This document shows, piece by piece, positions 1 through 64,000 of a DNA stretch of 64,000 nt; the stretch's first letter is position 1; each line of letters starts with the position of its first letter. Source of the stretch: Ectobacillus sp. JY-23 (lineage in GTDB: Bacteria > Bacillota > Bacilli > Bacillales > Bacillaceae_G); NCBI RefSeq assembly GCF_023022965.1, contig NZ_CP095462.1, forward strand, positions 3,576,001-3,640,000, in the 5' to 3' direction. The position numbers were made by a program, and so were the translations under genes. The notes under the pieces were generated by a model. That model saw only the letters and a list, made by a program, of their open reading frames with translations. It was not told the origin of the DNA and did not search any database.

Positions 1-2
1 TG

Positions 3-152
3 TCAGCAAATGCTGTATTAGTACTGGATGCTGTAACAGATAAAGTTTATATAGTTAATTTTGAGGGTGGAGATGAACTACTTATTAAAGGCGAGTTAAA
101 GGAAAGTTGGTCATCGTTTTTTGATTTCTTAAAGGCATATTTTAATTGTTAA
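3..152 (+). CDS. SUKH-like immunity protein, C-terminal 49 residues (cut by window edge)
   Basis: An open frame runs from the window edge to a TAA at 150-152. Its end (VYIVNFEGG ... SFFDFLKAYF) has the look of the C-terminus of SMI1/KNR4 (SUKH) proteins, where an aromatic SF-x-FL helix closes the domain. SUKH proteins neutralise nuclease toxins of polymorphic toxin systems. The neighbouring WHH toxin scrap and the intact SUKH gene downstream support the reading. Only the tail is visible, so the family call is an inference. Confidence 0.5.
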   Translation, partial: SANAVLVLDAVTDKVYIVNFEGGDELLIKGELKESWSSFFDFLKAYFNC

Positions 153-300
153 TTCTAGTCCAATAAAAGTGAATTCAGAGATACTTAAAACCTTGATTGG
201 CTACATGTCTTTCAAGGTTTTTCTTTATAAGATACTAAGTTTGTAAGGTGAGTATTGGCAAATAAAGATTATAGTTGTGGAAGAAAACAATAATTTATAG

Positions 301-396
301 CTAGTATGGTATAAAAGAGCCCTTGGCGGTAAAGACCCAGTGGCAGATGGAGAGTCTGCAGAATGGTTTCGGAAATGGCTTGAATTAGAAATATAA
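301..396 (+). pseudogene. short coding remnant, possibly toxin/immunity related
   Basis: A 31-codon open stretch between stops ends in EWFRKWLELEI. It has protein-like composition but no start codon with a ribosome binding site. It lies between the immunity tail at the window start and the toxin remnant near 1000-1194, so it may be another decayed piece of the same locus. I do not recognise the family. Confidence 0.25.
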
Positions 397-421
397 GTAA
401 TCAAAACAGGCGTTGGAATAG

Positions 422-451
422 AATCCTCCCATATATTTATAGGAGGATTTT
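422..451. terminator. stem-loop beyond the GNAT gene
   Basis: Inverted repeat AATCCTCC / GGAGGATT around a 12-nt AT-rich loop, just beyond the stop of the minus-strand acetyltransferase. There is no strong T run on the minus side, so terminator function is only plausible. Confidence 0.4.
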
Positions 452-456
452 CACTC

Positions 457-939
457 TTACAAGTTTTTCTTCATTCGCCATACTAAGTAATCATGCTGTT
501 CATCTTTCAATTTTTCCATCCTCATTTTTTGATAAAATGTAACAGCTCTTGTGTTTGTAGGCGATACACGTAAGTGATATTCAGCTACCTTATGATTTCT
601 AAAATACGCTTCTGCATAGTCTACTAGATATTTTCCGATTCCTTTATTCCGGTAAGGGGCTGTTAGATAATAGAGATGAACATAACCAATACGTGTTCCT
701 TCGTATGCAATGATACGCATTTCGATCTGACCAATTGGCTGACCTTTACACCAAACTAAAACATAACCTTCTGGGAAGGACTCAATTCTGTTACGAATTT
801 TTTCAATGTATCCATGTTCTTCACCAAATCGATCTATACTGCCAAAACTAATAAGATATGAATCTTTTCTAAACCGGATAATCGTATCTTTGTCTGCAAG
901 CGGGTTGATTGGACGAAATTCCAACTCTTCATGAAGCAT
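457..939 (-). CDS. GNAT family N-acetyltransferase
   Basis: Acetyl-CoA-dependent N-acetyltransferase of about 160 residues. The GNAT core is visible: strand YVLVWCKGQPIGQIEMRI, then YLTAPYRNKGIGKYLVDYAE with the Q/RxxGxG/A-type acetyl-CoA loop (RNKGIGKYL), then the C-terminal VSPTNTRAVTFYQKMRM motif with the usual Asn and Tyr. I place the start at the ATG read from 939: on the minus strand a GGGGGA ribosome binding site lies seven bases before it, whereas an upstream in-frame ATG at 984 has none. The substrate cannot be read from sequence. It lies opposite to and between decayed toxin/immunity genes, so it may have arrived separately. Confidence 0.85.
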   Translation of the reverse strand: MLHEELEFRPINPLADKDTIIRFRKDSYLISFGSIDRFGEEHGYIEKIRNRIESFPEGYVLVWCKGQPIGQIEMRIIAYEGTRIGYVHLYYLTAPYRNKGIGKYLVDYAEAYFRNHKVAEYHLRVSPTNTRAVTFYQKMRMEKLKDEQHDYLVWRMKKNL

Positions 940-999
940 GTTTATTCCCCCAATATATGTAGGATGTAAATCTAATTTAGACAAAGGAAAGGAGTCTAA

Positions 1000-1194
1000 C
1001 TAAAGTTTTGGAGATTATCGGATAAAGAACAGTTTAAGTGGTTAGACGAACAAATAGGTGGTACAAGAAAAGGAATGACATGGCATCATACGGAGGTTCC
1101 TGGTAAAATGGAGCTGGTCCCCTTTGGTATTCATAATATCACACCTCATAATGGTGGAAGAACAAAAGGTATGTGGGCCGACGCTCCCAGATAA
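1000..1194 (+). pseudogene. WHH-family HNH nuclease toxin, C-terminal fragment
   Basis: An open frame of 64 codons without a start reads WRLSDKEQFKWLDEQ, MTWHHTEVPGKMELVP, then IHNITPHNGGRTKGMW and a stop. The W-H-H triad followed by G-x-M-x-L-V-P, a further His and H-N-G-G matches the WHH subclass of HNH/ENDO VII toxin domains that cap polymorphic toxins in Bacillus. The secretion and pre-toxin parts are absent; the frame begins right after a stop and just beyond the GNAT gene start. It is a decapitated cartridge or orphan toxin tip. The SUKH gene 21 bases downstream would be its immunity partner. Confidence 0.75.
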
Positions 1195-1215
1195 TAATAT
1201 TGAAGAGGTATAAAA

Positions 1216-1689
1216 ATGGAATTTAAGGATGGATCAATCATTTATCCTTTACCGGACGATAATTTGCTTTCTGAAAGGGAAGGTAAGTGGAGAATAAATT
1301 TACCAGAGAAGTATAAAGAATTTATAAAAAAATATAATGGTGGTACTCCTATAAAAGATAGCTTTAAGTATAATAATCATATCTATGCCATTGATAGGTT
1401 TTTATGTATTTTAAAAGTAACTGGGGAAAGAGACGATGAGTATTATGATATAGGAGTAGTTAGAACACAATTAGACGAAAGAATTGTTTTTGATGAAAAT
1501 TTAGTTGGTACTGAACTGCTACCGATAGCTGTTTTATTTGCAGGTGACTTTGTTTGCTTAGACTATCGCAACAATGTTGAAGAGCCTATTGTATGCGTTT
1601 GGAATCATGAAGAGTCTTCAGATTTAAATCCTGTAACATATATTATAAGTAATAGCTTTGAAGAATTTCTAAATATGTTAACAGAATAG
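1216..1689 (+). CDS. SMI1/KNR4 (SUKH) family immunity protein
   Basis: A 157-residue protein that begins eight bases after an AAGAGG site. SUKH hallmarks are an early W (WRINLPEKYKEFIKKYNGG, the conserved LP-x-x-Y-x-x-F-x-x-x-x-N-G-G pattern), a central hydrophobic core with LLPIAVLFAGDFVCLDYR (the G-D-x-x-C-L-D step), and a C-terminal SFEEFLNML helix. In this family the protein binds and blocks a cognate nuclease toxin. It directly follows the WHH toxin fragment, the usual toxin-immunity order, so it is probably an orphan immunity gene that still protects against kin toxins. Confidence 0.88.
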   Translation: MEFKDGSIIYPLPDDNLLSEREGKWRINLPEKYKEFIKKYNGGTPIKDSFKYNNHIYAIDRFLCILKVTGERDDEYYDIGVVRTQLDERIVFDENLVGTELLPIAVLFAGDFVCLDYRNNVEEPIVCVWNHEESSDLNPVTYIISNSFEEFLNMLTE

Positions 1690-1727
1690 ATACTTGTTTA
1701 TTTACAAAACGGTAATACCATTTAGAC

Positions 1728-1767
1728 TTTAACCTTAACTAGCAAAATGCAGGTCAAGGTTTTTTTA
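1728..1767 (+). terminator. terminator of the SUKH gene
   Basis: AACCTT ... AAGGTT stem with a following run of T, 40 bases after the stop. Confidence 0.6.
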
Positions 1768-1824
1768 TCATCAACAAATTTATTTTTAGACTCTGTTCCA
1801 GTTCGTTGTTGGTTTCGGTTATGA

Positions 1825-1861
1825 AAAAGGAAGTTGATGACAGCATCAGCTTCCTTTTTTG
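1825..1861. terminator. bidirectional terminator of the helicase operon
   Basis: Stem GGAAGTTGATG / CATCAGCTTCC with a 4-nt loop, A-rich on one side and seven T on the other. It lies 12 bases past the stop of the minus-strand helicase and serves both strands. Confidence 0.75.
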
Positions 1862-1872
1862 TTGTAACGTTT

Positions 1873-4305
1873 TTAATGCAAATTAATCCCACGGTGAAAG
1901 AAGTAGTAATGCAGACGGTATTCTGCAATCTCCTTTGTCCACCTCCAAAGCAGCTCGCGGTGCTCCGGCAATAGGTTAAAATGTAAACGCAGCTCGTTGT
2001 TTGTGAAGGATATAAGGTCCTTGTTCGTGCTGAACTTGCTCATTGGCATGTCGGCAATGAGCTTGCTGACCTGTTTCTCATTGTAATCCCACATTTTCTT
2101 CGTGTTGGTACTTGAAAAATCCTTATCTTTGCGGTACTTCTTGCTCATATAGTACTGATGGAAGTACGGCGCAACCTCCTCTGGTGTAGTCGGTGCAAAC
2201 CAACGCTCCGGACCCCGCTCCAGCATGGCGCTTAGTACAACCATTTTATAGCTCTTGGTCATGCCTGTTTTTTCAATTTCCTCCAGCCACGGGCGATATA
2301 ATTCAAATGCCTCGCGTTCTTCAAGTGTCAGCTCCTCGGCCCATTCTAAAAAGCCTACGTACGACTTAAACTCCTGACGGTACATCTCATAGGCCACTGC
2401 ACCGTGCTGATACAGCTCTAAATAAGAAGGACGTCTGCCTAGGTCTGTTTTTACGGTAAAGTAATTATCCCGAAGCAGCTCGCGGCGCGGCATTTTTTTC
2501 TTCGCCATCTCTGCGAGTAGATCTATCGCTTGCGTTTCAAAATGGATTTCACAGCCATCCGGCACAACCGTCTCCGCTGGATGTTGTCCCTTCTGACTTG
2601 GCATGTCTACCTGAAACAAAGACATTTTCACATCCGCATTGCGGTAGTTTCCAATCAAATCAATGATTACGCAGTAATCCTTTCCCTCGTGAAGACGCAG
2701 CCCGCGGCCGACCTGCTGGGTGAAGACGGTCAAGGATTCCGTTGGACGTACAAACAACAGCGTATCCACGGCAGGAATATCGGTTCCCTCATTAAATAAG
2801 TCGACTGTAAAAATGGCCTCTAGCTCACCGTCACCTAACTGGCGAATCGCATCGGGTCTAGAAATATCCTTTGTATTCGCGTGCAGGGCAATTGTTTTAT
2901 GTCCATTTTCTTGAAAAAATGCGTTCAATGCTTCAGCTTGTCGGACAGACGAACAAAATACAATCGTTCGCGTTTGTTTATGCTTGCGCCAAGCCTCCAG
3001 CGTTTTCTCATACAGCTCACGACGATTTTGCGCTGCCGCAAGCTCGTCTTGATCGTACTTCGTTCCCACCCAGCGGATTTTTGTGTAATCAGTATCATCA
3101 TAGACGCCGTAATAGTGGAACGGTGCCAGCCACTTTTGCTGGATCGCTTCAATGAAGTCAATTTTATAGGCAACCTTCCCATCACAAAGTGCGAAAATAT
3201 CACGATTGTCATTGCGGTACGGCGTTGCGGTAATCCCAAGCAAAAAGCGTGGCTCAAAGTGGCGCAAAATACTTTGATAAGAAGATGCGGCTGCGTGATG
3301 AAACTCATCAATAACAACTAAATCAAATGCCTGCGGATCAAACTGCATCAGATGACGCTTTTGATTGAGCGTCGCCACAGAAGCAAACACAAAATCAGCA
3401 TCCGGCTCCTTTACCCTGCCGCAGTAAATGCCAGTGGTTTTTTCATGATGCACGTTGTGAAACGATTGCTGGGCCTGATATAAAATTTCCTCACGATGCG
3501 CCACAAACAGGACGCGGCGGAAATGACGCGCAAAAAACGCAGCCAAATACGTTTTCCCAAGACCGGTTGCCATCACCACAAGCGCCTTGTCATAGCCCTC
3601 CTCTAGCGCTGTCTCCAGCTCCTGCAGTGCTTCAACCTGCGCAAAACGGGGGCTGATAGCATAAGGAAGCCTGTGATCTGTCACCATCTCCTGGGTTGGC
3701 TGCTGCTCGGCCGGAAGCATAAAATCCAGCTCCTCAGCCTCTGTCCAGCTGCGTACAAAATCACCCTGCTTCGCATGATACGCATCGTACTGCTCACGAT
3801 ATAAGCGCACGGTTTCAGTGTTTACTACCACCGTATTTTCATGATGAAACAGCTTTGAAAACTCTTCAATCGCTTCATCAAACGTGCTCGGCTCTACCGA
3901 CTTTTGCATCGCCAAATTCCACTCCACACCATGCTGCAGGGCAGATCTAGACAGATTAGAGGAACCGACGAAAAGCACACCGCCATCACCCGCATCTAAA
4001 ATGTAGCTCTTCGGATGAAACGAAACACCCCCGCTTTGAAATAGCTTTACCTCAATGCTCTCGTGAATAGAAAGCAAATCAGAAAGTGCATCGGGCTGGG
4101 TGATATACAAATAATCGCCCGTGCAAATCTTGATGTCCGCCCCGCGCTCAGCCGCCTCCAAAAGCGCCTCGCGCAGCACAGCCACACCAGACTTCATCAC
4201 AAACGAAGTCAAAATATAAATCGTCGACGACCTGCGCATAGCCGCAACTAGCTCGCGGCCCAGACCGCCTGTATAAAGGGTAACCTGTTTATCAGTCTTC
4301 CACAT
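1873..4305 (-). CDS. PLD-domain DEAD/DEAH-box (SF2) helicase
   Basis: About 810 residues. The N-terminus is a phospholipase D-like module: FHPKSYI at about residues 97-103 (HxK) followed by FVGSSNLS at about 113-120, the single-HKD arrangement of restriction-type PLD nucleases. Then comes an SF2 motor: ATGLGKT (Walker A), VIDEFHH (motif II), LGITATPYR (III), TIVFCSS (IV), EGTDIP (V) and QQVGRGLRL (VI). A long C-terminal region of unknown function follows. The preferred start is the ATG at 4305; it overlaps the end of the MazG-like gene by 14 bases, so the two are translationally coupled. Proteins of this architecture are widespread in Bacillus. Their role is not firmly known; DNA repair or defence against foreign DNA are the natural guesses. 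Confidence 0.88.
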   Translation of the reverse strand: MWKTDKQVTLYTGGLGRELVAAMRRSSTIYILTSFVMKSGVAVLREALLEAAERGADIKICTGDYLYITQPDALSDLLSIHESIEVKLFQSGGVSFHPKSYILDAGDGGVLFVGSSNLSRSALQHGVEWNLAMQKSVEPSTFDEAIEEFSKLFHHENTVVVNTETVRLYREQYDAYHAKQGDFVRSWTEAEELDFMLPAEQQPTQEMVTDHRLPYAISPRFAQVEALQELETALEEGYDKALVVMATGLGKTYLAAFFARHFRRVLFVAHREEILYQAQQSFHNVHHEKTTGIYCGRVKEPDADFVFASVATLNQKRHLMQFDPQAFDLVVIDEFHHAAASSYQSILRHFEPRFLLGITATPYRNDNRDIFALCDGKVAYKIDFIEAIQQKWLAPFHYYGVYDDTDYTKIRWVGTKYDQDELAAAQNRRELYEKTLEAWRKHKQTRTIVFCSSVRQAEALNAFFQENGHKTIALHANTKDISRPDAIRQLGDGELEAIFTVDLFNEGTDIPAVDTLLFVRPTESLTVFTQQVGRGLRLHEGKDYCVIIDLIGNYRNADVKMSLFQVDMPSQKGQHPAETVVPDGCEIHFETQAIDLLAEMAKKKMPRRELLRDNYFTVKTDLGRRPSYLELYQHGAVAYEMYRQEFKSYVGFLEWAEELTLEEREAFELYRPWLEEIEKTGMTKSYKMVVLSAMLERGPERWFAPTTPEEVAPYFHQYYMSKKYRKDKDFSSTNTKKMWDYNEKQVSKLIADMPMSKFSTNKDLISFTNNELRLHFNLLPEHRELLWRWTKEIAEYRLHYYFFHRGINLH

Positions 4306-4615
4306 CAATCAAAAACACCTTCTCCATAAAACCGCCCCGCTTGTCAGCCTTCTCCTGGCGCATTCTTTCTACGTCCTGTATATCCGCACCATGATAGTTC
4401 GCAAGGGCATGGATAATTTCAAGCAGATCAGCGAGTTCCTCCAGAGCACTCTCGTTCGTCGCTGCTTCCAGATATTCATTTAGTTCCTCCTGCGACTTCA
4501 CGCGCAGGGCTTCTATGTATTCCTCGTTATCTAGGATTCTCGTAGTATACGCTTTACCGGTCTGTTCAATAATGGCAGGGATTTTGTCGCGGACGAGCTT
4601 GTTGTAGGTTGGCAT
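4292..4615 (-). CDS. MazG-like / phosphoribosyl-ATP pyrophosphohydrolase-like protein
   Basis: A 107-residue all-alpha NTP pyrophosphohydrolase of the MazG superfamily. It begins YNKLVRDKIPAII, diagnostic for this small subgroup, and carries QEELNEYLEA and EELADLLEIIHALA, which supply the E-x-x-E ... E-x-x-D metal ligands. Family members hydrolyse (d)NTPs or related nucleotides to the monophosphate and pyrophosphate. An AAGGAGA site precedes the ATG. It is the first gene of an operon with the PLD helicase, suggesting joint action on nucleic acids and nucleotides (inferred). Confidence 0.85.
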   Translation of the reverse strand: MPTYNKLVRDKIPAIIEQTGKAYTTRILDNEEYIEALRVKSQEELNEYLEAATNESALEELADLLEIIHALANYHGADIQDVERMRQEKADKRGGFMEKVFLIDVED

Positions 4616-4802
4616 AGGTAGGTCTCCTTTTTTAATGTAAAATTGTGTATGTTGATATTATAGTTGATTGGGAGGGGGAGAGGGAAGGATGAGTACGTTT
4701 TGGGGGGAAAGATTGGATAGGATATACTTGGTTGGACATAAAAGTTAAGGTCAAGTCAAGTAGATTGGGGATACTATAATTGAGGAGATTATGGAGGAAT
4801 AA

Positions 4803-4979
4803 GGCCGATTCTCCAGTTACACGGTTGCGCAATTTAAACCGCACCCGTGTAATAAATTAGAACTGATGAATTATTTCAACCGAGAGTTCAGGCAAGAAGA
4901 GGCACTAATAATTTTCATAAGTGATGTAATATATGGGAGAGTTACTCAAACATGGCATTACGTAGGTGTAATTGTTTAA
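4803..4979 (+). pseudogene. unrecognised coding remnant
   Basis: The 550-base gap between the MazG-like gene and the glycosyltransferase has no complete gene. This 58-codon stretch (with NKLELMNYFNREFR and VTQTWHYVGVIV) has coding-like composition but no start or ribosome binding site. It may be the end of a lost gene. I do not recognise it. Confidence 0.25.
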
Positions 4980-5057
4980 TCCCTTAATTGAGAAATTATC
5001 GGTTACAGTGCCGGTGAACAAAAGGATGGAGACCTAGTTTATAGTAGAAACACATAG

Positions 5058-5093
5058 TAATAGCCTATACCTCTCTAGGGCATAGGCTATTTC
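5058..5093. terminator. stem-loop after the glycosyltransferase
   Basis: ATAGCCTAT(A)C / G(C)ATAGGCTAT inverted repeat with a 9-nt loop, about 75 bases past the stop of the minus-strand glycosyltransferase. Confidence 0.5.
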
Positions 5094-5166
5094 GTTGCTG
5101 TGACAGAAAACGTGATGAATTGTATGATAAAAGACGGCGATATTCATATTGGGGGAGCACTTCTTA

Positions 5167-6375
5167 CTATTGGATGCCCCGTTCCTGGCGAAATCGCTCC
5201 ACCGCTGACAGAGCGGTCTGGTAGCCGCCCGCGTCGCGGAGGGATTGACCGATAGTCGCAGCGCTCCTCTTGAAGCGTTGTTCGTTCAAGGCCTGATCTA
5301 CGGCATATCGCAGCTTGGCGGCGGTAAGCTGCGATTTGTTCAGCACGACACCTGCCCCCAGCTTCTCTACACGTGCTGCGATAATAGGCTGATCGGCCGC
5401 GTGGGGGATGAGTACCAATGGCACGTCGTAGTACAGTGCTTCAGACACACTGTTCATACCGCCGTGACTCACAAAGACAGCCGACCGTTGCAATACCTCT
5501 AGCTGTGGCACATATGGACGGACAATGATGTGGGACGGTGCGTTCCGGAAAAGTCCCATATCTGTATAGCGCCCCGCAGAGATAACCACCTGATAATTTC
5601 CGTCACGGAAGGCATCCAGACATAGCTGAAAGAAGGTTTCGCTCTTGGCTAATACAGTTCCCATAGAAATGTAGACAACGGGTTTGTCGTCTCCTTTCAG
5701 AGAGTCTAGCGGGAAGTCTGAGCGGCTTTCACGTGTGGAAATGGATGGCCCGGAGAATACGTACGAATGGTCGAGGCGGTCATAATCCGGTTGGAAGTAG
5801 GTGCTAGTATAGACCAAATTCAGCTGACCGGTCTGACAGAACACCTCATTGATTGATGGCGCCGGTACGCCGTATGTTTCGGCAAGGTTAGCAGAAAGCT
5901 TCTTGATCTCGGGAATGAATTTCCCTCCCTTTAGGAGGTCGCCTACTTGCTTCAGCAGAGTCTCTCCGGCCATCTTAGGCTTCTTACCGGTGGAAGCAAA
6001 GGAAGCATGTGAGGCGATGTGCGGCAGCTTCAGGAGCCGGGCTATTAAACTGCCCCAACCGAAAAGGGAGTCGTGGAACACATAGTCGTAAGCCTCTTGC
6101 CGGGCCTGCTCCACTACCGTCGGCACGACACGGTCGGCGGAGTGTAGAAGCAAAACAATGAATTCTAAAAAATGAGAGATGTCCTCTTGGCGTACGCCGC
6201 CTAGGAAGTTGTCAAAGGGCTTGAAGACTGCTCCTGTGGCCTCCACTTTGTCACGGGCATCCTCAGTGCTGTAGAAGTGTACCTCATCCCCAGCTTCACA
6301 CCAGGCTTTGATGATCGGCAGCATGGGATTCACATGTCCATCACCAATTCCACCAATTGCTAATATCTTTGCCAT
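5167..6375 (-). CDS. macrolide-type (MGT/YjiC-like) UDP-glycosyltransferase
   Basis: A 402-residue GT-B glycosyltransferase of family GT1. The N-terminal acceptor domain starts AKILAIGGIGDGHVNPMLP. The C-terminal donor domain has the signature VFVSHGGMNSVSEALYYDVP, then ADQPIIAARVEKLGAG, whose His, Glu and Asp-Gln contact the UDP-sugar. Related Bacillus enzymes (YjiC, YojK) glucosylate macrolides, flavonoids and other lipophilic compounds in the cytoplasm. The second ATG (6375) is preferred because GAGGGG lies seven bases before it, while the first ATG is only one base from that site. A single-gene unit with a roughly 400-base upstream gap that holds no gene. Confidence 0.88.
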   Translation of the reverse strand: MAKILAIGGIGDGHVNPMLPIIKAWCEAGDEVHFYSTEDARDKVEATGAVFKPFDNFLGGVRQEDISHFLEFIVLLLHSADRVVPTVVEQARQEAYDYVFHDSLFGWGSLIARLLKLPHIASHASFASTGKKPKMAGETLLKQVGDLLKGGKFIPEIKKLSANLAETYGVPAPSINEVFCQTGQLNLVYTSTYFQPDYDRLDHSYVFSGPSISTRESRSDFPLDSLKGDDKPVVYISMGTVLAKSETFFQLCLDAFRDGNYQVVISAGRYTDMGLFRNAPSHIIVRPYVPQLEVLQRSAVFVSHGGMNSVSEALYYDVPLVLIPHAADQPIIAARVEKLGAGVVLNKSQLTAAKLRYAVDQALNEQRFKRSAATIGQSLRDAGGYQTALSAVERFRQERGIQ

Positions 6376-6701
6376 AGTCATTCCCCTCTTATATGTAATC
6401 TCTAATAGTTATGCATGGAGTGCTCATTAACTACTAATTGTAGTATGCTTTAGGGCTTATGTCTATTTGAACATTCGTACAGGGAATGTTTGATTACTTT
6501 GCTATAGAAAAAGGCCTAAAGTTGCTGCACTACATATAAAAGAAACAATATAACACTCATTACTTGATAACATTGATATGTCAGGAATAATTGAATACAA
6601 TTCATAAATGAAGAAGGTTTTTGTAAAGATAGAAAAAATAAAAAATTTCTCAGCATATTTGTATCGGGTACTACAATACTTATACAAGATGTTAACTTGA
6701 T

Positions 6702-6718
6702 ATGAATAGAATATTCAT
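6702..6718. promoter_or_regulatory. 17-bp inverted repeat, possible operator
   Basis: ATGAATA-GAA-TATTCAT is a perfect 7-bp inverted repeat 70 bases before the histidine phosphatase gene. It may be a regulator site; no regulator gene is adjacent. The rest of 6382-6787 is AT-rich with nothing else I can support. Confidence 0.35.
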
Positions 6719-6787
6719 CCGAAAATCACAACAAATTGTTAGTTTCAATGGCACAATCAGGAAAAAAAGGTGGATAGAGGCGATGGT

Positions 6788-7417
6788 ATGTTAACTCTTT
6801 ATATTACAAGACATGGGGAAACGGAATGGAATGTGCAAAAGAGGATGCAAGGCTGGCTCGATTCTGAGTTAACAGATAAGGGTATCAATCATGCAAAATC
6901 ATTAGGCGTACGACTCAAGGATATAGATTTTACAGCAGTGTATACAAGTACCAGTGGACGTACTCAACTTACAGCAAAGCTTATTTGTGAAGGAAAAGAT
7001 GTTCCCACCATACATGATGAGAATTTGCAGGAAATCAACGTGGGTGACTGGGAAGGTAAGACACACTCTGATATACAAAAGCATGATCCAAGTGAATATG
7101 ATGCCTTTTGGAATGCCCCTAAGCAGTATAAGTCAGTTTCTGGAGAAACATTCTACGAGGTATGGGAAAGAGCCTTGAGGGCTTTAAAGCGTATTACAAA
7201 AGAGCAGCACACAGGAAATATCTTAATCGTTACTCATTCCGTTGTGATTAAATGTTTATTGGCTATCTTTAAAAATGCTTCCATAGAACAACTGTGGGAC
7301 CCTCCTTATATTCATGACACGAGTCTGACCATGGTTGAGGTTGATGAGGTGGGTTACAGAGTTCTATTAGAAGGGGATTTGTCACATAAAGAACCGATTA
7401 CACCTGAAAAGGTTTAA
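6788..7417 (+). CDS. histidine phosphatase (phosphoglycerate mutase-like) family protein
   Basis: A 209-residue branch-1 histidine phosphatase. The catalytic RHGE motif is at the N-terminus (LYITRHGETEWN), with the second arginine region YTSTSGRTQLTA, the acid in NVGDWEGK, and the second histidine in ILIVTHSVVIK. It is a cytoplasmic phosphatase of unknown small-molecule substrate; close relatives include PhoE/YhfR-type phosphatases. The ATG at 6788 is preferred over a GTG at 6770: AGAGG sits seven bases before the ATG. Confidence 0.88.
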   Translation: MLTLYITRHGETEWNVQKRMQGWLDSELTDKGINHAKSLGVRLKDIDFTAVYTSTSGRTQLTAKLICEGKDVPTIHDENLQEINVGDWEGKTHSDIQKHDPSEYDAFWNAPKQYKSVSGETFYEVWERALRALKRITKEQHTGNILIVTHSVVIKCLLAIFKNASIEQLWDPPYIHDTSLTMVEVDEVGYRVLLEGDLSHKEPITPEKV

Positions 7418-7514
7418 CTAGATGTACTTCTGAGAATGCCAGTTAGTTTACCTAATCATGTATGTGGTATACGATCATTTTTTGTAGTACACTTCAATCA
7501 AAGGGGGAGAAAAA

Positions 7515-8381
7515 ATGGCCGCTATAAATCAAGTGCAAAAAGTATGGGAAACTACATTCATTGAAACAGAGAGAGGGATTTTTGAGGTATTTATAAAGGG
7601 AACGGGAGAGCCTCTTTGTATTACACATTTATACTCAGAATTTAATCATAGTGGTGATTATTTTGCTGATATTTTCACAAATACTCATCAAGTATTCTTA
7701 GTAAATTTGCGTGGAGTTGGTGGTTCTGAAACTGAAATACACGAAGAACAACTAAGTATGCTAGAAACCGTTAGAGATTTAGATGCTATAAAAGAATCTT
7801 TAGGATTTTCTACATGGCATTTTGCTGGTCATTCTACAGGAGGAATGTTAGGTCTTTTATACGCTATTCATTTTGGTTCTTCCTTGGAATCATTAATTGT
7901 TGTCGGATCAGCAGCATCAAAAGATTATGCACTCATAAAAGAAAGTATCTATAATCCAGAACATCCTCAATTTGACTATATGCAAGAGCTGGCTGAAGCT
8001 TTAAAAGTTCCGAACATAACCTCTGAACAAAGAAAAGAATTATCAATCAATCGAACGAAGTTATCACTTTACAAACCAGAGAATTATCAAATCTATTTCA
8101 ATAAAAATATCCAAAAACGCATGTCAGCTAAACGTATGAATTATTTCTCTAAAGAGTTTCCAAATTTTGATTTGAGATCTCAACTGAAAAAGATAAACGT
8201 TAAAACCTTGGTGATATGTGGAAATTACGATGTTCAATGCCCTATACAATGCTCCCTTGAAATAAAAGAACGAATTGCTAATTCTACCCTCATTCCCTTT
8301 AAAAATAGCAATCATTATCCTTTCTTAGAAGAAGGAGAGAAATTCATAAATACAATTCATGAATTTTATAAAGCGTTATAA
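7515..8381 (+). CDS. alpha/beta-fold hydrolase
   Basis: A 288-residue hydrolase preceded by AAAGGGGGAG. The nucleophile elbow is GHSTGG, following FSTWHFA. The oxyanion region is near THLYSEFNHSG, LRGVGGSE is the conserved strand-loop after beta-4, the acid is likely the Asp in CGNYDVQCP, and the His is in NSNHYPFLEE. The pattern is close to proline iminopeptidase-like and haloperoxidase-like members. There is no signal peptide, so it is cytoplasmic. The substrate is unknown. Confidence 0.85.
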   Translation: MAAINQVQKVWETTFIETERGIFEVFIKGTGEPLCITHLYSEFNHSGDYFADIFTNTHQVFLVNLRGVGGSETEIHEEQLSMLETVRDLDAIKESLGFSTWHFAGHSTGGMLGLLYAIHFGSSLESLIVVGSAASKDYALIKESIYNPEHPQFDYMQELAEALKVPNITSEQRKELSINRTKLSLYKPENYQIYFNKNIQKRMSAKRMNYFSKEFPNFDLRSQLKKINVKTLVICGNYDVQCPIQCSLEIKERIANSTLIPFKNSNHYPFLEEGEKFINTIHEFYKAL

Positions 8382-8432
8382 CTTCCACTTTCGTCAGTTA
8401 TGTTAACTAAAGATGCAAGGAGTACAAAACTC

Positions 8433-8675
8433 ATGGATTACAGCTATAAAGAGTTTCTTGAAGATTTGAACATAGGAAGAGAAGTTGAGTTCATCTATAG
8501 AGATGAAAAATATTATATTGGTTGTGAAACAGGAAGCTTTATGTTTTGGAAATCTTATGACCCAACAAGTGAAATTGCAGGTGAGAATCTGGATGATTTA
8601 CTTGAAAAGGTTAAACTCGATGAAAAGTCAATTAAAGAAGTATGGAGTTTAATCGAGATTTACCATATTTTTTGA
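8433..8675 (+). CDS. small hypothetical Bacillus protein
   Basis: An 80-residue acidic protein (DYSYKEFLEDLNIGREVEF, then a YIGCETGSFMFWKSYD core). The start at the ATG 8433 is chosen because GCAAGGAG ends 12 bases upstream; an earlier in-frame ATG at 8400 lacks a site. It follows the hydrolase by 51 bases and may be co-transcribed. The type is common in Bacillus toxin-immunity and phage-related neighbourhoods but I do not recognise its function. Confidence 0.55.
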   Translation: MDYSYKEFLEDLNIGREVEFIYRDEKYYIGCETGSFMFWKSYDPTSEIAGENLDDLLEKVKLDEKSIKEVWSLIEIYHIF

Positions 8676-8711
8676 ATTATAACTTCGGATAATCTGAATT
8701 ACGTTGCCTGG

Positions 8712-8736
8712 TAGCTCCAAAAGGGGCTTTTTTCTT
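8712..8736 (+). terminator. rho-independent terminator
   Basis: AGCTCC-AAAA-GGGGCT stem (one G-U pair) followed by a T-rich tract, 37 bases after the stop of the small hypothetical gene. The next 300 bases to the rph-like gene hold no gene I can support. Confidence 0.65.
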
Positions 8737-9017
8737 TTTCTAGCCATATTAAAAGGTGCCAAAACTTAATAGCTTCTACTCTTTTTATTCAACAAAATGG
8801 CAATTTAGCTGAATAAGAATATTTAAAGGTGAAGAGTAAAATTTGTCGAATCATACCAATCCACCATCATAAAAGTAGAGGTCAAAATACCCCTAAAACT
8901 CTCATACAAATATGATCTTACATAAAAAAACCTATCCCCCGCCTAACTTAATTATACCATACCAAAAATCACAAACACAGACTGTTTCTCCCCGCCGGCT
9001 ACTGCTACAATCAATAA

Positions 9018-11618
<2,601 letters not shown>

Positions 11619-11744
11619 GAAGGGCGTAGTTTTTTGTTGAAGCTGTTATCATATAAACAGTTCATCTCATATGTGACTTTCGAAAAGGTAAGATTATCAA
11701 TATTTAGTAGATGAATACCTGGGGATGAAGGGGAGGTAAGTAAA

Positions 11745-12363
11745 TTGGACATAGAAGTTGGATATTTACCAAAGAGATACTATGACTCAAGTCCTGATGC
11801 GGGAGGTTTTTTTCCGTTTGCATTAGAAGGCAATACACCATATGTTTTCGCAATGAATGGTTTTTATCTACCAGAATGTGATGAGAATTTTCTGCCATTG
11901 TGGATGAGAAATAGTAAAGCATTTCCCCCTTTATTTTTGTGCTACAGTTCCTTCCTATTGGAAAGATGAGTTTGAACATAATTGCGAGAAATTCAATATT
12001 AATTATAACTATTTAACCAACAAATACGAAGGTTCAGTAATAGTTACTGAACTCCAGAATGAAAAGCAGTTTAAAGAGATTTTGCCTTTTGGTATTACTC
12101 TTGGTAGTGGCAACGATTTAGTTTTATGGTCTACAAATAAACATGTATTTAGACTAGAGCAAAGAGAGTGGAAGGGCAATAGCGAAGGTAAAAGTGCAGA
12201 AGCAGTGGTTGTTAAATTGAAAGCCAATACAAGTGTTTTTTGGATTGGCTATGATGGAGATAACATTGCAGTTATCTCAAATCAATCAAATTTCTCAACA
12301 TATGAAAAAATCATCAGGACATTTCCTGATTTTGTAGTTCCAAAGCTATGTGAGTATGAGTAA
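11745..12363 (+). pseudogene. hypothetical gene broken by a single-base frameshift
   Basis: A TTG start with GGGGAGG eight bases upstream opens a frame (EVGYLPKRYYDSSPDAGG) that stops at 11969. The reading continues without interruption in the next frame from about 11930 (SYWKDEFEHNCEKF) to the TAG at 12361-12363. The join is at a run of five C: removing one C restores a single protein of about 205 residues. This is either a true pseudogene or a sequencing error in a homopolymer. I do not recognise the family. Confidence 0.6.
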
Positions 12364-12415
12364 TTTCAAAAAGTAACACAACAAACGTTACGAAAACAAT
12401 CATGACAATTCACAT

Positions 12416-12457
12416 ATCGTCTTCCCTCCTTTGACGAGGAGAGAAGACGATTTTTTA
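12416..12457. terminator. bidirectional terminator
   Basis: ATCGTCTTC / GAAGACGAT stem with an inner CCTC/GAGG helix, then a T run, between the frameshifted hypothetical gene and the end of the MMPL gene. Confidence 0.75.
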
Positions 12458-14860
12458 TTGCTTTGCGTTTGTTTTACGCTCGGTTACCACGATAATGGCA
12501 GGAAGGATGATGAGCGCACTGATTAAACAGAGCAATGTGTCTAAGACTGTGGTGATTCCAAAAGAGCGAAGCATGACAAAATCAGAGAATATTAATGTGC
12601 TGAATCCTGCGACAACTGTTAATCCCGAGGCGGTTATGGCTCGTCCTGTTTTGGAAAGAGCTTTAATGAGCGCAGCGTGTTGTTTCAAGCCTAGTTCTCT
12701 TTCTTCCTGGTAACGTTCCATAACAAGAATGGTGAATTCGCTGCCAATTCCTAGTACGAGTGATCCTAAAACAGCGGTTAAGGGGTTTATTTCTACCTGT
12801 AGCAAATACATAATGCCTGAAGACCATCCAATGACTAATAGAATGGGAACGACAGGATACAGTGCCATTTTGATGCTTCTGTATACAGCAAGGAGGCCGG
12901 CTATAATGGCTATGACTCCAACTAATGTGGAGAAATGGCGATTTTCAGTCATAGAACCTACTGACTCTATGTTAATCATTTGAGAACCTGCTGGAACAAT
13001 GGATATGCCTGTAGGGGCTTCCGTATGCTTCAGTATGTGATCTAACAGAGATTTCTGTTCTTTCATCCCAAGGTCTCCGACTGAGAAAGACAAAGAGGCA
13101 ATTTTTTTATCTTCCGACAGAATGTTTTCTTTTAATTCTGCGGGGATACGATTTAGAGCGATATCTATTTTTACCTGCTCGCTTGGTACTTCGCCGTTAT
13201 TGCCTTGCTTTACGGCATTTACAATGCTCGTTGCGTCCTCTAATTCTGAATGATTGGTCAGCTGCGTTGTCTGAAAATGATCTATCCAATGAATCACGTC
13301 TACTTGCGTCACATCATCTGCTTGTACCATAAAGGTTAATTCGTTTGTGGCACCAACAATGTTTCTCATGGCATGCAGTTCTTTTAATTCCGGTGCATCC
13401 TGCGGCATGAGATTCTCCAGGTTGGTCTCAATTTTTAGGGAATGATCCATGGTAAAACCGGCAACGGACAATAGCACGCCAATCATTAGCATCAGTAGCG
13501 GTCTTTTCACAACTTGATGTGCTAGTCCTTTCATAAAAGATTCAACTTTACTTGGGCGAGCCGCGTGCATAGAAATATGGTCCTTGTCTCTCAGCTTAAA
13601 AATGACAAACATGAGAACGAAGCTGAGTGAATAGGAGACAATTACACCTACGGAGAGCATAATGCCAAAGTGCTGAATCATAGGTACCTTGGAAATAAGC
13701 AAGGTGATAAAGCCTAGTGTCATCGAAAAAACAGCAATGCCTACTGATGGTCCCATTTTATGCATGCTTTGTGTGATCGCTTTGGAAACAGAATGACCTG
13801 CCTTTATTTCCTCATCATAACGATTGTGAAATTGAATGGCGAAATCCGTGCCAAGGCCAATCAATATAGGCAAAATGGCCATCGTAACCATACTCATCGG
13901 TACGCCTAGATACCCCATAATTCCAATTGTCCAAACTAAGGAGATGAGTACGACAGGTAACGATAGGAGACGCCATTTCACAGGGAAAATGAAAAACAGA
14001 ATAACAGCCATCAGTACAATGGATAAACCAAGCATGAGTGACATATCACGAATCATGCTGTTATAAATGGCGCCATAGATTTTAGGAGTACCCGAAATTT
14101 TCGCTTCAATGCCGTCTAAGGATGCAGCCTTCACTTTATCCTCCACCTTTTGAACAAGGGCAGGAAGCTCACTGTAAGGAATTCCTCCTTTTACCTTCAG
14201 TATTATCATGGCGTGTTTGCCGTTTTCAGGCATAAGTTTTGTTGCTTCTTCTCGGATATGTCCGCTTTCGTCAAACAGAACAGATTGAATGAATTTTGGA
14301 TTGTTTAGTCCCGGTTCTCCGATATGCTGCATCTGCGTAAAGGCAGCTCCATACCGATTCTGTAATTCCTTCATAAACTGTATTTGAACCTGTTCAGCTA
14401 TTTGCTGCTGCTGGAGAGGAGGTGCGCCGTTGCTGGCCGCTTCTTTCACTGCTTTTGAAACGGCATCCTGCAGCTCTACTGCAATATTTTTTTGCAGCGT
14501 CACAGCTTCATTAGCTGAGGTCTTTAATAGATTTACATAGCTAAAAGCGGATTGTATTTCGCTGATATCCTTCAAATCTTCTTGAAGAGTATTAACGTTA
14601 TAGATAGTGGGTTCTGACAACAAAGACCCTTCTGCTTCTGTTAAAAGGATAAATAAAGTATCACTTCCAAATGTATCCTGATATTTCTTAGTGGCTTTGT
14701 AGATAGGATTATCATGAGATATCATGGTTTCTTGCCCCAAATCTACTTTCATTTTGGATGTACCAAATCCAACTAGAATCGTTGCGAGTAATAGCCATAT
14801 GATGATTTGTTTTGGTTTTGTATTAACAGCGTTAGCAATTGCTTTAAAAACCTTGCGCAT
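12455..14860 (-). CDS. MMPL/RND family transporter
   Basis: An 801-residue inner-membrane exporter with two similar halves. Each half has one N-terminal transmembrane helix, a large extracytoplasmic loop and a bundle of five helices. The first loop carries a Gln-rich helical segment (PPLQQQQIAEQVQIQ). Conserved helix motifs include LIGLGTDFAIQFHNRYDEE and LVLGIGSEFTILVMERYQEE, the paired G-x-x-x-D/E-(Y/F) proton-relay segments. Gram-positive relatives (for example YdfJ) are thought to export lipids or amphiphiles. It is divergent from a TetR gene 340 bases away; palindromes between them suggest repression by that TetR and induction by its ligand. Confidence 0.9.
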   Translation of the reverse strand: MRKVFKAIANAVNTKPKQIIIWLLLATILVGFGTSKMKVDLGQETMISHDNPIYKATKKYQDTFGSDTLFILLTEAEGSLLSEPTIYNVNTLQEDLKDISEIQSAFSYVNLLKTSANEAVTLQKNIAVELQDAVSKAVKEAASNGAPPLQQQQIAEQVQIQFMKELQNRYGAAFTQMQHIGEPGLNNPKFIQSVLFDESGHIREEATKLMPENGKHAMIILKVKGGIPYSELPALVQKVEDKVKAASLDGIEAKISGTPKIYGAIYNSMIRDMSLMLGLSIVLMAVILFFIFPVKWRLLSLPVVLISLVWTIGIMGYLGVPMSMVTMAILPILIGLGTDFAIQFHNRYDEEIKAGHSVSKAITQSMHKMGPSVGIAVFSMTLGFITLLISKVPMIQHFGIMLSVGVIVSYSLSFVLMFVIFKLRDKDHISMHAARPSKVESFMKGLAHQVVKRPLLMLMIGVLLSVAGFTMDHSLKIETNLENLMPQDAPELKELHAMRNIVGATNELTFMVQADDVTQVDVIHWIDHFQTTQLTNHSELEDATSIVNAVKQGNNGEVPSEQVKIDIALNRIPAELKENILSEDKKIASLSFSVGDLGMKEQKSLLDHILKHTEAPTGISIVPAGSQMINIESVGSMTENRHFSTLVGVIAIIAGLLAVYRSIKMALYPVVPILLVIGWSSGIMYLLQVEINPLTAVLGSLVLGIGSEFTILVMERYQEERELGLKQHAALIKALSKTGRAITASGLTVVAGFSTLIFSDFVMLRSFGITTVLDTLLCLISALIILPAIIVVTERKTNAKQ

Positions 14861-14884
14861 GTTGTACCTCCTTATTAAACATAA

Positions 14885-14899
14885 TGAACATGATGTTCA
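14885..14899. promoter_or_regulatory. putative TetR operator, proximal to the MMPL gene
   Basis: TGAACATGATGTTCA is a perfect 7+1+7 palindrome 25 bases before the MMPL start, where a bound repressor would block transcription. A related half site, ATGAACAAAATG, occurs near 14962. Confidence 0.6.
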
Positions 14900-15086
14900 A
14901 TAAGTATATTAGTGTCTCATAGTAAATAACACAATGATTAATAATGAAGCAGATGTATCATAATGAACAAAATGTATGTAATTGTCATGTAACAATTACA
15001 AAAGTATGAAAAATACTGATGTACGATATCAGTATTTCTATTTACAATTGCTGGTACATTCGGTTTTTTATACATAAAATTCATTA

Positions 15087-15102
15087 TGAAACACGATGTT
15101 CA
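15087..15102. promoter_or_regulatory. putative TetR operator, proximal to the tetR gene
   Basis: TGAAACACGATGTTCA is a degenerate copy, one base longer, of the palindrome at 14885-14899, about 100 bases before the TetR start. This fits autoregulation plus control of the divergent exporter. Confidence 0.5.
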
Positions 15103-15202
15103 TTTTGTGGTATGATGTGAAAAAATAACGCAAATAGAAGGTGTGTATGTTTTTAGGCAAAAGAGATTAACATAGTGTTTCTTTTAAACAGGAGGAAAGA
15201 AT

Positions 15203-15805
15203 TTGACGAAACAGGATCTCAGGATAATTAAAACAAGGACGTTCATTCGCAGCGCATTTCTCAATCTTATCAATGCAAAGGGTTTTCTCCCTATCACTAT
15301 ACAAGACATTGCTACTGAAGCCCAGATTGGAAGAGGGACATTTTATTTACACTATCATGATAAATATGATTTACTGCAAAAGCTTACCGATGAGGTTCTT
15401 ACTGATTTAGCTGCATGTATCCAAACTTCTTTTCACATTCAAAATGGTGTATTTTATGTGAAGGCATTGGAAGACATGCTGGTGATTGTATTTCAGCACA
15501 TTCAAGATAATGCTATGTTTTATAAAACGATGTTGACGGCGGAAGACATCCCTAATTTTCAACAGCATTTGTCCAAATTTTTATTCGAGAAATTCAAACA
15601 TGAGTTTTATTCACTCGATATTGATAGAGAGCAATTGGACTTTCCGCATGATATGCTGTTTAGTTATTTAGCAAATTCAGTTGTCGGTATCATTGATTGG
15701 TGGCTGCAGAACGATATGATGTTTTCAGCTGAATATATGGCTGAAAAATTAGCGGCGCTCTTTTCGCAAGGTCCGCTAAATCTCATAGGTCTTACCATCC
15801 AATAG
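15203..15805 (+). CDS. TetR/AcrR family transcriptional regulator
   Basis: A 200-residue repressor. The N-terminal helix-turn-helix is ITIQDIATEAQIGRGTFYLHYHDKYDLL, which contains the family signature T-I-x-D-I-A-x-x-A and GTFY-x-(H/Y)-F/Y. The C-terminal helical domain would bind a lipophilic inducer. A strong AGGAGG site lies before the TTG start. Divergence from the MMPL exporter and the repeated TGAACAT palindromes between them point to this exporter as its target. Confidence 0.88.
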   Translation: MTKQDLRIIKTRTFIRSAFLNLINAKGFLPITIQDIATEAQIGRGTFYLHYHDKYDLLQKLTDEVLTDLAACIQTSFHIQNGVFYVKALEDMLVIVFQHIQDNAMFYKTMLTAEDIPNFQQHLSKFLFEKFKHEFYSLDIDREQLDFPHDMLFSYLANSVVGIIDWWLQNDMMFSAEYMAEKLAALFSQGPLNLIGLTIQ

Positions 15806-15846
15806 GATCACAAAGGGCAAATCAATCAAAAGGTAGGAGATAATCC

Positions 15847-16248
15847 ATGAAACGAGGTATACGTTTTGAAATTCCTCATGAATTCGGTAACTTGCTTTGG
15901 GAGATCGTAATGCCCTTTGGGGTTACTGCATTTGTTTGGGCAAGTGTCCTATTTAGTAGGGGAGGAGCCTCTTTTCTCAAAAGCGGTAACCGGGATGGAT
16001 GGCTTATTTCTGAGAAGAAAATAAGTATTAATTTACAGGCCTACCCTACTCATTGATACGTATGAGGAATTTGTAAGCAGCGATTGTCAGCTCGTGTTGT
16101 TAGTTGTTGATTCTATCTATGTGACTATTTACTGCAAGGACAAGGAAAAACTTGAAGGCTTATATCAAAATGCGAAGGTAAAAGGTTTTCATAATCTTGC
16201 TTATGTTACAGATGAAAATGACACAAGAACAAGGCTATCTGTGTGGTA
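15847..16248 (+). pseudogene. DUF2691 family gene, frameshifted
   Basis: The first frame starts MKRGIRFEIPHEFGNLLWEI, typical of the start of DUF2691 proteins, and stops at 16056. From about 16045 a second frame reads TYEEFVSSDCQLVLLVVDS, IYVTIYCKDKEKLEGLY and ends TDENDTRTRLSVW, the highly conserved C-terminus of the same family. The middle is also disturbed, so at least one indel is present. DUF2691 has no known function. A GGAGA site precedes the ATG. Confidence 0.75.
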
Positions 16249-16261
16249 ATCTAAAGTCTAA

Positions 16262-16290
16262 ACAAAAAAGAGAGACAAACGTCTCTCCCT
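16262..16290 (-). terminator. terminator of the PH-domain gene
   Basis: GAGAGAC-AAAC-GTCTCTC stem followed on the minus strand by six T, just after the stop of the minus-strand gene. Confidence 0.8.
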
Positions 16291-16296
16291 ATCTAC

Positions 16297-16911
16297 TTAG
16301 TTATTAATATATTTTTCAAATACAAAACCAAAGTCTTGAACCTTGTATTGCTTGCGCGCGTCTACTAGCCAGTTAAAGGCTACTTGATTGATCTCTGTAA
16401 ACTGCTCGACCAGCTTTTCTTCCGTTTGCGCTGTGCGCGCTAATGTGCTAGCGGTAAGCTGTAAGCTTTTGTTGGCGTAATCCAGGATGATTTCGTTTTC
16501 GTGAGAAATCTCGGAAATTTTTAAGAGAGCCTTGTAGAGGTCTTTTAGCTCTTCCAAGTGCTTTTTGTGTACGTCAATGGAGTAGTGTTTAGCGCCTAGC
16601 TGAAATTTAAGCTCGACATCCAAGTCTACTGTGCCCGCTGTTTCTAGCAGTACATCAGAAATGGGGTGGGCGCTGTAGTTGTAGCGGCGCAGTGTGCGCT
16701 TTTTGCTTACAGCATTCACGCCGTCTAGGTGTACAAGTCCTTTGTTCGTAAAGCAATACTCATCACTTTTTGATTTGATTAGGAAGAAAATCTTCTCGTT
16801 GTCCTCGTGCAAAATATAATCATCTGTATCAACCTTATCGTAATCCGCAGGCTTAATCACGATACCAACATCGCTAATTCCCAGCATATCTGAAGCAACC
16901 TTCTTGAACAT
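16297..16911 (-). CDS. YvbH-like bacterial PH-domain protein
   Basis: About 204 residues. The start MFKKVASDMLGISDVGIVI and the following PADYDKVDTDDYILHEDNE match the bacterial PH-domain family that includes B. subtilis YvbH. The PH-like beta domain runs to about residue 120 (FTNKGLVHLDGVNAVSKKRT, the antiparallel core). The rest is a helical oligomerisation region (YvbH_ext type). There are no membrane helices. The function is unknown. I prefer the ATG at 16911 over an upstream one because a GGGGAGG site sits ten bases before it and family members start here. Confidence 0.82.
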   Translation of the reverse strand: MFKKVASDMLGISDVGIVIKPADYDKVDTDDYILHEDNEKIFFLIKSKSDEYCFTNKGLVHLDGVNAVSKKRTLRRYNYSAHPISDVLLETAGTVDLDVELKFQLGAKHYSIDVHKKHLEELKDLYKALLKISEISHENEIILDYANKSLQLTASTLARTAQTEEKLVEQFTEINQVAFNWLVDARKQYKVQDFGFVFEKYINN

Positions 16912-17021
16912 ATGTACATGACCTCCCCTTTTTTGTACGTACACTTATCATTATAGGGGAAGCGTGTGGAAACGACAACCAATATGATAGGTTGTTCTGT
17001 GTATGGACGGTTGCGTGCTGG

Positions 17022-17300
17022 GCACGAGAGCTAAGATTTGTGCGCAGTGATCCGGGAGAAGCTGTTGCGGAGCACGAGAGTCAAGATTTCCGAGCGCAGG
17101 TGTCCCAGGAGAAGCGCTTGCGGGGCACGAGAGCTAAGATTTGTGCGCATAGGTGATCCGGGAGAAGCTGTTGCGGAGCACGAGAGTCAAGATTTCCGAG
17201 CGCAGGTGTCCCAGGAGAAGCGCTTGCGGAGCACGAGAGCCAAGGTTTGCACGCTTAGGTGATCCAGGAGACGCTCTTGCGGAGCACCTGATCTAAGATA
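17022..17300. repeat. 53-bp tandem repeat, five copies plus a partial sixth
   Basis: Units begin GCACGAGAG at 17022, 17072, 17125, 17178 and 17231; a diverged sixth starts at 17284. The first unit is 50 bp, the others 53 bp. Units 1 and 3 share CTAAGATTTGTGCGCA and CCGGGAGAAGCTGTTGCGG; units 2 and 4 share TCAAGATTTCCGAGCGCAGG and CCAGGAGAAGCGCTTGCGG. The array therefore has a 106-bp higher-order period, as if a dimer had duplicated. It is G+C-rich against AT-rich surroundings and 53 is not a multiple of three, so it is not coding. Confidence 0.9.
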
Positions 17301-17368
17301 TACTCTCTAGTGACCCGCGAGTTTGGTGTTAGAGCTGTTTCAAAAATGAAAGTGGTAAAGTCTTTCTA

Positions 17369-17625
17369 TCATGTTAGTAATTTCGTTATCTCCGCCAGAC
17401 TAAGACCTGTAAATTTTGCGATGTCTTTCATGTACAATCCATTTTTATACATCCTCCGAACAAGCTGCAGTCTTTCTTCTTTGCGGCCTTTTTCTAATTT
17501 TTCACGAGCATGAGCTCTCCCCGCCTAGTCTTTTTTACAAGATAATCCAATGCACATACAAACGGCTTATAAGCCCCTTGTAAGTACAAAATCATTTCAA
17601 AAACAAAAACAACTACAAGTTTTCC
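17369..17625 (-). pseudogene. Rpn-family recombination-promoting nuclease, C-terminal remnant
   Basis: On the minus strand one frame reads FEMILYLQGAYKPFVCALDY then LVKKTRR. After a frameshift near 17510 a second frame reads AREKLEKGRKEERLQLVRR, then MYKNGLYMKDIAKFTGLSL and a TGA. The G-R-K-E-E-x-L-x-x-V-R-x-M ... G-x-x-x-x-x-I-A-x-x-T-G-L-S tail is typical of Rpn (PD-(D/E)XK) proteins, whose nuclease domain is lost here. Confidence 0.7.
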
Positions 17626-17720
17626 GATGCTGTAATTAAAAAAATTTTTTTATAAGCTGTGCCCCTTTTGCCTACTTGCCTTATATATAGATAACGGATG
17701 AGGGAGAAGGAGGAGCGGTT

Positions 17721-18548
17721 ATGGCGGTGTATCGGTTGGTGCAGGTGAGTTTTTGGCAGGATGACTTTGTGCTGGAGCTTACCCCGGAGGAGAGGTACTT
17801 TTATTTGTATTTGCTGACGTGCTCGAAGACGACGCAGTGCGGGATTTATTCGTTTCCCAAGCGCGTGGCGGAGATGGAGACGGGGTATAACCGGGAGACG
17901 GTGGACAAGCTGCTTGATCGGTTTGTTGCGTATGGCAAGGTGCTGTATGATGCCGAGACGAAGGAAGTGTGCGTGGTGAATTGGATTCGCTATAACCCGG
18001 TCAACAATGTGAATGTGGAAAAGTGTGTACTGCGTGAATTGAAGCTGGTAAAAAGCAAGGCGCTGGTGCAGATGTTTTTGGAGAAATGCCGGGAGGAGGG
18101 CTGTAAGATGTCGCTTGTATTTGCGCATTTTTGCCCGGGTGTATCGGTGCCAGAGGAAGAGGATACGAGTGCGGTGTTCCGGTTTTATGAGGAGCATTTC
18201 GGCAGCTTGTCGTCGTATGCGGCAGAAGAATTGCAGGCGTGGATAACAGATTTGTCTTCCGAATTGGTCCTAAAGGCGCTGCAGCTGGCGTTCGAGCAGA
18301 ATCAGCGCAAGCTTGCGTACGTAAAGGCGATTTTGCGCGATTGGCACCAGCAAGGGTACACCAAACTGCAGGAGGTGGAGGAGGCATTAACACGTTTTCG
18401 GCAAAAGGCGCCTGCTTCTGCGGAGCAAACAGCGTATGTGTCAGAGGAGGGTAACTGGGAGGCGCCAAGTGATGAGGAGCTGCGGCGCTTTTTAGAGGAG
18501 AAGAACGGAACCGATGGGGGGAGAGCTCATGATGAAGCTGGAGAATAA
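17721..18548 (+). CDS. DnaD-like replication initiation protein
   Basis: A 275-residue protein. The N-terminal part (residues 1-110) is the winged-helix replisome-organiser fold: YRLVQVSFWQDDFVLELTPE, FPKRVAEMETGYNRETVDKL and VVNWIRYNPVNNVNV are characteristic of DnaD/phage replisome organisers. The C-terminal part holds a DnaD (DnaB_2) domain: VFRFYEEHFGSLSSYAAEEL ... LVLKALQLAFEQNQRKLAYV, then AILRDWHQQG with the conserved Y-x-x-x-I-L-x-x-W. It would remodel origin DNA and help load helicase. It precedes and overlaps the DnaB-like gene. Both are G+C-rich and no other phage genes are near, so this is an isolated replication module. Confidence 0.85.
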   Translation: MAVYRLVQVSFWQDDFVLELTPEERYFYLYLLTCSKTTQCGIYSFPKRVAEMETGYNRETVDKLLDRFVAYGKVLYDAETKEVCVVNWIRYNPVNNVNVEKCVLRELKLVKSKALVQMFLEKCREEGCKMSLVFAHFCPGVSVPEEEDTSAVFRFYEEHFGSLSSYAAEELQAWITDLSSELVLKALQLAFEQNQRKLAYVKAILRDWHQQGYTKLQEVEEALTRFRQKAPASAEQTAYVSEEGNWEAPSDEELRRFLEEKNGTDGGRAHDEAGE

Positions 18549-19809
18549 AGAGGCGGAAAAAAGTGTGCTAGGAGCACTTTTACTAGAAGGACAGCTGATG
18601 AAGGAGTGCCGGCTGGTAGAGCTGCACTTTTCCGATCCGGTGCACCGGGCCATCTTTAGATTGCTTCGGCAGCTGGAGGATGACGGAAAGCCGATTGATT
18701 TGGTTGCGCTTGTGTCTGTGATGGATCCCTCCTTTTTAGAACAAATCGGCGGTCTTTCGTATTTGACACATTTGGCAGAAAGTGTACCAACGACGGCAAA
18801 CTTTGGACATTATGAACGGATTCTACAGGGAGGCTGGAAGATGAATCAGGCGATGCTGGCGGGGCAAAAAATGCAGGAGAAGCTAGTAACGGAGCGGGAT
18901 GAAGGTGCGATTGGGGAGATGATTACAACGCTTTGCGAGCTAGAGGAAGCAGAGTACGAGGATGATGAAGCGATTGCGACAACGGTTACGGCGTTATTTC
19001 AGAAATTTCAAGAGGATAAGGGTGACTTGACTGGTATTGATACAGGGTTTTGGGCGCTCAACCGGATGACATGCGGCCTGCAGGAGGGCGATCTTGTGAT
19101 TATCGGCGCGCGTCCATCGATGGGGAAAACTGCATTTGCGCTAAACCTGGCGCTTCACGCGGCTAAAACGGGCGCTGGTGTTGGCATCTTTTCCTTAGAA
19201 ATGAGTAAGGAGCAGCTGGTGAAGCGATTGATGTCATGTGTGCAGGACATTGAGGGTGATAAGCTGAAAAACCCGCGGCGCCGATTTACGATTCCCGATT
19301 GGGACAAGATGATTGACGCGAGCGCCGACCTCACAGGCTTACCCATTTCCATTTATGAAAAGGCAGGCGTGCAGCTGCAGCAAATGTGGGTACAGGTGCG
19401 TAAGCTAAAACGCCGCTACCCCGATCAAAAAATCCTGGTGATAGTGGATTACCTGCAGCTCATTGCGGGAGATGCCAAGCATAAGGGCAACCGATTTCAG
19501 GAAATTAGCGAAATATCCCGCAAGCTCAAGCTGATGGCGCGCGATTTGAACGTGTGCGTGGTCGCATTGTCACAGCTGTCTCGTGCAGTTGAGGCGCGCC
19601 AGGACAAGCGTCCGCTCCTGTCCGACTTACGCGAAAGCGGTCAGATTGAACAGGATGCCGACCTCATTATGCTGATGTATCGGGAGGATTATTACGAAAA
19701 CGACGGTGACGGTGTTGTGGAACTCAACATCGCCAAGCACCGAAACGGCTCTGTCGGCAAAATCAGAGTGCGGTTTTTAAAGGAATGCGGGCGGTTTGTT
19801 TCCTATTAA
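18529..19809 (+). CDS. DnaB-like replicative helicase
   Basis: About 425 residues, near full length for DnaB. The N-terminal primase-interacting domain begins EAEKSVLGALLLEGQLMKEC. The RecA-like C-domain has GARPSMGKTAFALNLALHAA (Walker A), a DYLQLI Walker B strand and the SQLSRAVEARQDKRPLLSDL element with the arginine-finger region and the Gln sensor. A GGGGGGAG site within the end of the DnaD-like gene leads to the ATG at 18529 (or 18532), so the genes are coupled. A bacterium has its own dnaB elsewhere, so this is probably a second, mobile-element-derived copy. Confidence 0.88.
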   Translation: MMKLENKEAEKSVLGALLLEGQLMKECRLVELHFSDPVHRAIFRLLRQLEDDGKPIDLVALVSVMDPSFLEQIGGLSYLTHLAESVPTTANFGHYERILQGGWKMNQAMLAGQKMQEKLVTERDEGAIGEMITTLCELEEAEYEDDEAIATTVTALFQKFQEDKGDLTGIDTGFWALNRMTCGLQEGDLVIIGARPSMGKTAFALNLALHAAKTGAGVGIFSLEMSKEQLVKRLMSCVQDIEGDKLKNPRRRFTIPDWDKMIDASADLTGLPISIYEKAGVQLQQMWVQVRKLKRRYPDQKILVIVDYLQLIAGDAKHKGNRFQEISEISRKLKLMARDLNVCVVALSQLSRAVEARQDKRPLLSDLRESGQIEQDADLIMLMYREDYYENDGDGVVELNIAKHRNGSVGKIRVRFLKECGRFVSY

Positions 19810-19820
19810 TATGTTTGCTG

Positions 19821-19853
19821 ACTTGAATGGCTGTGTGCTGTTCAAGTTTTTTC
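19821..19853 (+). terminator. terminator of the replication module
   Basis: ACTTGAA / TTCAAGT stem followed by six T, 11 bases after the helicase stop. Confidence 0.7.
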
Positions 19854-20360
19854 ATGATAATTTTAGCTTGCTGGAGAAAGAAAGGTCAAGAGCTGTTCAC
19901 AAAAGGAGCAGGAAAACTTCCGTATTATACGCACCGATAGGTTATAAAAAAGAAATAAGCATTTACAGGATGTATTAAATTAAACTTAACGTAAATTAAG
20001 TTTAGTTAAATTTACTTTAATATTTATTGGACGTATACTAGCTAAGGGGCATTGAATTCAATTGTACTGTTCCAATATATTGGATTCCATGTTATTTAAA
20101 GGCAATAAGTTTATTTATAAATTGATGACAAAAGAGAGCATGATATTAGCTGGTAATTGGACTTCAGGTCCCTATATAAAAATAACGTTATAAGCTCGTA
20201 TATCAATTCCGATTCTTTGTCCAGTTAAATATCTATACTTTTGTACTTTTTTCACAAGGTCAATCGATTGCATTTGCTTTGTTCAATCAAGCCCGTAAAA
20301 CTGGGATGCCTGGATGTTCTCTTGATTGGAAATCAACCACACCCCGCGATGTGTTAAATA

Positions 20361-20383
20361 GCAACAATAGTTACGAAAACAGC
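20361..20383. mobile_element. orphan IS1595-type terminal repeat
   Basis: GCAACAATAGTTACGAAAAC followed by AGC closely matches the right terminal repeat of the IS1595 element at 35194-35218. No transposase remains on either side. The 480 bases before it have only short coding-like pieces (for example QSIAFALFNQARKTGMPG near 20260-20320) that I cannot assign. Confidence 0.5.
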
Positions 20384-20464
20384 CTTCTTTTTAGAAGTAT
20401 TATTATCGCATTATCTATATATCGTTACATTCTCCGGCAGTGTTTGTGTATCTAATTTAGAAAC

Positions 20465-20665
20465 AAAATACGCATGTTGTGAAATGATACAAGTATGCGA
20501 ATGTTGAGGAGGTCATATTCATCAACGTACTTAGGCAAGGATACCCCTTCCTCAAGGAACGTGAAGGTGCGATAGCGCCAGTGAGTAGGTGGGGGAGGAA
20601 TTGCGATCAGATACGGTATGGTACATAAAATCGTAAGATTTTGTACCATATCAAGTATCTGAAAC
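20465..20665. ncRNA. structured non-coding end of an IS605/IS1341-type element
   Basis: Three potential hairpins lie before the TnpB remnant. One is CGCAT ... ATGCG near 20469-20499. One is a GGTGCGATAGCGCC block near 20565. The third is a long stem at 20609-20660, with ATGGTACA-AAAATC pairing with GATTTTGTACCAT across a GTAA loop and an outer AGATAC/GTATCT pair. Hairpin ends recognised by TnpA and structured guide-type RNAs are known for IS200/IS605 elements. Which of these this is cannot be told by eye. Confidence 0.4.
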
Positions 20666-20754
20666 TTCCGCCTTACCTCCTCCTTTTTCTGTCTAAATCA
20701 TTTGCTTTCACTAAAAATATAATACAATTATGTTAGTGAAAGGTGGTGAAAATA

Positions 20755-21051
20755 ATGACTACGATTACTGCAAAAATACAGATTTACACTTCTGACAATC
20801 AATTTGAAAGTCTAAAGGTAACAACCAATGCTTATCGTAAGGCTTGTAATTGGTTGTCAAAACATATATTTAAAACAAAGAATCTGAATCAAGCCAACAT
20901 AAATAGTTTGTATTACGCTGATTTACGAAATCAGTTTGCGTTAAAAAGTCAAATGGCTCAATCTGTTATGAAAACTGTTATTGCTCGATATAAGTCCGCG
21001 AAATCTAATGGACACGATTGGTCTTTAATTGACTTTAAAGGGGTACCGTCA
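20755..21051 (+). pseudogene. tnpB: TnpB (IS605 OrfB-like), N-terminal fragment
   Basis: The ATG at 20755 follows AAAGGTGG. The N-terminal domain is recognisable: ITAKIQIYTSDNQFESLKVT, then AYRKACNWLSKHIF, then ADLRNQFALKSQMAQSVM, ending SLIDFK. The RuvC catalytic half is missing. IS231 is inserted in the GGGTACCGTCA target immediately after this point; sequence beyond the right copy of that target does not resume TnpB, so TnpB was already truncated before IS231 arrived. Being catalytically dead it cannot act as a guided nuclease. Confidence 0.78.
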
Positions 21052-22690
21052 CATGCCCATCAAGCTAACGAAACAAGTTTCCCCCAAAATGAAAAAAACG
21101 TTATTCTTTCAGGAAAATACTCAAAAAGGATGACGTTTTTTTATGGACCTCTCGCTTTCTGAAGAATTACATCTATTCTCACAAGAATTACAACGCTTTC
21201 TATCTCCAGTAGTCCTACAAGACATCGCCAAACAAGTTGGCTTTGTGCAGCGATCTAGTAAGTATCAAGCAAACGAACTCATGGCCCTTTGTGTATGGCT
21301 CAGTCAGGAAATCGCTAGTACATCGCTTACACAATTGTGCAGTCGGTTAGAAGCTTCCACTGGGGTACTAATGAGTCCAGAAGGATTGAATCAACGCTTT
21401 AATCCTGCAGCTGTCGCATTTCTTCGAGAAGTCTTTACTTCTCTTCTCACACAAAAACTCTGTTCCAATCAATCGCTTTCTGCACACATGATATCTACTT
21501 TCAATCGTATTCGTATTTTAGATGCGACGGTGTTTCAGTTACCAGATACCTTCGCCACTGACTATCAAGGATCAGGCGGAAGTAGTAATACTGCGGGGGT
21601 GAAGATTCAACTTGAATATGATGTACTCAGTGGTCAATTTTTGAACGTGCAACTTGGACCAGGAAAGAACAATGATAAAACATACGGTACCATTTGTCTT
21701 GAAACCGTTGAAAAAGGAGACCTATGTTTGCGTGATCTCGGTTACTTTGATTTAAGTGATCTACAAGGCATTCACGATAAAAGGGCTTACTATATCTCAC
21801 GGTTGAAACTAAATACGCGCATTTATATCAAAAATCCCGAACCAGAATACTTCAAAAATGGCACACCGAAGAAGCATACGAAATATATACAGCTTGATAT
21901 GGACCAAATGATGTCTGATCTACTACCGGGTGAAACAATGGAAATCCCTGAGGCGTACATTGGGCAAAATCAAAAGCTTCCAACGCGTGTCATCATTCAT
22001 CGTTTAACCCATGATCAAACGCAAACACGTTTAAAAAATCAAGCCATACGTGAGAAGAAAAAAGGTATTGTCATGAAAGAGAAAAGCAAGCGCTTGATGG
22101 GCATGAATGTATATATCACAAACACATCGCCAGAAGAAGTGTCGACAAACTACGTGCATCCCTTGTATTCCATGCGTTGGCAAATAGAAATTTTGTTTAA
22201 AACATGGAAGTCGTTCTTTGAAATTGATGCGTGTAAGAACATCAAAAAAGAGCGTCTGGAATGCCATTTATATGGTCAACTCATTGGCATTCTCATCTGT
22301 TCTTCTACGATGTTTCAAATGCGACAGCTTCTACTCAAAAAGAAGAAGCAAGAGCTGAGTGAATACAAAGCAATTTATATGATTAAAGATTACTTTCCGT
22401 TCCTATTTCAAGCGATAGCAGTTAGTACAGAAGAACTTTTGAACATTCTGCATCGCCTGTATCAGCTACTGAAAAAGAACGGTCGCAAATGTCACCGGTA
22501 TAAGAAAATGACTGTCTTTGATATTCTAGGAGTTGTGTATGAAAGGACGGTGAAGCATAGACAAGCTTCCTAGCAAAAAAATCATATTTTAGTAGGCTTC
22601 TTTGTCATGCCTACTTTTCCGTTACTCGCTAGTTTTGAAACAAGGATCATTTCGTATATAGTCATTTACGTTGTTAGCTTGATGGGCATG
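21052..22690 (+). mobile_element. IS231-family element (IS4 superfamily), complete, copy 1
   Basis: Perfect terminal repeats CATGCCCATCAAGCTAAC / GTTAGCTTGATGGGCATG bound a 1,639-bp element. An 11-bp target duplication GGGTACCGTCA lies at 21041-21051 and 22691-22701. Length, ends and duplication size are those of IS231. The intact duplication implies a recent simple insertion. Confidence 0.95.
21143..22573 (+). CDS. IS231-type transposase
   Basis: A 476-residue DDE transposase of the IS4 family, near the usual 478 for IS231. Visible are [12 protein letters not shown] (first Asp), [12 protein letters not shown] (second Asp region) and the Y-(2)-R-(3)-E-(6)-K box in [20 protein letters not shown]. 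The C-terminus [20 protein letters not shown] is typical of IS231. The frame is uninterrupted, so the element is probably active. Confidence 0.93.
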
Positions 22691-22741
22691 GGGTACCGTC
22701 AGGAAAATGCGGATTTACAACGTTAAGTATATCAAAAGTAA

Positions 22742-22774
22742 ATAGCCAATCTCATTGTAAAAAGAGATTGGCTT
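22742..22774 (+). terminator. stem-loop terminator-like
   Basis: AGCCAATCTC / GAGATTGGCT, a perfect 10-bp stem, lies between the IS231 element and the lipoprotein gene. A T run is lacking. Confidence 0.45.
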
Positions 22775-22797
22775 ATACCTACATTCTAGTCCTAAAA

Positions 22798-23181
22798 CTA
22801 TTCGAAATATTTTTTTATTTTTTCTACCGGAACTTCTTTATCTGTTTCATAATATTGATCATTTATCTTTATCATTTTATTAAAAAAAAGAATTTGGTCA
22901 GATCCAATGTTAGCAAGATACTGGTATCCTTTAATTTCTTCATCTGAGACTTTTAATAAATTTATTTTTTCAAATAATAATAGAAACTCTTTCACCTTTT
23001 CTTCTTCGACTATTTCAACAGTCTTTCCAGTTTTACCATCCCTAAGTTCAATAATATTCTTTTCTCCTTTAGTAATAAAATTATTAAAACTATCCCACTT
23101 TGTTTCATTTGTAGTGAATTCACAAGCTGTAATAACCGATAATACGATAGCTATTAGTAAAAATGAAAATACTTTCAACAC
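22798..23181 (-). CDS. small secreted lipoprotein
   Basis: A 127-residue protein with a lipoprotein signal: LKVFSFLLIAIVLSVITAC, lipobox I-T-A-C, so it is anchored on the outer face of the membrane. The mature part is charged with no motif I recognise (EVPVEKIKKYFE at the end). GGAGGAGGG precedes the GTG/TTG start pair. It lies next to the N-terminal half of a secreted C39-like peptidase and resembles in style the lipoprotein at 36891-37319; both may belong to a decayed island of secreted proteins. Confidence 0.75.
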   Translation of the reverse strand: MLKVFSFLLIAIVLSVITACEFTTNETKWDSFNNFITKGEKNIIELRDGKTGKTVEIVEEEKVKEFLLLFEKINLLKVSDEEIKGYQYLANIGSDQILFFNKMIKINDQYYETDKEVPVEKIKKYFE

Positions 23182-23328
23182 TAATCCCTCCTCCTAGTCC
23201 ATATTAATTATATGCTATAAAACCGAAAGTTAAAAATAATCAAAATATTATTTTGAAGAAAAAGGAAATTATTCAATTCATATCTAAATATATAAATGCA
23301 GAAAAATAATTTATAAGGAGTGTCGTGT

Positions 23329-23611
23329 GTGAAACGTTTATTTGTATTTTTAGGTACGTTGCTTTTATTGTTCAGCATTATAATGTCAAATGGTATTATT
23401 TCAAGCGCATCTAGTAAAGTTGATAATGTCACTTTAAAAAATGCCGAACATTTTGCAATGGACTACTTAATAACTGTTTCTCAAAATTCTTTTGACGGGT
23501 GGAAAAATGCAAGTTTAGAAAAAGGTAAAAAACTATATGACTTTGATGGAAATCTAACCTCTTATTTATTTCAAGTAAAAAATCAAGGTAAAGATCAAGG
23601 CTATATTATTA
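23329..23611 (+). pseudogene. secreted C39-like peptidase, N-terminal half
   Basis: A GTG start eight bases after AAGGAG gives a signal peptide (KRLFVFLGTLLLLFSIIMSN) and a pro-region ending YLFQVKNQGKDQGYIIS. The gene then breaks where an ISBst12-like element begins (GTAACTACT at 23612). The last 49 bases before the break recur almost exactly at 42524-42573, where the catalytic half of a C39-like protein is found. The flanking codons differ (LTSYLFQ here, QTAYLFQ there), so these may be two paralogous genes rather than one split gene. Confidence 0.7.
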
Positions 23612-25116
23612 GTAACTACTCAGCCTAGTCCTAGCTAGTTTGCTAGAAACGAGTCAGAAAATGTTCACGGGGGTGCCCCCGTGAACTTCCCTCTACCTCA
23701 TGTGGCAAACAAATCTACTGGTTTCCCTTCTATGATATGCCCAAGGGAAAATAACACGGATCGCTTCTGCTTCTTTATGGTGGAAATGAAACTACGAATG
23801 CGACAAAATACCTTGCCATCCTGTTCATTTCGGAAGGTGCCAGAAATGTTCTCCTTCACCTTTGCCATACGTATATCGCGCTCTGCTTGATTATTATCAA
23901 ACGGAACGGAGGCATTCCGAAGAAACATCAGCACACTGTCTTGATACACAGAAAGACGATGCAAGAGATTGCGCGCCGCACTTTGTTTCGGTTTCCCTTT
24001 TTTCTTTGTAGTGGGAGGTGCAGGATTTTGTGCGAATCCTCGCTGGAGAATCCTTTTATATACCCGTTCCCAGTGTGCCATTCGGTCGGGCGGTAGGGAT
24101 TCAGATGTTGTCTCTCGTTCTTCCTTCATCCAAAGAAGAACATCCATCATGTCCTGTGCCCATAACTGCTTGGTGTTCTCCCATATGCCTCGCAGCTCTC
24201 TGAGATGATGGGCATTACACAGCGCATGTGCACAGGTATCATATCGAAAGTACGAAGGCCAGCCATCATGAATGGACACACCGCGATATTGTGGCAGCAC
24301 CTTCATGGCATCCATTGCTTCCTTGCCTCGTTTCGGATGGATCATGTAGAGACTCGCTTTGGCATTACTTGCCACATGAAGCCACTGGCGCTTTCCTTCT
24401 ACACGCATCCCCGTTTCATCCATATGAAGAATAGGGGATGATAGAAGGTGACGGTAGATATCTTGTTCTACCGTCTCCAAGGCTTTGCCCATTTGTCTAT
24501 TGATGGTGACAAGTGTGCCTTCACTTACCGTATGACCAAAAAGATCCGCTATCAATTCTGCCGTCCGCTCATAGGGAATGAGCTGATATTGTGTCAAGTA
24601 CGCTCCGAGCGCTCGAAGGCGCGGACCGTATTGTACAGGGCGTTTTACATGAGCGGGAAACTCAGCTTCCTGTAGGCTTCGGCAGCACGGACATGATTTG
24701 ACTTCAGCTTCGTGTTGTGTCACTTCTATCGATAACGGCGGAATATCAAATACTTGCCGGATGATATGACGCTTCGGTGGCACATCTTTGAAAGATGTGC
24801 CGCAACCCGCACATGTGGTAACAGGGTGAACACAACGATGATCCGGGTGATCGGTCATACGAAGCGTATGACCCGTGTGTCCCGGCTGTCCACCAGACTG
24901 CCGCCCTGTTTTCATGCGGGATGATTTTGGAATAGGAGCCCAGTCAGAAGAAGGCGGCAAATGGCTGTTAGTACTGTTTTTTTTTACCCTGTGCTTCTAG
25001 CGTTTGAATACGTGCTTCTAATGTCTGAACCTTTTCTTCTAATTCATGATTCCGTTGAAGCAATGATTGAACCTGCGCTTCTAACTCTTGATTGCGTTGA
25101 AAGAGTGTCTGAATCG
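23612..25116 (-). mobile_element. ISBst12-like (IS66 family) element, 5' truncated
   Basis: It begins with IS66-type GTAA at 23612. A long perfect palindrome, GTTCACGGGGGT/GCCCCCGTGAAC, at 23661-23684 lies just outside the transposase stop. The other end is lost at 25117, where an IS66 element starts. Confidence 0.7.
23698..25116 (-). pseudogene. ISBst12-like transposase, 5' truncated, A9 frameshift
   Basis: The DDE part is intact: LHMDETGMRVEGKRQWLHVA (first Asp), HALCNAHHLRELRG, and PFDNNQAERDIRMAKVKENI with the catalytic Glu. The upstream coiled-coil region (QTLFQRNQELEAQVQSLLQR, then LEARIQTLEAQ) is in a different frame. The two join at a run of nine A near 24977-24985; eight A would fuse them. 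The very N-terminus is cut off by the adjacent IS66. Either the run slips during transcription or translation, or the gene is dead. Confidence 0.78.
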
Positions 25117-25200
25117 TAAGCGTAAAACTGTACCCACATAGTTATAGAGTCGGAATCGTGCGATAATCTCCTCAGCATAACAAAATGAGGAGGTTTTTTC

Positions 25201-25524
25201 ATGTCGATCGCAGAACGGAAAGAGCTGTGGAGTCAAAGGATTCAAGACTTTCGGAACAGCGGCCAGACACAGGCAGCTTGGTGCGAAGCAAATGAAGTGT
25301 CTTTGAACCAATTAAAATACTGGTTAAAGCAAATTCCCATTTCAGAGAAGCAAGCCAACACATCCGGTTTACAATGGGTCAAAGTGTCCTCTGTGGGGAC
25401 AATTCTACAGGAAGAACAAGAAATCCTGCGGATTACAGTCGGAGCTGCTTCGGTAGAGGTGAAGCCAGGCTTCACTCCGTCCTTCCTAGCCGATGTTGTA
25501 CGGACACTGCATTCACTATGCTGA
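25201..25524 (+). CDS. tnpA: IS66 accessory protein TnpA
   Basis: A 107-residue IS66 OrfA protein. The helix-turn-helix part, RKELWSQRIQDFRNSGQTQA and AWCEANEVSLNQLKYWLKQ, is characteristic. It overlaps tnpB by the ATGCTGA arrangement, so translation is coupled. Confidence 0.85.
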   Translation: MSIAERKELWSQRIQDFRNSGQTQAAWCEANEVSLNQLKYWLKQIPISEKQANTSGLQWVKVSSVGTILQEEQEILRITVGAASVEVKPGFTPSFLADVVRTLHSLC

Positions 25525-25874
25525 GTCAACAAACAGTCCGTCATGTCTATCTCGCGTGCGGGAGCGCGGATTTACGGAAATCCATTGACGGCTTAGCGGC
25601 CTTAGTGCAGGAAGGATTCCAACTGGACCCTTTCTCGGCTTGTCTGTTCGTCTTTTGTAACCGTAAGCGTGACAAGCTGAAGATTTTACAATGGGAACAT
25701 AACGGATTTTGGCTGTACTATCGAAGGCTGGAAGAAGGTACATTTCCATGGCCGGAACAAAAAACAGGAACTCCGATGCAAATTTCCACACGCCAGTTGC
25801 GTTGGCTGTTAGACGGGCTGCCGCTGAATCAACGAGAAGCCCATCGGGAAGTCACTGCTCGTACAGTTGTATAA
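25518..25874 (+). CDS. tnpB: IS66 accessory protein TnpB (Orf2)
   Basis: A 118-residue IS66 Orf2 protein with the diagnostic VYLACGSADLRKSIDGLAAL, then FVFCNRKRDKLKILQWEHNG and FWLYYRRLEEGTFPWP. It is required with TnpA and TnpC for transposition of classical IS66 elements. The start at 25518 overlaps the tnpA stop. It is unrelated to the guide-RNA nuclease also called TnpB. Confidence 0.88.
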   Translation: MLSQQTVRHVYLACGSADLRKSIDGLAALVQEGFQLDPFSACLFVFCNRKRDKLKILQWEHNGFWLYYRRLEEGTFPWPEQKTGTPMQISTRQLRWLLDGLPLNQREAHREVTARTVV

Positions 25875-25927
25875 AAATATGCAGAAAAAGAAAGGAATTC
25901 AGCTCATTCTGTCGAATTCCTTTCTTT

Positions 25928-27218
25928 ATGACACATACAACTCACACCCCAGACCCTACAATTGAAGAATTAGAGAAGCGATGCGAATCTTTAGAAACGC
26001 AGAACCTTGAACTGGAAAAGCAAAAGGCAGAGCTGGAAGCCAAATTGAGATGGTTTCAGGAACAGTTCCGCTTACATCAGCAGCGACAGTTTGGCGCTTC
26101 AAGCGAAAAAACAGATCGTGACCAGTTGGAGCTCAACCTGTTTAATGAGGCGGAAACAGAGGCAAATCCCTCTCTTCCAGAACCGACACTTGAAACAATT
26201 ACATATGAGCGCAAAAAAGCACGCGGTCACCGTGAGGTGCTGCTTGAGAACCTGCCTATGGAGACGATAGAATATCATTTGTCTCCAGAGGAACAGGTTT
26301 GTTCGTGTTGCGGCGGTTCTCTGCATGAAATGAGCACCGAAGTACGCCAAGAGCTGAAAATCATTCCGGCTCAAGCAAAAGTGGTGAAGCACGTCCGCCA
26401 CGTCTATGCCTGCCGGCATTGCGAACGCCATGAAACAGAAACGCCCATTGTGACGGCACTAATGCCAACTCCTGTCTATCGGGGCAGCTTGGCATCGCCA
26501 TCCGCTTTGGCTTATATCTTGCATCAGAAATATGTAGAAGGGCTGCCACTATACCGGCAGGAACAGGAACTTGCACGTCTTGGCATTCCTTTATCCTGTC
26601 AGACACTGGCAAACTGGGTTATCTATGGTGCTCAAACTTGGTTGAGTATCCTATATGATCGAATGCACGTTCACTTAAAGAAGGAAAGTGTTCTGCATGG
26701 AGACGAAACTACCCTGCAGGTACTGGCAGAGCCAGGCCGCTCGGCAACTTCCACCTCGTACATGTGGCTGTATCGGACAGCAGAAAAGCCAGCCTATCCT
26801 GGATGCTTTTTCAGCATGGCTTCGTGAACAAATGCCAAGGGTCCTGCCAAAAAGCACATTGGGTCAAGCCATTCGATACTGTCGGAACCAGTGGGGGAAG
26901 TTGGTGGCATTTATGAAGGATGGTCGGTTAGAGCTGGACAATAACCGGGCAGAACGATCCATTAAACCGTTCGTGATCGGCCGAAAGAACTGGATGTTTG
27001 CCCAGTCGGTCCGAGGCGCTCGGGCGAGCGCCATTGCATATAGTCTCGTGGAAACGGCAAAGGAAAATGGATTGAGTCCGCGTCTTTACCTGACGTATGT
27101 ATTGGAGAAGCTCCCGAATCTGGATACGAATGATACCGATCAGCTCGACAATTTACTGCCTTGGTCGCCAAGCATTCCCGAGGAATGCAGGGTTCCGAAA
27201 AAGCTAAATAAAGCATAA
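25928..27218 (+). pseudogene. tnpC: IS66 transposase TnpC with internal deletion
   Basis: The N-terminal part holds the coiled coil (EELEKRCESLETQNLELEKQ), the RQFGASSEKTD motif, the zinc-finger-like CSCCGG and the beginning of the catalytic domain (VLHGDETTLQVLAEPGR). At about 26785-26800 the reading jumps from YMWLYRTAEKPAYPG to a different frame beginning SQPILDAFSAWLREQMP, skipping about 100-150 residues. The final LELDNNRAERSIKPFVIGRK with the catalytic Glu is present. It cannot encode a working enzyme. Confidence 0.82.
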
Positions 27219-27263
27219 AATACTCCGCGCCAGTTTCATAGGTGGGGAGTATTTGGCGCTTAC

Positions 27264-28073
27264 GCGAATTTACCACCGACTCAAATCGTACCGAAACTAG
27301 CGGACCAAAAGATTTATATTGCCTCTGAATCTAGCTTCTATCGTGTACTTCGGGAGAATCAGATGCAGCACCACCGCGGGAGAAGTAAGCGCGCGGAGAG
27401 GAAATTACCTGAAAGTCATTTGGCTACTGCACCGAATCAGGTCTGGACATGGGATATTACGTGGCTCAAAGGGCCGGTGAAAGGCATATTTTACCGTCTT
27501 TATTTGATTATTGATATTTTTAGTAGAAAGATAGTCGGTTGGGAGATTTGGGAGACAGAAGAGGCAAGATATGCGGAAGAATTGATGAAGAGAGCTGTAA
27601 TTAGCGAGAACATACAAGGGAAACCGCTCGTGCTGCACGCTGATAATGGAAGCCCGATGAAAGCCGCAACTTTTCAAGTGTTACTCGAAAAGTTAGGGAT
27701 ACAAAGCTCCTATTCAAGACCACGTGTAAGTAATGATAATCCATATTCGGAAGCGATATTCCGTACATTAAAATATCGGCCGGAGTATCCGTATAAAGGC
27801 TTTCAGACACTGATTGCGGCAAGAGAATGGGGCATGAAATTCGTAAACTGGTATAACTGCGTACATGTACACAGTGGAATCAATTTTGTGACACCGGAAC
27901 AATGCCATAACGGTGCGCATATTGAGATACTTGAAAAGCGGAAAGAAGTATATGAACAAGCGAGACAAAAACATCCAGAGAGATGGTCAAGATCAACAAG
28001 GGACTGGAGTCCGCATCAATCAGTAGCTTTAAATCCAATGAAAGAAAAGAAAGAAGAAACGCAAATCACATAG
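27264..28073 (+). pseudogene. IS3-family transposase OrfB, 5' truncated
   Basis: The open frame continues from the IS66 junction (PPTQIVPKLADQKIYIASES) through the rve integrase core: TWDITWLKGPVKGIFYRLYL (first Asp), LHADNGSPMKAATFQ (second Asp) and NDNPYSEAIFRTLKYRPEYP (Glu). The catalytic core is complete but the N-terminal helix-turn-helix region and start are lost. Confidence 0.85.
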
Positions 28074-28188
28074 TTGTTGGCACGTAACCTCAAGCATCCA
28101 TTCTTCCTTACATACAAAATAGAAGTATGTAAGGACAGGGAAATGCCTTTCACTACAAAGTAAGGGATATGCGACAACTATCTTGACA
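27264..28188 (+). mobile_element. IS3-family element, 5' truncated by IS66
   Basis: It starts in the middle of an OrfB gene at the IS66 right end and finishes at CTATCTTGACA near 28188, where a phospholipase reading resumes. The left half and OrfA are missing. Confidence 0.78.
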
Positions 28189-28521
28189 AACACCGAAACT
28201 CAAAAAGGCGCTGAGGAAACTTCAAAGCAAATTAAAGAAGAAGCTTGGTATGATGGCTGTCTAGTATTCTATAACTCTGGAAACGGTAAGTATTACTATT
28301 ACCGCCACTGTGGTAAAGGATGCGGAGATGGTGGAAGCACTGGTGGAGGAACACCAATCAACACTCTTGATTACTGCTGCCGTACTCATGACCGATGCTA
28401 TGCAAACTTTGGCTTCGACGACTGTGGTTGTGATGATCAACTTTATACTTGCGCAAATAATGCAAGTGATCCAGGTTGGTGGATGGTTGCTGAGTGGGCC
28501 TACGTTAAGTCTTGCAAATAA
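28189..28521 (+). pseudogene. phospholipase A2 family protein, missing its N-terminus
   Basis: From the IS3 end the frame reads AEETSKQIKEEAWYDGCLVF, YYRHCGKGCGDGG, then LDYCCRTHDRCYANFG and FDDCGCDDQLYTC. C-C-x-x-H-D-x-C is the PLA2 active-site signature (His-Asp dyad) and G-C-G-x-G the calcium loop. A signal peptide is absent because the IS3 end replaced it; the TTG at 28183 belongs to the IS, so it is not a credible start. Secreted PLA2 releases fatty acids from phospholipids. A truncated secreted N-terminus at 39745-39865 is a possible but unproven match for the lost part. Confidence 0.75.
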
Positions 28522-28526
28522 TTAAA

Positions 28527-28556
28527 AAGGAGGCAGATGTCTAATCTGCCTTCTTT
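28527..28556 (+). terminator. terminator of the phospholipase gene
   Basis: GGCAGAT-GTCTA-ATCTGCC stem followed by TTCTTTCT, six bases after the stop. Confidence 0.75.
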
Positions 28557-28560
28557 CTAC

Positions 28561-28842
28561 TTAACCCATAACATTTGAAATGAAATATTGGAATCCTAAC
28601 ACACCTAAGACTCCAATACTACTAGATAAAACAATAGAAGATAATATAACCCCATTTTTAGAGACATTACGGAATCTTTTCAAAATAATTCCTGCTGCAA
28701 AAATGCCAATAATCGATACCGCTAACCATAAAAAATAATTTTGTACTTGTAGCTTTTGAATGTAGTTAAACGCAAAGAAGACTTGTGATAAGAATATAAT
28801 TACTAATAAATAAAGGCTTGCTCCCTTCATTATTCCCCACAC
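28561..28842 (-). CDS. small membrane protein, three transmembrane helices
   Basis: A 93-residue hydrophobic protein with helices near SLYLLVIIFLSQVFFAF, YFLWLAVSIIGIFAAGII and VILSSIVLSSSIGVLGVLGF. I do not recognise the family. It is directly downstream of and co-oriented with a YvrJ gene. Small membrane proteins near PLA2-like and YvrJ genes are often immunity or holin-like, but that is speculation. Confidence 0.6.
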   Translation of the reverse strand: MWGIMKGASLYLLVIIFLSQVFFAFNYIQKLQVQNYFLWLAVSIIGIFAAGIILKRFRNVSKNGVILSSIVLSSSIGVLGVLGFQYFISNVMG

Positions 28843-28882
28843 TCTCTTTTTTAATATAGAAAATCTTTATAAATATTGTACC

Positions 28883-28912
28883 AAAAAAAGGACACCTTAT
28901 GTGTCCTTTTTT
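28883..28912. terminator. bidirectional terminator
   Basis: AAAAAAGGACAC-CTTAT-GTGTCCTTTTTTT, a perfect stem directly at the YvrJ stop codon. Confidence 0.85.
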
Positions 28913-29064
28913 TACTTTCTTACAGCATCTTTTAAACTATTAATTGCCTCGGTTAAAAATTCGATTTTCTTTTCAAATCTAACTAAGAGATAGATAGTCA
29001 GTACAATTGGAAAACCGAAGTTACCTAAAGCAACAATCCAAGTTTCAATACTCATTGGATCCAT
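28912..29064 (-). CDS. YvrJ family protein
   Basis: A 50-residue single-span protein: MDPMSIETWIVALGNFGFPI, VLTIYLLVRFEKKIEFLTEA, then INSLKDAVRK. N-x-G-F-P-I-x-x-x-I-Y-L-L-x-R-x-E-x-K-I is the YvrJ signature. GGAGG sits eight bases before the ATG. YvrJ usually ends an operon with DUF1659 and DUF2922 genes; the tail of another minus-strand frame (YEVYKYLSFYAKELNKVS) stops just upstream, cut at the IS6 end. The function is unknown. Confidence 0.8.
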   Translation of the reverse strand: MDPMSIETWIVALGNFGFPIVLTIYLLVRFEKKIEFLTEAINSLKDAVRK

Positions 29065-29066
29065 AC

Positions 29067-29181
29067 TTTATTCCTCCTTCTTGAGTTGGATAAGACCATT
29101 TCCTTGCATGTTAATAGATACTTTGTTTAGTTCCTTTGCATAAAATGAAAGATATTTATATACCTCGTATGGAGCATTTCT
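29067..29181 (-). pseudogene. C-terminal remnant of a gene upstream of YvrJ, cut by IS6
   Basis: The minus-strand frame reads NAPYEVYKYLSFYAKELNKV then MQGNGLIQLKKEE and a stop overlapping the YvrJ ribosome binding site. Its 5' part ends at the IS6 terminus at 29182. Position suggests an operon with YvrJ. The family is not recognised. Confidence 0.45.
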
Positions 29182-29273
29182 GGTTCTGGTGCGAAAATTT
29201 CAAGACAATTGCAAGTAATCTCTAAATCTTGGACATACTGATACTATTACTCTAAAAAAGGTGTGTGATCGGT

Positions 29274-29981
29274 ATGAAAAAGGAAAATTTGTTCAAATGG
29301 AAGCACTATCAGCCTGATATGATTTTATTAACGGTAAGATGGTACCTACGGTACAACCTAAGTTTTCGTGATTTGGTGGAAATGATGGAGGAACGAGGTT
29401 TGTCTATCGCTCACACCACCATTATGCGTTGGGTGCATCAATATGGACCTGAATTAGACGAAAGAGTACGACGTCATCTTAAGACAACAAATGATTCCTG
29501 GAGAGTCGATGAAACGTATGTGAAAGTAAAAGGTCAATGGATGTATGTATATCGTGCAGTCGATTCAGAAGGGAATACCATTGATTTTTATCTAAGTGAA
29601 TCAAGAGATAAAGAAGCAGCCAAGCGCTTTTTCAAGAAAGCCTTGGCTACTTCTCATGTTTGTAAACCTCGCGTCATAACAGTGGATAAAAACCCAGCTT
29701 ATCCTGTAGCAATTCAAGAGTTAAAAGAAGAAAAGCAGATGCCTGAAGGCATCCAAATGAGACAAGTGAAATATCTCAACAATATCGTGGAGCAGGATCA
29801 TCGCTTTATTAAAAAACGAATTCGCCTAATGCTCGGATTAAAGTCCTTACGGACTGCCAAACAAATGATTGCAGGGATAGAGGCTATGCACATGATTAAA
29901 AAAGGACAGACTCTCCAAAGGGGGAAGTCTGTCCAAAATCAAAAAGAATTCATCCATCAACTGTTTGGACTAGTTACTTAA
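29274..29981 (+). CDS. IS6-family transposase
   Basis: A 235-residue DDE transposase. The N-terminus is FKWKHYQPDMILLTVRWYLR, then YNLSFRDLVEMMEERGL. Catalytic residues are in WRVDETYVKVKGQWMYVYRA (Asp), VITVDKNPAYPVAI (Asp) and NNIVEQDHRFIKKRIRLMLG (Glu). The gene is uninterrupted and may still be functional even though the element is split downstream. The ATG at 29274 is the likely start; a GTG at 29265 is possible. Confidence 0.92.
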   Translation: MKKENLFKWKHYQPDMILLTVRWYLRYNLSFRDLVEMMEERGLSIAHTTIMRWVHQYGPELDERVRRHLKTTNDSWRVDETYVKVKGQWMYVYRAVDSEGNTIDFYLSESRDKEAAKRFFKKALATSHVCKPRVITVDKNPAYPVAIQELKEEKQMPEGIQMRQVKYLNNIVEQDHRFIKKRIRLMLGLKSLRTAKQMIAGIEAMHMIKKGQTLQRGKSVQNQKEFIHQLFGLVT

Positions 29982-30034
29982 GACCAACAGTCATTAGTAA
30001 AATGTACCCTTTGTAAAGGACATTTGAAAAAAGC

Positions 30035-30901
30035 CTAGGCAGCTGTAAGAAGATGATCTCTGTATTGAACAGGGGTCATCTTTTTTAAATTCCATTGGTA
30101 TCTATAGTGGTTGTAATACGTCATGTAATTCTTGATCTCACGTTTTAGCTCATCTAGCGTTGTACAAGGTTTAATAGATGCTTCATCCTTAAAATGGCCA
30201 AAGAAGGATTCTTGTGGGGCATTGTCCCAACAATTTCCGCGTCTAGACATAGATTGACGTAATCCCAGTTTTTTCACTAACTTTTGAAAGTAAGGATGGG
30301 TATAATGAGTTCCTTGATCAGAATGGAGTAACGCATCTTTTGCCTTCTTAAAGTTTCGGTTTTGTTTTAACTTGAGAAGTGTATCTGTAGCTAAGTTCAT
30401 TGTGATACGATCTGATACATGATAGGCAAGGATTTCGTTGGTTGAACCATCTTGAATTGTTGATAAGTAGGCTTTCTGACCCTTCCCGTAAAATAAATAT
30501 GTGATATCTTGCTTAAATTGACGTTTTAAGAGGTTTGACACAACTCGATGTTCTTTTGTGGCCTTCATCATTCGCCTGTATGGATTTGCCCGTCTATTTA
30601 GACAGATAATACCGTATTTATTCATAATTCGGCGAATGCGTTTCAGATTGTAGACAACCTGAAATTGACCGGCCAAAGTCATCTTAATTTGACGTGCGCC
30701 CTTCTTACGCCCTTTAAAGTGAAAGGCTTTTAAGATGTGTTCTTTCAGCACATGGTCGTTCTCATCTTTTTGTTGTCTACATTTCTGTGATTTCGCAGAG
30801 AAATAGTTATAATATCCACTTCTTGAAACGCCCGCTACTTCACATAGGTACTTCACCAAATGTTTCAGTTGATACGTCTTCATGACAGATCGAATCAACA
30901 T
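30035..30901 (-). CDS. IS3-family transposase OrfB
   Basis: A 288-residue rve-type catalytic subunit. It starts YQLKHLVKYLCEVAGVSRSG, then KQDITYLFYGKGQKAYLSTI (Asp), LLHSDQGTHYTHPYFQKLV (Asp) and SRRGNCWDNAPQESFFGHFK (Glu), the classic IS3 DDE spacing. It is normally produced as an OrfAB fusion by -1 frameshifting at the A6G site in the end of orfA. Confidence 0.92.
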   Translation of the reverse strand: MLIRSVMKTYQLKHLVKYLCEVAGVSRSGYYNYFSAKSQKCRQQKDENDHVLKEHILKAFHFKGRKKGARQIKMTLAGQFQVVYNLKRIRRIMNKYGIICLNRRANPYRRMMKATKEHRVVSNLLKRQFKQDITYLFYGKGQKAYLSTIQDGSTNEILAYHVSDRITMNLATDTLLKLKQNRNFKKAKDALLHSDQGTHYTHPYFQKLVKKLGLRQSMSRRGNCWDNAPQESFFGHFKDEASIKPCTTLDELKREIKNYMTYYNHYRYQWNLKKMTPVQYRDHLLTAA

Positions 30902-30924
30902 ATATTTCTGACTAGGCGGTAGTA

Positions 30925-31338
30925 CTACTTTTTTAGCCCCCTTTCCGCAAAACGAATCTTTTTTAGCAGCTCATTTTCTGCCTTCAGTAAATGAAGTTGA
31001 GCTTCCAAACGTGCATTCTTCTCTTCCAACGTTAATTCATTTTCCCTAGGACGCCCTGAATTGTCTACTCGTGTGTCGCGTAACCCACTAACTCCATTCT
31101 CATGGTAGGCTTTTCGCCATCTTTTACTCGCCGAATGAATTCTATGTATTCCTAAAATTTCTGTATCAAATCCACTCTCTTCAAAGATTTGTCTTGGAAA
31201 CTTACCTTTCTCTGTTTCCGCAATATATCCCCTTTTAAATTCCTCTGTATATGTGACACCTTTTGAACTTACAGATTTTACGTATGGATTAGCTGAAAGT
31301 AATGTAATCTCTTTCTCCGTAAATACCTTTTTACTCAT
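30925..31338 (-). CDS. IS3-family transposase OrfA
   Basis: A 137-residue DNA-binding subunit. A duplicated helix-turn-helix is followed by the conserved basic segment ASKRWRKAYHENGVSGLRDT and a C-terminal leucine zipper (LTLEEKNARLEAQLHLLKAE, then NELLKKIRFAERGLKK). The stop follows an AAAAAAG heptamer at 30928-30934, the usual slip site from which a -1 shift runs into the OrfB frame. Confidence 0.9.
   Translation of the reverse strand: MSKKVFTEKEITLLSANPYVKSVSSKGVTYTEEFKRGYIAETEKGKFPRQIFEESGFDTEILGIHRIHSASKRWRKAYHENGVSGLRDTRVDNSGRPRENELTLEEKNARLEAQLHLLKAENELLKKIRFAERGLKK
30928..30934 (-). promoter_or_regulatory. programmed -1 frameshift site A6G
   Basis: On the minus strand AAAAAAG directly precedes the TAG of orfA. 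In the -1 frame translation continues (VVLPPSQKYMLIRSVMKT) into OrfB without a stop. This is the canonical IS3 arrangement. Confidence 0.8.
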
Positions 31339-31529
31339 ATTATTTCACCATTCCTGCGTTTTTCTTAATTATACAAAAAAATACCCAATAGATAGACTTT
31401 TTTAAGTGTCTATACTATTGGGTACATTTTATAGAGATCTTTCGCTTTTTTATATTTTCTTCAAGTATTTGCACCAGAACCAAAATAGGTTCTATTTTTT
31501 ATAGAGAGTGTTATATATAATGGGGTAAA

Positions 31530-31631
31530 ATGGAAATGAGGGGTGTGTTATCGGAGATGAAAAATAAACAAGCAGTAATATGGTTAGTAGTCGCTGTTGT
31601 GTTATTAGTTGTTTGGTTTTTTACAAGGTGA
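31530..31631 (+). CDS. possible 33-residue single-span peptide
   Basis: An ATG shortly after TGGGG opens a short frame with a strongly hydrophobic end, NKQAVIWLVVAVVLLVVWFF, then TR and a stop. It lies in the 190-base gap between the IS6 right end and the IS21 remnant. It may be a membrane microprotein or the broken start of a lost gene. Confidence 0.35.
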   Translation: MEMRGVLSEMKNKQAVIWLVVAVVLLVVWFFTR

Positions 31632-31716
31632 TTTTTGATCGTCATTCAAGTCCTGTTTATATATATAAATGTCAACTAGATTATGTACAAAAACGCTCAC
31701 TTAATGATGTATAAAA

Positions 31717-32475
31717 TTACTCAGGTTCTTTCGGAAAATGATCTTTTAGACGATATGACTTTCCTACAATTGTCACTACCGTTGCGTGATGTAAAATACG
31801 ATCAAGAATGGCATTTGCTAACTTAGGCTCTTGAAACACTTCATCCCAGGATTTGAAATTGACGTTAGTTGTAAAAATTGTGCTGCGCTTTTCGTAACGC
31901 TTATCAATCAGCTGAAAAAACAATTTGGCATCCTCCGGATCAATAGGCAAATATCCGATTTCGTCGATAATTAAGAGCTTATACTTTGTATAATGCTTTA
32001 AGCGACTTTCCAAACGGTTTTCTAGGTACGCTTTCTTTAAATTTTGAATGAGGTCATGACATTTTATAAAATACGTACTTGTTCTTTTTTTCGCAGCTGC
32101 GATACCAATTCCTGTCGCTAAATGAGTTTTTCCCACACCACTTGGACCAAGGAAAACGATGTTTTCGTTCCCCTCAATGAACCGAAGGCTTAAAAAATCT
32201 TGAATCTGTTGCTGGTTAATGGACGGTTGGAACGTAAAATCAAAATCTTTGATTTCTTTTAAGTGAGGAAATGCACCTACCTTTACCATCGCATGAATCA
32301 TATTTTGTTCGCGGACATCAATTTCATAGTTCGTTAACTTAATAAGCGTGTCTACAAAAGAAAGTTGATTGTGTAAACTGAAGTCTACGACTTCATCTAA
32401 ATGTATTGTCATTTGCTTCAGTTTCAAATATGCAAGGTTACGAACTAATTGTTGATAATTTGTTTGCGGTATCAT
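31717..32475 (-). CDS. istB: IS21 helper ATPase IstB
   Basis: A 252-residue AAA+ ATPase of the DnaC/IstB family: IVFLGPSGVGKTHLATGIGI (Walker A), YKLLIIDEIGYLPIDPEDAK (Walker B), STIFTTNVNFKSWDEVF (sensor I) and LDRILHHATVVTIVGKSYRL at the end. IstB selects target DNA for IstA. It overlaps the istA stop by four bases. Intact in itself but without a full IstA. Confidence 0.93.
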   Translation of the reverse strand: MIPQTNYQQLVRNLAYLKLKQMTIHLDEVVDFSLHNQLSFVDTLIKLTNYEIDVREQNMIHAMVKVGAFPHLKEIKDFDFTFQPSINQQQIQDFLSLRFIEGNENIVFLGPSGVGKTHLATGIGIAAAKKRTSTYFIKCHDLIQNLKKAYLENRLESRLKHYTKYKLLIIDEIGYLPIDPEDAKLFFQLIDKRYEKRSTIFTTNVNFKSWDEVFQEPKLANAILDRILHHATVVTIVGKSYRLKDHFPKEPE

Positions 32476-32913
32476 GTTTCATACGCCTCCCCGATTGTCT
32501 TTAAATTATTCTTCGCTAATGTATCAATATCGGGATAGTTCGGCGCTGAGATCTCTAAGCTTTCTTTGTAATCTGTTTCTCGATAATTTAATTTCTTTAG
32601 AGATAAAGGGTGTTTGGCGATACACTCCATGTTATAATAAACCCAAATATGCTCATCGAGTATTTGTATCTCTACCTTTTTGCCAATGTACTTAGTGGGG
32701 ACTGAATACAGGTTGGCTTTGTAGGATATCATACTTGATGCATTGACAAGCACCGTATGGTGCTTCATTCGATAAGAGTTCCGAATTCTTTCAGGTGGTA
32801 GGGGAGATACGGAACTCTTTTCTTTTTCTAGGGCAAATAGCGGTATTTTCCCTGTCCCTTGATGAAATGATTGGTTTATACGATTTGCTAGCCTTTCAAT
32901 AAACAAATACAAT
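32472..32913 (-). pseudogene. istA: IS21 transposase IstA, C-terminal fragment
   Basis: Only about 145 residues remain: LFIERLANRINQSFHQGTGK, PLPPERIRNSYRMKHHTVLV, then SYKANLYSVPTKYIGKKVEI and ILDEHIWVYYN, the beta-barrel C-terminal part of IstA. The DDE domain is lost at the IS66 junction at 32914. Confidence 0.85.
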
Positions 32914-33370
32914 GTAAGCCCGTATTCAAACGACGCCTATAAAAATATCTGCACCTCCTGTACTATAAACGTATCAATATAAGGAGGTGCTTTTTCTATG
33001 CCGCAACAAAAATTAAAGATCGTCCCCGTTATATTACATGGCGAAAACGAAACAACTTCTGTAACCCATTCATCAGCAGGGCCTTCCTCTTATCCTGCTT
33101 GCACAATTAAAACAGGTCATATTGAAATCTCCTTTTTCAACGGCACAGATTAACGCATCATCCAAACGGTTATGAAGGAGTTGAAGCTTCTGTGAAGTAC
33201 GATTACACAGCGGTAAAAAACATATACATTATTTGCGGCAAGACAGACATGAGAAAAGGAATTGATGGACTGGCAACACTGATTCAAGATTCTTTCGAAC
33301 TTGATCCCTACGGCGATTCAATTTTTCTGTTTTCTGGCTGGAGTAAAGATCGCTACAAATGTTTGTATTT
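32914..33370 (+). mobile_element. IS66-family element, left-end fragment (copy 2)
   Basis: GTAAGCCCGTATTCAAACGA begins the element; the next 450 bases are nearly identical to 39866-40320 of copy 3. It is cut at 33371 by the left end of an IS1595 element. A TnpA remnant (32998-33194) has a TAA where copy 3 has GAA. Confidence 0.88.
33192..33370 (+). pseudogene. tnpB: IS66 TnpB (Orf2), N-terminal fragment
   Basis: KYDYTAVKNIYIICGKTDMR, KGIDGLATLIQDSFELDPYG and FSGWSKDRYKCLY match copy 3 exactly, then the frame runs into IS1595 terminal sequence and stops. Confidence 0.85.
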
Positions 33371-33450
33371 CGCTGTTTTCGTATAGATTGTTGCTATTTG
33401 ACCATGTTATAAATAGGTTGATATAATGCCATATATGGAGGTGTTCAGAG

Positions 33451-34464
33451 ATGTGGAGACACGTTTATCGTGATTTTGGCGACCTATCAAAATCAGAGCA
33501 ATTAGCGTTATTTGAAGCAATGAAACAAGACTTATTCCCTGAAGAACGAGAAGATATTGCCAAGATGCTAAAAGATATTCGTGAAACTCGTTTTTCCAGT
33601 GGTTTGGCTTGCCTCCATTGTGGAAGCGTATCGGTCAAGAAGAATGGCAAATATCGTGCGAGACAACGATATTTGTGCAAGGACTGTGGGAAGACATTTA
33701 ACGATATGACCAATACTCCATTGGCAGGTTCTCGATACCCTCATAAATGGCTTAAATACTTTGATATGATGGTAGAAGGCTGTACACTACCTAAAATCTT
33801 CGAGGCTTTAGAAATCCATATTTCTACGGCTTTTTATTGGCGACATAAAATTTTGAATGCTCTCCGTTCATTGGGCAATCAAACTCTAAAAGGGATTGTT
33901 GAAAGCGATGAAACCTTTTTCTTGGAAAGTGACAAAGGGAAGAAGTCTATTACTGACAGAAAACCTCGTAAGCGTGGCGGTGTCGCAACAAAACGAGGCA
34001 TTTCGAAGGAACAGGTTTGTGTTCTTGTAGCACAAGACCGAAATGGACAAGTCATCTCTCAAATGGCAGGGAAAGGTAGGATTAAATCAACAGATATAGA
34101 TAGGGTATTAGGTGCATTTATCGACACCTCTGCTTTGTTATGTTCAGATACAGCTACGAACTATAAAAAGTTTGCCAAAGATAAGGGATTACAGCACGAA
34201 ATGGTGAACGTGCGGAAAGGGATTTATGTGAAAAAATCTATCTTCCATATTCAACACGTCAATGCTTATCACAAACGGCTAAAACAATTTATGCACCGTT
34301 TTCAAGGAGTGGCAACCAAATATCTTGATAACTATTTGTTTTGGTTCAGATACCTTGAACATACCAAAAAGGTGGCTCACAAAGAACGAGTGAAGCAACT
34401 TTTATTTAGTGCTGTCCATAAATCAAACTATATGACAGTTGAGATGTTTAGAAGAAGTGCATAA
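33451..34464 (+). CDS. IS1595-family transposase
   Basis: A 337-residue transposase of the ISXO2-like type. The N-terminal zinc ribbon is LACLHCGSVSVKKNGKYRAR then YLCKDCGKTFNDMT (two C-x-x-C). A helix-turn-helix follows (TLPKIFEALEIHISTAFYWR), and the DDE core has IVESDETFFLESDKGKK (Asp), ALLCSDTATNYKKFAKDKG (Asp) and IQHVNAYHKRLKQFMHRFQG, with the Asn/His/Glu region of the family. Intact. Confidence 0.92.
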   Translation: MWRHVYRDFGDLSKSEQLALFEAMKQDLFPEEREDIAKMLKDIRETRFSSGLACLHCGSVSVKKNGKYRARQRYLCKDCGKTFNDMTNTPLAGSRYPHKWLKYFDMMVEGCTLPKIFEALEIHISTAFYWRHKILNALRSLGNQTLKGIVESDETFFLESDKGKKSITDRKPRKRGGVATKRGISKEQVCVLVAQDRNGQVISQMAGKGRIKSTDIDRVLGAFIDTSALLCSDTATNYKKFAKDKGLQHEMVNVRKGIYVKKSIFHIQHVNAYHKRLKQFMHRFQGVATKYLDNYLFWFRYLEHTKKVAHKERVKQLLFSAVHKSNYMTVEMFRRSA

Positions 34465-34493
34465 TAAAAGACCTCTAAATCGAGGTCAATAAA

Positions 34494-35105
34494 TTACTTT
34501 TCTACTGTGATATATTCATCATCCTTTAATCTCGTAACTTCGCATCCTTCAAGTATTTCAAATTCTTTTAGTCTATCTTCAATTGTCTTGTTTGTACTAT
34601 CCTTGAACAAATCTTCTCGGTCATAGTGAGGAAAAACAATTTTGTCCGTTAAGTCTAATGCAGAAAAATCCTTAGTATTTAATGTATCCATTTGCGGTGT
34701 GAAGAAATGAACGACTTTAATGTTTGGACCAAGTAGAACAGCACCAGCACTTACACCTACAATAACAACATTTTTGTTAACTAAATCTCGAAAGATACTA
34801 TCTGCCCCACTTTGTTTAGTGTGAAATAATAAATTGAATGGATTTCCACCATTGATGTATATGACATCTTTATGTGCAAGACTTTTTAGGTTATCAAACT
34901 CTATATCAATGAAATCAATGTTTTGAAACCCCATATCTTTAAAGTCCTCTTTCGCCTTCTGAGCAAACCTATTATTATCCTTCTGCGGCGATGCAGTTGT
35001 GATAATAGCAACGTCCAGTTCATTAGGTTCGCCGTTAATGAGTTTTAAAAATTGCTCTTTAATAGCATCATTGTAAAAACCGTTAGAGGTTAGTAACAAT
35101 TTCAA
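34494..35105 (-). CDS. peptidase E-like (S51 / type 1 GATase-like) cargo protein
   Basis: About 203 residues of the peptidase E family. The nucleophile elbow VIVGVSAGAVLLGP holds the catalytic Ser. Upstream is the YINGGNPFNLLFH strand-loop, and the C-terminal VFPHYDREDLFKDS carries the likely His. The N-terminus LKLLLTSNGFYNDAIKEQF is typical. Relatives cleave Asp-X dipeptides or act on related small substrates. I favour the TTG at 35105, nine bases after GGGG, over an ATG at 35120. It is convergent with the IS1595 transposase and lies inside the terminal repeats, so it moves with the element. Confidence 0.82.
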   Translation of the reverse strand: MKLLLTSNGFYNDAIKEQFLKLINGEPNELDVAIITTASPQKDNNRFAQKAKEDFKDMGFQNIDFIDIEFDNLKSLAHKDVIYINGGNPFNLLFHTKQSGADSIFRDLVNKNVVIVGVSAGAVLLGPNIKVVHFFTPQMDTLNTKDFSALDLTDKIVFPHYDREDLFKDSTNKTIEDRLKEFEILEGCEVTRLKDDEYITVEK

Positions 35106-35218
35106 TATAATCAACCCCATTCTATTCTCTATTTCACATTAGATATATCCTTATTTTAACAGATAAATAGGAAGTCAGGGATTTTTATCTAAAAACAACA
35201 ATCTTTACGAAAACAGCG

Positions 35219-35321
35219 TTTTTTTATTTATTTTCTCGACATTAAAGGCTTTAATCTCTGATGGAACTAGTACAATTAATAAAGCAACAAATATTGCTAA
35301 CCTTATCAACAACCTATTCAT
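35219..35321 (-). pseudogene. secreted-protein gene, N-terminal fragment cut by IS1595
   Basis: AAGGAG leads to an ATG at 35321 and a signal peptide, NRLLIRLAIFVALLIVLVPS then EIKAFNVEKINKK. After about 34 codons the frame enters the IS1595 end. The rest of the gene is not next to the other end of the element. Confidence 0.6.
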
Positions 35322-35456
35322 AATATGCTCCTTAACTTGTTTTTTGCCTAGTATGCTGAAAGCATTCTCCTTTTATTCTTCAAACTAGTTTTGAACAACG
35401 AAAAATTCCTCCTACATGTGAGAGGTCCTCCTCAAGTTAAAAAAGAGAAATACCCT

Positions 35457-35493
35457 CCAAAACGAGCAAGATGCTCAGTTTACTCGTTTTGGG
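35457..35493. terminator. hairpin near an IS231 end
   Basis: CCAAAACGAG / CTCGTTTTGG, a 10-bp stem with a 16-nt loop. Confidence 0.45.
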
Positions 35494-35507
35494 GCAACTT
35501 ATTTGGT

Positions 35508-35650
35508 TAGCTTGATGGGCATGCGTCAGGACCCCATGCCCATCAACCTAAAAAATAAAAAGTGCTGGATTTTGATGGACGATTTTTATCTTCACATTGT
35601 TTGAATAACGTTGTATTCAAAAAGCGCATGACAAATAAGCCCTCATTACC
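35508..35650. mobile_element. two abutting IS231-type ends and a 3' remnant
   Basis: GTTAGCTTGATGGGCATG at 35508-35525 is an outward IS231 end. Eleven bases (CGTCAGGACCC) separate it from a second end, CATGCCCATCAACCTAAA, at 35537. The next 110 bases resemble the 3' non-coding end of IS231 copy 2 (ATAAGCCC near 35636). No transposase lies between here and 37676, so the second end may border a transposase-less cassette carrying the two genes that follow, or be a plain remnant. Confidence 0.65.
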
Positions 35651-35654
35651 CTAT

Positions 35655-35697
35655 AAAAAAACACATGAGCATAGATTCTTGTGCTCATGTGTTTTTC
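35655..35697 (-). terminator. terminator of the secreted 357-residue protein gene
   Basis: AACACATGAGCA / TGCTCATGTGTT with flanking A and T runs, 14 bases from the stop. Confidence 0.85.
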
Positions 35698-35710
35698 TTA
35701 ATATCCTATA

Positions 35711-36784
35711 TCAGCAATACTCATAGTGCCACCAATGAACGTAGGCTGCCCAAGCTGCTGTAGGAGCCTTATACGTATGTAATTCTGGATTTGGCTCCGG
35801 TACCTGAATCAATACAGAAACATAGCCATCATTTCTTCCCCCATCAGATAGGACACCTTGATACCTAAATTGGCCACCAGTACAGTTATAAGCGGATACT
35901 TTCTTTGTATAATCTCTTCCATCATTCCATGGTGCACCACCACCAGCGTACCAAACTGTTCTATGATAACCCCTATCAACAAGCCAATCTTGAGCATAAC
36001 CTACTGAAACACGGTAAAGGAGATTATCACGAGGAGGACAAGCATGTGGGTTATCTCTTCCGCCTCCACAACCCGCGTACGCATATTTTGCAACACTTAA
36101 TTGGGATTTCAACTCTGCAGAAACCTCTACAGACTGAATTGTCTGATTTTGTCTTTCAAATGCTTCAGTTGCAAACTGGATAGTTTTATTATCTATACCT
36201 GCTGCTCGTGCACTCTGTTGATCAAAAATAGCAATTTCGTTGCTATCAAACTTTACAAATTTCATTACCTTATCCAGTTGCTTATTTATGTAGTCTAAAG
36301 GTGCATTATCTAGTGTGTATTCCTCTTCTGAGACGCTTGGTGCGGACAGTAAATTAGTGTTCTTCCGCGTGTCGCCAGCCTTCTTCATAAAATAATGTTC
36401 AAATTCCTTCATAAACTTCTTATTTTGTTGCTTAGCTGATTCCGAACTGTTATCTGCAAAAAGCTTATTTTGACCCTCATAATACTTCTGAGCTACTAGT
36501 ATTGCCTCAGATGGCACTTTAGCCTTCTTTGCCGCTTTCATGTTCACAGTTACGAGCATCTCATTCTCATCTAGCTTTACATATTGCTCCATTTGTGTTA
36601 GAAAGCTGTCAATCTCAGAACCTGAAAAATTTTGCGGGCTAACTTTTGCAGAACTAGCAGCTTTTGCAGACACTTCTGTTAGTGCAGGGTTTGCTACAAC
36701 TGCAGTGCCTAACGATAGAGCGACTGCGGTTATAAGAGCAAATTTTCTGAACATACTCTTTCCCTTTAAACTCACTTTAACCAT
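35711..36784 (-). CDS. large secreted protein, unknown function
   Basis: A 357-residue protein with a signal peptide, FRKFALITAVALSLGTAVVA, and probable cleavage near A-x-A in VSAKAASS. The mature N-terminal half is helical and charged. The C-terminal 130 residues are Gly/Trp/Tyr-rich with several Cys (AYAGCGGGRDNPHACPPRD, WYAGGGAPWNDGRDYTKK, and the end WAAYVHWWHYEYC), suggesting a small disulphide-stabilised beta domain. AAGGGGGAG lies before the ATG at 36784; an upstream in-frame start lacks a site. I do not recognise the family. It could be an exported enzyme, an antimicrobial protein or a surface protein. Confidence 0.7.
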   Translation of the reverse strand: MVKVSLKGKSMFRKFALITAVALSLGTAVVANPALTEVSAKAASSAKVSPQNFSGSEIDSFLTQMEQYVKLDENEMLVTVNMKAAKKAKVPSEAILVAQKYYEGQNKLFADNSSESAKQQNKKFMKEFEHYFMKKAGDTRKNTNLLSAPSVSEEEYTLDNAPLDYINKQLDKVMKFVKFDSNEIAIFDQQSARAAGIDNKTIQFATEAFERQNQTIQSVEVSAELKSQLSVAKYAYAGCGGGRDNPHACPPRDNLLYRVSVGYAQDWLVDRGYHRTVWYAGGGAPWNDGRDYTKKVSAYNCTGGQFRYQGVLSDGGRNDGYVSVLIQVPEPNPELHTYKAPTAAWAAYVHWWHYEYC

Positions 36785-36890
36785 TCGTGTTACTCCCCCT
36801 TGTGCTTTGTACATGTTGTACACTCAGGATAGAATTATAACACGATAAAGAGGAAATTAATAGAATATATTTAAAAAAATGGAAATTATA

Positions 36891-37319
36891 CTATTCTACA
36901 CCATTTTCTTTCAAGAAATTCCTCATTTTCTCCGAAGCTCTGTAACACTTACTTTTGTAACATAGAATATGCTGAGTAGAGTTGTAGTTTACAATTGCTT
37001 CTGTCTGCTCCTTGCTATATTTCTGCATCTCTGTTGATGTTTTAAAAAGTAGTTTATAATCCGCATTGTATTCATCTTTATAACTTGCCTTTTGGGAATT
37101 ACTAAGTTCAGCTATCATCTCTTGAGGATTAATCACAGACACAGTATCATAATTACCGTTTTCTAAACGCTTTTTAATGATTAGCTGATCTAACACCCCA
37201 AATTCAGTCTTAAATAAACTATTAAACTTTACCTCAGTTTCTGACCTTAAGGGGGATGGATCTTGACAAGCACTCAGAATGAGCAGTGTACAAGAAACAA
37301 ATAAAAATCTAATTACCAT
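36891..37319 (-). CDS. small secreted lipoprotein, possible partner of the 357-residue protein
   Basis: A 142-residue protein with a lipoprotein signal, IRFLFVSCTLLILSAC (lipobox L-S-A-C). The mature part is charged and contains two close Cys near its end (HILCYKSKCYRASEKMRNFL). The family is not recognised. It is about 100 bases upstream of and co-oriented with the secreted-protein gene, so the two may form an operon; a cell-anchored lipoprotein next to an exported toxin-like protein is a common immunity layout (speculative). Confidence 0.7.
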   Translation of the reverse strand: MVIRFLFVSCTLLILSACQDPSPLRSETEVKFNSLFKTEFGVLDQLIIKKRLENGNYDTVSVINPQEMIAELSNSQKASYKDEYNADYKLLFKTSTEMQKYSKEQTEAIVNYNSTQHILCYKSKCYRASEKMRNFLKENGVE

Positions 37320-37354
37320 ATCTCACACTCTCCTTTTGTATAGTAGTTAAAACA

Positions 37355-37388
37355 CGAGAGGGCTAAGCAATAATTAACCCTCTTTTGT
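37355..37388. promoter_or_regulatory. hairpin in the lipoprotein gene leader
   Basis: GAGGG ... CCCTC with a 15-nt loop, followed on the plus strand by TTTT. It lies upstream of the lipoprotein start. Apart from this and a possible 28-residue hydrophobic peptide frame (37578-37664, KPIIFAIPVFLGICLAATVY) the 350-base gap holds nothing I can support. Confidence 0.3.
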
Positions 37389-37675
37389 AGATTATACATT
37401 ATTAACCATAACAACACAGCTTAGAGTTAGTGGAGTTCTGTCAACTAAATCTCATTTCTCACAATCTATTATACAATTGAGAAGCTCAATTCCCTTGGTG
37501 CTATACGGAAAATATTGGTCCTATATTTAATTAAGTTTGTGTGAGTACAATGGAATGGATAGTAAGGGAGATGCTACATGAAACCCATAATTTTCGCTAT
37601 ACCGGTTTTCCTCGGTATTTGCCTAGCCGCTACCGTATATCATCACTTGCCATTTACATATTAGGGGTAGTGTCA

Positions 37676-37955
37676 CATGCCCATCAACCTAAAAGTGGAA
37701 ACATTCTGGCTCAACCATACACAAAGCGCTACCAGTTCTCGTGCTTGGTATTTACTTTTTCGTTTCGTAAAGCCTGCTTGCCTGGCCAATTTCTCCAGGA
37801 TATCTGGAGGTAAACATCGTTGTAATTCCTGTGAAAAGGTACAGCTCATCTGAAATCTTCATCAAAAAACGCCACCCTCTCCTATGAATCTACAGAAAAG
37901 AATAGCGTATTTTTTCGTTTTGGGGGTAACAAATAATTTTGGGTTGATGGGTATG
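37676..37955 (-). mobile_element. IS231 internally deleted to 280 bp
   Basis: It is bounded by CATGCCCATCAACCTAAAAG at 37676 and GGGTTGATGGGTATG ending at 37955. On the minus strand the start of an IS231 transposase is readable with a frameshift (KISDELYLF, then LARQAGFTKRKSKYQ and [12 protein letters not shown]) and runs directly into the other terminal repeat. All but about 75 codons of the transposase are gone, leaving a MITE-like derivative that an intact IS231 might move. Confidence 0.75.
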
Positions 37956-37967
37956 GGTATCCGAGCA

Positions 37968-39628
37968 CATGCCCATCAAGCTAACGGTGGTAATGGAAGG
38001 GTTTAAGTTAGATACCGCTAAAATGCAGCTCCGTCCCCATTGTCCACCGGCAAGTTTTATAAAAATGTGCATGTCAAATAAGCCCACAGGGTTGGGCTTT
38101 TAAAAAATTATGCAGCTTCCTTCATCCTCTTGTTCCGTTCATATACAACTCCTAAAATATCAAAGACGGTCTTCTTCTCATACCTGTGAGACTTTCGTCC
38201 GTTCTTCTCCAAGAGCCTGTACAGCCGGAGAAGTGTGCTTGTTATATGCTCAACATCCTGCTGAATGGTCTTGTACAGAAGCGGCAAGTAATCCTGTATC
38301 ATATAAACGGCCTTATATTCACTAAGTTCCTTCTTTCGCTTCCGCAGAAGTAGTTCTCGCATCCGAAACATGGTGGAGGAACATATCAGAATGCGGATGA
38401 GTTGCCCATAAATATGGCACTCCAAACGCTCCAGCTTTACTTTCTTGCACACATGAATGGCAAACAGGGACTTCCATGTTTTAAATAGAATCCCAATCTG
38501 CCAGCGGAGAGAGTAAAAATCATGGATTTGATTTGTTGAGACATATTCTGCAGGGATATTGGTGCAGTAGAGATTAATAGCACTGAGCCGTTTACTCTTC
38601 TCTTTGTAGGTTATCCCCTTTTTCTTCTCCTTCTTTGTCATATCCTTTTCGCGGCTACGCATTTGCAGTTCCGTCAAGCGATACAGAATCACTCGTGCCG
38701 GGAGTTTCTCATACATGCCTATATACACTTTTGGCAATTCAATTGTCTCCCCAGGCTGGAGCGTTTCTAAGAATTGTTCTACATCAATTTGAATGTATTC
38801 AGTGTGCTTTTTTACAGTCCCATTACGAAACTTCTCAGGTGCGGGATTCTTATAATAAATTCGAGTATTAAGCTTCAGTCTTGAGAGAAAATAGGCTTCT
38901 TTTTCAGCAATAGTGCGAAAATCCTCCAATGAAAAATACCCAAGATCTCCAATCCGAACATCGTTCTTTTCTAAGGAATCTATACATTGTGAACCGTACA
39001 CTTGGTCATTTTCTTTTCCTTCTCCTACATGAAGATGAAGTACATCTCCGCTTAATAAATCACATTCAAACTGAATTTTCACGCCAGCCTTATGAGCACT
39101 TCCACCTGCACCTGCATACTTATCTGCAAATAGATCAGGTAATTGAAATACAGTAGAATCTAGTACACGAATACGACGAAAATGTTCCGCATGAATACCA
39201 GAAACAGCCGGTTGGGTCGCAATCTTCCCTTGAAGCAATTCAGTGAGAATACTGTGCAAAAGTTGGACAGCAGCAGGGTTAAATCGTTCATTCAGTCCTT
39301 GTGGGCTAATGAGTACATCTGTGACAGCCTCTAATGTGCTGCATAGTTGATTGAGAGAGGCAGATGCAACTTCTTGACTGAGCCAGACGCACAGTGACAC
39401 AAGGTCTTGCCCACTATATTTACTTGTCCGTCGGACAAATCCTACATCTTTTGCGAGTCTATGAAGGGTTTCAGGAGATAAATGACATTGTAATTCCTGA
39501 GCGAAGAGACACAATTCTTCTGAGAGTGAAATATCCATTAAAAATGCCATCCTTTTCAATGATTTCACGAAAAGAATATCATATTTCTCGTATAGGGGAT
39601 ACGTGATTAGATTGACTTGATGAGCATG
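37968..39628 (-). mobile_element. IS231-family element, copy 2
   Basis: Ends are CATGCCCATCAAGCTAAC at 37968 and TTGACTTGATGAGCATG ending at 39628, giving 1,661 bp. The right end has diverged. Left and right neighbours (GTATCCGAGCA and TGGCGGGACCC) do not match, so the target duplication is not preserved. Twelve bases separate its left end from the 280-bp IS231 deletion derivative. Confidence 0.88.
38108..39538 (-). CDS. IS231-type transposase, copy 2
   Basis: About 476 residues. RIRVLDSTVFQLPDLFADKY (first Asp), IGDLGYFSLEDFRTIAEK (second Asp) and [20 protein letters not shown] in the YREK box. In this copy the box reads Q-I-G where IS231 copy 1 has Q-I-E, so the catalytic Glu appears replaced by Gly, which should inactivate it. 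The C-terminus [20 protein letters not shown] is standard. It is clearly diverged from copy 1, so the two arrived independently. Confidence 0.88.
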   Translation of the reverse strand: MDISLSEELCLFAQELQCHLSPETLHRLAKDVGFVRRTSKYSGQDLVSLCVWLSQEVASASLNQLCSTLEAVTDVLISPQGLNERFNPAAVQLLHSILTELLQGKIATQPAVSGIHAEHFRRIRVLDSTVFQLPDLFADKYAGAGGSAHKAGVKIQFECDLLSGDVLHLHVGEGKENDQVYGSQCIDSLEKNDVRIGDLGYFSLEDFRTIAEKEAYFLSRLKLNTRIYYKNPAPEKFRNGTVKKHTEYIQIDVEQFLETLQPGETIELPKVYIGMYEKLPARVILYRLTELQMRSREKDMTKKEKKKGITYKEKSKRLSAINLYCTNIPAEYVSTNQIHDFYSLRWQIGILFKTWKSLFAIHVCKKVKLERLECHIYGQLIRILICSSTMFRMRELLLRKRKKELSEYKAVYMIQDYLPLLYKTIQQDVEHITSTLLRLYRLLEKNGRKSHRYEKKTVFDILGVVYERNKRMKEAA

Positions 39629-39744
39629 TGGCGGGACCCATTAAAAAGAAAGAAAAAAATTGTTAGTGAATGAATGTAATGGCTACTTTTTGTTGAATAT
39701 TGCATCTATCAACAAATCGACTAGCTAAAAAGGGGGATTACAAG

Positions 39745-39865
39745 ATGCAGAAAAAGCTCTTATCAGGAATTTTCGCTTTTGGGTTATTCTTATTATTACC
39801 ATCTTCAGCTTCTGCTGCAGGCTCATGTTTACCAGATAATTTGGGCTTATCAGAATTTAATGGAT
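39745..39865 (+). pseudogene. secreted-protein gene, N-terminal fragment cut by IS66
   Basis: GGGGG nine bases before an ATG, then a clear signal peptide, QKKLLSGIFAFGLFLLLPSS with SASAAG cleavage. The mature start SCLPDNLGLSEFNGC has two Cys, and the IS66 left end then interrupts it at 39866. On the other side of that IS66 the sequence is a C39-like peptidase, not the rest of this gene. A Cys-rich secreted enzyme such as the phospholipase at 28189 is a possible source. Confidence 0.65.
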
Positions 39866-39948
39866 GTAAGCCCGTATTCAAACAACGCCTATAAAAAGAG
39901 CTACACCTCCGGCACTATAAATGTATCAATTTAAGGAGGTGTTTTTCT

Positions 39949-40145
39949 ATGCCGCAACAAGAACTAACGATCGTCCCCGTTACATTACATAGGGAAAACG
40001 AAAAAACTTCTGTAACCCATTCATCACCAGGGCCTTCCTCTTAGCCTGCTTGCACGATTAAAACAGGACATACTGAAATCTCCTTTTTCAACGGCACAGA
40101 TGAACGCATCATCCAAACGGTTATGAAGGAGTTGAAGCTTCTGTG
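39949..40145 (+). pseudogene. tnpA: IS66 TnpA, remnant with nonsense codon
   Basis: The frame from the ATG at 39949 (PQQELTIVPVTLHRENEKTS) has a TAG at 40042-40044. It then reads on as TGHTEISFFNGTDERIIQTV to the natural TGA overlapping tnpB. IS66 copy 2 has a different nonsense codon in the same gene, so the copies decayed separately. Confidence 0.7.
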
Positions 40146-40496
40146 AAGTACGATTACACAGCGGTAAAAAACATATACATTATTTGCGGCAAGACAGATA
40201 TGAGAAAAGGAATTGATGGACTGGCAACACTGATTCAAGATTCTTTCGAACTTGATCCCTACGGCGATTCAATTTTTCTGTTTTCTGGCTGGAGTAAAGA
40301 TCGCTACAAATGTTTGTATTTTGACGGTGACGGCTTCGCGATGCTTTATAAACGCTTGGATAGCGGGAAACTTCAATGGCCTAAGAACGAGAAAGAAGTT
40401 CGCAATTTGTCTCAACAGGAGCTGCGCTGGCTTCTTGAAGGGTTATCCATCCAACAGCCAAAGGCCATTCCACAATCACCGAAAGGTGTATTTTAA
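40143..40496 (+). CDS. tnpB: IS66 accessory protein TnpB (Orf2)
   Basis: A 117-residue Orf2 protein: KYDYTAVKNIYIICGKTDMR, YFDGDGFAMLYKRLDSGKLQ and LRWLLEGLSIQQPKAIPQ. It starts with a GTG that overlaps the tnpA stop (GTGA). Intact. Confidence 0.9.
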   Translation: MKYDYTAVKNIYIICGKTDMRKGIDGLATLIQDSFELDPYGDSIFLFSGWSKDRYKCLYFDGDGFAMLYKRLDSGKLQWPKNEKEVRNLSQQELRWLLEGLSIQQPKAIPQSPKGVF

Positions 40497-40584
40497 ATCC
40501 GTTTCATCTTTATTTCTTCTTTCTTCTATTAAATGAACTAAGTATAATAGAAGGAACGAAACTGAACGGAAGGTGGTGCACTTT

Positions 40585-42423
40585 ATGGTTCATGCTTCTT
40601 CGAATAACAACCATTCCTATGAGAAGTTAATTCGACTTCTTGAAGAACAGTTAGCTCATTCGAATCGACAAAACAAAGAGCTAGCAAAACAGATTGAAGT
40701 ATTAACTGAGCAAGTACGTCAGTTAACGAAGCTTTTATATGGGTCAAAGACAGAAAAAGCAAAATATAACGCACCGGATGGACAAGGGTCTTTATTTGAT
40801 GATGACCCGTCTTTTAACCAACCTGAGCACACAGAAGAACAAAGCCAACAGACAATTTCTTATACTGTTGTTGTACGAAGCATTTCAAAAAAGAAACGAA
40901 ACGATTCATTACGTGATGACATAGAGGTGGAAGAGATTCATCACTATCCAGAACATACACAATGTAACTGTTGCCAATGTTTATTGCAGAATAAAAGTGC
41001 AGAATGTTGCAGAATTCCTATTCATTGGTATGCACCAGGGCTTTACGTGGAGTGGCAGGCATGATAGACTTGTGTCGGTTCTGCTAATCCCTTTAATGTC
41101 TGGATTCTTGGCAGGAGGATCATGCCTGTAGAGGCTCCATGTCAAGCCCACCCTCAGCGACCACAAATGAATATTTAATCAACAAAATGAATTTAATATA
41201 CTGCACAACTCTGCACTTTTTCATTGCACAAAACATTGCCAAGGGCAAATGATTGAAATCGGGAGCACGTTAGTTCGTGAAGAAGCGACGTTTATCCCTG
41301 CGAAAATGTTGAAAGTGCAGCATATTGAACATGCCTATGAATGTAAGGCATGTAAAAACAATCCGCTACAACCAGCACAGATCACACGTGGGAAAGCACC
41401 GCAACCGCCCATTCAACGCAGTATCGCAAGTCCTAGCGTACTTGCCAAAGTGATGTATGATAAATTTGTGCAATACTTACCTCTTTACCGTCAGGTAAAG
41501 GAATGGGAGCGATCTGGTCTACATACAAACGACAAAAATCTTTCCAATTGGGTCATTCGTGCATCACATGACTGGTTACTGCCTGTTTACGAACGGATGA
41601 AATCTTTTATGATGGCTAAGTCTGTTTTACATATTGATGAAACGTACGCACAAATCATCAACCGTTCTGATGGGAAATCTGGACAAGCGAATGCTTACAA
41701 TTGGGTGTATCGCAGTGTACCCAGCCAGGGGCCAACAATCGTCTTGTTTCAAAGCTCATTATCACGCGCCTGCTCTGTGCTGGAGAGCTTTATTGAGGCG
41801 TATTCCGGGACAGTTGTTTGTGATGGATATTCAGCTTACGATAAGATCCAAGGCATTACCTTTGCGAATTGTTGGGCACATGTTCGTCAATATTGGTTGA
41901 AAGCGGATAGTAAGAATGGCCGAATTGGTGTCAAATACTGTGATGAGTTATATCGGTTAGAGCGGCAATTCAAACATCTATCTCCAAGCAAGCGCAGAAA
42001 GAAACGGCTGAAATACGCAAAACCAATCGTGGAAAAGTTTCTACAGTGGGTTGAAACATCACCGTTTTTTGGGAAAATGCACTAGCTAAAGCAGCCGAAT
42101 ACACACTTAATCGCGCGAATGGACTACGGGTATTCTTGAACGATGGGCGCATTGAAATAGATAATAATCCAGCTGAAAATGCCATTCGTCCAAATGTCAT
42201 TGGTCGAAAAAACTGGCTGTTTTCCGTAAGTGAAGCTGGTGCCAAGGCCAATGCAATCTGTCTGAGTATCGCAGAAACCGCGAAAGCAAATGGATTAGAT
42301 TTTTATCAGTATCTCGTAAAGTTACTGACGGATCTGCCAAATCTAGATGTCCATCGTAATCCAGCAATATTAAATCAATACATGCCTTGGTCCAAAAACA
42401 TCCAAACAACATGCGGAAAATAA
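40585..42423 (+). pseudogene. tnpC: IS66 transposase TnpC, interrupted
   Basis: Three blocks. Block 1 (40585-40977): coiled coil NRQNKELAKQIEVLTEQVRQ, the LLYGSKTEK motif and a zinc-finger-like HTQCNCCQ. A 258-bp element then interrupts. Block 2 (41243 to about 42080): EEATFIPAKMLKVQHIEHAY, the VLHIDETYAQII first Asp, VVCDGYSAYDKI and the NCWAHVRQY segment. A one-base frameshift near 42080 follows. Block 3 (to 42423): LNDGRIEIDNNPAENAIRPN with the catalytic Glu. Removing the insertion and the shift would restore a standard TnpC. Confidence 0.88.
40978..41235. mobile_element. 258-bp MITE-like element with structured core
   Basis: Inserted exactly within tnpC, flanked by a 7-bp duplication TTGCCAA (40971-40977 and 41236-41242); removing one copy and the insert restores the TnpC frame (CNCC-QGQM). 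Left end TGTTTATTGCAGAATAAAAG and right end (reverse complement) TGTTTTGTGCAATGAAAAAG form imperfect terminal repeats of about 35 bp, each with repeated GCAGAAT or GCAC blocks. The core has a long stem CAGGCATGAT / ATCATGCCTG inside an outer GGAG/CTCC pair, enclosing an AATCC/GGATT helix. There is no coding capacity. Confidence 0.82.
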
Positions 42424-42515
42424 AATAGCCGTATATCTCATAAAAAAATGAATGATATATGGCTATTTGTGATGCGTACCGTGAAGGTGCGCTTATTTTT
42501 ATAATTCGGGCTTAC

Positions 42516-43369
42516 AAACAGCGTATTTATTTCAAGTAAAAAATCAAGGTAAAGATCAAGGCTATATTATTATTAGTGCTATTCCTGAGATTCCTGGTGT
42601 TTTAGAGTCTACTAGGGAAGGTTCTAATCCCTATGTTGATGTAAAAGAAAGTGACAGCATTTATGTTGGACCCGTACTGCACTTTAGCAAAGTAGATAAC
42701 GAGTATGCTATGAGTTTAAGTAATAAAAAAGTTGAAAAAAAATCAAAACTAAAATCAAATGCACCATTAAGCTATGAAAATATTGAAAAATATGCAGATG
42801 CTACCTCAACTGTAGAACCCGAGCAAATTGGTACACAAGCAGTCACTAACTACAAATATAAGCTTATTTCTGGTGTACCGGATTATACATGGGATATCGG
42901 TTGTGCGCCAACTTCAGGAGCAAATATCGTAAAATATTGGGATAGCCGAGGATATCCCAACCTTGTTGGTACATCTCAAACTACTCACAGTTTGATTGAC
43001 CAATTAGCTACAAGTATGAACACAAATCGTAGTACCGGGGGAACCTCTGTTTCTAACATGAGAACTGGAATGATAAATTTTTGGGGAGCAAGGGGATACG
43101 GAGTAACAGTAACTACTTATTCGGGTTCTTTTAGTACTCATATGAACGAAATTAATACAGGTAGACCTGATTGGGTTACAACTGCCAATCATCCAGTTTG
43201 GGGTGATCATGCAATGACTGGCGTTGGCTATGAAGAATATTACAATACTAGCGATTTTACTTGGTATCGCCAAGTAATCTTACATGATACATGGAGCAGC
43301 ACTCCTGTAGATTACTGGATTAAATGGACTTCTTATTTTGACTATGTAATAAAGGTACAACCAAATTAA
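42516..43369 (+). pseudogene. C39-like peptidase, catalytic part, 5' end lost to IS66
   Basis: The frame continues from the IS66 right end (AYLFQVKNQGKDQGYII) for about 284 codons. DIGCAPTSGANIVKYW carries the catalytic Cys in the G-C-x-P-T-x-G-x-x-I-x-x-Y-W pattern of C39-like/papain-fold proteins. GDHAMTGVGYEEY carries the His, and VILHDTWSS the third residue region. The pro-region (SAIPEIPGVLESTREGSNPY) resembles that of secreted cysteine peptidases. The signal peptide and start are missing. Its first 49 bases repeat the end of the fragment at 23329-23611. Confidence 0.78.
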
Positions 43370-43473
43370 ATTGACATTGATTATAGTTATCTTCAAAAAG
43401 ACATTGGTAAAATTAAGTAATTGTAATTTATATGTTTGAATAGTTTCTTAAATGCAATTCAATAATTCTTGAA

Positions 43474-43510
43474 ATAAATGGATACCTTTCATAGGTGTCC
43501 ATTTTATTTT
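43474..43510 (+). terminator. terminator of the C39-like gene
   Basis: AAATGGATACC / GGTGTCCATTT stem followed by a T-rich tract, 105 bases after the stop. Confidence 0.65.
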
Positions 43511-43530
43511 TGAGGTGTCTAAATATTATA

Positions 43531-44705
43531 TATAAGTGATTTAATTTTTCGACATACGGCGCTCAGTGAATGCCGAGACGCTGCAGCACAGCTGCCGGCG
43601 TAGCTGAGACTTCAGTCAGAAAGCTCGTGACTGCTTCTTCAATCGACGATTTTGTTGGATGAAACTTGTTGGTAATGACTTGCTCCTTGAGCTACTTCCA
43701 CAGTCGCTCAATTGGGGGTGAATAGGGCGGCAGACGGAAGGGCATGAGTTCTTCTTTATGTTCTTCCAAGAAGGTTTGAACGAGCTGACTGCGGTGAATC
43801 GGTGCGCCGTCTATCACCAAAATAATGAATTTTCCTTTATACTCTTCTAGAAGCAGCTGTAAAAAGGCAAGAAACTGTTCTTTTTTCCCTTCTGAAGCAA
43901 TGGATGTTACAATTTTCCCCGTCCCTACCTGAACAGTTCCGAATACCGTCACATATGCATGATGTCCATACGTCGGGACTTGTTTTTGTATGCCGGACTG
44001 TGACCACGTTGCATGCAGGCTTTGATAGGCGCGGATGTGTGTTTCATCTTGGTACAAAAGGACTGTATTTTCGTCTAAGGCGTTTTTTTTATCCAATCCA
44101 ACTGGCGTCGAAACGCTTTTTGTTTCTTTGAATCTGCTTTCTTTAGCACATAAGTTGGGCGTGTATAGGAAAGCGAAAGGCGCCAAAGCATACGCAATAC
44201 ACCTGTTCTCGTCAGCTCCACGTTATACACGCGTTGGATGTGCTCACGAATGAGTGGAACACTCCATGACACAGCGGTTCCGAGGCCGCAGTCTTCCGGA
44301 GATTGATGTAAAACCGTCTCTTTTAGTTCTGTCAACTGTTCTTTTGTCAGCGAACATGGGCGTCCCTTGCTAAACTTTCGATCTAATAAGCGTTCCAGTC
44401 CGCCTTCGTTGAAACGGCGAATATATTCCGAGACGGATTGACGGTGTAGATTGCAGATTTCAGCTACTTCCTTGCCGAGTTTTCCTTCCATTACTAAACG
44501 AACCGCTGTGATACGGTTTCGCAGATTTGCGTTGCTTTCTTGTTTCTCGTATGAACGTAATTCAGAAGGCGTTAACCCATGAAAATTTGTAATGTTTAAC
44601 CGCTTCATTTTACCAGCTCCTGTCCCTGCCTTTTCTAGTAAACAGTGTAGACAGGAAGGGAAGGTTTTAGGCATCAGAGGCTGAAAAAATTATTCACTTA
44701 TATAT
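43531..44705 (-). mobile_element. IS630-family element
   Basis: Inverted ends TATAAGTGATTTAATTTTTC at 43531 and GAAAAAATTATTCACTTATA ending near 44702, next to TA dinucleotides as expected for this family. The left flank is not the missing part of the gene on the right, so the insertion was followed by deletion or recombination. Confidence 0.8.
43563..44674 (-). pseudogene. IS630-family transposase, frameshift plus nonsense
   Basis: The first frame (44674 to 44075) gives the helix-turn-helix domain: LTPSELRSYEKQESNANLRN, VAEICNLHRQSVSEYIRRFN, ending LDWIKKTP. A run of eight A lets a -1 shift continue as KNALDENTVLLYQDETHIRA (Asp) and IILVIDGAPIHRSQLVQTFL (Asp), then RLPPYSPPIERLWK with the catalytic Glu. 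A TAG then stops it, although KEQVITNKFHPTKSSIEEAV and the natural end follow in frame. The A8 shift may be programmed; the nonsense codon trims about 45 residues. Confidence 0.85.
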
Positions 44706-45072
44706 AGGACATGGTGCGGCAGAGGTGACCCTGCAGCTGCAAAAGGACACCTTTGCGCCAGGCGAGAGTATTCGCGGAGAACTTGTGGTGCGGGGCGGAG
44801 TGGTGGCGCAGCACATTGATGGTATCACCGCGGCGCTGATACAAGGGACGGAGGCGATGGAGTTTGGTAAAACGATAAAAACAGAAGTCATTCCGGTAGA
44901 GGGATTTGAGATTGCGCCAAAGGAAGCGCGTAGCTTTCCATTTGCGTATACGCTGCCGCCGCATGCTGAGGAGGATGTGACCTACTATTTGCTGGTGAAC
45001 ATGGAGATGGATGGTGTGGTGCACGATTATGAGCGGAAAAGAATTCATATCATAGGGGAGCCTGCGGTATAA
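44701..45072 (+). pseudogene. Spo0M-like arrestin-fold protein, 5' end lost to IS630
   Basis: From the IS630 end the frame reads IGHGAAEVTLQLQKDTFAPG, ESIRGELVVRGGVVAQHIDG, then IEMEFGK-type strands and RSFPFAYTLPPHAEEDVTYY before stopping at VIGEPAV-like residues (HIIGEPAV). It matches the N-terminal half of Spo0M/sporulation-control proteins, which have an arrestin-like fold. The usual start (a short hydrophobic helix before G-I-G) is missing. There is no credible ribosome binding site before the GTG at 44725. Probably dead. Confidence 0.72.
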
Positions 45073-45168
45073 TCATAAGCTTGTATATAAAAAATCTAAA
45101 AAGCTAGTTATCGGTCCAGGCTGTCCAAAGTTTCCCACATATACTGATTAAAAAGGAGTTGGGAAACA

Positions 45169-45912
45169 ATGAGCAGTCATAAATATGACTATCGAGAAGA
45201 TCGATATCGGTCTAGGGAAGACAAATATAAGTCCAGAGATAGGTACACAGATAAATATCGGTATAAGGAAGACAAACGCTATAAAGAGAGAGAGCAGTCA
45301 TACCCTAAGGATGCTGTAAGAGGAAGCACATCGCAGACACCTGCGTCAAAACATGAGGAATGCGTGGACCGTGCTTTTCGTCTGCCTGTCTTTCTCAGCA
45401 CAACAAACACGTTAAATGCGAAGCAACAAAGCTTTTTAGACCGTCTGATTCTGGAAATGGAAAGAGCCCTGCTTTTCCCGCGTACAGGCCCCATCACAGA
45501 AAACTATCCGGAAAGTATTTTAACCAACGTCCGTCGACTTGTTTCATCGAGCTATGGCATGTTGGCACTGAACTTTCGCCGATATTACACAGAAGTACTC
45601 GATACGAATGTAGGACCGCCAGTATCTACTGATCCATTCTGGCAAGGGTCAAGCTTTGCGCAAATCGAACCAGCCATGGCGTTTCAACGCGGTATTCCGA
45701 TTTTACTAGTAAGAGAAGCAGGCACTGACTTAACAAACGGGCTATGGCTAGGAGGCATTCCGCCGCTCAATACATTAATAGAGTGGGATTCTGACAATCA
45801 ATCGGTTGATGAGTTTTTTAGTAGTATCCCATGGAGATCCGTGTTTGCGAACTGGAGTGCCGAAGTGCGAAACGCCTACTTTTTACAAACCAATCCTGAT
45901 TTCAAATACTAA
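45169..45912 (+). CDS. TIR/NDT-like domain protein with charged repetitive N-terminus
   Basis: A 247-residue protein. Residues 1-50 are a low-complexity head of Tyr, Arg, Lys, Asp and Glu (YDYREDRYRSREDKYKSRDR). From residue 68 a globular domain begins FRLPVFLSTTNTLNAKQQSF, continues SSYGMLALNFRRYYTEVLDT and FAQIEPAMAFQRGIPILLVR. Strand-start FLS plus ...IEPAMAF-x-G-x-PILL-x-RE is the pattern I associate with TIR-like and nucleoside-deoxyribosyltransferase-like proteins, where the Glu in I-E-P would be catalytic. AAAAAGGAG precedes the ATG. CATATACT 20 bases before the site resembles a late-sporulation -10. It may be a spore-associated or NAD-acting protein; function unproven. Confidence 0.6.
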   Translation: MSSHKYDYREDRYRSREDKYKSRDRYTDKYRYKEDKRYKEREQSYPKDAVRGSTSQTPASKHEECVDRAFRLPVFLSTTNTLNAKQQSFLDRLILEMERALLFPRTGPITENYPESILTNVRRLVSSSYGMLALNFRRYYTEVLDTNVGPPVSTDPFWQGSSFAQIEPAMAFQRGIPILLVREAGTDLTNGLWLGGIPPLNTLIEWDSDNQSVDEFFSSIPWRSVFANWSAEVRNAYFLQTNPDFKY

Positions 45913-46017
45913 CCCCGTAATACTAAAGGTAAACAAGGAAATAGTATTTATTTTCATGCACGAATCGAGATAAGAATCTTAGTGTGTTCAAAAAGGAATT
46001 TTAGGTTACAAAGGTAG

Positions 46018-46105
46018 ACGCCGCACTCTTATGTACCTTCAATAACCTGTTAGGCTCTTGCAAGATGTAGGTAAGAGTGATAAACAAGCACGGCGCTACA
46101 ATGGT
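46018..46105. other. large imperfect hairpin
   Basis: CGCCG and CACTCTTA at 46020-46034 can pair with TAAGAGTG and CGGCG at about 46073-46095, with a further ACCT/AGGT helix inside. It lies in the 210-base gap after the TIR/NDT-like gene. It may be a terminator variant or a small structured RNA. Confidence 0.3.
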
Positions 46106-46122
46106 CTTCAAAACTAATGCTG

Positions 46123-46881
46123 TTATAACTGATTCTTGAGGTATTCTTCAAACGTGGTTTCCCCTCTTGCTTCGGCAGAAGTCGTGTTTTTCCCTTCTAC
46201 TAATGATTTGTATAGTTTACCAGGGAAAGAGAAATTCAAAATTTTCCTTGTTTCCTTATTTATATGAATCTTATGCGCTGCCATTTCTTTCAATGTCATG
46301 ATGTGAGGGCCGCCAAATTCGACGGTTTTTCCTTCTGGTGTGTGATTGGCAATCTGAATGAGGTGTTTCGCAAAGTCATCCGTATCTACACTTTGAAATT
46401 TAAAATTACCTGGAATTATATATCTGTTACAGATGGTTTTAGATAACATAAGACTTTCAACAAAACTATGAAATTGCGTAGTTCGGACGATCGTATAAGG
46501 AATGCTGCTGTTTTTCAGTAATGTCTCTGCTTCACATTTGCATTTGTAATAGTAAAGCGGTATGTGTTCAATTCCGATAATAGATGGATAGATAAAATGT
46601 TTGATGTGGCCCAGCTTTTCTAATAATTTTTCAAAAGCCAATACATCTACCTTTTTTGTATGCTTCATCGGACTCGTAGCAGTATGAATTACAACATCTA
46701 CATCTTTTATTACCTCGTCTAAACCGTCCTCTAACAAAAGATCGCTATAAATCCACTCGAAATCTCCTATATTGCTAGGTTTGCTTCTCGATGTCATTCG
46801 TACTTCATGTTCTGAATCCTTCAGTTGCCTGATTAAAGCAGAGCCAAGTTGTCCAGAAGCACCAGTAATGAGTAGTTTCAA
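46123..46881 (-). CDS. NmrA-like atypical SDR (NAD(P)-binding) protein
   Basis: A 252-residue Rossmann protein. The N-terminal LLITGASGQLGSALIRQLKD has the T-G-A-x-G-x-x-G dinucleotide motif of atypical SDRs, and RMTSRSKPS after beta-2 suggests NADP(H). VVIHTATSP corresponds to the D-x-V-I-H-x-A strand, YYYKCKCEAETLLKNS to the Y-x-x-x-K region, and YTIVRTTQF is a family hallmark. Members are redox sensors or oxidoreductases. The substrate is unknown. Monocistronic. Confidence 0.85.
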   Translation of the reverse strand: MKLLITGASGQLGSALIRQLKDSEHEVRMTSRSKPSNIGDFEWIYSDLLLEDGLDEVIKDVDVVIHTATSPMKHTKKVDVLAFEKLLEKLGHIKHFIYPSIIGIEHIPLYYYKCKCEAETLLKNSSIPYTIVRTTQFHSFVESLMLSKTICNRYIIPGNFKFQSVDTDDFAKHLIQIANHTPEGKTVEFGGPHIMTLKEMAAHKIHINKETRKILNFSFPGKLYKSLVEGKNTTSAEARGETTFEEYLKNQL

Positions 46882-46918
46882 AATGTCTCCCTCGTTTCAT
46901 CGTGATTTTATCAATCTG

Positions 46919-46953
46919 TAGTAAGGGCCCAAACCAGGCCCTTACTCTTTTTC
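46919..46953. terminator. stem-loop terminator
   Basis: AGTAAGGGCC / GGCCCTTACT, a perfect 10-bp stem, with CTTTTTC on the plus side, right at the stop of the minus-strand lipase gene. Confidence 0.65.
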
Positions 46954-48056
46954 TAACGTGCGGTTACCTCAAACTTATCATCAGAAGGACTTGCGGTATA
47001 TTGCCCTGCATTTTGATACCATCGGTTACTGGAGTTCATCATCGTTTGGATGCGCGTCGTGGATGTAGCTGCCGAAGGTCCATAAAGTCCCGTGGCTGCG
47101 CCGCTTTTCGTTTCAGCAGGGGCCGCAAATCCCATGGAGTAGAAGTACCAGTCTCTTGCCGCACCGTGCTTACCAGCTTGGTCGAGAGATGAAATATACC
47201 ATGGCTTCAGCTCGGCGAACGCGGTAAGTAGGCTCATGCCGTTGTTGCTGTCACCGATGCCAAGGTCAGTGATGCCGCTCGATTTGTATTGCTCAACTAC
47301 TACACCTTTTGTTTTTAGGTGGGTTACATATTCCCGGCACAGCTCGCCGGTCCATTTGCCGCCTATATAGCTTTTCGCATCCTTCGACCAGAACGGATCA
47401 AGCATCGCGACGCGTTTCGGTCTTAGGTTGGCCGGAACGGTTCCGGCATCGACTTGGTCGCTAATTAACTTGGCGCTGTTTGTGACCATTTGACTGCCAA
47501 GTGAATGTCCCGCCAAGCGGACCTCGCTGCCGCTAAAGCCCTGCATTGCTTGTTTATACGTATTCACAAATAATTGCGCCGCTGACACAGTCGGTGCGCC
47601 GCTTGTGCTGTATGTACCGTCTTTTTTGCGCCAGCGCATCCCCTGCGGTCCGGTCGCTGTCCAAATTTTTGCCTCGGCATCCTTTACCTCGGCTTCATCA
47701 GCGAGCTGATTCCAATAGAAAATACCGATATTCCAGCCCTTAGATACCCAATAGTCGACCGTATTAACGTCCGGACCATTTACCAGATCATTTCGCTTTG
47801 GATTAAAGGTTTCCCGGTGTAAAGACAGCGTGCTGTCTTTTTGCCAGCCGTGTATGTAGATGACAGTCGGCTTGGTTGGGGTAAAGTAGTTATTGGCCTG
47901 CCCGGCGACAAACTTTTGCGAAATATTGCCAGAGCCGAACCAATAGATGCCAGTATCCAGTGTTTGCCCATCATAGGCAGCGGCGGCAGAAGGAACAAAT
48001 GGAACAATCACAAACAACAATAGGAAACTCATAACAAGATGGCGCGCTTTTTTCAA
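46953..48056 (-). CDS. secreted alpha/beta hydrolase (lipase-like)
   Basis: A 367-residue exported protein: signal peptide KKARHLVMSFLLLFVIVPFV with cleavage after SAAAA. The mature part has PTVIYIHGWQKDS (oxyanion strand H-G), NIGIFYWNQLADE, VRLAGHSLGSQMVTNSAKLI (Ser nucleophile in G-H-S-L-G) and VAMLDPFWSKD (acid). Related Bacillus secreted hydrolases are annotated as lipases or triacylglycerol-lipase-like; substrate unproven. GGAGGG lies before the ATG. Confidence 0.85.
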   Translation of the reverse strand: MKKARHLVMSFLLLFVIVPFVPSAAAAYDGQTLDTGIYWFGSGNISQKFVAGQANNYFTPTKPTVIYIHGWQKDSTLSLHRETFNPKRNDLVNGPDVNTVDYWVSKGWNIGIFYWNQLADEAEVKDAEAKIWTATGPQGMRWRKKDGTYSTSGAPTVSAAQLFVNTYKQAMQGFSGSEVRLAGHSLGSQMVTNSAKLISDQVDAGTVPANLRPKRVAMLDPFWSKDAKSYIGGKWTGELCREYVTHLKTKGVVVEQYKSSGITDLGIGDSNNGMSLLTAFAELKPWYISSLDQAGKHGAARDWYFYSMGFAAPAETKSGAATGLYGPSAATSTTRIQTMMNSSNRWYQNAGQYTASPSDDKFEVTAR

Positions 48057-48178
48057 GTAATCAACCCTCCATATGCAATGTGTGCTACACTATTTACTAT
48101 GACTGTAAAGTTGGAATATTCGGTATTTAAAGAAATGTAAATGAGCTGTAATGTCTGTAAGAAAAGGGAGGGATTCAC

Positions 48179-48844
48179 ATGGAGAAACTAATAAAACAAA
48201 TTATGAGCTGGCTTTCTACAACGAATGAACGCATTATCATCGGCATCTCTGGCCACGGCGCTGCGGGGAAAACAACCTTTGCCGCCAAGCTGCTTCAGCA
48301 GCTTGGACGAGAGAATGTCAACTACATCAATACCGACCCCTATATCGTAAGCTCGGACATTCGCAAGCGAGCGATGATCGACTATATCTATGAAGGAAAC
48401 CCGCATCGTGATAAAATGACGGCCTGTCATCCGGGTGCACATCATGTGCCTTCGTTAGGACGAGATGTTCAGATGGTGCGGGACGGCTTAGATTGGATGA
48501 CGATTGATACGCATTACCTGCCAAGTCAGCTCATTTCTGCCAAGAAGCGAATTACGATTGTGGAAGGCATGAGCATGGCATTTCTTACTCCAGCTTTGTT
48601 TGACCTGAAAATTTATTTCTACACAGACGGCGACACAGAGCTGATGAGACGATTGAAGCGGGACGTGACGGAGCGAGGCAGCGATATGGCATACTTACAA
48701 CGATCACACCAGGAGCGCCGCATACAATATGAGGTGTTTATGCATTCCTACAGCGAAGTGTTTGATGTGGTTGTGAAAACGGTTGGCGACACGATATACA
48801 TAGAAAAAGATATCTTTTTTACTCGTGGCAGTGATGAAATATGA
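48179..48844 (+). CDS. uridine-kinase-like P-loop kinase
   Basis: A 221-residue kinase of the uridine kinase/phosphoribulokinase type. RIIIGISGHGAAGKTTFAAK is the P-loop, VNYINTDPYIVS supplies the catalytic D-x-(D/T) base region, and RITIVEGMSMAFLTPALFDL is the Walker-B-like E-G strand. FYTDGDTELMRRLKRDVTER is the lid arginine segment. It probably phosphorylates a nucleoside or similar small molecule. GGGAGGG precedes the ATG. The stop overlaps the ribosome binding site of the Nudix gene, so they form an operon. Confidence 0.85.
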   Translation: MEKLIKQIMSWLSTTNERIIIGISGHGAAGKTTFAAKLLQQLGRENVNYINTDPYIVSSDIRKRAMIDYIYEGNPHRDKMTACHPGAHHVPSLGRDVQMVRDGLDWMTIDTHYLPSQLISAKKRITIVEGMSMAFLTPALFDLKIYFYTDGDTELMRRLKRDVTERGSDMAYLQRSHQERRIQYEVFMHSYSEVFDVVVKTVGDTIYIEKDIFFTRGSDEI

Positions 48845-48860
48845 TAAGGAGAAAGATATA

Positions 48861-49352
48861 TTGAAAGATCCTATAAAAAATTTTCATCGTGCCTTTGGGG
48901 TATATGGTATATGTCTGGAGGACGACAAAATGGTAGTTATACATAAAAATGGTGGGCCTTATATTCATCTTTATGATTTGCCAGGTGGTAGTCTAGAGGA
49001 ATATGAGAGTTTGTCGGATGCGGTAAAAAGAGAGTTTCTTGAAGAAACGGGCCTCGAGATAGAAATCGTAAAGAAATTAGGTGTTGTTGATTTTATGCTA
49101 TCATCTGATTGGAGAGGTTCTACGCAGGTACATCATATCTGTGTGTACTTTTTAGTTAAGAAGGTGGGCGGTCAACTAACAATTCCAAACCAATTTGAAG
49201 GGCAAGACTCCTTGGGTGCATTATGGGTGACAGAGCATGAGGTATCTATGGAAAACGCGTCACCCTTGGTGCTACAAGCATTTGAATGGGTAAAAAAAGG
49301 GGAACTTCATGCAGATGTAGAACTGTTTGAGGATTGGAAGGTAAACAGGTAA
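48861..49352 (+). CDS. Nudix hydrolase
   Basis: A 163-residue Nudix protein. The Nudix box is GGSLEEYESLSDAVKREFLE followed by ETGLEI, fitting G-x5-E-x7-R-E-x-x-E-E-x-G. AFGVYGICLEDDKMVVIHKN precedes it. I favour the TTG at 48861: TAAGGAG lies right after the kinase stop and 10 bases before it. An upstream GTG at 48825 has no site. It hydrolyses a nucleoside-diphosphate-linked substrate. Co-transcribed with the kinase. Confidence 0.85.
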   Translation: MKDPIKNFHRAFGVYGICLEDDKMVVIHKNGGPYIHLYDLPGGSLEEYESLSDAVKREFLEETGLEIEIVKKLGVVDFMLSSDWRGSTQVHHICVYFLVKKVGGQLTIPNQFEGQDSLGALWVTEHEVSMENASPLVLQAFEWVKKGELHADVELFEDWKVNR

Positions 49353-49440
49353 GGGCAGACTCTCGATTCGAGTAGGGAGATGCACTATATCAAAGCTGTT
49401 AGCTTTGTGTTTAACTTAAAACAGTGAGGAGGTTGGTTGT

Positions 49441-49938
49441 ATGCAAGCTGTAACCAACGTGTTTTTAGAACAACTAGACATGCATTGCCATAAGAATGAT
49501 TGGTTTGCCTCCATAGATCAGGCGCTTGATGGTGTCAGCGCAGCTGAGGCAGCATGGACAAGCTCAGGAATTAGTAATTCCATTTGGCAAATTGTCAACC
49601 ACTTGATATTTTGGAATGAAGATGTAATTCACCGAATCAAGGGCACGGAGAATCCGCATCAGGCAGCAGACAATGAAGAAACCTTTGGAAATCCAGGGAG
49701 TCCAGAAGACGAAATTGGTTGGAATCGGACAGTAGAGCGCCTTAAGGAAGTTATGCATACATTAAAAACGGTCATTGCGAACCTTGACGATGAAAAGTTA
49801 AAAATGCCGTATGCAGCTAACAGGTACTCGATTGAGCGTTTACTTAGCCATATCATGATGCACGATACGTATCATCTCGGCCAAATTGTTCTGCTCCGAA
49901 AGCTGCAGTCCTCTTGGGGCGGCATTGATTGGTCCTAA
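49441..49938 (+). CDS. DinB family protein
   Basis: A 165-residue four-helix bundle of the DinB/YfiT superfamily. Likely metal-binding His residues are in WQIVNHLIFWNEDVIHRIKG and SHIMMHDTYHLGQIVLLRKL; the H-D-T-Y-H-x-G-Q-I signature is diagnostic. Members are metal-dependent and include bacillithiol or mycothiol S-transferases. AGTGAGGAGG precedes the ATG. Confidence 0.88.
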   Translation: MQAVTNVFLEQLDMHCHKNDWFASIDQALDGVSAAEAAWTSSGISNSIWQIVNHLIFWNEDVIHRIKGTENPHQAADNEETFGNPGSPEDEIGWNRTVERLKEVMHTLKTVIANLDDEKLKMPYAANRYSIERLLSHIMMHDTYHLGQIVLLRKLQSSWGGIDWS

Positions 49939-50129
49939 AAAGCATTAACATTGTGCAGAGCGTTTCATTTTCTATGATGAAACGGGTGGAGTGTATGATG
50001 CAAATAAACGAGAACATATTTACAAAGCAATTTTTTGTATATTTTATTGTGGAACAGTCAAGCGCTTTTCTTATATAGGAAGGCGTCTTGTTTTATTGAC
50101 AACATATTTAGGGATTGAGCGTAAACGAG

Positions 50130-50972
50130 CTATTTAAAAACCTTTTTTACAATCCATGTCATACTCATAACCAATAGAACAGCTAAAGAAGTAAATACTG
50201 TAAGCTGGAAAGCCGATAAAGAGAAGGCTTCGGCTATTTTAGTAGAATAAGCTAAAGAGAAGCTTGTGATTGCTTTTGAGAGTATGGCGATTAAAAGGAA
50301 TCTTCTCACCTTTACACCACTAATACCTGCGCCAGCACAGATGACCTCATCAGGTAGAATAGGAATAACAAATAGAACGATCAGTATGAGCACTTCGTTT
50401 TTTTCCAAGAACTGATGATACTGCTGCAATTGCTTTTCATTCACTAGCCTTTTTACCAATTTCATACCGCCTATGCGTGATATGAAAAACATCGTCACAA
50501 TTCCTGCAACAGATCCCAAAAAGCCTAAGAAAAAAGCAGTGAATGACCCTAAGACTGTGCTTCCGGCAACGACGGTTACCGCCTCAGGTAATGGCAATAT
50601 AAGGGGCTGAGCAAAACAAATGGCGAAATACATAAGTTTTGCGAATGACATATGTTCTCTAAAAATGGTTTCCAATCCTTTAGCATCCGTTATGACAATA
50701 AAGCTGCTAATTAAATAGGTAAGAAAAACAGCAATCACTGCTACAAAGAAGTAAATAGAGATAATTCTAAACAGGTTATATAAAGCATTTTGTTTAAGAA
50801 TAAAAGCTATGAGAGCAAAGAGTGATATGCCACTTACAAAAATAATACCTATCATTTTATACACCGGCAGCAGTGTGGGTAACCATTTAACTAAAATAAT
50901 GAGTGGAATCACCAAAAAGAATATCTGTGCAAATAATGTGTAAAAGAAACTGAAGTGATTTCTTAGCTGCAT
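50130..50972 (-). CDS. TVP38/TMEM64 (VTT-domain) membrane protein
   Basis: A 280-residue multipass protein. The VTT/SNARE-associated domain is visible: QPLILPLPEAVTVVAGSTVL, GFLGSVAGIVTMFFISRIGG and FVIPILPDEVICAGAGISGV (the re-entrant P-x-x-P/G-rich segment), then LLIAILSKAITSFSLAYS. Related DedA/TVP38 proteins are undecaprenyl-phosphate or lipid scramblases. Two extra N-terminal helices precede the domain. The flanking gap 50973-51217 has no gene. Confidence 0.82.
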   Translation of the reverse strand: MQLRNHFSFFYTLFAQIFFLVIPLIILVKWLPTLLPVYKMIGIIFVSGISLFALIAFILKQNALYNLFRIISIYFFVAVIAVFLTYLISSFIVITDAKGLETIFREHMSFAKLMYFAICFAQPLILPLPEAVTVVAGSTVLGSFTAFFLGFLGSVAGIVTMFFISRIGGMKLVKRLVNEKQLQQYHQFLEKNEVLILIVLFVIPILPDEVICAGAGISGVKVRRFLLIAILSKAITSFSLAYSTKIAEAFSLSAFQLTVFTSLAVLLVMSMTWIVKKVFK

Positions 50973-51217
50973 ATTTTTTCTCCCCGTATTTCAATTCTAA
51001 GTAGCGCTAGCTTTGTAGTTTTTCCATTCATAGGGTTCAACTGCCTTCACGCTGCTATACACATTATGAAAAATAATTCTTAAAAATAGCTCTGGTATTT
51101 TCTTAACAATCCTTAATTTTTTACATAAAAACCTGTAAAGAGATCCTGATGGCAAAATGCGCATTTCATACGCTAATGCATGCTGCGACAGATAAAAGTC
51201 ACGTGATATAAACAGGA

Positions 51218-51248
51218 AAAGACCGCAAAGCTAAGTGCTTTGCGGCTT
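51218..51248 (-). terminator. terminator of the ltrA-like gene
   Basis: CCGCAAAGC-TAAGT-GCTTTGCGG perfect stem, followed on the minus strand by TCTTTTCC. Confidence 0.82.
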
Positions 51249-51251
51249 ATT

Positions 51252-52343
51252 TTAGGTTGTTGTCACCTTCGCATACAGCATAAAAAACACCACCAACTCA
51301 GCTAGTACTCCAATATAAGGAACGACGATGAGTATGTTTAGTGCGAACAGCGCGATAAGCAGTCCCAAAAAGCCGCCGAGATGATATAGAGTTAGGCGGT
51401 GCTCCTTTCGTCTGTAGTAATGAAATACAACGGTTGTTGCTAGAAAGTACATCAGGACAGAGCCAAAAACAAAGCATACCGCGAATACGTAGTGAACCTC
51501 CTGTAAAAACATGAGCTTAATGGAGGCGGCAATCATGCTGAGGGACATGAGAATAAAGAGATGTCCGTAGATGATGCTTTGTCCGGCTCGCCGCAGGGTT
51601 TTGTTTACCTTCTTTTCGACATTATCAAAGTACTGCCACCACATGGCGATAATCAGCAGAAAGGAGCTTATGGAAAATAGGATAGAGCGCCAGTCTCCTT
51701 TTTGCGGCTCTAGGACAGACAGAATGCTGACGACCGATTCGCCGAATAGAATGAGTGTTAAGAGGGCGAACCGCTCCAAGAGATGACCGGTATGTGTTGG
51801 CACTTTCTTTAAGTGCTTACGACCCAGCATAGGAATGATAATGTCGATTAGAATTCCGGCATACAGCACGACATAGCGAATCCAAGGGGCACAAAACAAA
51901 GATAGCAACGAGATGATGATGCCAATCCAGAAGTAGGTTCCTAAAAAGACAGCCACTTCTCGTCTGTCGCCTGTTTCTGTGCGGCTTGCCACCAGGTATT
52001 GTACCGCAGTCATTACGCGTAAACCGATATAGCCGATGAGAAAGGGTACATAATAGCTGTCAAAATTGACGGATAGACTGGCAGTCATCACAAGCACAAA
52101 CAGCATTTGAATCATCATGAACAATCTATGATGCACAAGATCCTGGCCGAAGCGGTTGGTAAACATCGTTTGACCAGTCCAGGCCCACCAAATGGGGATG
52201 AACATGAGCACAAATTTAAAGAGGTGCTCAAACGGGACCTGCGCCGCCTTAACGTGCAGCAATACATGAGTGACAGTAGCAACGGCTGCCACAAACAATA
52301 AATCATAAAACAGCTCAAGCCAGGTGACTTTTTTCTCTTCCAT
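51252..52343 (-). CDS. LtrA family membrane protein
   Basis: A 363-residue protein with about ten membrane helices. The N-terminus VTWLELFYDLLFVAAVATVT with H at position 26 is the LtrA signature, followed by IPIWWAWTGQTMFTNRF and LLERFALLTLILFGESVVSI (family motif E-x-F-x-x-L-x-x-L-x-x-G-E). LtrA was named for low-temperature growth in Listeria; the molecular role is unknown. It is divergent from the FMN reductase, with two palindromic operators between them. Confidence 0.88.
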   Translation of the reverse strand: MEEKKVTWLELFYDLLFVAAVATVTHVLLHVKAAQVPFEHLFKFVLMFIPIWWAWTGQTMFTNRFGQDLVHHRLFMMIQMLFVLVMTASLSVNFDSYYVPFLIGYIGLRVMTAVQYLVASRTETGDRREVAVFLGTYFWIGIIISLLSLFCAPWIRYVVLYAGILIDIIIPMLGRKHLKKVPTHTGHLLERFALLTLILFGESVVSILSVLEPQKGDWRSILFSISSFLLIIAMWWQYFDNVEKKVNKTLRRAGQSIIYGHLFILMSLSMIAASIKLMFLQEVHYVFAVCFVFGSVLMYFLATTVVFHYYRRKEHRLTLYHLGGFLGLLIALFALNILIVVPYIGVLAELVVFFMLYAKVTTT

Positions 52344-52360
52344 GAACGTCGTCCTTTCTG

Positions 52361-52418
52361 TTGACAGATTTTCAGTTTATCTATAAACTAAAAGCATAAA
52401 TCAGTTTATTTATAAACT
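52361..52418. promoter_or_regulatory. divergent promoter region with two MarR-type operators
   Basis: AGTTTATCTATAAACT at 52374-52389 and AGTTTATTTATAAACT at 52403-52418 are perfect 7+2+7 palindromes between ltrA-like and FMN reductase genes. TTGACA at 52361 with TATAAA inside the first palindrome forms a promoter that a bound repressor would cover. The same palindrome lies before the marR gene. Confidence 0.75.
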
Positions 52419-52531
52419 GATTGTAGCAGAAGAAGCATTCATCGTAAATCCTTAGTTGCATGTGAAGGAAAGTCGTATGTGCGTGACCAGTTGAATAGCA
52501 TATAAAGAGTATAAAGCGAGGGGGAGCGGTT

Positions 52532-53086
52532 ATGACCAAGCATATGGGTGTAATTTGTGGCAGTTTACGAAAAAACTCGTATAATCGTACGATTGGAGAA
52601 GCTGTAATCGAAATGGATGATTCCGCTGCGTTCCATTGGATTGAAATACAGGACTTGCCGCTTTTCAATGAAGATTTGGAAGCTGATTTGCCGGAGGCGG
52701 TCACTGCCTTCACAAACGCACTGCGAGCGGTGGACGGTGTTATCATACTCACGCCGGAATACAATTCAGGCATGCCAGGAGCACTAAAAAATGCGCTGGA
52801 CTGGGCATCGCGGCCGCCAAGAGCATCGGTGATGAACCAAAAGCCAGTTGGCATCATCGGCGCCACGCCGGGCGGATTCGGGACAGCCTTTGCGCAAATG
52901 CAGCTTCGACAAGTGCTTGAAGCGATGCAGGCTCGTGTGTTTCCGTTGCAAAAGGTGTACATCTCACAGGTGCATGAGAAGGTGGATATACACGAAAGAG
53001 AACTAAAGGATGAAAAAACAAAGCAATACCTCCAGCAGTACGTGAAGAGCTTTGCGAATTGGCTGGATACAATCACAACAAAATAA
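52532..53086 (+). CDS. NADPH-dependent FMN reductase / azoreductase-like
   Basis: A 184-residue flavodoxin-fold reductase. GVICGSLRKNSYNRTIGEAV is the FMN phosphate-binding G-S-x-R-x-x-S-x-N loop, ILTPEYNSGMPGALKNALDW the P-E-Y-N-x-x-x-P-x-x-L-K-N-x-(I/L)-D-W motif, and GIIGATPGGFGTAFAQMQLR the glycine-rich strand. It reduces quinones, azo dyes or similar electrophiles. GGGGGAGCGG precedes the ATG. Two palindromes shared with the marR-dioxygenase operon place it in the same regulon. Confidence 0.88.
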   Translation: MTKHMGVICGSLRKNSYNRTIGEAVIEMDDSAAFHWIEIQDLPLFNEDLEADLPEAVTAFTNALRAVDGVIILTPEYNSGMPGALKNALDWASRPPRASVMNQKPVGIIGATPGGFGTAFAQMQLRQVLEAMQARVFPLQKVYISQVHEKVDIHERELKDEKTKQYLQQYVKSFANWLDTITTK

Positions 53087-53140
53087 ACGTTGTTTATATG
53101 GTTGTGTTAAAGCCCAATGCTAATCATTGCACGTATTGAT

Positions 53141-53191
53141 TGAAAGGGGGAGACGCCCGCGGAAAGCGCCCCCCTTAACAGAAATCAACAA
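53141..53191. repeat. remnant of a Bacillus intergenic repeat
   Basis: GGGGGAGACGCCCGCGGAAA and GCGCCCCCC form a G+C-rich imperfect hairpin followed by GAAATCAACA. The block CCGCGGAAAGCG ... GAAATCAAC recalls a repeat seen between genes in many Bacillaceae (from memory, not searched). Confidence 0.45.
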
Positions 53192-53251
53192 CCAGCTTTA
53201 AAAGAGCTATTTATATAGAATAAACCTGTTGGTATATGTCGATGTTGTCAT

Positions 53252-53280
53252 TTGACACCCTATCAGTTTATCTATAAACT
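53252..53280 (+). promoter_or_regulatory. promoter and operator of the marR-dioxygenase operon
   Basis: TTGACA at 53252, and AGTTTATCTATAAACT at 53265-53280, whose TATAAA part sits 15 bases after the -35. The arrangement is the same as at 52361-52389, so the MarR protein probably represses itself and the reductase alike. Confidence 0.75.
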
Positions 53281-53311
53281 TTAGGTAACTATAACTGAAT
53301 TAGGTGATCGG

Positions 53312-53755
53312 ATGAAGCATAACCAAGAGGAGCCGCTGTTATCAAAGCAGGAAGAACGTTTAGGGCTGATGCTGTGGTTTCGTTTATCGAGACTGTACAA
53401 CCAAAGCATTCGGGAGTCAAATCAGCATCTTAAAGAATGGAATTTGACCGCTGCACAGTTTGATGTACTAGTGCAGGTTGGTTCTTCGAAACGCTTGTCT
53501 CAGCAGGAGCTGGCGGACAAATTATTTGTGACAAAAGGAAATATGACGCAGGTGCTAAGCAGGATGGAGGAGATGGGCCTCATTCGGCGCGAGCAGGAGT
53601 GGAAGACGAAGTATTTGTCTTTGACCGACAAGGGGCAGGCGCTGTTTGACAACGTAGTTCCTGTGCAGGAACAATTTCAGGCAGCGCAATTTTCTAAATT
53701 AGACCGAGAGGAAAGAAGACAGCTGCTTCATTTGCTTGGTAAGCTGCAAAAATAA
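53312..53755 (+). CDS. MarR family transcriptional regulator
   Basis: A 147-residue winged-helix regulator. WNLTAAQFDVLVQVGSSKRL, SQQELADKLFVTKGNMTQVL and SRMEEMGLIRREQEWKTKYL give the helix-turn-helix and wing. The C-terminal helix forms the dimer. It lies directly before a ring-cleaving dioxygenase gene and overlaps it by some bases before the true start. The layout matches MhqR-type repressors of catechol and quinone stress, although the palindrome here is not the MhqR box I recall. Confidence 0.88.
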   Translation: MKHNQEEPLLSKQEERLGLMLWFRLSRLYNQSIRESNQHLKEWNLTAAQFDVLVQVGSSKRLSQQELADKLFVTKGNMTQVLSRMEEMGLIRREQEWKTKYLSLTDKGQALFDNVVPVQEQFQAAQFSKLDREERRQLLHLLGKLQK

Positions 53756-53768
53756 GGAGGGCATTTGT

Positions 53769-54743
53769 ATGGAATTTAAGGGGATTCATCACGTATCAGC
53801 ATTAACCGCAAAGGCACCTGAGAACTTTGCGTTTTATACAAAGGTCATGGGACTGCGTTTGGTAAAGAAAACAGTAAATCAGGATGATCCATCGGTGTAT
53901 CATTTGTTTTACGGCGATGAAAAAGGAAATCCAGGTACGGAATTGACGTTTTTTGAAATTCCGATGCTTGGGCATATGTATGAGGGAACAAACAGTATTT
54001 CCGGTGTGTCGCTGCGTGTTCCAAGCGATGAAGCGCTTGTGTATTGGAAGAAGCGTTTTGCGGAGTTTGGTGTGACGCACGAAGAGATTAAAGAGCGAGC
54101 AGGACGCAAAACGCTGGCGTTTAAAGATTTTGAAGGACAACGTCTGCTGCTTGTGTCTGATGAAAACAATACAGGTGTACCAGGTGGTGTCGCTTGGGAA
54201 AAGAGTCCGGTGCCAGTGGAGTACGGTATTGTCGGTTTAGGACCGGTGATACTGACAGTGCGCGATGCGGCAGCGACTGCCGGCCTTCTTACAGAAGTGA
54301 TGGGCTTCCGTAAAAAAGGAGCCTATCCATCCTTCGCCGCAGGACAGCCTGATATTTTAGTATTTGAAACGGGTGAAGGTGGCACCGGTGCTGAGGTTCA
54401 TGTGGAGGAACGAAACGATCTGCCAGTGGAACGTCCGGGCCGCGGCAGCGTGCATCACGTCGCCTTCCGCGTGGCGGATGAAGAGGAGCTGCGCCAATGG
54501 ATTCAGCGCATTGGGGAAGCGAACTATCCGAACTCCGGGTTTGTAAATCGCTTTTACTTTTACTCCCTGTATTTTAAAGAGCCAAACGGCATTTTGTTTG
54601 AACTAGCAACGGACGGCCCAGGCTTTGACACAGATGAAGACATCCACTCTTTAGGGGAATCCCTTGCATTGCCGCCGTTTTTAGAGCCAAAGCGAGCGCA
54701 GATTGAGAGCTGGCTGAAGCCGCTAGATACGAAAATGGAATAG
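53769..54743 (+). CDS. ring-cleaving dioxygenase (VOC family, MhqO/MhqA-like)
   Basis: About 324 residues from the ATG at 53769, which has AAGGAGGGC upstream. Two VOC modules: GIHHVSALTAKAPENFAFYT then MGLRLVKKTVNQDDPSVYHL, and VILTVRDAAATAGLLTEVMG then GSVHHVAFRVADEEELRQWI. Metal ligands are probably the His in G-I-H-H and V-H-H-V and the Glu in PNGILFELATDGPGF. It opens aromatic rings of catechol/hydroquinone-type compounds. Second gene of the marR operon. Confidence 0.9.
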   Translation: MEFKGIHHVSALTAKAPENFAFYTKVMGLRLVKKTVNQDDPSVYHLFYGDEKGNPGTELTFFEIPMLGHMYEGTNSISGVSLRVPSDEALVYWKKRFAEFGVTHEEIKERAGRKTLAFKDFEGQRLLLVSDENNTGVPGGVAWEKSPVPVEYGIVGLGPVILTVRDAAATAGLLTEVMGFRKKGAYPSFAAGQPDILVFETGEGGTGAEVHVEERNDLPVERPGRGSVHHVAFRVADEEELRQWIQRIGEANYPNSGFVNRFYFYSLYFKEPNGILFELATDGPGFDTDEDIHSLGESLALPPFLEPKRAQIESWLKPLDTKME

Positions 54744-54763
54744 TTATTAGTAAGAGAAAAATC

Positions 54764-54813
54764 AAAAAGCCTGTAACAGCTTCGTGTTATCGAAGCTGTT
54801 ACAGGCTTTATCT
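54764..54813. terminator. strong bidirectional terminator
   Basis: AGCCTGTAACAGCTTCG / CGAAGCTGTTACAGGCT, a perfect 17-bp stem with A and T runs, between the dioxygenase gene and the DUF421 gene. Confidence 0.88.
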
Positions 54814-54850
54814 TGTTTCATGGTTAGGGAGAAGGCTTGAAAGCTGTTAT

Positions 54851-55546
54851 TTAAAACCGTGTCAGCCGCAGTCCTTTATTTCTCTCCCATTCTGCATACA
54901 TGACATCCTTATACTGCTTAATTCCTTTTTTGGCAAGCTGTTGTTTTAGCCATGCCTCACTGTGACCGGATTCTTGGAGATTATTAGGAATCAATTCGCC
55001 ATCGAGTATAAGTGCAATGGGCAGAAACACATCCTGATGCTTCAGATGGAGATCCTGCTTGGTAGCTGGACTGTATTCGTGCTTCGGAGCTACACTGATT
55101 TTTCCGTCCACCTCTAAAATGACATACTCAGCTTCATATATAGAAAAAAAACCTTGGAGCCGTAATAAGTGCTGGAGTTGATTTAAATCTAATTTATTTT
55201 TCTTTAACTCTTTATAAACAATTTCCCCTTTATTGATAAGCAGTGTTGGTTTTCCTTCCATAAGCTTACGAAGAGGGTATGATTTTAGCGTTACAAACTC
55301 GATGGTATAAATCAGCAACCCCCAGATAAAAATACTATACAATATTTCCCGCAATCCTGCGCTTTCTTCAAATACTGCATCTCCCACAATATTTCCTAGA
55401 ACGAGCGCTGTAATAAAGTCAAAGGGAGTAATTTGCGCGAATTGAATTTTTCCTAACACCTTCAGCATGATCAAAAGCGCAACAAATCCGCCGATTAACT
55501 CGATAGCCATATCTTTATACAAAGGAAATCCACCCTTTACCAGCAT
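54851..55546 (-). CDS. DUF421 (YetF/YrbG-like) membrane protein
   Basis: Up to 231 residues. Three N-terminal helices (MAIELIGGFVALLIMLKVLG, TALVLGNIVGDAVF, REILYSIFIWGLLIYTIEFV) are followed by the cytoplasmic DUF421 domain: LMEGKPTLLINKGEIVYKEL, LDLNQLQHLLRLQGFFSIYE and AEYVILEVDGKISVAPK. In B. subtilis related Yet/Yrb proteins are spore or envelope associated. The exact start is unclear: the ATG at 55546, a TTG near 55519 or an ATG near 55507 are all possible. Confidence 0.82.
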   Translation of the reverse strand: MLVKGGFPLYKDMAIELIGGFVALLIMLKVLGKIQFAQITPFDFITALVLGNIVGDAVFEESAGLREILYSIFIWGLLIYTIEFVTLKSYPLRKLMEGKPTLLINKGEIVYKELKKNKLDLNQLQHLLRLQGFFSIYEAEYVILEVDGKISVAPKHEYSPATKQDLHLKHQDVFLPIALILDGELIPNNLQESGHSEAWLKQQLAKKGIKQYKDVMYAEWERNKGLRLTRF

Positions 55547-55818
55547 TTTTGTAGTTCATCGTATCAAGCAATCATGTAATGAAACAATCTAGCTAATAGT
55601 TTCCAAACGAACAGTTTCTTTCCTTTCATAGTATTGACAAATGAGACGCTTCATTATGTAACAATCCTATGCTTTTCCGCTTGAACGAGGCGAGATAATA
55701 AGTGCCGCGCTTGTTACGTTGTATGAATGCGAGACACATAATAAAGCTGTTAAAAAGGAAAATCGCTCTGTTTAAAGAAATAATAATTGTTTGACAAACC
55801 AAACTAAGGGAGAATCAC

Positions 55819-56364
55819 ATGAGAAAAATCATTGTCTCAATGTACTTGTCGCTAGATGGCGTGATGGAAGAGCCGGCTTGGACTGCACCATACTTCAATG
55901 AAGAAATAGCAAAGTTTCAATCTGACTTACTGTTTGAAAGCGAAGCTCTTTTGCTTGGACGTGTCACGTATCAAGGCTTTGCAGCTGCTTGGCCTTCCAT
56001 GACGGATGAAGAAGGGTTTGCTGCTAAGATGAACAGCATGCCTAAATTTGTAGCTTCGACAACGTTAAAAGAAGTAGAGTGGCAGGCAAATCTAATTGAG
56101 GGTAATGTTGTAGAAGAAATCGGAAGGTTAAAGGAACAGTCCGGTCAGAGCCTTTTAGTTTACGGCAGTGGTGATCTTATCCAAACATTGCTGCAGCACG
56201 ACCTTATTGATGAATATCACGTTATGATTCATCCTGTGATTGTAGGACATGGCAAACGTCTTTTTCAAAACGGCATCGATACAAAGGCTTTTCAACTCAT
56301 GCAAACAAAAACGACCAGCTCAGGCGTCGTTATTCTTTCTTATCAACTAGACAAAAGCAAATAA
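55819..56364 (+). CDS. dihydrofolate reductase-like (RibD C-domain) family protein
   Basis: A 181-residue protein. It starts RKIIVSMYLSLDGVMEEPAW, the S-L-D-G-x-x motif; LLFESEALLLGRVTYQGFAA and LLVYGSGDLIQTLLQHDLID follow, with the G-S-x-x-L-I NADP-binding element. DEYHVMIHPVIVGHGKRLFQ is the family's C-terminal block. B. subtilis YyaP and YwjB are of this type. The substrate is unknown; not a housekeeping DHFR. A GGGAG site precedes the ATG. Confidence 0.85.
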   Translation: MRKIIVSMYLSLDGVMEEPAWTAPYFNEEIAKFQSDLLFESEALLLGRVTYQGFAAAWPSMTDEEGFAAKMNSMPKFVASTTLKEVEWQANLIEGNVVEEIGRLKEQSGQSLLVYGSGDLIQTLLQHDLIDEYHVMIHPVIVGHGKRLFQNGIDTKAFQLMQTKTTSSGVVILSYQLDKSK

Positions 56365-56423
56365 GTCTTGCCTCATGTTCTATTAACCAAAACTAGCATC
56401 AAATGACTGCATATATCGAAGTG

Positions 56424-56450
56424 AAAAGCCTTTTAGGAGGCTTTTTTCTT
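56424..56450 (+). terminator. terminator of the DHFR-like gene
   Basis: AAAAGCC-TTTTAGGA-GGCTTTTTT, followed by CTT. Confidence 0.75.
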
Positions 56451-56623
56451 TGTGTTCGCTTTACCCTGGAACAGCGCCTTAACTGCTCGTAGCAAGCGAA
56501 CTCACGTGACGGAAAGCAACAATCGAATCAATTCGAAACATAAGAATGTATGAAATTACTACTATAAAAGTGCATAAACGAGTATGAATAGATAGGAGAG
56601 CACGGAATGGGGGAGAGAACAGC

Positions 56624-57151
56624 ATGCCTAATGAACAAATGGAACAGCTCATCAATAATCTTATTCAAATTGAACATGTATCATCCACTTTGTATTTAGC
56701 CATGTCAAACTATATGAATAAGCTAAACTTCAAGGGGATGGGGACGTGGCTTCGGCTGCAGTCAGAGGAGGAAAGACTGCATATGCTAAAGCTCATGGAT
56801 TACCTGGTGAATCGCGGCGGAACAGTCGAACTAAAGGCTGTACCAGCGCAGCCAACCGAGTACGGCACGCCGTTAGAAACATTTCAAAAGGTGCTAGAGC
56901 ACGAACAGTTTGTCACGAATTCCTATCGCCAAGCGTATGACTATGTGAATAAAATGAACAATGATCAACAAACCTTGATTATCATCCAAGAGTTTTTAAA
57001 GGAACAGGTAGACGAAGAGGCGCAATCTCAAACGATTGTCGACCGCTTAAAATTAGCGCAAAACAACCCGGCAGCAGTGCTACTGCTAGATCAAGAATTA
57101 GGGCAAAGGCAGCCTGCACCAGCACCTGGGGCAGCTGCGGCTGGGGGATAA
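56624..57151 (+). CDS. ferritin-like iron-storage protein
   Basis: A 175-residue ferritin fold. Residues expected at the ferroxidase centre are present: E17 (LIQIEHVSSTLYLAM), E50 and H53 (SEEERLHMLKLMDY), E94 (LEHEQFVTNSY) and an acidic cluster near 127-132 (FLKEQVDEEAQ). A tail of Pro, Ala and Gly (QPAPAPGAAAAGG) extends beyond the usual end. Ferritins oxidise and store iron as a 24-mer. GGGGGAGA precedes the ATG. Confidence 0.87.
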   Translation: MPNEQMEQLINNLIQIEHVSSTLYLAMSNYMNKLNFKGMGTWLRLQSEEERLHMLKLMDYLVNRGGTVELKAVPAQPTEYGTPLETFQKVLEHEQFVTNSYRQAYDYVNKMNNDQQTLIIIQEFLKEQVDEEAQSQTIVDRLKLAQNNPAAVLLLDQELGQRQPAPAPGAAAAGG

Positions 57152-57171
57152 GGGCGTACGAGAAACAGAGA

Positions 57172-57206
57172 AAGAGGATAGATATCTCACATATCTATCC
57201 TCTTCC
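57172..57206 (+). terminator. terminator of the ferritin gene
   Basis: AGGATAGATAT-CTCAC-ATATCTATCCT, a perfect 11-bp stem followed by CTTCC. Confidence 0.7.
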
Positions 57207-57341
57207 TATTGTAGCGGGTGTTTAGTTTTATCTACCTAGATTCAGCTTAAAGATGCCAAAGCCAGCGCTGTCTGTTGTATTGGTAATTTTCCAAAAAAAC
57301 AATCAATTTATGATATGATTTGAAAAGAGGGGGGCGATTGT

Positions 57342-58103
57342 ATGCTGTATAGAAGAAAAACGTATAACATTCAACCTGAAAAGCTAAATGACTTCAACGA
57401 TTTTTTTCACACCTACCTATATCCGAACCAAATCAAACACGGCGCAAAGCTGATCGGGCGCTGGGTAAACGAAGCGCAGGATGAGATTGTGGCAATGTGG
57501 GCGTATCGTGATAAGCAGCAGTATGAGGAGATTGAACGTAACGTAAAAAGCAGTGATTTACATAAAATGGCGCAGGAAAAGCGCAAAGAGCTGGGCGCGT
57601 TGTATATCGAAAGCAGGCAGGAGTTCTTCACCGCCACGACCTATTGCCCGCCACAGCACATCGTCGCAGTCAGCGCTTATATTACGAACGAAGCGGGTGA
57701 GGTGCTGCTTGTTCGGAATCTGCACCGCGCGGATACGATGGAGATGCCAGGCGGACAAGTAGAGGAAGGAGAAACGCTAGAGTCGGCAATTCGCCGGGAG
57801 GTGCTGGAGGAAACAGGTGTACAGGTGCGATTGCACGGCATTACGGGCATCTATCAAAACCTTTCAAGCGGTGTTGTGTGCGTCGTATTTCGCGGCGCGT
57901 ACGAAGCGGGTGAAGCGCGTCCCGCAGCCGGAGAAACGTCTGAGGCATTGTTTGTCAAGCCGGAAGAAGCAGAGAAGCTCATTACACGTGAGCAGTTTCT
58001 GGTACGGCTGCGTGATGCAAGAGCCGGCCATTTTATCCCGCACGAAGCATTTCGAGTTCGTCCGTATGAGCTTGTCAGTCAGTTTGAGGTGAAGCAGGAA
58101 TAA
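57342..58103 (+). CDS. NIPSNAP-Nudix fusion protein
   Basis: A 253-residue protein in two parts. Residues 1-100 resemble a NIPSNAP/dimeric alpha-beta barrel (YRRKTYNIQPEKLNDFNDFF, AMWAYRDKQQYEEIERNVKS). Residues 105-253 are a Nudix domain: IVAVSAYITNEAGEVLLVRN, then MPGGQVEEGETLESAIRREV and LEETGVQVRL, a full Nudix box. The barrel may bind a ligand or drive dimerisation. GAGGGGGGCG precedes the ATG. First of three closely spaced genes with GNAT and kinase functions. Confidence 0.85.
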   Translation: MLYRRKTYNIQPEKLNDFNDFFHTYLYPNQIKHGAKLIGRWVNEAQDEIVAMWAYRDKQQYEEIERNVKSSDLHKMAQEKRKELGALYIESRQEFFTATTYCPPQHIVAVSAYITNEAGEVLLVRNLHRADTMEMPGGQVEEGETLESAIRREVLEETGVQVRLHGITGIYQNLSSGVVCVVFRGAYEAGEARPAAGETSEALFVKPEEAEKLITREQFLVRLRDARAGHFIPHEAFRVRPYELVSQFEVKQE

Positions 58104-58120
58104 CAAGGAGGAGAAATCGT

Positions 58121-58555
58121 ATGCAAATTACAGAACAGTGGACGCAGGAAGACCGGGAGTACATTCGCACGAAGTTAATTGAATACAATCTTTCTCAGCT
58201 TCCTGAGGAAGTAAATCATCCGATGAAGCCTATTAGCTTTTTGCTCCGAGATGAGCAGGATCAAATTGTAGGCGGTATTACAGGGACCATGTTTTGGCAA
58301 TGTATGCATGTTGACTTTTTGTGGCTAGAAGAAGCGCTGCGCGGCAAAGGATATGGCAAGCAGCTGCTAGCAAAAATGGAGGAGGCAGCAAAAGAGCACA
58401 GCTGCCGACTTATCCAGCTTGATACGTTCAGCTTTCAGGCACCGGATTTTTATCAGCGCAATGGCTATGAGGTCATTGGGATTGTAGATGGGCATCCAAC
58501 AGAGCTGCATAAGCGTTATTATTTGGTGAAGCGATTAGAAGGTGAGAGAGCGTAA
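58121..58555 (+). CDS. GNAT family N-acetyltransferase
   Basis: A 144-residue acetyltransferase. ISFLLRDEQDQIVGGITGTM is the central strand pair, VDFLWLEEALRGKGYGKQLL has the R-G-K-G-Y-G acetyl-CoA loop, and LDTFSFQAPDFYQRNGYEVI is the C-terminal F-Y-x-R-x-G-Y motif. AAGGAGGAG precedes the ATG, 17 bases after the Nudix stop, so the genes are co-transcribed. Confidence 0.87.
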   Translation: MQITEQWTQEDREYIRTKLIEYNLSQLPEEVNHPMKPISFLLRDEQDQIVGGITGTMFWQCMHVDFLWLEEALRGKGYGKQLLAKMEEAAKEHSCRLIQLDTFSFQAPDFYQRNGYEVIGIVDGHPTELHKRYYLVKRLEGERA

Positions 58556-58580
58556 GAATTATGAAAAAGCGAGGTACCTT

Positions 58581-59144
58581 ATGAAACGACTAGCCGTAAT
58601 CACGGTCGGCAAAACACATAGCGGTAAAACAACATTTGCGCGCAGGCTGGAAAAGGAGCTTCCGAACGCGGTCGTGATGGACCAGGACAACCAGGCGGCA
58701 TTTTTGCATACATACTATGAGCGTCTTATGCCGCAGGAGGGACCTAACGTGATTAAGCATGCACTCTCGCAGCTGCTTGTGGAGTATGCGAAAACGCAGA
58801 CCGATGCGCATATCATTGTATGCAATGCGAACCGCAGCCAAAATGCTAGAAAAACATTGCTAGAGGACGTGTTTCCGCCTGCGCAATTCGTACGGATTTT
58901 GGTCCATTTTGCTATACCGGATGAAGTGCTGCATGAAAGAGTACAAGAAAGCACGCGTAGCACGACCATTATGAGAGGGCCGTATACGACGTTTGCCGAG
59001 GTGCTTGCGAAGCAGCAGGCACAGCCTGAGATAGATCCAGCAGAAGGAGAAGCGGATTATTTGTTTGTACTGCAGCATACAGATGAAGTGCCTATTGTAA
59101 TAGAAGAAGTTGTAGCTTTATCAAGAAAAAGTCTCCGCGCTTAG
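58581..59144 (+). CDS. P-loop kinase-like protein
   Basis: A 187-residue AAA_33/zeta-toxin-like small kinase. RLAVITVGKTHSGKTTFARR is the P-loop, VVMDQDNQAAF the base-like Asp, AHIIVCNANRSQNARKTLLE the second strand, and FAIPDEVLHERVQESTRST the lid Arg region. The start at 58581 has GAGG nine bases before it; an upstream start within the GNAT end is less likely. The substrate is unknown; with Nudix and GNAT it may modify a small metabolite or antibiotic. Confidence 0.82.
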   Translation: MKRLAVITVGKTHSGKTTFARRLEKELPNAVVMDQDNQAAFLHTYYERLMPQEGPNVIKHALSQLLVEYAKTQTDAHIIVCNANRSQNARKTLLEDVFPPAQFVRILVHFAIPDEVLHERVQESTRSTTIMRGPYTTFAEVLAKQQAQPEIDPAEGEADYLFVLQHTDEVPIVIEEVVALSRKSLRA

Positions 59145-59160
59145 TGCGGAGACTTTTTTG
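59126..59160. terminator. bidirectional terminator
   Basis: AAAAAGTCTCCGC-GCTTAGT-GCGGAGACTTTTTT, overlapping the last codons of both converging genes. Confidence 0.88.
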
Positions 59161-60058
59161 ATAGCTGCTGCAGGCGAAGCGCTACTTTAGCAAAGTAGTC
59201 GGTGACAAACGAACGGAACTCCGTGGCAACGGGCGAGAGGTAACGGCGCTTGGACCAGCCGATGCCTATCGTACGCTGACAGGTTGGGTGCGTGATGCGG
59301 ATGCGATTAGGAAACGAGCTTTCGTCGCGTACCCAGGAGATGCCGGGTACAAAGGCGACGCCAAGCCCTTGCTGGACGAGGTCGCGGATGACACCGGGTT
59401 CGTCTCCTTCAAAGGCAATTTGCGGTGTAAAGCCCGCTTGTGAACAAAAGCTGTCGGTAAGGTTGCGGAAGCCGTACCCTGTGTTCATACTGACGAATCG
59501 TTCATTACGCACTTCATCGAGCCTAATTCTTTCTCGCTTAGCAAGATGATGTCCGGGCGGAACAATCAAAAAAATCTCCTCTGTAATGAGCGGCTCCCAA
59601 ATAACATCCTCACCAATCATCGGTACGGAGGAAATGCAAAAGTCAATTTCAGCCTGTGTAAGCAGGTGTTCCATAGAGGAAGCACCCTCTAAGAATTGCT
59701 GAAAGCGGGCGTTGGGGTGCAGCTGTAAAAAGGAGCCCAATAAATCCGGCAGCACTCTGGGAATAGAAACAGCAAGAACAATGGTGTTTTGGACATGCTC
59801 CGTAAGAGCCAGTACCTCTCGTTTGCCTTCCTGTAGTTCATTGAACACATTATTCACACGAGCTAGAAACAGCTTGCCATAGGCGTTTAGGCGTATATGC
59901 CGATTTTGCCGGTCAAACAACGGAACACCAAGATCTTCTTCAAGGCGGGCAATGGTTTTACTTAAAGAGGGCTGCGCAATCTGTAGCTCCTTAGCGGCCT
60001 TTGTCATATGCTCCAAGCGTGCAACCGTGCGAAAGTATTCGAGCTGTAGTAATTCCAT
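59141..60058 (-). CDS. LysR family transcriptional regulator
   Basis: A 305-residue regulator. The N-terminal HTH is LEYFRTVARLEHMTKAAKEL then QIAQPSLSKTIARLEEDLG, the standard LysR pattern. An effector-binding domain follows (IVLAVSIPRVLPDLLGSFLQ, GYGFRNLTDSFCSQAGF). AGGAAGAG precedes the ATG. It is divergent from the YhgE/Pip-like gene with 131 bases between them, the usual LysR-target layout. Confidence 0.88.
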   Translation of the reverse strand: MELLQLEYFRTVARLEHMTKAAKELQIAQPSLSKTIARLEEDLGVPLFDRQNRHIRLNAYGKLFLARVNNVFNELQEGKREVLALTEHVQNTIVLAVSIPRVLPDLLGSFLQLHPNARFQQFLEGASSMEHLLTQAEIDFCISSVPMIGEDVIWEPLITEEIFLIVPPGHHLAKRERIRLDEVRNERFVSMNTGYGFRNLTDSFCSQAGFTPQIAFEGDEPGVIRDLVQQGLGVAFVPGISWVRDESSFPNRIRITHPTCQRTIGIGWSKRRYLSPVATEFRSFVTDYFAKVALRLQQLSKKSPH

Positions 60059-60189
60059 CGTGATCTCTTCCTTTATCTATTTTCTTTCTATTATAGCCTG
60101 AAAGCTATGAATATATATGAAATTATGTATTATACAATATCAAATATCGAGCGTATGATAGATAGAGTGTAGAGAAAGGAGTGAGCTGC

Positions 60190-62178
60190 ATGAAGGGCTT
60201 ACAACTCGTCGGACGAGATATAAAAGCGATGTGGAAGCACAGGCGCGGCAAAGTTGCGCTTATTTTTCTTTGTATCGTACCGCTTATTTATTCAGGCTTT
60301 TTCTTGGCGGGCTATTGGAATCCGTATGGTCGCCTGGATCATTTGCCTGTAGCCGTGGTGAACTTAGATCAAGGTGTGGTTAAGGACGGTGCAGCGATCG
60401 AAGCTGGACGCGATTTTACGGACGAGCTTAAGAAAAACAAAGAACTGGATTTTCGCTTTGTGTCCAAAAGCGCGGCGGATCAGGGACTGAAGGATGGCAA
60501 GTATTATATGGTTGTGACGGTGCCTCAGGATTTTTCACAGCATGTGGGCACACTGCTGGGGGAGAAGCCAGAGCCGGCAAACTTGTTGTATACCATTAAT
60601 CCTGGCAAAAACTATGTGGCGGCACAAATCAGCAGCACAGCGATTGAAAAAATGAAAACGAAGGTGGCAAACGGCATTACTAAATCGTATGCCGACGGTG
60701 TGCTTTCAAAGTTTCAGGAAGTAGCGAAGGGATTTGAGGAAGCAGGAGACGGTGCCGATCGACTTGGCGCCGGAACGAACGATGCTAAGGAAGGTGCAGC
60801 GCGGTTATCCGAGGGCATCGGTAAGCTTGACGCAGGCGTTCAAGGCGTGAAAGCGGGCAGTGATACACTGCTTGAAAAGCAGCCGCAATTAACACAGGGG
60901 GCGGCACGCGTTACAGCAGGTACGGAGCAGCTAGAAGCGGGAACGGAGCAGCTGGCAGCCGGTGCACAGACTCTCGGCAACGGCATGAATGAGCTTGCTG
61001 AGCGCACGCAGGCCTGGACGGCAGGAAGTGAGAAGCAGCTGCAAGAACAAACGCAGCTGGCAAGCGACGCGGCGGCTATGGATAAGCAGCTGCAGGCCTA
61101 TATGGCAAGTCATCCGGAGGCGCGTCAGGAAGCTGCTTTTCAGCAAATCGCAGCAATGTCGGCTAGCCTGGCTTCAGGTGCAGATCAACTGCAAAGCAGC
61201 GAAAAAGAGCTGGCGCAGGGAGCCCGTAACGTATCTGCGGAACAAGCGCGCCTTGCAAGCGGCATAACGCAGCTAGGTGGTAAGCTGAACGAGGCAGCAG
61301 CAGGCGCTAAGCAGTTGGCAGACGGCGCCACACAGCTGCAAGGTGGTGTAGAGGCGTGGGGCAACGGTTTTACAGTCCTTCATACGGGGATTACCAAGCT
61401 AGCAAGCGGCGGTGCGGCACTGTCTGACGGTACCGCAAGCTTGACAAGTGGGTTAGGTCGTTTAACAGACGGTACAGCGCAGCTATCTGATCAGCTGCAT
61501 GCTGCCGCGCAGCAAACAGCGGCTGTTCGGAGCGATGACGCAAGCTCTGCTATGTTTGCAGAGCCAGTGCGACTTGTAGAAACAAAGCTCTCTCATGTGC
61601 CAAACTATGGCGTAGGCATTGCGCCGTATTTCTTATCGTTGGCCTTTTATGTGGGCGGCATTATGTCAGCCAACATTTTATCGCTTGGAAAGAGACAGGA
61701 TATGCAGGTTAGCGGTACAACACATGTAATTAACAAGTTAGGGCTTGTATACACGATCGGCCTCATACAGGCGTTCATTGTGGATGCCGTTATCTTATTC
61801 GGATTTCACATGAAGGTGGCCAGCGTGCCGCTGTTTATCCTGTCGAGCATCACGGTGTCATTTACCTTTATGACATTTATTTTTATGCTGATTACGTTGT
61901 TTGGCTTTGTTGGAAAATTTGCGGCGGTCACGCTGTTGGTGCTGCAGCTATCAACAAGCGGCGGTACCTTCCCGGGCGAGCTTAACGCACCGATCTTGCG
62001 GGAAATCGGGCAGATGCTGCCAATGGCACATTCTCTGCGCGGTCTGCAGGATGTAATCACGCTTGGAGATTGGTCGCAGCTGCGCGTACAGCTATTCATC
62101 TTGCTTGGCTATCTGTTAGGTGCGGCTACCATCGCATGGATTGCGAGCTATTTACAGCATAAGCCAGCGCGGCAATAA
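60190..62178 (+). CDS. YhgE/Pip family membrane protein
   Basis: A 662-residue protein. The N-terminal helix RGKVALIFLCIVPLIYSGFF is followed by the family block LAGYWNPYGRLDHLPVAVVN with LDQG. A long extracellular part holds heptad-like repeats (for example LEAGTEQLAAGAQTLGNGMN). Six C-terminal helices of the ABC-2-permease type close it (GIAPYFLSLAFYVGGIMSAN, LVLQLSTSGGTFPGELNAPI). Members include the Lactococcus phage infection protein Pip and YueB, a phage receptor. AAAGGAG precedes the ATG at 60190. Probably controlled by the divergent LysR. Confidence 0.9.
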   Translation: MKGLQLVGRDIKAMWKHRRGKVALIFLCIVPLIYSGFFLAGYWNPYGRLDHLPVAVVNLDQGVVKDGAAIEAGRDFTDELKKNKELDFRFVSKSAADQGLKDGKYYMVVTVPQDFSQHVGTLLGEKPEPANLLYTINPGKNYVAAQISSTAIEKMKTKVANGITKSYADGVLSKFQEVAKGFEEAGDGADRLGAGTNDAKEGAARLSEGIGKLDAGVQGVKAGSDTLLEKQPQLTQGAARVTAGTEQLEAGTEQLAAGAQTLGNGMNELAERTQAWTAGSEKQLQEQTQLASDAAAMDKQLQAYMASHPEARQEAAFQQIAAMSASLASGADQLQSSEKELAQGARNVSAEQARLASGITQLGGKLNEAAAGAKQLADGATQLQGGVEAWGNGFTVLHTGITKLASGGAALSDGTASLTSGLGRLTDGTAQLSDQLHAAAQQTAAVRSDDASSAMFAEPVRLVETKLSHVPNYGVGIAPYFLSLAFYVGGIMSANILSLGKRQDMQVSGTTHVINKLGLVYTIGLIQAFIVDAVILFGFHMKVASVPLFILSSITVSFTFMTFIFMLITLFGFVGKFAAVTLLVLQLSTSGGTFPGELNAPILREIGQMLPMAHSLRGLQDVITLGDWSQLRVQLFILLGYLLGAATIAWIASYLQHKPARQ

Positions 62179-62180
62179 GA

Positions 62181-62212
62181 AAAAGACGATGCACTCCGCA
62201 TCGTCTTTTTTG
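62181..62212 (+). terminator. terminator of the YhgE/Pip gene
   Basis: AAAGACGATGC-ACTCC-GCATCGTCTTTTTT, two bases after the stop. Confidence 0.9.
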
Positions 62213-62399
62213 CTGCTTTAGTGACACCGCGGGGATGAGAGTAAGGAAGAGGCTTACGGATTTTGAAAATTCCCTTTATTTATTTGGATGTTTATGGTAA
62301 CCTATAAATGAGAGATGTAATGAGAGGGGAATCGATACTACATATGTGGATTAACTTGAAATGATGATGAAACTAGATAGAGACAATTGCAGTCCTTAA

Positions 62400-62515
62400 A
62401 TCAGGGTACGTGTGTTTGTCGATCTCAAAATCATTCAAGGGACACATGATGTGGACAATGCTATTCCCATTGCCAAGCAGATACCTTTGTATATCTGTTT
62501 TTTTTATGGGCAAAT
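62400..62515 (+). promoter_or_regulatory. leader with terminator-like hairpin before the APH-like gene
   Basis: A 350-base untranslated stretch precedes the kinase gene. CAGATA ... TATCTG followed by eight T at 62480-62506 looks like a weak intrinsic terminator about 60 bases before the start. Such layouts can attenuate resistance-type genes. Evidence is only the hairpin and T run. Confidence 0.35.
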
Positions 62516-62563
62516 ATACATCTCGATACACAATGATTGCGTCCCTAACTAGGGGGAATTGTA

Positions 62564-63361
62564 ATGAACAGCCAGTACGAAAACGAAGAAAAGCTAACAG
62601 GGGGAAATGTCTCAAGCGTCTATCGCGCAGGAAATACTGTTCGGCGAGAATGGAAGCCTGATAGTGTTAGGATTCACACATTGCTCAAACACCTGGAAAG
62701 CAAAGGGCTAGATGGTGTGCCAAGATTTTTAGGGATTGATGAAAAAGGGAGAGAGGTCTTATCCTTTATTAAAGGAGAAGCAGGCAACTACCCGTTGAAA
62801 ACATACATGTGGTCAGATAAGGCATTACAAAAAATCGCCAGCCTGCTTCGTCGCTATCATGATGCGGTGCGCGATTTTCCAATAGAAGAAGATTGGCAGC
62901 CGCTTGATAACACGCCGCAGCCATTTGAAGTGATCTGTCATAATGATTTTGCCATCTACAACATTATTTTTCAGAATGAAACACCAGTAGGGTTTATTGA
63001 TTTTGATATGGCTGCGCCGGGGCCAAGACTTTGGGATATCGTCTATGCCCTTTACACCTGCGTTCCTTTAAGCCGGCTGTATCATACAGAAGCAGGCGAG
63101 GCTGTATATTATGACGCGGCAAAGGATGCCGAGCGAATTAAAAAGCGGGTTGCCTTGTTTTTTGATTCCTATGGTATGAAGGGCATAGAAAAAGGGTGTT
63201 TAGAAATGGTATTGCTGCGCGTAGAAGCCTTATGCAAAACCATGCAAAGGAAAGCCAGTGAAGGCGATAAGGCATTTCAAAAAATGATTGACGAAGGCCA
63301 TTATGATCACTATCAAGAAGAAATTGCATTCATTCGCAAGCATGGAAAAGAGTGGCTGTAA
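62564..63361 (+). CDS. aminoglycoside phosphotransferase (APH) family protein
   Basis: A 265-residue kinase-fold protein. The N-lobe is short (EEKLTGGNVSSVYRAGNTVR). The catalytic loop FEVICHNDFAIYNIIFQNET has H-N-D-x-x-x-x-N, and the metal-binding GFIDFDMAAPGPRLWDIVYA has D-F-D. These are the APH/choline-kinase core motifs. Many members are not antibiotic kinases; the substrate here is unknown. AGGGGGAA precedes the ATG. Confidence 0.85.
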   Translation: MNSQYENEEKLTGGNVSSVYRAGNTVRREWKPDSVRIHTLLKHLESKGLDGVPRFLGIDEKGREVLSFIKGEAGNYPLKTYMWSDKALQKIASLLRRYHDAVRDFPIEEDWQPLDNTPQPFEVICHNDFAIYNIIFQNETPVGFIDFDMAAPGPRLWDIVYALYTCVPLSRLYHTEAGEAVYYDAAKDAERIKKRVALFFDSYGMKGIEKGCLEMVLLRVEALCKTMQRKASEGDKAFQKMIDEGHYDHYQEEIAFIRKHGKEWL

Positions 63362-63403
63362 CCGAGCGGGTGCACTTGCCTGCTGGGGACGTATTTATTC
63401 TCC

Positions 63404-63433
63404 TTGACGTAAAAATAGATTCGTGATTATAAT
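63404..63433 (+). promoter_or_regulatory. sigma-A-type promoter of the symporter leader
   Basis: TTGACG at 63404-63409 and TATAAT at 63428-63433 with an 18-base spacer, 30-40 bases before the riboswitch aptamer. Confidence 0.65.
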
Positions 63434-63461
63434 ATCGTATACAAATAAATATTATTTTACT

Positions 63462-63648
63462 CTCTGAAGATAGAGGTGCATCATATCAAGAGTAGCTTGC
63501 TGGAGATGAATGGGATCGATGAAAGCAAGTGAAAGGGATTGTATGCCGAAGTATAGGATATCCATGCTATCGCTTATACTGGGTCAGTATTGAATAAGTG
63601 CTGAACTGTCACAAATAGATATATTTGTGGGGAGCTGTTAAAGAGATG
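63462..63648 (+). promoter_or_regulatory. lysine riboswitch (L-box) aptamer
   Basis: The order of conserved blocks matches the L-box: AGATAGAGGTGC, then CAAGAGTA, GGAGATGAATGGGATCGATG with AAAGCAAGTGAAAGGGATTG, GCCGAAG, a CTGGGTCAGTATTGAATAAG step, CTGTCAC and finally GTGGGGAGCTGTTAAAGAGA closing P1. Its length of about 185 nt is right. In known L-boxes lysine binding favours a downstream terminator; here one lies at 63710-63741. Confidence 0.85.
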
Positions 63649-63709
63649 TTGATGCTTAAAAAACGAGCTATTATTATTTTAGGATGATATAAATGATAAT
63701 TGTTTTCAA

Positions 63710-63741
63710 AAACGCGTGAACATCACTTCGCGCGTTTTTTT
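63710..63741 (+). terminator. riboswitch terminator
   Basis: AAACGCG ... CGCGTTT stem followed by seven T, about 60 bases after the aptamer and 100 before the symporter start. Terminating here when lysine is high would silence the symporter. Confidence 0.8.
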
Positions 63742-63765
63742 ATGTTTTGCGAATGCATCTCCATG

Positions 63766-63792
63766 TTCATGCGCCATCATATGGCGCATGAA
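63766..63792 (+). other. perfect 12-bp hairpin before the symporter gene
   Basis: TTCATGCGCCAT-CAT-ATGGCGCATGAA lies between the terminator and the ribosome binding site (GGAGGGGG). No T run follows. It may stabilise the mRNA 5' end or add a second control layer. Confidence 0.55.
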
Positions 63793-63843
63793 GCACACAA
63801 CAGGAACGGAGCTCTCAGAGAGTAGAATGGAGGGGGTTTTACC

Positions 63844-64000
63844 ATGATAAGCAATGTATTTAAAAATTACAAATCATCGTTTATTTTGCTGTTTGCAATC
63901 CTGCTTGGAGGAATTATCGGCTATATTGCTGGGCCGAAAGCATCTATCGTTAAACCGCTGGGAGATGTATTCCTTAATCTCATGTTTATGATTATCGTGC
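63844..64000 (+). CDS. dicarboxylate/amino acid:cation symporter (DAACS), N-terminal part
   Basis: The ATG at 63844 follows GGAGGGGG by eight bases. The first 52 residues read KNYKSSFILLFAILLGGIIG, YIAGPKASIVKPLGDVFLNL, MFMIIV and run off the window. G-x-x-x-G-x-x-x-G followed by (V/I)KPLG-x-x-F-(L/I)-x-L-(I/L)-x-M is the start of the GltP/GltT/DctP family. It imports acidic or neutral amino acids or dicarboxylates with H+ or Na+. The lysine-type leader suggests a link to lysine supply. Confidence 0.85.
   Translation, partial: MISNVFKNYKSSFILLFAILLGGIIGYIAGPKASIVKPLGDVFLNLMFMIIV

Follow-up and report, generated by a model that had tools for sequence, protein, structure and literature searches.

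Why should a lysine riboswitch (L-box) stand ahead of a symporter of the dicarboxylate/amino-acid (DAACS) type? This question is raised by the end of the 64 000-nucleotide stretch of the Ectobacillus sp. JY-23 chromosome analysed here (hereafter, the window). The original prediction, made from the sequence alone, regarded such a target as unusual and proposed that the carrier either brings in aspartate for lysine synthesis or is itself a lysine carrier. Aspartate and lysine are probably the wrong pair of alternatives to choose between. We propose, at a probability of roughly 55 % for the explanation as a whole, that a lysine-repressed switch of the transcription-attenuation type stands ahead of a secondary importer, and that this symporter supplies LysA with diaminopimelate (DAP), the wall amino acid that is the precursor of lysine, or with a closely related two-headed compound, and is shut off by lysine. 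We infer both the direction of transport and the substrate from gene context.

Known lysine riboswitches precede lysA and permeases. The transporters listed in a 468-riboswitch survey are lysP/gabP, lysW, yvsH and lysXY, plus some putative transporters left unresolved there (PMC5584792); in the part of that source consulted, the list includes no SDF/DAACS carrier, and the words ‘symporter’ and ‘dicarboxylate’ are absent from the text searched, in agreement with the view that the target is unusual. Excerpts of PMC3766115, PMC10213525, PMC2885750, PMC13273304 and PMC9943018 contained nothing on an L-box/SDF pairing. Among the matches listed from the open-access literature, none joined an L-box to an SDF carrier, and none assigned DAP transport to the subfamily described below. 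With the known members of RF00168 the window shares a full-length aptamer and a terminator/antiterminator platform, and its SDF symporter adds a new target class to this riboswitch.

The riboswitch leader

Using Rfam cmscan, the covariance check that the original prediction had suggested, we detected a full-length lysine riboswitch at 63463–63645 on the forward strand (RF00168, 118.3 bits, E 5.7e-31, model positions 1–182 complete; E 8.6e-33 when one genome was searched). This was the sole Rfam match over the gathering score (30 bits) in the whole window, and a chance L-box was ruled out by the 118-bit score. The aptamer would be expected to bind lysine. The chromosome, one contig of 3.89 Mb, carries three L-boxes, the other two being located ahead of lysA and ahead of an APC-type permease. 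By pattern scan, a candidate sigma-A promoter, TTGACG-18-TATAAT, was found upstream of the aptamer (63404–63433, forward strand), with 11 of 12 matches; it is defined by consensus only, and five promoter-like sites occurred in 63300–64000, compared with 2.8 in shuffled sequences.

As predicted, the aptamer is followed by an intrinsic terminator (63708–63739, forward strand) with 13 pairs and a T tail. Because the bare pattern scan was within chance (one terminator found versus 0.5 in shuffles), the case for this element rests on its position, on a folding z-score of −2.28 (2 of 200 shuffles were equally good) and on the finding that a relative has the switch as well. Folding of 63640–63730, without the 3′ half of the terminator, paired 63641–63655 with 63714–63728 on the same strand, so that the latter segment would double as the 3′ strand of an antiterminator; folding of the full leader gave the 13-pair terminator. 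The two structures were mutually exclusive in silico, and the same pairing and arrangement recurred in the orthologous leader of genome G252, in which the L-box drives lysA and then the symporter. The G252 leader shares the core GATGTT/AACATC with the window, and its terminator stem, although of different sequence, still pairs.

Such an OFF design is usual for transcription-terminating L-boxes. When lysine is scarce, the strand at the 3′ edge of the aptamer (63641–63655) would pair with 63714–63728 and block the terminator, allowing the symporter to be made; when lysine is bound, the aptamer should keep 63641–63655, the terminator would form and transcription would stop.

The further perfect hairpin noticed in the original prediction was located at 63766–63792 (two 12-nt arms, 3-nt loop), where it was unique in the window and was found in none of 100 shuffles. 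Within the same post-terminator leader (63758–63836, forward strand; fold z-score −2.61, 3 of 200 shuffles equally good), a 7-nt stretch at 63758–63764, a possible anti-Shine–Dalgarno sequence, can pair with the Shine–Dalgarno sequence at 63827–63836. The anti-Shine–Dalgarno sequence and the hairpin, placed between the terminator and the start codon, may constitute a second, translational layer of control, a role suggested by folding. No comparable perfect hairpin was found on folding the lysA–symporter gap of G252 and G205.

The symporter and its subfamily

The symporter gene starts with an ATG at 63844 on the forward strand and leaves the window at 64000; in the chromosome it is complete as L004:1845-3107, an intact ORF of 420 aa. 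A pseudogene was thereby ruled out, though two near relatives keep only a C-terminal remnant. The only Pfam match of the complete protein was SDF (PF00375, 314.2 bits versus a curated cut-off of 27.9), in common with the DAACS carriers GltP, DctA, SstT, TcyP and GltPh. The family assignment of the original prediction thus stands, and the protein is not a member of the L-box lysine permease families LysP, YvsH, LysW and LysXY, a point that the prediction had left to the complete gene. Its description as GltP/DctA-like did not survive: the identity to E. coli GltP, DctA, SstT and TcyP was 25–30 %, and the NCBIfam scores for DctA, GltP and SstT (82–134 bits) fell short of the cut-offs (308–638 bits) by more than 200 bits. 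Nor did the alignment with E. coli TcyP (30 % over 283 aa) indicate orthology to TcyP. An AlphaFold model of moderate confidence (pLDDT 72.5, pTM 0.65) for homologue L009, 72 % identical to the window protein, was compared by Foldseek with solved structures; among the matches listed were SLC1-type carriers including an ancestral aspartate transporter, ASCT2 and GltPh (probability 1.00, TM 0.53–0.74, rmsd 7–11). On this homologue's model, an SLC1-type elevator fold is predicted for the symporter family.

To build a tree, 193 subfamily sequences were clustered at 85 % identity, and one representative of each of the 101 clusters was combined with the four E. coli carriers; 4 of the 197 loci collected lay outside this pool, namely a remnant recorded twice, a second remnant and an interrupted gene. 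The subfamily formed one side of a branch with 99 % support, and TcyP fell outside it, with the E. coli rows, TcyP among them, flagged as long branches. Judged from the tree and the alignment, the symporter belongs to a distinct DAACS subfamily, marked by a DxPAT motif in TM8 together with H303 and E357. Among the 101 representatives, H303 and D382 were conserved in all, E357 in 100, A385 in 99 and K304 in 82. Compared with GltPh, the subfamily has alanine (A385, preceded by P384) in place of R397, histidine in place of N310 and, mostly, lysine in place of M311, and carries E357 in HP2. In GltPh, R397 is the arginine that holds the side-chain carboxylate of the substrate; the aligned position is arginine in E. 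coli GltP, DctA and TcyP, and glutamate in SstT. We take D382 to be the equivalent of GltPh D394, which binds the substrate amino group.

Judging by their entry titles, solved structures of GltPh R397C contain serine, cysteine or S-benzyl-cysteine, which by analogy would fit a neutral or larger substrate, and GltPh R397A was solved with aspartate bound (5cfy). The loss of the arginine alone therefore leaves aspartate binding possible and does not settle the substrate; A385 bears on the family marks more than on substrate binding. The subfamily also varied at positions 304 and 393, with K304 and N393 in 70 of the 101 representatives (one clade), M304 and D393 in 19 deeper ones, and K304 and D393 in 12. 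These positions align with GltPh M311 and D405, presumably Na+-site positions, suggesting that ion coupling may differ between clades.

Distribution and history of the locus

With the window protein as query, matches were found within its order in 86 of 397 genomes (E ≤ 1e-60; remnants in two of them), within its phylum in 11 of 398 (E ≤ 1e-75) and, in the family to which the Clostridium beijerinckii genome of locus L024 belongs, in 71 of 206 (E ≤ 1e-75). Linkage to an L-box was rare. A home-made L-box profile, which recovered 39 of 39 known L-box loci including those used to build it, found 6 of the 197 symporter loci, i.e. the window and five genomes (G180, G205, G252, G293 and G351; one genus code, 5.1–6.0 Mb), with the reservation that 73 of the 197 loci cover less than 1.7 kb upstream, so that an L-box separated from the symporter by a first gene escapes detection there. 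Likewise, 28 symporter loci from genome contigs showed no L-box at the gathering score, one of them, L034, having only 102 bases before the remnant. The idea that the subfamily is generally linked to L-boxes was therefore set aside. No L-box was found in the DNA scanned at the loci linked to murE, dapA or dapF (13 loci plus those of Tepidanaerobacter, Romboutsia and C. beijerinckii), and neither lysA nor a detected L-box adjoined the symporter in the close orthologues of G313 and G370 (78–79 %). One of the L-box lists used here reaches down to about 109 bits.

In the five genomes, the order is L-box, lysA, a gap of 28–35 nt and the symporter as second gene of the operon; the duplicate records of these five genomes (L088, L089 and L091–L093) showed no L-box because the upstream DNA is short. 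The window L-box was 76.9 % identical to those of G252 and G205, the two operons compared, and 62.8 % identical or less to 19 other L-boxes (62.5 % to the lysA L-box of its own genome), and it clustered with the G252 and G205 L-boxes at 99 % support. The window symporter, in turn, was sister to the LysA-linked symporters (SH-aLRT 100). Given this sister relation and the identity of the L-boxes, the window locus is most simply read as an L-box–lysA–symporter operon that lost lysA, with the L-box-controlled lysA now placed elsewhere.

That lysA is in locus L006 (L-box at 9783–9960, gene at 8090–9406, minus strand). It was 67–68 % identical to the operon copies and 58–59 % identical to their second copies; two lysA copies are present in the genome of the window, as in each of the five operon genomes. 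The second copy in the window's genome (G000:C1:1583576-1584856, L315) was 66 % identical to the L-box lysA, and the surrounding 5 kb contained no Rfam match. The third L-box of the genome, in L005, precedes an APC-type permease (Pfam AA_permease_2), labelled ‘YvsH-like’ in this analysis, which came closest to the NCBIfam models for basic amino acid/polyamine and arginine–ornithine antiporters, below the cut-off of each. Like the window unit, it is a single transporter gene behind an L-box, but AA_permease_2 is unrelated to SDF. Four further SDF carriers are encoded in the genome, one GltP-like (62 %), one SstT-like (62 %) and two TcyP-like (54–55 %; L078 and L087).

In Ectobacillus antri (G001/G799) and Bacillus sp. 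165 (G017/G800), only the last 112–125 residues of the symporter are left (112–115 at L034:1-441 and L033:5001-5345). The break of the L034 remnant abuts a sequence that, by eye, we take to resemble an IS200/IS605-type end. Both of these species have two L-boxes, on contigs other than that of the remnant.

Gene neighbours and candidate substrates

We surveyed the genes within 1.5 kb at the 197 loci, which comprise 164 distinct symporter sequences (including both remnants and the interrupted gene; L032 has no symporter ORF). Neighbours were named by NCBIfam on one to three representatives each, with CysK-like below the cut-offs, and by BLAST for the rest. Per distinct sequence, the genes of DAP enzymes were found as murE (17), lysA (6), dapF (4), dapA (3) and ddh (2), and those of sulfur enzymes as PatB C–S lyase (7), D-cysteine desulfhydrase-like (4) and CysK-like (2). 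Directly adjacent, co-directional genes within 150 nt were murE at 15 loci, lysA at 10 (five genomes, each present twice), dapF and PatB at six each, ddh at four and dapA at three. Of 38 co-directional neighbours within 60 nt, 19 were DAP enzymes, six sulfur enzymes and 13 others; within 150 nt (n=87), the corresponding numbers were 27, 8 and 52.

A DAP enzyme was encoded within 1.5 kb for 29 of the 164 subfamily sequences versus none of 48 other SDF loci (Fisher p 5e-4), a comparison in which all 48 control loci (30 + 18) come from the window's order, the list of DAP enzymes was drawn up after seeing the neighbours and relatives are not independent. Within that order, the proportion was about 6 of 78 versus 0 of 48 (p 0.08; subset picked by locus list). 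Linkage to DAP enzymes thus exceeds that of other SDF genes, with the enzymes chosen post hoc; the other 135 of the 164 sequences are without a listed DAP enzyme inside 1.5 kb. On the tree, the DAP-neighbour state was carried by 17 of the 101 representatives and required at least 12 changes. DAP is a substrate or product of LysA, MurE, Ddh and DapF alike, and the DAP branch begins with DapA; lysine is shared by LysA only. In a Tepidanaerobacter genome and a Bacillota MAG, the order is ddh, symporter and dapF. At three loci from the Clostridium family search (L205, L208 and L211; NCBIfam dapA for L205), dapA lies directly ahead of the symporter, at 33 nt. In the same search, one run (L313, G882 contig 376) combined PatB, lysA, dapF, the symporter and a D-cysteine desulfhydrase-family gene, an arrangement suggestive of a pathway that handles DAP or amino acids of the lanthionine type.

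In our preferred explanation, the symporter would take up DAP, or two-headed amino acids much like it, possibly out of debris of the cell wall, and LysA, under its own L-box elsewhere in the genome, would decarboxylate the imported DAP to lysine; L-box control would then make sense, low lysine leading to DAP import and decarboxylation. Speaking against this explanation are the 135 sequences that have no DAP-enzyme gene nearby, the close orthologues of G313 and G370 with neither lysA nor a detected L-box, the L-box-free murE-, dapA- and dapF-linked loci scanned, and the threonine synthase gene that comes next in the window's own genome. Salvage of DAP as a lysine precursor has been proposed for gut genomes that keep only LysA, with no carrier named in the part of that source consulted (PMC9026213). 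In E. coli, the cystine importers are YdjN (TcyP; an SDF carrier) and FliY–YecSC, and one of the two systems, not specified, is common to DAP (PMC4383340, citing Leive and Davis); in B. subtilis, TcyABC is listed for cystine and DAP uptake (PMC11466899). DAP is two-headed, as cystine is, and these carriers handle the same substrate class as that proposed for the symporter, which makes a single family of two-headed-amino-acid carriers with DAP and sulfur branches plausible. They differ from the window unit: TcyABC belongs to the ABC importers, TcyP retains the arginine and falls outside the subfamily, and none of them was seen here to be controlled by an L-box.

We consider it doubtful, if still conceivable, that the symporter carries lysine itself, which would make it a lysine permease from a family where none was expected, under the same kind of regulation as LysP, YvsH and LysW. 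The part of the survey consulted (PMC5584792) interprets transporters that follow an L-box as lysine carriers, the linkage to lysA also fits lysine, and the acidic E357 in HP2 could meet a cationic side chain; however, the MurE, DapF, Ddh and DapA neighbours share DAP and not lysine, the two MurE representatives matched the DAP ligase model much more strongly than the lysine ligase model (666 versus 369 bits and 594 versus 383 bits), and the genome already has the APC-type permease behind an L-box. A general two-headed carrier, mainly for cystine, cystathionine or lanthionine with DAP as a side substrate, appears unlikely. It would agree with the DAP-sharing cystine system of E. coli, with the gene run in G882 and with the PatB, D-cysteine desulfhydrase-like or CysK-like genes that adjoin the symporter mostly in deeper branches, where they suggest that the ancestral substrate may have been a sulfur amino acid. 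In the clade of the window (K304 and N393; 70 representatives), however, the linked enzyme is MurE for 12 representatives, LysA for one, DapA for one and CysK-like for one, and cystine import would leave lysine control unexplained in a genome with two TcyP-like carriers.

The supply of aspartate for lysine synthesis by a glutamate/aspartate or C4-dicarboxylate carrier, the first proposal of the original prediction, has become very improbable. The SDF match, the best solved relatives, which are aspartate transporters, and the aspartate held by GltPh R397A speak for it, the last of these tempering the weight of the alanine that replaces the TM8 arginine in 99 of 101 representatives; against it stand that replacement, the low NCBIfam scores for DctA, GltP and SstT and the presence of a separate GltP-like carrier. 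Finally, the riboswitch might be a relic, left by accident after lysA departed and without function in symporter control, as the match of the window L-box and symporter to the L-box–lysA–symporter operon and the two remnant-bearing relatives would allow. With an aptamer that still scores 118 bits, an intact antiterminator and terminator, and L-boxes in both relatives that lie apart from the remnants, this appears extremely improbable.

Under the preferred reading of DAP import, extended to the whole H303/E357/DxPAT subfamily, these proteins would be previously unrecognized importers of DAP or other two-headed amino acids across Bacilli and Clostridia, salvaging wall material for MurE and LysA and placed under L-box control in some Bacillaceae-like genomes so that DAP is turned into lysine only when lysine is short; we regard this extension as evenly balanced. 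The subfamily offers a concrete, testable candidate for a DAP carrier in many Firmicutes, and DAP uptake bears on the biology of DAP auxotrophs and on wall recycling in Gram-positives. These findings also suggest that ‘dicarboxylate symporter’ or ‘glutamate symporter’ would be the wrong name for its genes.

As to the immediate surroundings of the window locus, an APH/kinase-fold gene (62564–63361; Pfam APH, 53.5 bits) lies just upstream of the L-box, and the next gene after the symporter, 268 nt on by longest ORF, encodes threonine synthase. Downstream of the symporter region, a SAM riboswitch (L004:7316-7419) precedes genes for an SsuE-like FMN reductase and an NtaA/DmoA-type monooxygenase.
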